A model generated the notes under the pieces. That model searched no databases. It was not told the origin of the DNA and worked only from the letters and a program-made list of their open reading frames with translations. 28,218 nucleotides of DNA from a virus: the IMG/VR virus record IMGVR_UViG_3300019487_000080, positions 1 to 28,218 of that record, one strand, 5' to 3'. Each line of letters begins with the position of its first letter. Positions within the stretch are counted from its first letter, which is position 1. Positions 1-28,218 of the stretch are shown here, in pieces. Both the position numbers and the translations under genes were made by a program.

Positions 1-647
1 ACCGTTGGCCGGAGGAAGGGGCGTGGCCATTGTCCCGCGAACCACCGCCCGATGCGGCGCCAATCACTGCGCGCAGCCAACCTCATTCTCAGCTCACGAA
101 AAAGCGCGGCCGTGTGCTGCACGCCGAACACGGGCACGCCGCGAAACTTGTGGGGGCCAATGTACCCCCGCCACTTGGTGATCGGGTACTGCGGCCCCTG
201 AAAATACTCCCATGCGTGGTCGCCCATCGCGACGATCAGCTTGGCCTTCTCCGGGATGCGAAGGTGCGCGCGGGTACAGTGGGCCACCGCCGCTTCGGCC
301 ACGTCGGGCTCGGGCCAGTCGTTCGTCCTGTGCCCCCCCACCTCCACGCGACACTTCAATATATTATGCAGGGACACTTGCTCTCGGGAGAAGCCGGATT
401 GGGGGAGATATGCCGTCTCCCATTCCAATCCGGTCTTCCCGATCAAGGGTTGCTGGTCACTCGGAATGGTGATTGCGTTCTTGCCTGTGTACCCTGTCAC
501 GCGCCGGCCGGCCTCCTCGTCAGAACCGGGATTTTGAGTCACGAGGACCAACTCAGCGTCCGGCACAGGGCGGTCGGGTACATAGCCTACCCCGCTCCCA
601 TACAACGGACACCCCACGCACGCGGCTGGCTTCGGCAACAGCGCCAT
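1..647 (-). CDS. Uracil-DNA glycosylase-like protein, family 4 type (partial, runs off the left edge)
   Basis: Translation of the minus strand from the ATG at 647 gives 215 codons with no stop before the window edge. The N-terminus has a C-x2-C pair (C10, C13), and further cysteines lie at C99 (in HNILKC) and C124, the four-cysteine layout of 4Fe-4S uracil-DNA glycosylases. The stretch LVLVTQNPGSDEE (residues 33-45) aligns with the GEAPGxxED motif, with Asn in place of the usual Ala-side residue. LIGKTG (69-73 region) matches the conserved glycine loop. VFGVQHTAALFR (173-184) matches the terminal HP[AS] motif, with Thr instead of Pro. The family removes uracil from DNA; in phages such domains also occur next to or fused with DNA polymerases. 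It is the last visible gene of the leftward replication block and follows the 58-residue gene by one base. The family call is good; true glycosylase activity is uncertain because two motif residues differ. Confidence 0.75.
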   Translation of the reverse strand, partial: MALLPKPAACVGCPLYGSGVGYVPDRPVPDAELVLVTQNPGSDEEAGRRVTGYTGKNAITIPSDQQPLIGKTGLEWETAYLPQSGFSREQVSLHNILKCRVEVGGHRTNDWPEPDVAEAAVAHCTRAHLRIPEKAKLIVAMGDHAWEYFQGPQYPITKWRGYIGPHKFRGVPVFGVQHTAALFRELRMRLAARSDWRRIGRWFAGQWPRPFLRPT

Positions 648-648
648 C

Positions 649-825
649 CTACCCCCCGTCGAGCACCCTCTCAACACTGGACTGTAGCTCGATGAGCAAG
701 TCCAGTTCCCCCTGCTCCCCTTGCGCTGCAAGGAACCGCTGAAAACCCGGCGCCTGATCCAATCGTGTAAGGACGGCGTCGAGAACGCGTTCGGCGCGTG
801 CCGCATTCGGGCGTTGCGCCGCCAT
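649..825 (-). CDS. Small hypothetical protein, 58 aa
   Basis: This short gene lies exactly between the DUF669-like gene (ends 831) and the glycosylase-like gene (starts 647). The ATG at 825 opens a 58-codon frame ending in TAG at 649-651. The product is charged and helical, with heptad-like leucines (RVLDAVLTRLDQ, then ELDLLIELQSSVERVL). A longer frame runs through from upstream but overlaps the DUF669-like gene on the same strand, so the short start is preferred. No family was recognised. Its tight packing in the replication block suggests a small accessory factor for DNA metabolism, which is inference from position only. Confidence 0.6.
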   Translation of the reverse strand: MAAQRPNAARAERVLDAVLTRLDQAPGFQRFLAAQGEQGELDLLIELQSSVERVLDGG

Positions 826-830
826 GTGGT

Positions 831-1304
831 TCAGCCTTCCTTGGGAGACGTGATACCACGCAGGGTATTGGCCGCCTTGTAGTCGTCGGTGGCCTTTTTG
901 ATCCCGATCTGGTAGATCAGGATGTGCTCCTGCGCGTATGCCAGCACCTCGGCGAACGGCTTCCCGTAGAACTTCGTCGCCTGATAGAACGAAGCCGCGG
1001 CCTCGCTCTCCGCGCGCATGTAGGTGCCGCCCTTCCTCGACGTGGCCTTCACGGTTTTCGGGCACGCGTCGATGAAGTAGTGCTTCGCCCCTTCGTCAGT
1101 CTGGACCTCCACGTGCACGCGGTAGACGCCCAGCCCCTCCAGCGCATGATCCCCGTTCTCCGTCTGGACAACCTTGCGGGTCCAGTCAATGACCTGCCCA
1201 GGCCACTTACCCTTCGGAACGAGGTTGCCTTCGGATGCTTCCTTAGCATCCTCTTGAGTCATCGCTTCGTCGAAAATCTCGGTCGTTTCGTCCACGTCGA
1301 TCAC
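831..1304 (-). CDS. DUF669-like protein, probable partner of the recombination ATPase
   Basis: 157 residues starting at ATG 1304, which overlaps the stop of the ATPase gene by four bases (ATGA), so the two are probably translationally coupled. An acidic N-terminus leads into the typical core with PKGKWPGQVID near residues 31-41, then a strand-rich segment (YRVHVEVQTDEG) and a helical C-terminus. This matches what I know of the DUF669 family, which is regularly found beside phage AAA_24 ATPases and is thought to act as a single-strand DNA-binding partner. Size and context fit; DNA binding itself is inferred from family context, not from visible motifs. Confidence 0.6.
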   Translation of the reverse strand: MIDVDETTEIFDEAMTQEDAKEASEGNLVPKGKWPGQVIDWTRKVVQTENGDHALEGLGVYRVHVEVQTDEGAKHYFIDACPKTVKATSRKGGTYMRAESEAAASFYQATKFYGKPFAEVLAYAQEHILIYQIGIKKATDDYKAANTLRGITSPKEG

Positions 1305-2107
1305 TTCGCGCCTCCTTGCACAGGTTGTTTAACCGGCCCCTGCCCCTTCAACAGCGGCTCCAGCAATCGCCAGTCCTGTTTGTCGAGCCTTGTCGGGATG
1401 TTTTTGGTTAGCTCCACCGGAGCCTTGATACCGCAGCCCCACACTTTACCGAGCGGGCGTGTAAGCCACTGGTACTCGGTGCCCTCCCCCACCCCGGTCT
1501 TGGTGGCGTAGAGCACCACACTGAACTCTCCCATGATTAACTTCGCCGCAGCGCCGGGAAGTTCCGGGAAGATATGTGTGACCGCATCCCTCCCTTTCGC
1601 CTCAGGATCGTCTTTCTCGCGCCCGTCCCACACGGTAAACGCGATGACCTCTGCCGGGGACGCCTTGATCTGTGCGAGGAAGCGGAAGAACGCCTTGTGG
1701 GTCTTCCCGTACTCCTTCGCGTCAAAGTCCTCCCCGCGTTCGCTGTCGCCGCTCGTCTGTGCAGCGAGGAAGAGCCCGTACAACTTGTGCAGGCCGTCAA
1801 ACGCGAAGGTCTTATATTGACCGAACTTCCCCGCGAGTAGGTCCAGACAGAACGTCTTGACCTCTGCGAGGGTCCCAGTATAGTCGTCCTTCGAGAAGTC
1901 CTTCTTCTCGAACACGTACGCGGACACGTCCGGCAGGTTGGTGGGTACCGACGACGCGCCGTCTTCACCCGGGAAGGCCACGTACGCCATCGGGCGTGGA
2001 AAAGTAAGCAGGGAGGTCGTTTTGCCACTATTCGGCGGACCCGAGAGCAGGACCCGGCTGGCCCGACGGCTCCACTCCTCCTCCCCCACGAACTTCTTGA
2101 ACGGCAT
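1301..2107 (-). CDS. Sak4/AAA_24-like RecA-fold ATPase (phage recombination)
   Basis: 268 residues from ATG 2107. A Walker A loop GPPNSGKTT lies at residues 23-31 and a Walker B strand KTFAFDGL at 99-106 (D104). Later segments such as EVIAFTVWDG and FSVVLYATK fit the RecA-like core strands. This architecture is the phage nucleotide-binding AAA_24 family that includes Sak4-type single-strand annealing ATPases. In that family the ATPase works with a single-strand DNA-binding protein and a nuclease. Here it lies between a PD-(D/E)XK nuclease upstream and a DUF669-like protein downstream, which supports a recombination and replication-repair role. A DnaB-loader-type ATPase is the main alternative. 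Confidence 0.8.
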   Translation of the reverse strand: MPFKKFVGEEEWSRRASRVLLSGPPNSGKTTSLLTFPRPMAYVAFPGEDGASSVPTNLPDVSAYVFEKKDFSKDDYTGTLAEVKTFCLDLLAGKFGQYKTFAFDGLHKLYGLFLAAQTSGDSERGEDFDAKEYGKTHKAFFRFLAQIKASPAEVIAFTVWDGREKDDPEAKGRDAVTHIFPELPGAAAKLIMGEFSVVLYATKTGVGEGTEYQWLTRPLGKVWGCGIKAPVELTKNIPTRLDKQDWRLLEPLLKGQGPVKQPVQGGAK

Positions 2108-2197
2108 TTAGTGTCCCCACACGCCGAGCACGATGCGAAGGATCACGTAGCCGATCACGAAAATGATAAGCACGCTCTCGTCGATCTCGAACTTCAT
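2108..2197 (-). CDS. 29-residue single-pass membrane peptide
   Basis: A strong Shine-Dalgarno (AGGAAGGAGGT on the minus strand) precedes the ATG at 2197, and the frame ends in TAA at 2108-2110, directly against the ATG of the ATPase gene. The peptide has a short acidic N-terminus (MKFEIDES) followed by about 18 hydrophobic residues (VLIIFVIGYVILRIVLGV), so it looks like a single membrane-spanning microprotein. It is too short for routine gene finders. Its strong ribosome-binding site and exact fit between two genes are the support. Function unknown; membrane anchoring of the neighbouring recombination proteins or a host-membrane effect are only guesses. Confidence 0.6.
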   Translation of the reverse strand: MKFEIDESVLIIFVIGYVILRIVLGVWGH

Positions 2198-2199
2198 CC

Positions 2200-3066
2200 T
2201 TACCTCCTTCCTATCTGAATATACCCACCAAGCCGCATCCGCTCCGGGTCCCGATTGTACACAAGGCACGCATCGTACATCGGACACTTCCCAAACTTGT
2301 CCCGATGCACATCCGCCTCCCATACGGCCTCCCGCCCGTCCTTCATACGCTCCATGTGCGCCCACTTCTCCTTCTGTGAAGCGACCCACGATGCCAGCCG
2401 TGCCTCGTCTCGGGAAAACGGGATCAGGGGGGTGTACCACGGAGCGGCCACTACGAGGGCCACCTCGAATACCTGCGCGTCGTACGCGTACAGGTAATGA
2501 TTCCGCTGCGTGCTCTCTCCATATTCTTCCAGCGTGGAAGCCCTATAATCGGGGTCCAGCTTCAACTTGAACTTGTAGTCCCGCACAACACGGTGCCCTT
2601 GCGGCGTTTGGTAGAGCACGTCACACCGGCACCACCCATGCTCCTTCGACACGACCTCGGCACCCAGCACAATCCAATCCTCGGGGGTGGGTTCAAGCGG
2701 GATGTGCCGCCTCAGCGCCTTGATCGTAATGTCGATCTTCGCATCTGCCCCATCCGGGTCATCAACCGTATACCCCAGGTCGAGCAGCTTCTTTGCCTCC
2801 TCGTCCCCGTAGGCCCGTGCCACCTCGACAGCATCGTCAAGGACCCGCTTCGCGAACGCCTCGTCATGCTTGACCCGGTCAAACCCCTCCCGCATGGCAT
2901 GTTTATTGTATATCTCCATGCCACGCCCGAAGACGTTCCCGCACAGCGCCGATATTTCCTTCGCCCCTATTGACCGCGTCGTCCACTTCTCCACATTCTG
3001 CAACCGCCACAGTACCGGGCACCGAGACCAGTTTGCAGTCTGTGAAGGGCTGAACTCAACTGCCAC
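2200..3066 (-). CDS. PD-(D/E)XK nuclease, Cas4/RecB-like
   Basis: 288 residues if started at GTG 3066. A longer GTG start at 3075 is open, but it overlaps the GGGAGG ribosome-binding site, whereas GTG 3066 sits 8 bases behind it. The catalytic signature is WCRCDVLYQ (D149) followed by VVRDYKFK (D163, K165) and a QRNHYLYAY segment (Q187) resembling the RecB-family QxxxY motif. Cysteines near the N-terminus (C16) and C-terminus (C261, C267 in KCPMYDAC) recall the Fe-S cluster of Cas4/AddB-type nucleases, but one of the usual four is not obvious. The family degrades or processes DNA ends. As first gene of the leftward block with the Sak4-like ATPase, it is probably the exonuclease of the phage recombination system. 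Confidence 0.75.
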   Translation of the reverse strand: MAVEFSPSQTANWSRCPVLWRLQNVEKWTTRSIGAKEISALCGNVFGRGMEIYNKHAMREGFDRVKHDEAFAKRVLDDAVEVARAYGDEEAKKLLDLGYTVDDPDGADAKIDITIKALRRHIPLEPTPEDWIVLGAEVVSKEHGWCRCDVLYQTPQGHRVVRDYKFKLKLDPDYRASTLEEYGESTQRNHYLYAYDAQVFEVALVVAAPWYTPLIPFSRDEARLASWVASQKEKWAHMERMKDGREAVWEADVHRDKFGKCPMYDACLVYNRDPERMRLGGYIQIGRR

Positions 3067-3147
3067 GCATCGCACCTCCCACAGCTATATAATGAGGCGC
3101 CGGTTCCAGACCGCTAACGCTGGCCCTTACGGAACGTCGCGCCGGCG

Positions 3148-3158
3148 CTTATATGCCA
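3148..3158 (-). promoter_or_regulatory. TATA-like promoter motif, leftward copy
   Basis: Read on the minus strand this is TGGCATATAAG. It forms a perfect 11-bp inverted repeat with the plus-strand copy at 3228-3238. It is oriented to transcribe the recombination block, with a leader of roughly 75 bases. The same core recurs at 7567-7577 (minus) and 7606-7616 (plus). Promoter activity is inferred from position and repetition. Confidence 0.45.
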
Positions 3159-3182
3159 CAAGGAACCGCAGCTTTTTACACA

Positions 3183-3200
3183 CGTTACCTTTCGGTAACG
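3183..3200. promoter_or_regulatory. Palindromic operator-like site CGTTACC-N4-GGTAACG
   Basis: A perfect 7-bp inverted repeat around TTTC. The same GTTACC-N4-GGTAAC palindrome (spacer AAAA) recurs at 8580-8595 in the other large control region. It lies between the two face-to-face TATA-like motifs at 3148 and 3229, where a dimeric repressor could control both directions. It could also form an RNA hairpin. Confidence 0.45.
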
Positions 3201-3227
3201 CCGTGGTAATAAAGACACACCGCCAAA

Positions 3228-3239
3228 TGGCATATAAGG
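3228..3239 (+). promoter_or_regulatory. TATA-like promoter motif, rightward copy
   Basis: TGGCATATAAGG, the mirror image of the motif at 3148-3158. It would start RNA at about 3245, inside or just before the leader hairpin of the RepA-like gene. An in-frame ATG at 3227 overlaps this motif and would then lie upstream of the RNA start, which argues against that ATG as the real start. Confidence 0.45.
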
Positions 3240-3266
3240 CCGGGCACGGTTTTTGCCGTGTCTGGC
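3239..3266 (+). other. Leader hairpin upstream of the RepA-like gene
   Basis: The arms 3239-3249 and 3256-3266 pair over 11 bp (nine Watson-Crick, two G-T) around a TTTTTG loop. The hairpin follows the TATA-like motif at once and ends 7 bases before the AGGAGG site. It could stabilise the mRNA 5' end or control translation. Confidence 0.5.
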
Positions 3267-3286
3267 CTTTACCAGGAGGTGCACGG

Positions 3287-4210
3287 CTGCGTCTTCTCAA
3301 CGTGGAGCAATACCTCGCGCTCCCGCGACCAGAGATAGACTGGATCGTGCCGGAGCACATTCCAAAGCCCAGCACAGTCCTACTACTTGGAGAACCGAAA
3401 GCCGGTAAGTCCTTCCTCGCACTGCAAGTCGCCTACGCCGTCGCCCGTGGCACCACCGTTCTTGGCCGCCCCGTCACCCGTCCCGGCCCCGTCCTCTACC
3501 TCCAATTCGACACCTCAGAGCTTGTCTGGCGCAACCGCTTCCAGAAACTAAAGCGGGCTAAGTTTGACCTGTCCGGCCCTGTCATCATGCCACACCCCGA
3601 CGACAACATGCGCGTCATGAACGTGCTTGACCCTGCCGTGCGAGCGTGGTGGAAAGAGGCGCTGTCGTGCAAGCCGCAGCTTGTAGTGATCGACGTGTTG
3701 CGAGAGATACACAACAGCGACGAGGACTCCTCTACCCAGATGAAAAAGGTGTTCAGCGCCTTGAAGGAATTGCTGGGGGACTATGCCGTACTGATCGTGC
3801 ATCACACCCCGAAAATCCCAAAGGACTTCGACAGTGTGCGGATCATCAACCTCGCACGCGGATCATCCTACATCGCTGGCGCGGTAGACGCGCTGTGGCT
3901 CTTACACAATCACCACTTGTGGATTATCCCGCGCTTTGCGGAGGAGATAGACGGAGAGGCAGTCCGGCAACGGAACGGCTTATTCACCTTCCCCGACCTG
4001 GAAAAGAGCGAGGCACTGGCCGGACTGTGTGACCAGTACCCCGCCCTTACGCACAGTCAAATTGCCAGCATCGCGGAAAAGCAACACGGCATCACACGCT
4101 CTGCGTACTACCGCTTCCTGGCAACGCATGTGTGTTGTCATACGGAGCAAGCGCCTCTCGAAGCCGCGCTACCAGAGGAAGTACCTGGACCAGCAACGAG
4201 CGAGCCGTAA
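3287..4210 (+). CDS. RepA-like AAA_25 RecA-fold ATPase, probable replication helicase or loader
   Basis: About 307 residues from a proposed CTG start at 3287. AGGAGG at 3274-3279 sits 7 bases upstream of it; ATG 3227 (327 residues, no ribosome-binding site) and GTG 3302 are alternatives in the same frame. The sequence DWIVPEHIPKPS leads into Walker A (GEPKAGKS, residues 35-42). VLYLQFDTSE and the Walker B strand PQLVVIDVLREI follow, then VLIVHHTPK and ARGSSYIAGAVDALWLL, which are hallmarks of RepA-like RecA-fold ATPases. The C-terminus has a helix-turn-helix-like stretch (LTHSQIASIAEKQHG). Such proteins act as hexameric helicases or loaders at phage and plasmid origins. Its 3' end overlaps the oppositely oriented sigma-like gene by 119 bases. 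Confidence 0.75.
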   Translation: MRLLNVEQYLALPRPEIDWIVPEHIPKPSTVLLLGEPKAGKSFLALQVAYAVARGTTVLGRPVTRPGPVLYLQFDTSELVWRNRFQKLKRAKFDLSGPVIMPHPDDNMRVMNVLDPAVRAWWKEALSCKPQLVVIDVLREIHNSDEDSSTQMKKVFSALKELLGDYAVLIVHHTPKIPKDFDSVRIINLARGSSYIAGAVDALWLLHNHHLWIIPRFAEEIDGEAVRQRNGLFTFPDLEKSEALAGLCDQYPALTHSQIASIAEKQHGITRSAYYRFLATHVCCHTEQAPLEAALPEEVPGPATSEP

Positions 4211-4682
4211 CCCCGCGCCGCGTCGCGGCACGTTGCACTACTTGCCCAAAGGCCGACGTGAGCCGCGTATCCACCTCGACGCCGTCTCCTAATACCTCTT
4301 CCAGCAAGGCGCGCTCGTCGGGTGAAAACTTGGCGAGCGCGTTTTTTACGTCCAGCACCATACCACCCGACTCAACGAGGGTAGTGTCTGCCGTGCGCGT
4401 GATCCAGTGGCCGCTTCCCAGCTTGCGCGAGCGATCCACGGCTGCCGCTTCCCGCCGCTCGGAGCGCAAGCACATGAGGCACTGGCGCTTCACGGCAGCG
4501 GAAAACCACGTGCGGAACGTGGCGCGTTCAGGATCATACGCGGCCAGCCGGGTGCACAAATGCTCCGCCGTATCCATCACGGCGTCCTGGGCCTTTTCCC
4601 AATCATGCACGTAGTCGTGCGCCAGCTTGACGAACCCCGGCTGATACTTCAAGAACTCCCGCTTGAAGGCGTCGCGGGTCAT
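4092..4682 (-). CDS. Sigma-70/ECF-like factor
   Basis: 196 residues from ATG 4682, whose ATGA overlap couples it to the upstream Cys-rich gene. Residues 16-80 resemble sigma region 2: a helical HDYVHDWEKAQDAVMDTAEHL segment (quoted in part) is followed by YDPERATFRTWFSAAVKRQ and a basic LRSERRE. Residues 112-178 resemble region 4, with LAKFSPDERALLEEVLG and a basic helix ending in LVARLREAL. Such factors bind core RNA polymerase and direct it to promoters. Phages use them to switch gene classes, so it may recognise one of the repeated promoter-like motifs here; that link is inference. It is the last gene of the leftward small-gene operon. The longer upstream frame overlaps coding sequence and was not used. 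Confidence 0.6.
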   Translation of the reverse strand: MTRDAFKREFLKYQPGFVKLAHDYVHDWEKAQDAVMDTAEHLCTRLAAYDPERATFRTWFSAAVKRQCLMCLRSERREAAAVDRSRKLGSGHWITRTADTTLVESGGMVLDVKNALAKFSPDERALLEEVLGDGVEVDTRLTSAFGQVVQRAATRRGVTARSLLVQVLPLVARLREALAPYDNTHALPGSGSTQSV

Positions 4683-4897
4683 CCTAGCACCTTCAAAAGT
4701 GAGCGTGTGCAGGTGGCGATCTCCTTGCAGCGCGCCGGAGCCCCGCGCTTCCGGCGGATCGTGCTGCCGCATAGGTACACGTAGCCCTCGCGCCGTCCGC
4801 GAAACACGCGGATCGAGCCGCAGGCGCGGCACACGCCACCCGCGGCAATCTCGGCAGGGTAAAGATGCTCCCCTTTTATGAGGTTTTTACTCGCCAC
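4679..4897 (-). CDS. Small Cys-rich protein, zinc-ribbon-like, 72 aa
   Basis: Start GTG 4897, preceded by GGGAGGG and overlapping the end of the upstream gene by 11 bases. Its stop overlaps the ATG of the sigma-like gene. A VCRACGSIRVF segment gives one C-x2-C pair, and further cysteines follow in VYLCGS, ARCKE and ATCTR, spaced as in a zinc-binding fold. The protein is basic, so nucleic acid or RNA polymerase binding is plausible. Coupling to the sigma-like gene is visible; a functional link is inferred. Confidence 0.6.
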   Translation of the reverse strand: MASKNLIKGEHLYPAEIAAGGVCRACGSIRVFRGRREGYVYLCGSTIRRKRGAPARCKEIATCTRSLLKVLG

Positions 4898-5102
4898 GGG
4901 TGCCCTCCCTTTCCCTCGCCTCGGCGTATGCGGCCTCCTGTGCGTTGTAACGCCGTTGCTCCGCGTCCAGCAGCGGCACCAAGTCGGGGTTTGCGGCGCG
5001 AACGGCGCGCGCCTTGGTGTAGTCATGCCGATCCAGGTACTCCCGGTACGCCCGCACCACGGCGCGATTCTGGAACGATATAAGGTCTGCTCCCGTTCGC
5101 AT
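4887..5102 (-). CDS. Hypothetical protein, 71 aa
   Basis: Start ATG 5102 with GGAGGG upstream, three bases after the previous stop. The product is mostly helical and highly charged, with motifs such as AVVRAYREYLDRHD and EAAYAEAREREG. No family recognised. It belongs to the coupled leftward operon of small genes, which in phages usually holds host-takeover and regulatory factors. Confidence 0.6.
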   Translation of the reverse strand: MRTGADLISFQNRAVVRAYREYLDRHDYTKARAVRAANPDLVPLLDAEQRRYNAQEAAYAEAREREGTRGE

Positions 5103-5104
5103 GA

Positions 5105-5377
5105 TTAACCCTCCTTCGCGGGTTGAAGCCGATGGCAAAACTTGCATTCATACCGGCCTGTGTAGAGCACCTTTTCGACAATCACGTACTCGTCAGAGTA
5201 CGGGTCAAAGCGCTGCTCATGCACAACGGTATCCTCTTCGCGTTCAAGACTGTTATGCGTAAGGCAGTACACACACTGCCCACGGTGACACTGCTGCGTC
5301 GCTGCGTAAACGTCCCGCTCCGTCATCGTCTCAGCGGGTATAGTGTCGATCTCGTTGCTCAAGTATACATGGCCCAT
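5105..5377 (-). CDS. Small protein with CxxC pairs, zinc-binding-like, 90 aa
   Basis: Start ATG 5377 follows GGAGGGAG at good spacing. The product has CHRGQCVYC in the first half and YECKFCHRLQ near the C-terminus, two CxxC knuckles separated by about 40 residues, the usual pattern of a zinc ribbon. Between them lies a strand-rich stretch (EYVIVEKVLYTGRYE). The gene starts inside the 3' end of the upstream membrane-protein gene on the same strand. Function unknown; DNA, RNA or protein binding would fit. Confidence 0.65.
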   Translation of the reverse strand: MGHVYLSNEIDTIPAETMTERDVYAATQQCHRGQCVYCLTHNSLEREEDTVVHEQRFDPYSDEYVIVEKVLYTGRYECKFCHRLQPAKEG

Positions 5378-5501
5378 CGTGTCTCCCTCCCTTTTCAGTT
5401 TTCGGTGTAGATGCGCGCCGCCCATAGCCCCGCACCAGGGCGGACAGAAGCGCACCAATAATGATCCCGACAACCATGCACGTAAAGGTGCCAGCGGTCA
5501 T
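5331..5501 (-). CDS. Small membrane protein, 56 aa
   Basis: The ATG at 5501 overlaps the stop of the upstream gene as ATGA. Residues 6-23 (FTCMVVGIIIGALLSALV) form a clear single membrane span followed by a basic tail (RGYGRRAS). The last 47 bases overlap the start of the next gene, and the TGA lies at 5331-5333. It is not a shadow frame: the coupling overlap, position and hydrophobic profile agree. Function unknown. Confidence 0.5.
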   Translation of the reverse strand: MTAGTFTCMVVGIIIGALLSALVRGYGRRASTPKTEKGGRHDGPCILEQRDRHYTR

Positions 5502-5686
5502 TTGGAGAAGCCCCCCTCGCCTCGCCGTTCCTTGCCGATCTTTTCCAGAATCGCAACGAACTCTGCCTTCAACGCCGGGTAGGCACGTGCATACTTGTAA
5601 AACAACCGCTGCGTGTATTCAAAATCGTCTGCGCGAGCGGCGCGCTCGAAACGGGCAAGCACATCGCGCGTCTGTGACGAAGTCAC
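5498..5686 (-). CDS. Hypothetical helical protein, 62 aa
   Basis: Start GTG 5686 overlaps the previous stop (GTGA). The product is helical and charged (VLARFERAARADDFEYTQRL, ending in a basic KERRGEGGFSK). No family recognised. Continuous four-base overlaps on both sides support it as a real member of the leftward operon. Confidence 0.6.
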   Translation of the reverse strand: MTSSQTRDVLARFERAARADDFEYTQRLFYKYARAYPALKAEFVAILEKIGKERRGEGGFSK

Positions 5687-5958
5687 TTTTTCCTCCCAAC
5701 CCCTTTGAGCGCGGGAGTCAAAAAGCGGTGATCCACTTTATTTACTCCTATCTCTGAAAGGGCAATCCGAGCGATTCCCAGCACACTGTCGTACACCTCG
5801 CCCACGGTTTGCGGGCCGCCCGACAGCGACGTGTCAAGTTGCCAGTACGACTCATGCTGTCGGGACTCTACGAAGTCGTAGACGGCTTGCATTAGATTTT
5901 CCATCCACGCCCCGGCTTTGAAGTGTGCTATATTGTTGTGCTCCTGCTTTAGTCGCAT
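5683..5958 (-). CDS. Hypothetical protein, 91 aa
   Basis: ATG 5958 lies 10 bases inside the 3' end of the upstream gene. The product begins with a helical segment (WMENLMQAVYDFVESRQHE) and ends with a basic LKGVGRKK tail. No known domain was recognised. The compact placement and the absence of a better frame support it. Confidence 0.65.
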   Translation of the reverse strand: MRLKQEHNNIAHFKAGAWMENLMQAVYDFVESRQHESYWQLDTSLSGGPQTVGEVYDSVLGIARIALSEIGVNKVDHRFLTPALKGVGRKK

Positions 5959-6197
5959 GGTTGACTTTCCCCCTTTTCGTTTGTTGACAATTCCTTGACA
6001 ATAGCATCCGACAACTCTCGGCGGAAGTCCGCCTCCTGCCCGCCATAGTACGCGTGGAGGTCAAATAGCGCACGGGCTATTGCCTCCACCTGCCGGCCGG
6101 CAAAGCGGGCGAGTACGATGTTGATTGCAACGCCTATTCCATGTTGCCGTCCCGCGTACTCCGCAATGTCCTGCTCGATGTTCTTTGGGCTTCTCAC
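5949..6197 (-). CDS. Hypothetical protein, 82 aa
   Basis: Start GTG 6197 (GTGA overlap with the previous stop) with AGGAGGG 8 bases upstream. A longer start at 6263 would run deep into the neighbouring gene and was not chosen. The product has a helical middle (IEQDIAEYAG, LARFAGRQVEAIARALFDL) and an acidic, Ser-rich end. No family recognised. Confidence 0.6.
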   Translation of the reverse strand: MRSPKNIEQDIAEYAGRQHGIGVAINIVLARFAGRQVEAIARALFDLHAYYGGQEADFRRELSDAIVKELSTNEKGESQPCD

Positions 6198-6415
6198 GCC
6201 TGCTTCCCTCCTTTTATTTTGCCGCCGTTCGGGCCGTTCTCGCCACGCACGTAGCCGATCCACCGGCTAAATTTGAAGCTTGGATTCTGCGCGTTACAAA
6301 AACGCGCCAGGGTATTCAAGTGGTCTGGGGTGAACGGCCTATCGCCCTTCATTCCGCCGGAAGCGTTGTGGGCCTTGACCGCGTCGGCCAAAGCAATGAA
6401 GTGTTTTTTTGTCAT
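6194..6415 (-). CDS. Conserved small phage protein, 73 aa
   Basis: ATG 6415 overlaps the previous stop (ATGA). The sequence has a recognisable pattern seen in many phage proteins from memory: MTKKHFIALADAVKAHN, then FTPDHLNTLARFC, NPSFKFSRWIGYV and GENGPNGG. The family has no function known to me. The compact charged fold could bind a host protein or nucleic acid. Context: middle of the leftward small-gene operon. Confidence 0.7.
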   Translation of the reverse strand: MTKKHFIALADAVKAHNASGGMKGDRPFTPDHLNTLARFCNAQNPSFKFSRWIGYVRGENGPNGGKIKGGKQA

Positions 6416-6621
6416 GCGCTCACCTCAAACCCCTCTGCGCGGAGCCCTTCTATGATCGCCTCGGCGGCGCGGGCCGCGAATACCAGCGCGTGGCCACAGC
6501 GAAGCCCAAGCCCGTCTTCCACGTTTTCTACCAGCCACTCTTCCGCCTTTACGCTGTTCGCGTGGAATAGCACAATGGATCCAAGATGCTCGACGCGAAC
6601 ATCGCACACCGTGTTTATCAT
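6412..6621 (-). CDS. Hypothetical protein, 69 aa
   Basis: Start ATG 6621, overlapping the stop of the upstream gene (ATGA); the ORF is open further upstream, but that part overlaps another coding frame. The N-terminus is strand-like (NTVCDVRVEHLGSIVLF) and the C-terminus helical (HALVFAARAAEAIIEGL). It looks like a small alpha/beta domain. No family recognised. Confidence 0.6.
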   Translation of the reverse strand: MINTVCDVRVEHLGSIVLFHANSVKAEEWLVENVEDGLGLRCGHALVFAARAAEAIIEGLRAEGFEVSA

Positions 6622-6848
6622 GGCCTTTCCCCCTTCCGTTCGGCTAGAAATGTTTGTAGCCTCTCCCGCGCTCTTGCATCCTGCTGAACACACCGCGCAC
6701 AGCCCCCCGCCGGATCGGGCACGATAGCGAGGCACCGCTCATGCACAACATCGTTATAACACCGTCCAGGGAAATGATGTGTGCGCGTCGTGTATTCCAC
6801 CGCTGGCGTGTGCAGCTTGCGGGTGATGTATGGGCGGTTGAAGTCCAT
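6618..6848 (-). CDS. Small Cys-rich protein, zinc-finger-like, 76 aa
   Basis: ATG 6848 with GAGAGGT upstream. A cysteine cluster of the form C-x8-C-x10-C-x2-C is visible (GRCYNDVVHERC followed by GGCARC), with histidines nearby, so a structural zinc site is likely. The C-terminus is a charged helix (DARARERLQTFLAERKG). No specific family recognised. It is the third probable zinc protein of the same operon. Confidence 0.6.
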   Translation of the reverse strand: MDFNRPYITRKLHTPAVEYTTRTHHFPGRCYNDVVHERCLAIVPDPAGGCARCVQQDARARERLQTFLAERKGERP

Positions 6849-6851
6849 TGT

Positions 6852-7148
6852 TTACCTCTCTTCCTTCGCCAGCGCGAGGGCGGCTTGCAGGTTTTTATAA
6901 ACCTTAACGGGAATATCGTACTCCCCGTCCCCGATAGACAGGGCGCAGTTCAGCAGTTTTTCTATGGCGTCTCGCATCGGGTCGTGCGCGTTGTGCTCAC
7001 GGACGATTCTTTCAGCATCCTTCCGATTGTCACACTTAGCAATGGGGTCTGCCTCGAAAGTCTTTTTCCTCCCAAAAATGAGCCAATAGATAGGCCCGTT
7101 GTCTTGAAACGCCCGCACTACCCTCCACTGTCTCGGTGTCGTGGTCAT
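6852..7148 (-). CDS. Hypothetical protein, 98 aa
   Basis: ATG 7148 overlaps the previous stop (ATGA) and has a strong GGAGGAGGGAGG stretch upstream. The first half is strand-rich (RQWRVVRAFQDNGPIYWLIF), followed by a DNRKDAERIVREHNA segment typical of small phage proteins that begin with a beta hairpin and end in a helix. The C-terminus is a helix (VYKNLQAALALAKEER). No function known. Confidence 0.65.
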   Translation of the reverse strand: MTTTPRQWRVVRAFQDNGPIYWLIFGRKKTFEADPIAKCDNRKDAERIVREHNAHDPMRDAIEKLLNCALSIGDGEYDIPVKVYKNLQAALALAKEER

Positions 7149-7399
7149 TGTATTCCTCCCTCCTCCTGGTAATGGGCATAGGCTACCCGCAGAATATCCC
7201 CGACTGCAAGCCCTCTGGCTTCTGCGTAGTGAAGAACATCCGCGACCAAGTCAACACAGTTTGCCTGCTTGTCGATGTCGTAGGTGCGGTATGGTGCCAG
7301 GGCATGCGTAGCACGCCGGACACGCTGTGCATTTTTTATGGCGTTCCCCTCCTTATTAGACAATCGGCCCAAGTGAAAACCACCGCGCACACCCCGCAC
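7145..7399 (-). CDS. Hypothetical protein with uncertain start (64-84 aa)
   Basis: The credible coding part is the C-terminal two thirds, with an amphipathic segment (NCVDLVADVLHYAEARGL) and VGDILRVAYAHYQEE. The only conventional start with an open frame is GTG 7399, but it has no ribosome-binding site and lies inside the upstream zinc-ribbon gene. A strong AAGGAGGGG lies about 6 bases upstream of an in-frame ATA at 7339. A nearby ATG is out of frame. Either an ATA start, a mutated ATG or a small sequencing error is possible. The stop overlaps the next start (ATGA). Confidence 0.5.
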   Translation of the reverse strand: MRGVRGGFHLGRLSNKEGNAIKNAQRVRRATHALAPYRTYDIDKQANCVDLVADVLHYAEARGLAVGDILRVAYAHYQEEGGIQ

Positions 7400-7463
7400 A
7401 GAAGGCGAAGAAATCGCCGAGCACGTGGATCAGCGCGCTTCCGCAGCGTGGACATGTTCTCAT
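7356..7463 (-). CDS. Zinc-ribbon microprotein, 35 aa
   Basis: The ATG at 7463 is preceded by a purine-rich GGGGGG site and opens 35 codons ending in TAA at 7356-7358. The sequence starts MRTCPRCGSALIHV and continues FCAGCARWFSLG, two C-x2-C knuckles about 15 residues apart, the minimal zinc-ribbon pattern. It is the first gene of the leftward operon, about 100 bp from the TATA-like motif at 7567-7577. Its stop is followed directly by the ribosome-binding site of the next gene. Such small ribbons often bind RNA polymerase or nucleic acid; here that is inference. Confidence 0.6.
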   Translation of the reverse strand: MRTCPRCGSALIHVLGDFFAFCAGCARWFSLGPIV

Positions 7464-7566
7464 TTTTCCCCCCTTTTCTCCTATTGATTTGTTGTGGGAT
7501 AATTTCCCGCGCTCTTATTCTACCACTTTGGATAAAAATGTCAACACTTATTTACAACTATTTTCA

Positions 7567-7577
7567 CCTTATATTCC
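7567..7577 (-). promoter_or_regulatory. TATA-like promoter motif for the leftward small-gene operon
   Basis: GGAATATAAGG on the minus strand. It differs by one base from the copy at 3229-3239 and faces the operon that starts at 7463. Promoter function is inferred from recurrence and position. Confidence 0.45.
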
Positions 7578-7605
7578 GCCCCCTTACACATTGCCCGGCG
7601 TGCAA

Positions 7606-7616
7606 GGCATATAATG
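7606..7616 (+). promoter_or_regulatory. TATA-like promoter motif for the HTH gene
   Basis: GGCATATAATG contains a perfect TATAAT at 7610-7615. RNA would start about 7-9 bases downstream, at or just before the ATG at 7624, so the HTH transcript may be leaderless. No -35 box is evident. Confidence 0.5.
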
Positions 7617-7623
7617 TACCGCG

Positions 7624-7929
7624 ATGCTGCCGGACGGACAACGCCCCCTTGAAATGCCGATAGACATGTCAAATGCGGCGCATTATGTCGCCATGTCTCC
7701 CGCGGGGTTCAAGCAGTGGCTCTACCGCAACAAGGCCACGCTGCCCGCGCCGCGCTATCGCACGTATCTTGAACGCGGGGCTCTGCGCCGCGTCCGCATC
7801 TTTTTCCCCAGCGAGATCGTCTCGCTTCAAGAGAGGATTTTCCCCCGTGACCGACAAAGCCGTCGTACCGCACCCTCGACGTGCTGGCAGCGTGGGCGCG
7901 CCGCTCGACCTAAGGGAACAGCTACTTGA
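7624..7929 (+). CDS. Putative helix-turn-helix DNA-binding protein, 101 aa
   Basis: Start ATG 7624; an internal ATG at 7666 is an alternative. The middle of the protein (AAHYVAMSPAGFKQWLYRN, then PAPRYRTYLERG and RIFFPSEIVSLQERI) resembles an excisionase/AlpA-like winged HTH, in which an HTH is followed by a short wing. Such proteins act as small repressors or excisionases. It lies directly behind a TATA-like motif and next to palindromic sites, so a regulatory role is attractive but unproven. The last 25 residues are Arg-rich and overlap the next gene by 83 bases. Confidence 0.5.
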   Translation: MLPDGQRPLEMPIDMSNAAHYVAMSPAGFKQWLYRNKATLPAPRYRTYLERGALRRVRIFFPSEIVSLQERIFPRDRQSRRTAPSTCWQRGRAARPKGTAT

Positions 7930-8278
7930 GGCAAGCGGGCTCACCCTGGATCGCCAGGCCGGCCTATTGTCGAAGGCCGTGAATGTGACCGAGAACCTGC
8001 TAGATGCCGAGCGCGCCATCGTGTACGTGACGGAGACGCGGGATGCGGCCGGGCAGCTTACTCGTAACGAGCACATCAGGATGGTAGCAGATAACGGCGC
8101 TAGGCAACGGGCGGCGGAGCATGTGACCGACCTCGTTGGTGCAAAAGCACCACGGGCGGATGCGCGTGTGACGGTGCGTGTGCGGCTTGAGTTGCCGGAG
8201 TGGGCAACTGCCGATATGCGCCCTGTCATTGATGTTGTACCCCTGGCCGACGATGCAGATGTCGTGCCGTCTAGTTGA
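7847..8278 (+). CDS. Candidate terminase small subunit, 143 aa
   Basis: Start GTG 7847 with GAGAGGAT upstream; the open frame extends further 5' but overlaps the HTH gene. Residues from about 22 on are helical (LREQLLEASGLTLDRQAGLL), then come VADNGARQRAAEHVTDLVG and a strand-rich end (ADARVTVRVRLELPEW). The pattern of a helix around a 'DN..R..A' core recalls small terminases of podoviruses, which recognise packaging sites. Its place just before the large terminase supports this, although about 670 bp of non-coding DNA and one small gene lie between. Sequence evidence is weak, and another DNA-binding or structural role is possible. Confidence 0.45.
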   Translation: MTDKAVVPHPRRAGSVGAPLDLREQLLEASGLTLDRQAGLLSKAVNVTENLLDAERAIVYVTETRDAAGQLTRNEHIRMVADNGARQRAAEHVTDLVGAKAPRADARVTVRVRLELPEWATADMRPVIDVVPLADDADVVPSS

Positions 8279-8331
8279 GAATGGGCGAACATTAGAATCG
8301 CGGGGTTACGCGCGGTGTTTTCAAAACGAGT

Positions 8332-8466
8332 TGGGACAGAATTTGGCTTTAGGTTCAATGGCTTGGGAGATAAGTACGTATAGAATCCCACGCACTTTTG
8401 ACGGTGGTGGGATTCCATACGTAGTTTTCGCATAAGCCCGCGGTGTGTAAGGGTTATTCTGTCCCA
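8332..8466. repeat. Nested inverted repeat, 135 bp (MITE-like or structured RNA)
   Basis: Outer arms: TGGGACAGAAT (8332-8342) pairs perfectly with ATTCTGTCCCA (8456-8466). Inner arms: 8375-8391 and 8407-8423 pair over 17 bp with one mismatch around a 15-base loop. A short GGCTT (8360-8364) / AAGCC (8434-8438) pair lies between. The nesting is compatible with a long-stem RNA or with terminal inverted repeats of a miniature transposable element. No flanking target-site duplication is obvious and no ORF lies inside. Confidence 0.6.
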
Positions 8467-8492
8467 GACCCCTATTTTGATAATGTAATGAT

Positions 8493-8517
8493 CCTGCGTA
8501 CTTACAGCGGTTTTTTT
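8493..8517 (+). terminator. Possible rho-independent terminator
   Basis: CCTGC (8493-8497) pairs with GCGG (8507-8510) through a short stem with one bulged T, followed by seven T residues (8511-8517). It would end transcripts from the HTH and small-terminase genes. The stem is weak, so confidence is limited. Confidence 0.35.
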
Positions 8518-8579
8518 AGCAAGTGGAACGGGAAGGGCTAAAATTGTGTGGTGGCGTCGCGCCCACCACTACATATAGC

Positions 8580-8595
8580 GTTACCAAAAGGTAAC
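8580..8595. promoter_or_regulatory. Palindromic operator-like site GTTACC-N4-GGTAAC
   Basis: GTTACC-AAAA-GGTAAC, matching the core of the palindrome at 3183-3200 (spacer TTTC). It follows an ACATATAGC stretch that could serve as a -10-like box. Recurrence at two separate control regions suggests a common regulator. Confidence 0.45.
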
Positions 8596-8638
8596 ATTGG
8601 CGCTGCTGCTGGCGGGCGGCCTGGACCGCCGCTGCCGG

Positions 8639-8675
8639 TATACAATGGCTCGCGGTTCCCGCGACCCCTTATTCA
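8639..8675 (+). promoter_or_regulatory. Promoter-like module 1: TACAATGG, hairpin, CCCCTTATTCA
   Basis: A -10-like TACAAT (8641-8646) is followed by a CGCGG-TTC-CCGCG hairpin (8651-8663) and then by CCCCTTATTCA (8665-8675). The same order of elements recurs at 8767-8798, which argues for a duplicated functional module, such as tandem late promoters with a 5' hairpin on each transcript. Confidence 0.4.
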
Positions 8676-8766
8676 GTAATTGATGCGGCAACAGCCGCAC
8701 CTTGCCTCGTCCGAGCCGCCTCGCGCGAGCGACTGAGCGAGCGCACCGCTTGGCGGCGTGGCCACT

Positions 8767-8798
8767 TATAATGGAGCGCGCCTCGCGCCCCTTGTTCA
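8767..8798 (+). promoter_or_regulatory. Promoter-like module 2: TATAATGG, hairpin, CCCCTTGTTCA
   Basis: TATAAT (8767-8772) is followed by GCGCG-CCT-CGCGC (8776-8788) and CCCCTTGTTCA (8788-8798). Both modules have a 5-bp stem with a 3-base loop, but the stem sequences differ. Spacing from module 1 is 126 bp. No TTGACA-like -35 box is seen. Confidence 0.4.
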
Positions 8799-8949
8799 CC
8801 AATAGCCCGATGCCTAAGCGCGACCCATCGAGCACCGGCGAAATGGGTCCCATCGGACCGGGGGTAGGGGAAAAACACCGAGCCATTGGGTCGCGTATGG
8901 TCAACCCGGCCCAGACACCACTTTTTGAAGTTACCAGGGTGTGTGTTTT

Positions 8950-9144
8950 ATGCAACAGCCAGTAGAGTTCGACGCGCGGTATTTCGTGAGCACCTATGCC
9001 GGCCCTGGCGACCTGTGCCCGCACCTGGATTTGGCGCGGCCCATCACCCCCCTCGTGACCGGTGGCCTCACGGCCGTCTGCATCCGGTGCCAGCGCGTGG
9101 TCCCGGTTGATTGGCGCGGGTTCGTGCTGGAGGGGCACGCGTGA
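8950..9144 (+). CDS. Small protein upstream of the terminase, 64 aa
   Basis: ATG 8950, with AGGGTG upstream; GTG 8941 in frame is an alternative. The product contains LCPHL near residue 25 and VCIRC near residue 45, a possible C-H-C-C metal site. Its stop overlaps the GTG start of the terminase (GTGA), so the two are probably co-translated. No family recognised; a packaging accessory role is suggested by position only. Confidence 0.6.
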   Translation: MQQPVEFDARYFVSTYAGPGDLCPHLDLARPITPLVTGGLTAVCIRCQRVVPVDWRGFVLEGHA

Positions 9145-10583
9145 GCGAGGTCGTCCAGGAACTTACCGCCTCCTTCAAGTACGAGCCGCGGTGGTACCAG
9201 CGGCCCGTCCTCAAGGCGATGGCGAACGGGGTCAAGCGCGGCGCGATGGTGTGGCACCGGCGGTCAGGGAAGGACCTGACGATGGTGAACGGCATCACCG
9301 TGCAGGCCATGAAGCGTGTTGGCGCCTACTATTACTTCTTCCCCACCTACGGGCAGGGGCGGAAGGTTATTTGGGAAGGGCGCACCAAGGACGGGGTTCG
9401 CTTCCTCGACTACATCCCGAAGGAACTGATCGACGGCAAGCCGAATGAGACGGAGATGCGTATCCCGCTCGTGAACGGGTCCTCGATCCAGATTATCGGG
9501 ACGGATAACATGGATCACGTGGTCGGCACCAACCCGCTCGGTTGTGTGTTCAGCGAGTACAGCCTGCAAAACCCCAAGGCGTACGACCTGATGCGTCCCG
9601 TCCTGCGCGAGAACGGCGGGTGGGCGTGGTTCGTGTACACGCCACGCGGACGGAACCACGGATACCGTCTGTGGAAGATGGCGAAGGGCCGGCCGGGAAC
9701 ATGGTTTTCGTCCATGCTCACCGTGAACGACACGTTTCTGGACGCGGAGCGCATGCAGCCGGTCATCACCGCGGACGATCTTGAGGAAGAGCGCCTGGAG
9801 GGGATGGACGAAGACCTCCTGAACCAGGAATACTACTGCTCCTTCGACGGCGCCACGCAGGGGTCCTACTATGGCCCGCAGATCGCCCTCGTATACAAGC
9901 AGGACCGGGTTGGATTCTTTCCGTGGGTGTCGCAGCTTCCGGTGTATACGGCGTGGGATATTGGGATCGGCGACGCCACCGCGATCTGGTTCTTCCAGTT
10001 GATCGGCGAAGAGATTCGCATGATCGACTTCTACGAAGCGAGCGGGAAGGGGCTGGACCACTACGCGAAGGTGTTGAAGGATCGGGAATACGCGTACGCG
10101 GAACACTGGATGCCGCACGACATCGAGGCTCGCGAACTTGGTACTGGTAAGGCCCGCATCGAGATCGCGCGTAACCTCGGGCTCAAGCCGATTCGCGTTG
10201 CCCCGCGGATGGACATTGATGACGGCATCGCGGCGGTGCGGAAGATATTCTCCCGCTTACGGTTCAACGAGCGCGCGTGTAATCAGCAGGAGTATGCGGG
10301 GCACAGCGGCTTCGACGCCATCGCCTTTTACCACAAGAAGTGGGATGACGACAAGCACTGTTACGCGCTCAAACCAGAGCATGACTGGTCGTCACACGCG
10401 GCGGATGCGCTGCGTACGCTGGCGCTGGTGATTCGGGAAATGCCGGTGAAGAAGTTCTCGATGCACTGCATTACAGCGTTCAACCCACTCTCGTATGGTC
10501 AGGATGGGTGGGGGCCGCAGCCGGAGAACCTGCGCTGCGAGACGGACTTTAATCCACTTAAGTATCAGGAGGTTGGTCCGTGA
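9141..10583 (+). CDS. terL: Terminase large subunit
   Basis: 480 residues from GTG 9141, chosen because it sits behind GGAGGGG and overlaps the previous stop. An ATPase domain has Walker A WHRRSGKD (residues 38-45) and Walker B GCVFSE (134-139). The C-terminal RNase H-like nuclease shows acidic residues in AWDIGIGDAT (D273), WMPHDIEA (D327) and HAADALR (D422). The enzyme powers DNA packaging into the procapsid and cuts the concatemer. It belongs to the podovirus-type terminases and is followed in the same operon by a small gene and the portal. Length is normal for the family. Confidence 0.95.
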   Translation: MSEVVQELTASFKYEPRWYQRPVLKAMANGVKRGAMVWHRRSGKDLTMVNGITVQAMKRVGAYYYFFPTYGQGRKVIWEGRTKDGVRFLDYIPKELIDGKPNETEMRIPLVNGSSIQIIGTDNMDHVVGTNPLGCVFSEYSLQNPKAYDLMRPVLRENGGWAWFVYTPRGRNHGYRLWKMAKGRPGTWFSSMLTVNDTFLDAERMQPVITADDLEEERLEGMDEDLLNQEYYCSFDGATQGSYYGPQIALVYKQDRVGFFPWVSQLPVYTAWDIGIGDATAIWFFQLIGEEIRMIDFYEASGKGLDHYAKVLKDREYAYAEHWMPHDIEARELGTGKARIEIARNLGLKPIRVAPRMDIDDGIAAVRKIFSRLRFNERACNQQEYAGHSGFDAIAFYHKKWDDDKHCYALKPEHDWSSHAADALRTLALVIREMPVKKFSMHCITAFNPLSYGQDGWGPQPENLRCETDFNPLKYQEVGP

Positions 10584-10939
10584 AAATACTACGAACGATT
10601 CTTTACATGAACCCGGTTACGGCTCCTTTCATAACCGGCTTGGATGCGCTCGAAGGGAGAAACATTGGCTCCGACACCCTCGTTGCTGACGAGAAGGGTT
10701 TGGTAAACGAGCGCAAGGTCACGGCTGAACAAGACCTTGCCAGGAACGCGCAGGATGCGCTTATTGGACAACAGCGGGATGAAAGCGAAAAGCGCGCCGA
10801 GGCGGTCCGTATTCAATTGGCGAAAGAGGAAGCCGCCGCCGCGCGTCGTACACAGGCCGCGGGTCGCACCCCCGGCGTCGCGCCACAGAGTTTTCTCGGC
10901 GGGGGCGGAACCATCGCGCGAAAGACCCTGCTCGGGTAG
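10580..10939 (+). CDS. Hypothetical phage protein between terminase and portal, 119 aa
   Basis: GTG 10580 overlaps the terminase stop and has AGGAGG upstream. The N-terminus holds a short hydrophobic stretch (ILYMNPVTAPFITGL); residues 35-80 form a long charged helix, probably a coiled coil (ERKVTAEQDLARNAQDALIG). The C-terminus is Gly-rich (FLGGGGTIARKTLLG). Small proteins ending in a conserved Gly-Leu-rich patch like this are common next to podovirus portals, but their role is not known to me. A head-assembly function is inferred from context. Confidence 0.7.
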   Translation: MKILRTILYMNPVTAPFITGLDALEGRNIGSDTLVADEKGLVNERKVTAEQDLARNAQDALIGQQRDESEKRAEAVRIQLAKEEAAAARRTQAAGRTPGVAPQSFLGGGGTIARKTLLG

Positions 10940-10942
10940 GCC

Positions 10943-12622
10943 ATGCCGCTTGACTACTCCCCTCGCGGGTTGAAGAAACTCTTTGACCGGCTGCACACTG
11001 ACTCCGCCACGGCATACGTGGTCGGGCAGGAGTTGGCGAATTACATGCGGCCGACCCGCACCAACTTGATTACGCAGCGGCAGCCCGGGGCGAAGCAGAC
11101 GACGTTTCTCTTCGACGGCACCGCGTTGCAGGAGAGTGACAACCTCGCGGCCGCCCTGTCCGGCACGTTTACGTCCGACGCGTTCCCGTGGTTCTCGCTC
11201 GTCATGCAGGACTCCGCGCTCAACGATGACCTTGAAGTACGGAAGTGGCTGTGGGAGGTGGAGAAGCGTATCACCCGCTCCCTCCAGCAGTCCAACTTCT
11301 CCGCGGAAATGCATGAGGTGTACCTGGACCTCGTCGTATTCGGCACCGCGTGTCTTTACCAGGATGAGATCGCCCCGAATGGGCGGGATGGGTTTCGCGG
11401 GTTTCATTTCAAGTCCGTCCCTTACGGGCAGTTCGAGTTTCTTGAGGGGCCGCTTGGGCTTGCGGATACGGTGCTGCGGAAGTTCCCGCTTCCTGTATCG
11501 GAGGCGGCAACCTTCTTTGGTGGTGCTGAAAAGTTGAGTGAGAAGAGCCGCACGCTCCTCCAGACACAGCCGGAGAAGCCCATCGACATTGTTCACGCGG
11601 TCTGGCCGACCGGATACGAGCAGGCTGGACTGTCCTTTCCTCGCGGCTTCGCCTCGCGCTACATCGAGTACGCGGACGAGCATGAGTTGCGGAGCCGGTT
11701 CTACTACGACAACCCGTATGCCATTCCTCGCTGGCTCAAAACCTCTGGGGAGCGCCTGGGTCGTGGGCCGGGGCACAACGCCCTGCCGGATACGCGCTCG
11801 CTGAACGAGGCGGTGAACATGCGGTTCAAGTCGTGGGCGAAGGCCATTGACCCGCCCATGTGGGAATTGGACGACAGCGTGATCGGGCGTATCTCGTTGC
11901 AGGCCGGCTCGCGTACGGTGGTTCGCAGCAAGGACGCGATTGGCCCAATCGAGACGGCCGCGAAGTTCGAGCCCGCGATGGCCGGGGAACAGGTTCTCCA
12001 GGATAAGATCGGGAAGTTTTTCTACGCGGACCGGCTTAAGATACCCGGCAAGTTGTACATGACCGCATACGAGGTGCAGGAGCAGATCGAGACGATGCAG
12101 CGCCACCTCGGCCCCACAGTGGGCCGGCTCAAGCCGGAGCTACTGCGGCGCGTGGTGGATCGGTCGTTCAGCATTATGTTCCGGGCAGGGGCGCTTCCTC
12201 CCCTGCCACCCGTGCTCGAAGCCGCCGTGGCCGAGGGGCGTGGGAATATCAACGTGGAGTATGAATCACCCCTGACGCGCAAGCAGCGGACCGGCGACCT
12301 TGTCGCGGTGGAGCGCACCCTGCAAGTCATGGCGCCCATTATCCCGCTCCGCCCCGAGGTGCTGGATAACTACGACCTCGACGAGATTGCTCGCCACGTG
12401 GGCGATACCTCTGGGATGCCGGCAAAGCTGCTGATGGACGCTCGCGAGGTGTTGCGCCTGCGGAATGCGCGCGCGGAGGGCATGCGGGAAAAGAACGAGA
12501 CAGAGCAGGGAGTGGACCAAGCCAAGACGCTCAAGGACGTCGCGTCGGCGGCCGTGGCGGCAAAGGAGGCGATGGCGCCCTCTGGGCCGACGAACCCGGT
12601 CGTTGGCCCGCCGCGGAGGTAG
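10943..12622 (+). CDS. Head-tail connector (portal) protein, T7 gp8-like
   Basis: 559 residues, close to T7 gp8 (536). The sequence follows the Head-tail_con family pattern: an N-terminal RLHTDSATAYVVGQELANYM helix (quoted in part), FDGTALQESDNLAAALSG, then DLVVFGTACLYQDE and PYGQFEFLEG. The central helical region includes MQRHLGPTVGRLKPELLRR, and the C-terminus has long charged helices. The dodecameric portal forms the DNA gate at the capsid vertex and the docking site for the terminase and tail. It starts 4 bases after the previous gene and precedes the Bbp19-like gene. Confidence 0.92.
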   Translation: MPLDYSPRGLKKLFDRLHTDSATAYVVGQELANYMRPTRTNLITQRQPGAKQTTFLFDGTALQESDNLAAALSGTFTSDAFPWFSLVMQDSALNDDLEVRKWLWEVEKRITRSLQQSNFSAEMHEVYLDLVVFGTACLYQDEIAPNGRDGFRGFHFKSVPYGQFEFLEGPLGLADTVLRKFPLPVSEAATFFGGAEKLSEKSRTLLQTQPEKPIDIVHAVWPTGYEQAGLSFPRGFASRYIEYADEHELRSRFYYDNPYAIPRWLKTSGERLGRGPGHNALPDTRSLNEAVNMRFKSWAKAIDPPMWELDDSVIGRISLQAGSRTVVRSKDAIGPIETAAKFEPAMAGEQVLQDKIGKFFYADRLKIPGKLYMTAYEVQEQIETMQRHLGPTVGRLKPELLRRVVDRSFSIMFRAGALPPLPPVLEAAVAEGRGNINVEYESPLTRKQRTGDLVAVERTLQVMAPIIPLRPEVLDNYDLDEIARHVGDTSGMPAKLLMDAREVLRLRNARAEGMREKNETEQGVDQAKTLKDVASAAVAAKEAMAPSGPTNPVVGPPRR

Positions 12623-12625
12623 GAC

Positions 12626-12901
12626 GTGCCGGAAGACTACAGCCGGCTCCGCCCGGAGGACGTACAGCGCATCATCGACTACGCGTCAGTGTTCGAGACG
12701 CCTTCTGGCGAGCGTGTGTTGGAAGACCTGAAACGGTTCTGTTACTGGTACCGAACCACCCTCGTACCCGGCCAGCCGGACGAGTCCAGCGCGAACGAAG
12801 GTATGCGTCGCGTCGTGGTTCAGATCGAGCGGATGATCCGCATCGCGCACGATCCCTTGTTCTCGGAGGCTGGCGTGGAGGGTATGAAGACTGATGGCTG
12901 A
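12626..12901 (+). CDS. Bbp19-like phage protein, 91 aa
   Basis: GTG 12626, three bases after the portal stop. The N-terminus DVQRIIDYASVFETPSGERV leads into LEDLKRFCYWYRTT, a pattern I associate with the Bbp19 family of small podovirus proteins: a 'vF.t..G..VL.DL' core, then a stretch with conserved aromatic residues. The second half (VVVQIERMIRIAHDP) is helical. Position between portal and scaffold matches BPP-1-like genomes. Molecular role unknown. Confidence 0.6.
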   Translation: MPEDYSRLRPEDVQRIIDYASVFETPSGERVLEDLKRFCYWYRTTLVPGQPDESSANEGMRRVVVQIERMIRIAHDPLFSEAGVEGMKTDG

Positions 12902-13754
12902 GGCAAATCCGAATCCTGCGCCAGCGCCGGACAACTCGGTTTCTCAAGATGGGCCTGTAACCCCATCACCGTCACCTACCCCGGATTGGTTCGAGTCGCT
13001 TCCCGGCGACCTCCAAGCCGAGGGGTCACTCAAGAATTTCAAAGGCAAGCCCATCGTCGAGCTTGCCAAATCGCTCGTAAGCGCGCAGAAGCTTGTGGGT
13101 AGTTCCATCCGCGTCCCCGGTAAAGACGCGAAGGACGACGAAAAGGTTAAGTTTCGGGAGACGCTGCATGGGCACCTCGGGCGTCCCAGCAAGGCGGAGG
13201 AGTATAAGGCCACGATAAACGCCGGGAAAGACGCCACCGTGGACACGGACTTCGTAAAGGTCGTGCATGGGTGGGCGTACAAGTACGGCGTGCCGGACCA
13301 GGGCGTGCAGGAATTGTTCGACTCCTACGTGGTCAACGCGTCGAAGCATGCGATAGATTCGCAGAAGCAGTATGAAGACGCGGTAAAGATGGCACAGGAT
13401 GAGTGGGGCGCTGCGGCCCCCCGGCACCTCGCGAACGTCAAGCGGTTGCTCGACACCACGGCCGGACCGGAGGTGTCGGACCTGCTTAAGAAAAGCGACG
13501 TCGCGAACGACTTTCGGGTAACGCGGTGGCTGGCGGGGATCGCCGAGCAACTTGGCGAGGACTCGCTCGTCATGCCGATCAGCGAGCAGCAAGTGGCAGA
13601 TTACACACGGGAGTTGGAAACGATTGTCAAGGGTGGGAAGGACCACCCATACTACAAGAAGGAGCACCCGGAGCACGACAAGTACGTGAAGCGGGTGTAC
13701 GAACTGAACCAAGCCATCCACAACCCGGCCAACCGGCAAACTGTGGGGGCTTAA
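12894..13754 (+). CDS. Capsid scaffolding protein
   Basis: 286 residues (T7 gp9: 307). ATG 12894 overlaps the upstream gene by 8 bases. The N-terminus is Pro-rich and disordered (residues 1-30), followed by LPGDLQAEGSLKNFKG and long charged helices, with HPYYKKEHPEHDKYVKRV near the end. An acidic, helical, low-complexity protein immediately before the capsid gene is the hallmark of a scaffold, which templates procapsid assembly and leaves before maturation. No enzymatic motif is seen. Confidence 0.82.
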   Translation: MAEANPNPAPAPDNSVSQDGPVTPSPSPTPDWFESLPGDLQAEGSLKNFKGKPIVELAKSLVSAQKLVGSSIRVPGKDAKDDEKVKFRETLHGHLGRPSKAEEYKATINAGKDATVDTDFVKVVHGWAYKYGVPDQGVQELFDSYVVNASKHAIDSQKQYEDAVKMAQDEWGAAAPRHLANVKRLLDTTAGPEVSDLLKKSDVANDFRVTRWLAGIAEQLGEDSLVMPISEQQVADYTRELETIVKGGKDHPYYKKEHPEHDKYVKRVYELNQAIHNPANRQTVGA

Positions 13755-13915
13755 CCGCTCCACCACGCGGCAAGTGGTGGGTGCCGGGGAACCGAGAGGC
13801 CCTGCTGGCTCCGTGGAAAGACACGGCGGAGAGCGCACCGCGTGCGTGAGGTCGGGTCCTATTCAGGAGAACCCGCCGTTCATGTTTCGTGAACACACGA
13901 AAAAGGTGAACGGAA
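13755..13915 (+). promoter_or_regulatory. 161-bp structured leader before the capsid gene
   Basis: No convincing gene. It holds a CCACCAC-7-GTGGTGG hairpin (13760-13780) and two mutually exclusive hairpins just before the capsid start: TTTCGTG-AACA-CACGAAA (13885-13902) and an overlapping GTTCA/TGAAC pair (13879-13894 region). AAGGTG lies before the ATG. A very short GTG-started frame (13781-13849, 22 codons) exists but has no good ribosome-binding site. Such leaders may stabilise or boost capsid mRNA. Confidence 0.4.
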
Positions 13916-14797
13916 ATGTCCTTTCAGATCGATACCGCCTTCGTAAAGCAGTATCACTCGAACATCGAGATGCTGCTTCAACAGAAGGAATCCCGCTTCC
14001 GCGGGAAGACGCGCCAAGAGGCCCAGAACGGCGAAGAGCAGTTTTGGGAACAGGTTGGCGTAATCGAGGCACAGGAGACGAACACCCGCTTTGCGGACTC
14101 GCCTCAGATGGATGTGCCCCACGCGCGCAGGCGTGTCACCCTGCGTAACTTCGACATCGGCGATTTCATCGACAAGTTCGATGAGGTCAAGCTGTTGATC
14201 GACCCGTCGTCCTCGTATGTCACGTCGTTCGTGTCGGCGCTCAACCGCAAGGTTGACGCGGTCGTGATCGACTCGTTCTTCGGGACGGCGTATACCGGTA
14301 AGGCTGGAACAACCCAGGTGTCGTTCCCTACCGGGAATCAGATCGCGGTGAACTACGACGGCGCCAATTCGGACTTGACGGTGAAGAAGTTGATCCGTGC
14401 GGGTGAACTTCTGGAATCGTACGAGAACGACCGTGGCGACGAGCCGTGGTATATCGCGACAGCGGCTCACCAGCGGGCGTCGATGCTGAACAGCATCGAG
14501 GTTACGAGCCGGGACTTCAACGACGCGCAAGCGTTGGTGAACGGCAAGATCAGCCAGTTCCTCGGCTTTGAGTTTATCCGCTCGGAGAAACTCAGTGTCG
14601 ACGGTTCCATCTATCGCCGGGTCCCGGTGTGGGCGAAGTCGGGGATTCTTCTGGCGCTCGCGCGCGACATCGAGACGTACATTGTACGCCGGTGGGACAA
14701 GCGCGGAGCGTGGTACGCGTACGCGGCGATGCAGGCCGGCGCGACCCGCATGCAGGAGAACAAGGTGCTGGAAATAAAGTGTGACGAGACGGTCTAA
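13916..14797 (+). CDS. Major capsid protein
   Basis: 293 residues. The sequence matches the podovirus-type capsid family known from BPP-1-like phages: MSFQIDTAFVKQYHSNIEML at the N-terminus, then DVPHARRRVTLRNFDIGDF and FIDKFDEVKLLIDPSSSY. VDAVVIDSFFGTAYTG and ARDIETYIVRRWDKRGAWY follow, the latter near the C-terminus where HK97-fold proteins have their A-domain. It forms the icosahedral shell with the HK97 fold. It lies directly after the scaffold and before the decoration-like protein. Confidence 0.9.
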   Translation: MSFQIDTAFVKQYHSNIEMLLQQKESRFRGKTRQEAQNGEEQFWEQVGVIEAQETNTRFADSPQMDVPHARRRVTLRNFDIGDFIDKFDEVKLLIDPSSSYVTSFVSALNRKVDAVVIDSFFGTAYTGKAGTTQVSFPTGNQIAVNYDGANSDLTVKKLIRAGELLESYENDRGDEPWYIATAAHQRASMLNSIEVTSRDFNDAQALVNGKISQFLGFEFIRSEKLSVDGSIYRRVPVWAKSGILLALARDIETYIVRRWDKRGAWYAYAAMQAGATRMQENKVLEIKCDETV

Positions 14798-14811
14798 GGG
14801 AGGGGATAACG

Positions 14812-15255
14812 ATGGCAACATTCTATTCTGACTCTCGGGCCAACGACGTTGCGGTTCCGGCGGTCCCGAACAAACCCTATAATCAGATCGGCCGTGTGCG
14901 CCGGGCTTACTGGACGTACACAACCCCGTCCTCGGGAATGCCGACCGTCGGTGACTACATCGAATTGGTTACGGTGCCTGTCGGCGCCGTCATCATGCAG
15001 ATCGTTACAGCGGCAGAGGCGATGTCCACCGGGGGTGGAACAGCGGGCTTCGACATTGGCTACTCCGGCGCGGATACCCGCTACGGTATGGCCATTGACG
15101 TTGATGCCGCGGGGCAGGACATCACGGGGCATACGATTGCCCTGAACCACGGCGATGTCCTGACGCAAGATCAGGTCATCCGCGCGAGGGTCACGGGCGA
15201 GCAGTGGGCCGCGTCGAAGAAGTTCTACGGGTACGTTGAGTACCTTAAGGACTAA
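14812..15255 (+). CDS. Putative capsid decoration/cement protein, 147 aa
   Basis: ATG 14812 with AGGGAGGGG upstream. A strand-rich protein with YIELVTVPVGAVIMQIVTAA, GFDIGYSGADTRYGMAIDV and a C-terminal AASKKFYGYVEYL. Glycine and aromatic spacing suggests a beta-sandwich. The position right after the major capsid protein is where BPP-1-like phages carry their cement protein, which clamps capsomers. Assignment is by context and size; direct homology to Bbp16 was not established. Confidence 0.6.
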   Translation: MATFYSDSRANDVAVPAVPNKPYNQIGRVRRAYWTYTTPSSGMPTVGDYIELVTVPVGAVIMQIVTAAEAMSTGGGTAGFDIGYSGADTRYGMAIDVDAAGQDITGHTIALNHGDVLTQDQVIRARVTGEQWAASKKFYGYVEYLKD

Positions 15256-15267
15256 GGAGGTGCGCTG

Positions 15268-15573
15268 ATGCGTGCTTCCATTAGCGGCCTGATCGGCCGC
15301 TTGTTCGACGGACGGTCGTTGCAGTACGGTGAAATCGCGCTGGACGGGTCCAACCCGACGCCGATTGTCACCCGCTTTCGATCTGTCAAGGCGGTGTCGT
15401 TGGCGTTGAAGGGCGCGGTCGCTCCTGGCGACAACACGTCCGTTCTGACCTATGACATCTCTGGCGGCACGGTGAACGTGTACGCGTGGAGGAACACGGG
15501 TGGGACTGATCCTACACTGGTGGCCTCCACCGGGACGGAAACTCTGTCGTACGTGATCGTCGGCGAGTATTAA
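15268..15573 (+). CDS. Small beta-rich virion protein, 101 aa
   Basis: ATG 15268 with AAGGAGG upstream. The product alternates short strands and turns (VTRFRSVKAVSLALKGAV, NVYAWRNTGGTDPTLV, ETLSYVIVGEY), which fits a small decoration or head-surface domain. No family recognised. It closes the block before the tRNA. Confidence 0.65.
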   Translation: MRASISGLIGRLFDGRSLQYGEIALDGSNPTPIVTRFRSVKAVSLALKGAVAPGDNTSVLTYDISGGTVNVYAWRNTGGTDPTLVASTGTETLSYVIVGEY

Positions 15574-15576
15574 AAG

Positions 15577-15620
15577 ACGAGTGGGGGCGTCGCTCATGGC
15601 GGCGCCTCCATTCTTCTCGT
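15577..15620 (+). other. Hairpin abutting the tRNA
   Basis: TGGGGGCGTCGC (15582-15593) and GCGGCGCCTCCA (15599-15610) pair over 12 bp (two G-T pairs) around a TCATG loop. A short outer ACGAG/CTCGT stem ends 2 bases before the tRNA. There is no T-run for a terminator, so an RNA-processing structure is more likely. Confidence 0.45.
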
Positions 15621-15622
15621 AT

Positions 15623-15697
15623 TGCGGGGTAGAGCATCGGTAGCTTACCGGCCCCATAAGCCGGTGGTAGTTGGTTCAATTCCAACCCCCGCAACCA
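15623..15697 (+). tRNA. tRNA with CAU anticodon, initiator-like (Met), CCA encoded
   Basis: A full cloverleaf is visible. The acceptor is TGCGGGG / CCCCGCA (15623-15629 / 15687-15693), the D stem GAGC / GCTT, and the anticodon stem CCGGC / GCCGG with loop CCCATAA (CAU anticodon at 15655-15657). The T stem is GTTGG / CCAAC with loop TTCAATT. The discriminator A (15694) is followed by genomic CCA (15695-15697). It resembles bacterial initiator tRNA-fMet in acceptor stem, A11-U24 pair and G29-C41/G30-C40 pairs. It differs in having a U1-A72 pair instead of the C1-A72 mismatch, C33 instead of the near-universal U33, and C31-G39 in place of G-C. Confidence 0.9.
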
Positions 15698-15716
15698 ACT
15701 TTGAAGGAGGCTCTTC

Positions 15717-16088
15717 GTGGCTGAACGCGCAGCAGTAACGCTTTTGAACGACGGCACCCGTGTCATCATTCGATGGACGGGCTTGCTCAACGGGGATACC
15801 GGGGCTTGGGTCAAGCTGCCGTGGCATGGGGACAAGAGCGCGATTGCCTACGGTACGTTCGGCGTGGGTGGAACCGTTCGTGTCCAGGGGTCCAACGAAA
15901 TTGTTGCGGCCCCGGCGAACCCGGTGAACCTACAAGACCCTCCCTCCACGGCTGCGATTGGCCTGACCGCGGCCAACCCGGTCGAGGCAGTGCTGGAGAA
16001 TACCCATCAGGTTCGGCCGAACGTCACGGCCGGCGATGGCACCACGACGTTGACGGTGGACATGCTCTTCTTGAAGACGGGGAGGTAA
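15717..16088 (+). CDS. Small beta-rich virion protein, 123 aa
   Basis: GTG 15717 with GAAGGAGG upstream, 19 bases behind the tRNA CCA end. The N-terminus (AAVTLLNDGTRVIIRWTGLL) and GAWVKLPWHGD lead to GTFGVGGTVRVQGSN, a strand-turn pattern typical of small phage head or tail surface proteins. The C-terminus (TTLTVDMLFLKTGR) is a strand. Specific family not identified. Confidence 0.7.
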   Translation: MAERAAVTLLNDGTRVIIRWTGLLNGDTGAWVKLPWHGDKSAIAYGTFGVGGTVRVQGSNEIVAAPANPVNLQDPPSTAAIGLTAANPVEAVLENTHQVRPNVTAGDGTTTLTVDMLFLKTGR

Positions 16089-16089
16089 C

Positions 16090-16548
16090 ATGGGGTACGC
16101 GGTAAAGAATGCGCGCGCCGAGCTACAGCCGGCGCTGAAAATGTTCCGTGCCCTGTCGCACCTCGACGGGGTGCTGGAGGCGGCCGATGCCGCTGAGGGG
16201 GCGGTTCGTGATTTGGAGAACGGCCTGGAGAAGAAGCGGCGCGCCGGGGAGCAGGAACTCGCGCAGTTGCACAAGGACCTGCACGATGTTGGGGAAAAGC
16301 TGAAATACGCGAAGGCCGCGCATGAAAAGGCGGAGAAGGACGCGTATGCGGCGCAGGAGAAGGCGAAGACGGCCCTAGCCGAGGCGAATAAACAGATCGA
16401 CGAGGGGCGCTCCAAGATGCAGGCGGAGTATGAGGCCGCGATGAAGGCGCACGGTGAAGCGATGGCCGAGTTGCAGAAGGAAGAGGCGGCCGCGCAGGCC
16501 CGCGTTAAGGCGGCGGAGACAAAGATCGCGGAACTGAAAGCGGTGTAG
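16090..16548 (+). CDS. Coiled-coil protein, 152 aa
   Basis: ATG 16090, overlapping the purine-rich end of the previous gene (GGGGAGGTAAC). Almost the whole protein from residue 35 is a long coiled coil of Ala, Glu and Lys heptads (LEKKRRAGEQELAQLHKDL, AKTALAEANKQIDEGRSKM). No catalytic motif. It could be a head-associated scaffold-like or tail-rod component; position in the structural operon is the only support for a virion role. Confidence 0.7.
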   Translation: MGYAVKNARAELQPALKMFRALSHLDGVLEAADAAEGAVRDLENGLEKKRRAGEQELAQLHKDLHDVGEKLKYAKAAHEKAEKDAYAAQEKAKTALAEANKQIDEGRSKMQAEYEAAMKAHGEAMAELQKEEAAAQARVKAAETKIAELKAV

Positions 16549-16549
16549 C

Positions 16550-16834
16550 ATGGGCGCGCAGGGTACGGCCGTCCTTAATTTTGGGTCGACCCCCGTGGAC
16601 GAGGCTACCGTCGCAGTGACGGGGCAGGGCGGGATTGTGTCTGGTTCGCACGCCGAGGCGTTCTTTATGAAGGAGTCGACGGCCGACAATGGCACGACGG
16701 AACATGAGGAAGCTGCGGCGTTGTGCCCGCTGGTGTGCGAGAGCGTGATCGCCGGCACAGGGTTTACGATTCGCGGGATGCCCATCGCCGCGCTGGCAAC
16801 CGGGCAGTTCAACGTGCGCTGGGTCTGGAACTGA
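16550..16834 (+). CDS. Conserved small phage protein, 94 aa
   Basis: ATG 16550 starts right after the previous stop. The pattern GTAVLNFGSTPVDEATVAV, EAFFMKESTADNGTTEHEE, VCESVIAGTGFTIRG and GQFNVRWVWN is one I recognise as recurring in phage structural operons, as a small beta-sandwich-like protein. Function not established; probably a virion surface or tail component. Confidence 0.7.
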   Translation: MGAQGTAVLNFGSTPVDEATVAVTGQGGIVSGSHAEAFFMKESTADNGTTEHEEAAALCPLVCESVIAGTGFTIRGMPIAALATGQFNVRWVWN

Positions 16835-16843
16835 GGGGACGGC

Positions 16844-17533
16844 ATGAGTTGGATACACCAGCTAATCGGCAAAGACGGGGCGTCGAAACTTAACATTGAT
16901 ACGCTGTTCTTCGGCGCGAGCGTGGTTGGGAAGCCCCAACCTGTCGGTGCCAGAGGGGCGTATTCCTATGGGGGTATTACCGGTGTCCTGCCGGCCGCTC
17001 TTGGGGTCAACAGCGAGATATTCCAGTTTCGTTGGTCCCACGCAACCCTGAAAGCACTGATCCGCTCCATGCGTATTTCCGCCTCCGTTACAACGACAGC
17101 CTTTGCCGCAGGCGTGCCGGTTGGCATTGAAATGCGAAAGGCAATCTCCTGGTCAGGACAAGGAACCGGGGGGACGGGCATCACGTTTGGGACGGAAGAT
17201 GGAAAGAAGAAGTCCAGTTTCGCGCAGTCCGCGATGGCCGCTGGTGATCTGCGAATCGCGACAACCGGCGCGCTTGGCGCCGGGACGAAGGTTCTGGACG
17301 GCTTCGCGGTTTCTCATATCACGGGGCAACCAGGAACAGCGGTAAATTCATTCATTCCGCCGGGGACTATTATTTACGCACGTGACACGACGGACGAGTA
17401 TCCATTTATCTTGAGCCAAAACGAAGGCTTCGTGCTACGTAGCGTTGAGGTACCCGCTACGGGAACATGGAAGCTAACGGTCACAGTCGAGTGGGCAGAG
17501 ATCGACCCAGCCGTGTTTGCGGAATGGGCTTGA
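16844..17533 (+). CDS. Putative virion structural protein, 229 aa
   Basis: ATG 16844, SD GAGGGGAC. Strand-rich throughout, with FQFRWSHATLKALIRSMRIS, VGIEMRKAISWSGQGTGG and FVLRSVEVPATGTWKLTVTV. The pattern 'F.SQNEGFVLRS....GTW.L.V.V.W.E' near the end recurs in head or tail proteins of many phages. Membership in the late operon supports a virion location. Specific role unknown. Confidence 0.7.
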   Translation: MSWIHQLIGKDGASKLNIDTLFFGASVVGKPQPVGARGAYSYGGITGVLPAALGVNSEIFQFRWSHATLKALIRSMRISASVTTTAFAAGVPVGIEMRKAISWSGQGTGGTGITFGTEDGKKKSSFAQSAMAAGDLRIATTGALGAGTKVLDGFAVSHITGQPGTAVNSFIPPGTIIYARDTTDEYPFILSQNEGFVLRSVEVPATGTWKLTVTVEWAEIDPAVFAEWA

Positions 17534-17549
17534 TCGAAGGGAGCGTACA

Positions 17550-17810
17550 ATGGTAAAAGCACTGTTTGCGGTCACTGGCTTCGACACACAGTCCGATGGA
17601 ACGTGGCGGCCATTCCTGCAAATCTGGCAGGGGCCTAACAACGGGTTCAATGTTACGCCTGATGTGTTCTTCAACGAGAACACGCTAGCGACGACCGTCA
17701 ACGCGACGTGTCACGCCTTTGTGGAGCAGTACATTCAATACACGTGGGGGGTCCAATTCAACCCGCTGTTTGACCGCGTCCGTATGCTTAACCCGGTAAG
17801 TCTTGTGTGA
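17550..17810 (+). CDS. Hypothetical late-operon protein, 86 aa
   Basis: ATG 17550 with AAGGGAG upstream; the longer frame from 17517 overlaps the end of the previous gene and lacks a start signal. Short strands (VKALFAVTGFDTQSDGTWRP, FLQIWQGPNNGFNV) and a helical C-terminal half (HAFVEQYIQYTWGVQF). The stop overlaps the next GTG start. No family recognised. Confidence 0.6.
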   Translation: MVKALFAVTGFDTQSDGTWRPFLQIWQGPNNGFNVTPDVFFNENTLATTVNATCHAFVEQYIQYTWGVQFNPLFDRVRMLNPVSLV

Positions 17811-18115
17811 GTCTCCTCCTTTCACTACTTGGCGGTTCGCCCCCAGCGCCTACCCGGGCCGGCTGGTTCCTGTCGCCTTATACAATTAAGTATATCAGCG
17901 AGCCCCAGGACGATATACTTTATCGTATAACCCGCGCCCCGCAAGCCCCGCGCGTTTCTCCTGCACCGCGCCGGCGCCTGCTCGTGCTTATTGACGCAGG
18001 GGCCGCCGAGCACGACCTCGTTGGCCGTGTCCTGGTATCGTACCCGCGGTTTTCTGATGCCTCGCTTCCCGAGGTTTCTGTCTACATCCCGATCTTCCGC
18101 CGAAGGAGGCGCTAA
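17807..18115 (+). CDS. Basic hypothetical protein, 102 aa
   Basis: GTG 17807 overlaps the previous stop (GTGA), and the stop lies next to the GTG of the following gene. The product is Arg- and Pro-rich and ends in IPIFRRRRR. Its 5' half contains an AT-rich inverted repeat (17878-17930) that is out of keeping with the GC-rich surroundings. Packing and overlaps support coding, but amino-acid composition is unusual, so a regulatory function of the DNA or mRNA is possible too. Confidence 0.5.
   Translation: MSLLLSLLGGSPPAPTRAGWFLSPYTIKYISEPQDDILYRITRAPQAPRVSPAPRRRLLVLIDAGAAEHDLVGRVLVSYPRFSDASLPEVSVYIPIFRRRRR
17878..17930. repeat. AT-rich imperfect inverted repeat inside a late gene
   Basis: Arms 17878-17896 (TTATACAATTAAGTATATC) and 17912-17930 pair with 17 of 19 positions matching, separated by a 15-base GC-rich spacer. 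It could fold into a stable RNA hairpin or bind a dimeric protein. It lies within an open frame. Confidence 0.5.
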
Positions 18116-18577
18116 GTGGCCCGAAACTACGCAACCCACACCCCCACCGCTGCGATTGCACTGGGCGCCGCGACCCGCACCTGCGTAGCGCGGATCGACG
18201 CTCCGGCAAATCAGATCGTCGCGGTCAATGGCATCGACATCGAGTTCGATGGCATTGTCGTGACCGACAAGCCCGTTCTTGTTGAGGTCCTGCGCGTTAC
18301 GAGCGCCGGCACCGGCATGAGCGCGCGCAATCCGCTCCAGACGAAGCCGAAGGCGACTGCCATCCAAACCACCGGCGCCGTCGGCCCGGTCACGGCCGGC
18401 AACCTACCAACCGCCAGCGATGTCCTCCGCACCTTCTTCGTCCACCCGCAGGCCGGCGTGTTCTACCCGTGGCAGCGCGATCTGGAGATCGAGATTGCCG
18501 GTGGTGGCCGTCTCGCTGTGTTCCTGACTGCCCCCGCGGCGGTGAATGCCCTGACAACGCTCGCATTGGAGGAGTAG
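18116..18577 (+). CDS. Putative virion structural protein, 153 aa
   Basis: GTG 18116 with GAAGGAGG upstream. The sequence (PTAAIALGAATRTCVARID, FDGIVVTDKPVLVEVLRVT, VLRTFFVHPQAGVFYPW, GGGRLAVFLTAPAAVNALT) is a strand-rich fold of a type widely seen among phage head-decoration and tail proteins. No enzyme motif. A surface or joining role is inferred from family style and operon position. Confidence 0.7.
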   Translation: MARNYATHTPTAAIALGAATRTCVARIDAPANQIVAVNGIDIEFDGIVVTDKPVLVEVLRVTSAGTGMSARNPLQTKPKATAIQTTGAVGPVTAGNLPTASDVLRTFFVHPQAGVFYPWQRDLEIEIAGGGRLAVFLTAPAAVNALTTLALEE

Positions 18578-18580
18578 GCT

Positions 18581-18751
18581 ATGAGCGGACTGACGGTGAC
18601 TGCCCTCGTCGCCGCAGCAGGCTGGGCATGGGTCGGCGTGCTCGCCACGGTGCTTGAAGAGGAGCCGTTCGTGCTGATCGACTTGGGCGAGGTTCTTGTG
18701 GCCGTGGTATGTACCGTGGCCTTGGTGTATGGGGTGGCGCATGGCTTCTGA
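18581..18751 (+). CDS. Small two-span membrane protein, 56 aa
   Basis: ATG 18581 with GGAGGAG upstream. Two hydrophobic segments are visible, about residues 4-24 (LTVTALVAAAGWAWVGVLA) and 36-54 (GEVLVAVVCTVALVYGVAHG), separated by an acidic loop. The TGA lies 8 bases beyond the start of the tail tubular A gene. Size and two spans are compatible with a holin, but it sits among tail genes and no lysin is visible, so the call stays open. Confidence 0.55.
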   Translation: MSGLTVTALVAAAGWAWVGVLATVLEEEPFVLIDLGEVLVAVVCTVALVYGVAHGF

Positions 18752-19352
18752 GGTTGAAAGCTGCAACGTCGCGCTTGTGTTTGTCGGCTCGCAGAAGATT
18801 AGCTCGCTTTTGGACGCCAGCGACGAGGCCGTTGCGTGTAATACCCTGTTTGCCAGCGAGCGCGACTCGCTCCTAGCCAAACACGCGTGGCGGTTCGCGA
18901 TTCTCCGCCAGGGTATCGGGGAAGACGCGATGCCACCGAACTTCGAGTTTGCCCACTCCTACACCCTTCCTGCGGCGTGTGTTCGCCCGTTATCCATTGA
19001 TCCCGTCGGGTACGAGTGGGTTGTAGAGGGCCGCAGTATCGTCACGAACGCCCCGCCCCCAGTATCCCTCCGCTACGTGTCCCGCGTCACGGACGTTGCC
19101 TCGTGGAGTGAATACTATCGGAAGGCGTTCGAGGCCCTACTCGCGTGGCGCCTCTGCTTTGCCTTGACGGGGAAGGAGAGCCGCGCAGACGCGTGCAAGG
19201 AGTGGTTCAAACAGGAAATGATGGAGGCTCGTACGAACAATGCGTACGAGGCAACCCCGTACATGGAGTCGAGCAACCCCCTCGCCGAGGTGCGGGAGCG
19301 GACCGGGATGCTTATCAATGGCGGCCAGAAGGTGTATTGGGGTTTTGAGTAA
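18741..19352 (+). CDS. Tail tubular protein A (T7 gp11-like)
   Basis: 203 residues (T7 gp11: 196) from ATG 18741, overlapping the small membrane gene by 11 bases; a longer ATG at 18696 lies within that gene. Typical features: N-terminal EVESCNVALVFVGSQKISSL, DEAVACNTLFASERDSLLA, KHAWRFAILRQ and YRKAFEALLAWRLCFALTG. The protein forms the upper ring of the short tail tube that joins portal and nozzle. It is followed without a gap by tail tubular B, as in T7. Confidence 0.88.
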   Translation: MASEVESCNVALVFVGSQKISSLLDASDEAVACNTLFASERDSLLAKHAWRFAILRQGIGEDAMPPNFEFAHSYTLPAACVRPLSIDPVGYEWVVEGRSIVTNAPPPVSLRYVSRVTDVASWSEYYRKAFEALLAWRLCFALTGKESRADACKEWFKQEMMEARTNNAYEATPYMESSNPLAEVRERTGMLINGGQKVYWGFE

Positions 19353-21574
19353 TGCCCCCCTCGCAGCGGCCAATTCAGAACAGTCTGAATAGCGGCGAGT
19401 TGTCCCCGCGCCTGCGGGCGCGTGACGACTTTGAGCGGTACCAGAATGGCGTTGAGAAGATGCGGAACTGGATTCCACTCCCGCATGGTGGCGCACACAC
19501 ACGCTCTGGCACGGTCTTTGTTTCGGAGGTGAAGTCCTCCTCGAAGGAGACGATCCTTATCCCCTTTGAGTACAGCACGATAGAGTCCTACATCATCGAG
19601 GCCGGCGACCTGTACTTCCGGTTCTACCGCGATGGGGGCAGGATCGAGTCCTCGCCGGGAACGCCGGTGGAGATCGCCACGCCGTACGCGGAGGCCGATC
19701 TGCCCGACGTGCGGTGGGTACAGTCCTCGAACATTCTGTACCTCGTGCATCCGTCCTATCAACCCCGCAAGTTGATCCGCAACTCAGACACCTCCTGGAC
19801 GCTTACGATCATCGACTTCGTGGACGGCCCGTACCAGGATCAGAACAAGGATACAACGAAAACCATTGCCCCGTCCGCGACCAGCGGCTCGGTTACACTT
19901 ACCGCCTCGGGGCATTCCCCGTTCTCCGCCAGCGATGCCACAAACGGCCGGCTGGTCCGCATACAGCAGACGAATTGGGGCTACGCAAAGATAACGGGTT
20001 ACACCTCGCCCACCGTCGTCACTGCGACGGTGATTAACGCGTTCGACAACACGACGGCAAGTTCCAAGTGGCGCCTCGGAGCCTTCTCCTCGACCACTGG
20101 CTACCCTCGCGCGCTGACGATTATGGAGCAGCGGCTCACGTTTGGCGGAACCTCGGCGGACCCGGATAGTGGGTGGATGTCTACGACGGGCTCGTATGAG
20201 GACTTTTCTCCGTCGTCAATTGCCGGAACGGTCGCAGACAGCGATGCAATCTCCTTTCGCCTCGGCTCACAGAAGGTCAATGCGATCCTCTGGATGCTTG
20301 GCGGGCGCAACCTGCTCATTGGTACCCGTGGGGAGGAATACCACGTTGGCGCGGCCAACGACAACGTGGCGCTTACACCCTCGAATAGGTTCGCGCACAC
20401 ATCGAGCGCGTTCGGTTCGAAGGCGGCCAGCCCTGTCAAGAACGGGTCGTCGGTCGTGTACTTTTCCCGCGGCGGGCGTAAGGTCCGCAACATGGAGTTC
20501 GACGCGGCATCTGACCAGTACAAATCGCCCGACTTGACCATCTTTGCCGAACATCTGGCGCGCCGTCCGCGGTCCTTCAAGTGGATGGCGTATCAGCAAG
20601 AGCCTGACTACACGCTTTGGATTATCCGCGACGACGGGTACCTTGCCTCGATGACGTTCCTGCCAGTCGAAAAGGTTCTCGCGTGGGCGCTTCACGACAC
20701 GGACGGGTTGTATCGGCACGTCGCCGTGATCCCCACCTCTGACGATCTCGAAGACCAAGCGTGGTTTGTGGTGCAGCGCACAATCGGTGGCGCGACGAAG
20801 CGATACATCGAGTATTCCGACGCGGACTACAACGTGGACGCCGGCCTCAAGTATGATGGGACTGTCTCGACGGCAACCCTGACACCCGGTGCGACCACCG
20901 GCAACGGCGTGACGTTCACGGCGTCGGCCAGCGTATTCGCGGCTGGCGATGTAGGAAAAGACCTTCTTCTGCTTGGGTATACGGTCGGCGGGGTAAAGTA
21001 TTATAGCCGCGCGGCCATCGCGACCTACGTTAGCCCGACACAGGTGACGGCAAACATCACCACCGACTTTCCCAATACTAGCCCTGTCGCGGCGGGCAGT
21101 TGGGCGCGGGCGCTAGGCACCGTATCCGGGCTGTCCCATTTGGAGGGAAAGACAGTTAAAATCGTGGGGGATGGTGCCGTCTATGACGACGGTGTTGTAA
21201 GCAGTGGGTCCGTTTCCTTGACGAACGGCCCGAAGGCTGCGATCATCTACGTTGGCCTTTCCCGCCCGCGCACGTACATTAAGACCCTGGAGCCATACTA
21301 CCGCGACGAGCGCGGGACCATTCGAGGTCGCCAGAAGCATTGGGCCACTGTCGAGGTGGACATAGAGGATACGATGGGCTTGGATGTCAACGGCAAGGAG
21401 TTGCAGTACCGCCTGCCGTCGGACCCGATGGATGTGGCATTGGCTACATTTACCGGCCGCAAGGTCGTCGCGAACCTCGGGGTTTCTCCGTCCGGCCAGT
21501 TGGAATTTGAGCAGAAGCAACCACTCCCGGCGACTTTGAACGCGTACTACGGGGAACTTTCCTTTGGCGATTGA
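19352..21574 (+). CDS. Tail tubular protein B, nozzle (T7 gp12-like)
   Basis: 740 residues (T7 gp12: 794). ATG 19352 overlaps the previous stop (TAATG). N-terminal signature NSLNSGELSPRLRARDDFER and NWIPLPHGGAHTRSGTVFV is diagnostic for the family. Also typical are IPFEYSTIESYIIEAG, VRWVQSSNILYLVHPSYQP and TYIKTLEPYY near the end. The protein forms the tail nozzle through which DNA leaves. Position between gp11-like and gp13/14-like proteins matches T7 order. Confidence 0.93.
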   Translation: MPPSQRPIQNSLNSGELSPRLRARDDFERYQNGVEKMRNWIPLPHGGAHTRSGTVFVSEVKSSSKETILIPFEYSTIESYIIEAGDLYFRFYRDGGRIESSPGTPVEIATPYAEADLPDVRWVQSSNILYLVHPSYQPRKLIRNSDTSWTLTIIDFVDGPYQDQNKDTTKTIAPSATSGSVTLTASGHSPFSASDATNGRLVRIQQTNWGYAKITGYTSPTVVTATVINAFDNTTASSKWRLGAFSSTTGYPRALTIMEQRLTFGGTSADPDSGWMSTTGSYEDFSPSSIAGTVADSDAISFRLGSQKVNAILWMLGGRNLLIGTRGEEYHVGAANDNVALTPSNRFAHTSSAFGSKAASPVKNGSSVVYFSRGGRKVRNMEFDAASDQYKSPDLTIFAEHLARRPRSFKWMAYQQEPDYTLWIIRDDGYLASMTFLPVEKVLAWALHDTDGLYRHVAVIPTSDDLEDQAWFVVQRTIGGATKRYIEYSDADYNVDAGLKYDGTVSTATLTPGATTGNGVTFTASASVFAAGDVGKDLLLLGYTVGGVKYYSRAAIATYVSPTQVTANITTDFPNTSPVAAGSWARALGTVSGLSHLEGKTVKIVGDGAVYDDGVVSSGSVSLTNGPKAAIIYVGLSRPRTYIKTLEPYYRDERGTIRGRQKHWATVEVDIEDTMGLDVNGKELQYRLPSDPMDVALATFTGRKVVANLGVSPSGQLEFEQKQPLPATLNAYYGELSFGD

Positions 21575-22007
21575 GGTACGGCCCTCCCGGGTGGAGGACA
21601 TAGCCCTTCTACTTGGCAACGCCCCCGGCTGGCTGTCCGGCGCGTGCCTGCGGGAAATGTCCTCTTCCTTCCAGGATCGGTACGCAACCACGTTTCTCGT
21701 TGACGGAGAGGTTGCCGCGTGTTATGGCGCCTCCCAGCCGTGGCCTGGACTGGTGGAAGTGTGGGCCGTGGTGCATCCCGAGCGTGTCCACCACTGCCGT
21801 CTGACGTTTCACCGCGCTGCGAAAGCGACGGTTGCGGACCTCCTGGCCGATCCTACCTTACACCGCCTGCAAGCCTACGTGCTGCGTAACTACGAGGTCG
21901 GCCGCGCCTGGGTGCGCCGTCTTGGCTTCGAGGCGGAGACGATCATCGAGGCCGCCGGCCCGCAGCGTGAAGACCTCGTTGTGTATCGGATTCTAAAGAA
22001 GGGGTAA
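21564..22007 (+). CDS. GNAT-fold protein at the T7 gp13 position, 147 aa
   Basis: TTG 21564, overlapping the nozzle gene by 11 bases. GNAT-type pattern: EVRPSRVEDIALLL at the start, VDGEVAACYGASQPWPGL and VEVWAVVHPE in the middle, then LRNYEVGRAWVRRLGFEAE. The last block looks like the C-terminal GNAT strand-helix. T7 gp13 (138 residues, internal virion protein A) occupies the same slot and is needed for virion assembly. Whether this protein still transfers acetyl groups is not visible; the canonical acetyl-CoA R/Q-x-x-G-x-G/A loop is not clear. Confidence 0.7.
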   Translation: MAIEVRPSRVEDIALLLGNAPGWLSGACLREMSSSFQDRYATTFLVDGEVAACYGASQPWPGLVEVWAVVHPERVHHCRLTFHRAAKATVADLLADPTLHRLQAYVLRNYEVGRAWVRRLGFEAETIIEAAGPQREDLVVYRILKKG

Positions 22008-22008
22008 C

Positions 22009-22536
22009 ATGGAAGCCGCGATTGGCGCCTCCCTGATCGGTTCTGGACTTGCCGCGTACGGGCAGTACGAGGCGGGTAAAACGCAGAAAAAGGCTGCTCG
22101 CGAAAACCTCGGCCTTGCGAGGGTGGAAGCGAAGACGACTCGCGACTCCGCGGTTGAGGACGAGCGTATTATCCGCGACCAGGGACGGCGGACGCTGGGT
22201 GCGTTTCGCGCTCGCCAGGGCGCGTCCGGGTTCGCGGCAAATGACGCGTCCTTCATCGACGTGGCAAACGATCTGATGCGACAGGTTGAAACGGACGTGG
22301 CGAATAACAACTTTAATAAGGAAAACGAGGCTCGCTCCAAGGAGATCGCCGGCCTTATCGGGCTTAGACAAGGGATCGTGGCGGAGAAGGCGGGGCAGAT
22401 CGGGGCGGTATCCACCCTCCTCACCGGCGGCGCGACTGCCTACACCGCGTACACGCGCGGTCGTATTGCTAGCCAGCTTTCCCTTGGGCCGGGTTCGGCG
22501 GTTGTTACTCCTTCTTCTACTCCCGCGACGCCGTGA
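22009..22536 (+). CDS. Internal virion protein B (T7 gp14-like)
   Basis: 175 residues (T7 gp14: 196), ATG 22009 with AAGAAGGGG upstream. The N-terminus (AAIGASLIGSGLAAYGQYE) is a small-residue, membrane-compatible helix, followed by a long helix with KKAARENLGLARVEAKTTR and GAFRARQGASGFAANDASF, the latter typical of gp14-type ejection proteins. The C-terminus is Ser/Pro-rich. Such proteins are ejected first and form the pore in the outer membrane. Confidence 0.78.
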   Translation: MEAAIGASLIGSGLAAYGQYEAGKTQKKAARENLGLARVEAKTTRDSAVEDERIIRDQGRRTLGAFRARQGASGFAANDASFIDVANDLMRQVETDVANNNFNKENEARSKEIAGLIGLRQGIVAEKAGQIGAVSTLLTGGATAYTAYTRGRIASQLSLGPGSAVVTPSSTPATP

Positions 22537-22542
22537 GGACGT

Positions 22543-24240
22543 ATGCCTGAACTCAAGACCGGCACAGTTTCTCGTAATCCTGTAAATCTGCCCCGCTACA
22601 ACCCCGCCGCGATGGCGGAGGCCGACGCGGCGCTCGCCCAAGGCGGTGCCCGTGTGGCCGCGGCCGGCAACTCGTTGATAGAGGTTCAGTCATACATCAG
22701 CCGGTTCGAGAAGACGGCGGAGGCTGCGACCATCGGTGAGCCGCTTGTCCAGTCGGCCCTGTCTGAGATCGAGGTTATCGGGTCGTTGCTGCGGAGGCCG
22801 AAGCCGAGGGAGGATGGTTCTCCTGGCAATGCCGGCGACTTTGATGCAGCCGGCGCCAAAAAGGAGTTCGCGCGGCAGTCTGCGGAGGTCCTTGCGCGTG
22901 TTCAACAGGACCCGCGGTTGAAGGACAATCTATACGCGCAGAAGTACGTCTCGCTACACCTCGGCACCGCGATGCGCTCGGCCAGCGCAGCGTTCAATGG
23001 TGCCGCGGACAAGCAGTGGCAGGAGGTGCAGCAGTTCCGCATCGCGCAGAACATACGCGGGATGGTGCAGGAGGCCGCGAATATCGCGTCTGGCGACGCG
23101 ACGCTCGCTGCTCCGTACCAGGAGAACACGCTTCGCACGCGCATCCACGATCAGATCGGGGCTGGCATCGGGGTGTTCTACACCGCCGAGCAGGCCATCG
23201 CGTATGAGAAGGAGGTCCTGCACGAACTTGACTTTGGTGTGGCGTCCCGGCGGGTGATACGGGACCCGGACACGTACTATGCCGCGCGCAAGAACGGGGA
23301 AAACCCATTTGGGCTGGCTGAGGCCGACAACTTGAAGCTGGACACCGTAATGCGCGAGGCTTTCATCACGCGTGACCACGTACGCGAGAAACAGGACAAG
23401 GCTGACAAGGCGGTGGTGAAGGCGGATCAGGACCGCGCACGCATTGAGACGGTTGCTGGTGTGGTTCGGGGTACTGTGGTACTCAACGACATCATCAAGA
23501 ACGCGCACAAATACTCTGCTGAGGACTTCTCTGTTGTGACTACCCTTGCTCGCGCGGTCGAGAAGGAAAAGATGACGGACGAGAAGCAGCGCATAAACGA
23601 CGATGCGTACGCTTCATTGTCCGCGCGTATCAATTCTCCTCTCTACGCGGTTGTTTCTGCCGTGACCGACGCCGAGATTATGGCGCTGGTCAAGCATCAA
23701 CAGATCACCGGCCATCAGGGCGGTGTGCTGATGAACGAGCGCCACGCGAGGCTGGGAGAAATGGCGAACAAGGCCGAGACGCTTTACGACAAGCGCGCGG
23801 CCGAGGCCCTTGGCGACATCCGCCGTCACTATCAGCAGCCGTCACTGTTAAAGTTGGATCAGTCCTTTTCCACGGCGGAGAGCATCGCAACGCTGTACTT
23901 CAACGAAATGGTCCGAGCGAACCGGGACAAGGTGGACAAGGAAGGCAACTTGTTGGACCCGAAGCTGTTCCTCTCGGACGCGCTGCGGCAAGCCGACAAG
24001 CCGATCCTCAAGCAGCGCCAACGCCAGTTGCTACAGGAGTTGCACACGTACCAGCAGACCTACAAAACGCGCCAGTCCGTCGTGGACGCGTTTCAGAAGG
24101 GGCAGATTAGCGAAGACTACATGAAAATCGTCGTCGACGCATTCGACAACTTTGACGAACTCGGCCGCCAGCTTCGTGCGGCGGAGAACAAGCCGGAGCC
24201 GGTACAGGGGAAGGCCGGTAAGACTGTGGAGGAACGGTGA
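22543..24240 (+). CDS. Internal virion protein C (T7 gp15-like ejection protein)
   Basis: 565 residues (T7 gp15: 747), ATG 22543, seven bases after the previous stop. Highly helical and charged, without catalytic motifs. SYISRFEKTAEAATIGEPLV lies near residue 46; LRTRIHDQIGAGIGVFYTA and ISEDYMKIVVDAFDNFDEL lie further on. Its length, helical repeat character and place between gp14- and gp16-like genes support the assignment. In T7 the protein forms part of the periplasmic DNA-translocation tunnel. Confidence 0.7.
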   Translation: MPELKTGTVSRNPVNLPRYNPAAMAEADAALAQGGARVAAAGNSLIEVQSYISRFEKTAEAATIGEPLVQSALSEIEVIGSLLRRPKPREDGSPGNAGDFDAAGAKKEFARQSAEVLARVQQDPRLKDNLYAQKYVSLHLGTAMRSASAAFNGAADKQWQEVQQFRIAQNIRGMVQEAANIASGDATLAAPYQENTLRTRIHDQIGAGIGVFYTAEQAIAYEKEVLHELDFGVASRRVIRDPDTYYAARKNGENPFGLAEADNLKLDTVMREAFITRDHVREKQDKADKAVVKADQDRARIETVAGVVRGTVVLNDIIKNAHKYSAEDFSVVTTLARAVEKEKMTDEKQRINDDAYASLSARINSPLYAVVSAVTDAEIMALVKHQQITGHQGGVLMNERHARLGEMANKAETLYDKRAAEALGDIRRHYQQPSLLKLDQSFSTAESIATLYFNEMVRANRDKVDKEGNLLDPKLFLSDALRQADKPILKQRQRQLLQELHTYQQTYKTRQSVVDAFQKGQISEDYMKIVVDAFDNFDELGRQLRAAENKPEPVQGKAGKTVEER

Positions 24241-27200
24241 GCCACGAAAACTCGGTTACGCTTCCAACCGACGAAGGGGCGGTTAATGTATCCGGGAGGA
24301 CTGGCGAGGTCTTGACCCCGGAGTTCAGCTTCGAGCGCGCGTCGTACAAGACTACGGACCACGCAGCGGTTGCGGCTATGCTGCGCTCTGCGCTTGGAGG
24401 CGCGCCTAGCGAGAACCTGGACGCCGCGCACCGCCACCGGCGGGCACAGGAGGCGGAGCGTGACTTGTTCTTCTCTCTCGCGCCGTTGCCTGTGGAGTCG
24501 AAGCCAGAACCGGTCAAGCCGGTGAAGAAGGCAAAGACTTTCCAGGTAGACCCCGCTGCGTCAGGGCTTGAAGAACTGCCGAATGATGGCGGGTTCGTCG
24601 GCGCCGGCGCCGCAGCAGGCGCTCGCCCACAGTTTGTCACGCCGCAGGGGAAGAAGACGATTGGTCGCCGGCAGGGCGCGGAGGATCAACCTGTTCCGCC
24701 TACGCCAGAGGAATTGTTTGCCTCGTTTGGCGAGACTCTTTCCGAGCCGCAGCAAGCGTTTCTTCGTGATGTAATCGGCAAGGCGAACGCTACTGCCGGG
24801 GCGAATATCAAGCCGGACGCCTCAGGGAAATACAATCCGCCACAGGTCCTCGATGCGCTTGCCCCGGGTTGGTTTGATAAGTTCGCGGCAGAGGCTCGTA
24901 CGCTTGGTATTCCCGAGGCAGTTGTGGCCGCCGTTGCTACCCTTCCAGCCGTTGCCGCGACGATTGGCTCGGACCCGTTGAACCTCCTCCCCTTCCCCGG
25001 CCCGAAAGGCGGGAAAGTGGCAGTGGACGCGCTCTCCGCTGCGGCAAAGGCAGTCAAACACCCCCCGCTCAAGTGGGAGACGCCGCTCCCTGGCACGGTT
25101 GACGTGTTTCCCGGGAACATTAAAGGGTGGGCGGTCCAGCCGACGCAGCAGATTCCCATTGACGAGATCGCGGTGCAAGGCCCGCGTACGGAGGCGCGCG
25201 CCGTCGAGCGGCTGACCCAGCTTGCAGAAGACCCGTCCACAGTCCCGCCGGTCACAGTCGAAATGCTGGAAGGTGGCGGGTATCAAATGTTGGATGGGGA
25301 GCACCGCCTCGCCGGGGCGAAGGCCCTTGGCTTGCGGTCCGTTCCAGCGAGGGTCATCTTATCCCCGGAAATGCAGAAGTCGCTGGAGAAAAAGTTCGAG
25401 GACGTTGCGACCAACTCCATCCATTCGCTCTACGAGAACGGCGGCTCGACCTTCAACCTGCGTACCGGCAACCAGTTCGGGAAGCCGGCACATGCCGTCT
25501 CCTTGTTCCCCGAGTTTACCGTCGAGGTTCCCGGCCACGCGACGGTCAACGACGTGATGAACTTCGTGCAGAAGTCCGCGGCGCACATTAACTACGACGA
25601 TGAAATGTTCAACATCGGGACGTGGTTTAATAAGAGCACGGGTAAAACCGAGATCGACGTGACTGTTGCTATTGCGGATCGCCAGCAGGCCGTCAGGCTC
25701 GCGTCCATGTTTGGGCAGAAGGCCATCACGGACCTCTCCTCTGGCACGGAGATTGCTATCAACGGGATGCCCCCCACGCGCCAGTACAGCATCGAGGATC
25801 GCGTTGCGATGGTAAAGCTTGCCCAACACCCCCTCGCGCCCGCGCAGGTGGAACCACTTTCCTACCAGTTGGGGGTTGCCGCGGGCCTGCAAGGGTCGCG
25901 TACGGCGCCTCGCTTGCCTGTCTTCAATGCCACACAGAATAGCCACGGGCACCAGCTTGGGGCGGTGGAGATTCGCGAGTCGTTCAGCAACGTGGCGGCC
26001 GCGCGAGAATCCGCGCTGGCCCCTCCAGGAACAGCCATTGACACCCCGCTGGCAGAGGCGGGGTCCAAGTCCGTCCTCACAGAGGACGTGCGTAATCTCG
26101 CGACGGCCTACGACAAGGCGCCGGTGTTCGATCCCGAAGCGGCCCCTCTGTGGCGCGCGCTCGCGGCGGAGACGGAACGGCTTTACGATGAAGTGGCGGG
26201 CAAGGTCAAGTTCGTCCCGGTTGATGCGGATGCCCCCTACCAGACAGCCGCGCAAATGTTCGACGACATCCGCGTGAATGGGCAGATGAAGGTAAGCGCG
26301 CTGAACAATGAGCATCCACTGTTTAGCCCGGAGCAGAACTTCAAGTTCCGCGCCGTCCACGACTACTACGGCCACTACCTGAACGGGGCCGATTTTACCA
26401 TACAAGGGGAGAATCTTGCGTATCGTTCGCACGCGCCTCTGGTAGCGCCCGACGCGCGGAAGGCCCTCGATGTAGAGGTGCGTGGACAGGCCGCGGCTGC
26501 CCTCGCACATGGCGGAGAGTTCCAGGTTCAGAAGGTATTCCGCCCAGGGTTTACCTACCCCGAGGCTGGTGCGGCCCCCTCGAACGCCACGAAGGGCGCG
26601 GCAGTCATCGCGCGCGGGCGCATGCGTACGACCGAGGACTTCAAGGCCGGTATGGCAAAGGTGCTGGATAAAAAGGAGTATGACGCAATCCCTGAAAAGG
26701 AGTGGAAGGCGCTGCACCGCGAGGCGGAGAGTGAGTTCCGCCGCTTTACCCGTGCCGCGGCCGGCAAGCAGTTACCCTCCGTCCGCAAGCTAACCGAGTT
26801 GCTTGGGGAAGGCGCCGACTACTTCGATTGGTACCACGGGGCGACTGAGGAGTTACGCGCTCTGTTTGGGGACGACTGGCGGATCGTAACGAAGTTCATC
26901 GCGGCCTCCTCGCCGCTAACCCCATTTAATAAAGGCGAGTCCTTCAACAACCTGACGCTCGCGATGGACGCGTATCTCGACTGGAAGACCGGGAAGACGA
27001 TTAAGGGGATCATGCCGGCGCACACGTTGAACCTGCAACGTGCCGCGAACGGCCTGCCGCTTGAGGGGTGGAAGGTCAACGCGTTTGACCGCGCGCTCGC
27101 GGGGGACCCTAACGCAGTTACGAATGATAGGTGGATGGCTCGCATTTTCGGGTTTGAGGAGGTCGCGTCCAAGCAAAACTACGACCTCATGTCCGAGATC

Positions 27201-28218
27201 ATCACACAGGAGGCGACCCGTCTCCACGTGGCCCCGCGTGACTACCAAGCCGCGCTGTGGGCGGCCACTAAGACAGAAGCCGGGTTGGCGAAGGGTGAAA
27301 TCCTTGAGCCGTTCCGCAACAGCGTGCGCCGGATTATGGCAAAGGGGCCGCAGGAGATTCAGTTGGGGCTTCCCTTAAATGAGGCGGGCCGGCTGAATAC
27401 TGGCGTGCTATTCCTCCTGGCACGGGCGGTCATTGGCGCCGGCGTAGGTGCCACTTTCGGAGACGACACGGAGACAAAGCTGCGGAACGCGCTTGCCGGA
27501 ATGGTCGGCGCCAGCGCGGTATCCCCCGCCCTCGTTCATGCGCTGGCGGAAAACGCGCGCAAGGCGATCTCGTCCGCCTATACGCGGATGGGCGGGGCTG
27601 CCCTTACTAAAGCCGAGGCCGCCCAGCCCCTTCACGAAATCGCGGCGCGCTACCACGACGCCGTGGAGGCGTACACGCGCGGGGTGCAGACACACGAAAT
27701 GGCTCGTGCGGAGGGCGCCGAGTTGCTGCGCTCTGGCGCGATTACCCGCGAACGTATTGAAGGGCTCTACCCCGGGGCCACGCTGAATGATGCGGAGATC
27801 AGTGCCATGTCCGGCGTGCTCATGGACGAGGCGGAGAGGCTGCAAGTCCTCGCACACGGCGCCCAATCCGGCGACTCCGTTAAAAAGCAGGCGTTCCTGC
27901 AACAGGTCGCGACCTTCGCGAAGCTGGAGCCTCGCGCGGGTGGCATACTGTCCGAAACGGGCCGCTCGCTGTCCTACATACAGGACGTGACGAATAGTGT
28001 CCACGCGTACGTGCGCCAGTTCCAGGGCGTGCTGGGAAAGATGCGGAGTGGGCAATCCGTGGAACGCCTCGCGGAAATGTTCGCGGCGCTCAAGACCCCT
28101 GAGCAGATGATGGTCTTCACGCGCGAACTGACGAAGCCTGGTCTCTCGGACGCCCTGATAGAGTTTTGGATCAACGGGCTCCCCTCCGGCTCCGCACACA
28201 CACGACCAATCTGGTGTA
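24237..28218 (+). CDS. Giant ejection protein (T7 gp16 position) of polyvalent type with a ParB-like domain (partial)
   Basis: Starts at GTG 24237 (GGAGG upstream, GTGA overlap) and stays open to the window edge: 1327 codons. Residues 1-215 are Pro/Ala-rich with no known domain. Residues 227-245 are hydrophobic. Residues 300-375 form a ParB/Srx-like domain with IPIDEI, then YQMLDGEHRLAGAKALGL (D353, H356, R357) and VPARVI. Residues 430-507 hold a conserved-looking alpha/beta unit. At 635-755 come SALNNEHPLFSPEQNFKFRA, VHDYYGH (H708, H713) and EVRGQAAA. At 862-970 are WYHGATEELRALFG, FIAASSPLT and NDRWMARIFG. A Gly-rich hydrophobic pair is at 1057-1102. This layout resembles 'polyvalent' phage proteins that are injected with DNA. 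A frameshift is suspected near 28187-28196. Confidence 0.8.
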   Translation, partial: MSHENSVTLPTDEGAVNVSGRTGEVLTPEFSFERASYKTTDHAAVAAMLRSALGGAPSENLDAAHRHRRAQEAERDLFFSLAPLPVESKPEPVKPVKKAKTFQVDPAASGLEELPNDGGFVGAGAAAGARPQFVTPQGKKTIGRRQGAEDQPVPPTPEELFASFGETLSEPQQAFLRDVIGKANATAGANIKPDASGKYNPPQVLDALAPGWFDKFAAEARTLGIPEAVVAAVATLPAVAATIGSDPLNLLPFPGPKGGKVAVDALSAAAKAVKHPPLKWETPLPGTVDVFPGNIKGWAVQPTQQIPIDEIAVQGPRTEARAVERLTQLAEDPSTVPPVTVEMLEGGGYQMLDGEHRLAGAKALGLRSVPARVILSPEMQKSLEKKFEDVATNSIHSLYENGGSTFNLRTGNQFGKPAHAVSLFPEFTVEVPGHATVNDVMNFVQKSAAHINYDDEMFNIGTWFNKSTGKTEIDVTVAIADRQQAVRLASMFGQKAITDLSSGTEIAINGMPPTRQYSIEDRVAMVKLAQHPLAPAQVEPLSYQLGVAAGLQGSRTAPRLPVFNATQNSHGHQLGAVEIRESFSNVAAARESALAPPGTAIDTPLAEAGSKSVLTEDVRNLATAYDKAPVFDPEAAPLWRALAAETERLYDEVAGKVKFVPVDADAPYQTAAQMFDDIRVNGQMKVSALNNEHPLFSPEQNFKFRAVHDYYGHYLNGADFTIQGENLAYRSHAPLVAPDARKALDVEVRGQAAAALAHGGEFQVQKVFRPGFTYPEAGAAPSNATKGAAVIARGRMRTTEDFKAGMAKVLDKKEYDAIPEKEWKALHREAESEFRRFTRAAAGKQLPSVRKLTELLGEGADYFDWYHGATEELRALFGDDWRIVTKFIAASSPLTPFNKGESFNNLTLAMDAYLDWKTGKTIKGIMPAHTLNLQRAANGLPLEGWKVNAFDRALAGDPNAVTNDRWMARIFGFEEVASKQNYDLMSEIITQEATRLHVAPRDYQAALWAATKTEAGLAKGEILEPFRNSVRRIMAKGPQEIQLGLPLNEAGRLNTGVLFLLARAVIGAGVGATFGDDTETKLRNALAGMVGASAVSPALVHALAENARKAISSAYTRMGGAALTKAEAAQPLHEIAARYHDAVEAYTRGVQTHEMARAEGAELLRSGAITRERIEGLYPGATLNDAEISAMSGVLMDEAERLQVLAHGAQSGDSVKKQAFLQQVATFAKLEPRAGGILSETGRSLSYIQDVTNSVHAYVRQFQGVLGKMRSGQSVERLAEMFAALKTPEQMMVFTRELTKPGLSDALIEFWINGLPSGSAHTRPIWC
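28187..28218 (+). other. Suspected 1-base deletion at the end of the ejection-protein gene
   Basis: In the main frame the protein reads EFWINGLPSGSAHTRPIW at the edge. From 28196, the frame shifted by one base reads THTTNLV. Related phage proteins carry a conserved 'NGLLSGPxTHxxNL' at this point, which is recovered if one base is missing between about 28187 and 28195. This is probably a sequence or assembly error near a contig end, or a true frameshift. Confidence 0.5.

Follow-up and report, generated by a model that had tools for sequence, protein, structure and literature searches.

The window analysed in this study is the whole 28,218-base stretch of an IMG/VR virus contig, and a giant gene at its end raises the question of what a protein with several enzyme-like domains would do at the position of gp16 in T7. 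In this study, we found that the domains of this protein, apparently one that a short-tailed phage ejects into its host, suggest that DNA bases are attacked, or else repaired, within the opening minutes of infection.

The giant gene and its position

The open reading frame at 24237-28217 starts with GTG at 24237, comprises 1327 codons and has an open 3' end; it lies on the plus strand, as do all features described below. Since the contig ends inside the frame, the giant ejection-protein gene (24237..28218) is truncated at its 3' end, and the original prediction of at least 1327 encoded residues was thus borne out. A ribosome-binding site, GGAGG (24228..24232), lies ahead of the GTG, the start of the gene overlaps the stop codon of the preceding gene, and third-position GC is 75%. 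These features show that the frame is a real gene.

The genes upstream are arranged in the order terminase, portal, protease-like, major head protein, tail tube, nozzle, gp13-like, gp14-like and gp15-position. The tail nozzle (tail tubular B; 19352..21574) matched phrog_376 at 2.7e-179, the internal virion protein or acyltransferase-like gene at the gp13 position (21564..22007) matched phrog_308 at 5.9e-8, and the gp14-like internal virion protein (22009..22536) matched phrog_418 at 3.7e-21. The internal protein of 565 aa at the gp15 position (22543..24240) had no family match. The same gene order is found in phiV10, Skadi pelagiphages, Cobetia phage Carin1 and Manatee Spring podoviruses. Therefore, the giant gene occupies the position of the large internal protein, within the structural module as expected for a podovirus internal protein, and the T7 gp16 position previously assigned to it holds. 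Its product is probably the large internal, or ejection, protein of a podovirus whose tail is of the epsilon15/phiV10-pelagiphage type.

Like T7 gp16 and the epsilon15-phiV10 internal virion proteins, which follow the nozzle and the gp13-, gp14- and gp15-like genes, the giant protein has hydrophobic segments. Hydropathy analysis revealed an N-terminal Ala/Gly-rich segment at residues 221-248 (24897..24980) and a Gly/Ala-rich pair at residues 1052-1104 (27390..27548), whose members span residues about 1052-1076 and 1085-1104. T7 gp16 carries an N-terminal lytic transglycosylase, whereas Pfam, PHROG and further searches of the visible part of the window protein (residues 1-1327) matched no transglycosylase or lysozyme, in line with the original observation; domains of DNA-acting enzymes are found there instead. 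No close full-length relatives were found among the viral contigs searched, and PADLOC gave no match for the giant protein.

The domains are ordered ParB/Srx, GFT module, VHD and DUF7178, so that several unlike enzyme domains are joined in one late-region phage protein, as in polyvalent proteins. The motifs originally listed (DGEHR at residues 353-357, VHDYYGH at 707-713, EVRGQ at 747-751, WYHG at 865-868, FIAASSP at 887-893 and the hydrophobic pair) were all recovered, and the units matched families above chance (phrog_3170 at 1e-22, DUF7178 at 7.7e-8 and the ParB profile at 1e-6 against the PDB). Two of these units outweigh ParB in interest, although their identity had originally been missed: the predicted glycosylase-like DUF7178 and the VHD family, both of which are linked with a third module at residues 402-510. 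Structures were predicted for VHD and DUF7178, each folded singly; a combined alignment of residues 285-1040 misplaced fragments.

The ParB/Srx, GFT and VHD modules

The ParB/Srx-superfamily domain was assigned by profile matches to residues 301-396 (25137..25424). The isolated domain matched Pfam ParB_N at 5e-5, just under the gathering score. A profile that included phage relatives from viral contigs matched Spo0J in the PDB at 1.2e-6, and also reached ParB, Noc, SbnI and free serine kinase. The DGEHR core (25293..25307) corresponds to the GxxR-type pocket core of the superfamily; D353, G354 and H356 are invariant in eight sequences, and R357 is kept in seven of the eight. Because the profile match is accompanied by a conserved DGxHR, the predicted ParB/Srx-like domain with a GEHR core stands, and sequence comparison indicates that the domain at about 301-396 is real. 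ParB-type domains in polyvalent proteins have been described previously, and examples from the superfamily include a DNase and a nucleotidase (PMC5512222). This makes the ParB domain the least unusual part of the protein. Among the loci examined, ParB adjoined VHD or DUF7178 elsewhere in only one weak case, and it is therefore placed outside the conserved module set.

The conserved GFT module was located by HMM at residues about 402-510 (25440..25766). Four other proteins, with the window left out, gave an HMM that matched residues 439-505 at 2.7e-9, and no Pfam family was found for the module. It is present in 52 of the 114 VHD loci examined, near-duplicate loci included. The module also occurs in gp11 of the cyanophage Synechococcus phage S-CBP42, which is likewise a giant internal virion protein at the gp16 position. 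However, S-CBP42 gp11 has neither VHD nor DUF7178 and carries an ADP-ribosyltransferase-like segment in their place.

The VHD domain spans residues 601-799 (26037..26633), where phrog_3170 matched at 1e-22 and a helical fold was predicted. Its conservation was assessed in 80 viral loci and 29 genome loci. The invariant residues are N701, F704, R705, H708, D709, G712, H713 and E725, of which H708, D709 and H713 belong to VHDYYGH (26355..26375) and E725 to the stretch GENLAYRSH...EVRGQ (residues 724-751; 26406..26489). H732 (in the core family), E747 (E or D) and Q751 are near-invariant. More remote relatives, such as LKA1 ORF7 and genes of T7-like Pseudomonas phages, keep the pattern N..FR..HD.GH..E..[ED]..Q. 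These results indicate, on the basis of residue conservation, that VHD forms a family widespread in phages, whose His/Asp/Glu core is invariant and resembles an active site. Some of its relatives in BFVD bear the names ART-PolyVal, large polyvalent or head-morphogenesis. Distant VHD genes of T7-like phages are located at the left genome end, and in M1.1 the gene lies ahead of the RNA polymerase gene. By analogy with the classic early position, these left-end relatives are regarded as early genes. In Micromonosporaceae, a conserved VHD homologue has an N6-methyltransferase and a Ser/Thr kinase as neighbours, and repeat arrays often lie next to it.

AlphaFold gave a confident, helical model of VHD, with values of about 95 in the core and the HD..GH motif placed where a helix ends, and comparison with the PDB by Foldseek and VIA found no matching fold. 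VHD shares H[DE]xxGH and a later Glu with aromatic amino acid hydroxylases, a local resemblance only. The parallel between the motifs is striking, but hhalign gave P 0.014 and no such chain appeared among the Foldseek rows listed. As neither significant profile nor fold support was obtained, the hydroxylase identity was rejected and the motif likeness is kept as a lead only. VHD was also not assigned to the zincins, since its motif is H-x4-H and not HExxH, and globin matches at Z 3 were judged to be noise. As no solved relative was found, the chemistry of VHD is guesswork.

DUF7178 and the modules found with it

The Pfam family DUF7178 (PF23802, 'unknown function') matched residues 864-1015 (26826..27281) at 7.7e-8, which passes the Pfam cut-off, and the WYHG...FIAASSP unit of the giant protein proved to be part of it. 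The 32 DUF7178 sequences share WY, SPxxxW and a pair of residues, a Lys within a G-P-K-like turn and, 18 positions after it, an Asp. In the window this pair is K946 (27072..27074) and D964 (27126..27128), both invariant in the 32 sequences and predicted to be catalytic. Endonuclease III of E. coli has the same Lys-Asp spacing, with K120 and D138. An hhalign comparison of DUF7178 with bacterial EndoIII/MutY-type proteins paired both residues over 144 columns at P 0.003, a value that is weak alone; the VHD and GFT controls against EndoIII/MutY gave 0.5 and 0.7. A PDB profile match to 3wtc was judged to be noise, and a six-sequence DUF7178 profile was too loose for scanning.

The AlphaFold model of DUF7178 had a pLDDT of 83, with the core above 90. 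All 50 VIA matches listed were 8-oxoguanine glycosylases. SsOgg, MjOgg and TmOgg ranked at the top with Z 11.3-11.6, followed by human OGG1 and AGOG, and SsOgg and MjOgg reached Z 11.6 over 158-161 residues. Foldseek also placed MjOgg at rank 1 (probability 0.98, TM 0.58), with an E-value of 0.62 that is not significant. Catalytic residues aside, a Z of 11.6 for an all-helical model would be only suggestive. The modelled fold is that of the HhH-GPD superfamily, and a Lys and an Asp lie about 18 residues apart around the hairpin, as in its members. Since the fold and the catalytic pair agree, we call DUF7178 a predicted HhH-GPD DNA glycosylase/AP lyase of OGG-like type. The predicted fold and the HhH-GPD pair of Lys and Asp are shared with the OGG2-type glycosylase/lyases (SsOgg, MjOgg and TmOgg), whereas the window domain is only about 10% identical to them, is fused in a virion-type protein and carries the WY, SPxxxW and QAxxW of DUF7178. 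A glycosylase fold leaves the substrate unfixed, and base hypermodification also makes use of related folds.

VHD and DUF7178 are fused in the window, in gp205 of Rhodococcus phage E3 and in two further loci (L072 and L159). E3 gp205, a 'structural protein' by annotation only, differs from the window protein in consisting of VHD-DUF7178 only, with no ParB, and in belonging to an actinophage with a 143 kb genome. As nearby separate genes, the two occur in Skog, Bixzunavirus, the L017 group, L084 and L048, and both are also found as small non-virion genes. GFT accompanies them in five places and four arrangements: GFT-VHD-DUF7178 in one fusion in the window, VHD next to a DUF7178+GFT gene in Skog, DUF7178 next to a VHD+GFT gene in Bixzunavirus, and three separate genes in the order VHD, GFT, DUF7178 in L017 and L084. 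By contrast, a tblastn search with the window DUF7178, which has low sensitivity, hit only 47 of the 50,697 phage records when E-values as high as 1 were allowed. Sequence comparison places the VHD-DUF7178 pair in about nine independent lineages, far above the tblastn background. None of the VHD, GFT and DUF7178 modules matched any named LPD family in Pfam.

Possible roles at entry

The window protein resembles phage polyvalent proteins, including those with the DdrB-type ParB of phage P1, in being a large late-region protein with several enzyme-like domains, a ParB/Srx-superfamily domain and an expected entry with the DNA; it is unlike them in that the text describing those proteins contains no glycosylase or hydroxylase (PMC5512222). 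The original reading of a polyvalent, ejected protein agrees with both the synteny and the domain company. We consider it likely that this polyvalent ejection protein delivers a base-excision-like set of DNA enzymes. The giant protein would be packaged and then ejected with the genome, its hydrophobic, membrane-active segments serving delivery while the joined enzyme domains work on DNA inside the cell. DNA-acting enzymes would in this way reach the cytoplasm before any gene expression. The ParB domain may add NTP-regulated DNA binding, or nicking or cleavage. The DUF7178 domain would flip out a base and remove it, with K946 as the Schiff-base nucleophile together with D964, and would then nick the abasic site. 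VHD, with its His/Asp/Glu core, may be a metal-dependent partner enzyme that shares this substrate or acts on the product.

The purpose of such an enzyme set can be read in several ways. The ejected glycosylase might remove 8-oxoguanine or comparable oxidative lesions from the incoming phage DNA while ParB holds it there. The solved structures nearest to the DUF7178 model are 8-oxoguanine glycosylases and the protein is placed where entry with the DNA is expected, but the substrate does not follow from similarity of fold, the protein shows neither an AP endonuclease nor a polymerase for the downstream steps, and the constant VHD and GFT partners are left unexplained; we regard carry-in repair as rather unlikely. 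Glycosylase-fold enzymes for base modification are known in phages, and with this precedent the HhH-GPD-like domain could transfer an amino acid or another group onto bases, with VHD, which travels together with DUF7178, as an oxidising or hydrolysing partner. However, DUF7178 keeps without exception the catalytic Lys and Asp that mark bifunctional glycosylases, and a virion-borne enzyme acts too early for the DNA of replicating progeny, so that base modification appears improbable.

A further possibility is that VHD and the glycosylase make host restriction or defence systems fail, either by removing or altering modified or marked bases or by nicking host defence DNA. Bacterial DNA glycosylases act as antiviral defence and restriction enzymes, so that hosts already use base excision as a weapon in the arms race (PMC11078745, PMC10273834). 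The VHD relatives among the early genes of T7-like phages and the Micromonosporaceae homologue beside the methyltransferase and kinase are consistent with counter-defence, but those host-side neighbours are putative defence genes only, and we give this role a limited chance, somewhat above that of carry-in repair. The enzyme-like domains could also be inert building blocks of the internal core or channel, as podovirus internal proteins mediate delivery of the genome through the envelope (PMC8954989). Catalytic or core residues are nevertheless kept in all three enzyme-like domains of the window, and the small non-virion genes for VHD and DUF7178 also speak against this reading, which we find about as improbable as base modification.

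The position of the gene, its neighbours, the domains, their conserved residues, the repeated association and the early-gene relatives of VHD together argue that an ejected DNA enzyme is the probable reading of the giant protein. Its most likely early use would be damage to the host chromosome, or the removal of marking or blocking bases during takeover. A literature search of limited reach turned up no internal virion protein described as having a glycosylase. More tentatively, VHD, GFT and the OGG-like glycosylase might form an undescribed conserved machine for base attack, delivered with the DNA or expressed first, in which VHD would be a new metal-dependent fold and the window protein the first ejected base-excision effector; we hold this to be doubtful. 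With this analysis, DUF7178, a Pfam family without known function, gains a predicted enzyme identity that can be tested, and VHD (phrog_3170) is defined as a family represented in virion-type proteins and also in the first genes of T7-like phages. These results suggest that phages may deliver base-excision chemistry at entry.

Putative giant ejection-protein genes and the GFT module

In the window, a tRNA-Met gene (15623-15697) was located within the structural module. In Cobetia phage Carin1, the giant gene gp32 (L005:15041-21809), annotated as hypothetical, measures about 8.6 kb, and its position matches that of the putative giant ejection-protein gene of the window. In gp11 of Synechococcus phage S-CBP42 (L008:4342-9174), the GFT module, a conserved region of the giant protein, was preceded by an ADP-ribosyltransferase-like stretch (YHATN...GSGVYTATD), a resemblance suggested by eye.

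VHD and DUF7178 genes in other phages

The VHD domain (phrog_3170 family) was also found in an 858-aa protein (L022:5728-8301), whose C-terminal stretch PGVNPKVASFAWLLL...IIDTHV appeared by eye to resemble another HhH-GPD hairpin. VHD-fold early genes were present in T7-like Pseudomonas phages (L211:1729-2208 and L210:3662-4228); in phage M1.1, a 'hydroxylase' gene lies three genes downstream of the VHD-fold early gene. In Mycobacterium phage Herbertwm (L095:1375-2660), a ParB-like gene whose product carries the motif DGHHR lies two genes from a gene for DUF7178, a predicted HhH-GPD DNA glycosylase/AP-lyase family.

VHD genes on bacterial chromosomes

In chromosomes of Micromonosporaceae and related bacteria (L136-L158, L160-L162, L164), VHD occurred as a stand-alone gene of about 230 aa in a conserved context; in most loci the gene lies around position 7.8-8.6 kb. 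The chromosomal VHD gene was adjoined by a divergent N6-methyltransferase-like gene in 26 loci and by an antiparallel Ser/Thr kinase gene in 23. Repeat arrays lay alongside this set in many loci, accompanied in L150 by type I-E cas3. The neighbourhood of VHD, N6-methyltransferase-like and Ser/Thr kinase genes may represent an undescribed host module.
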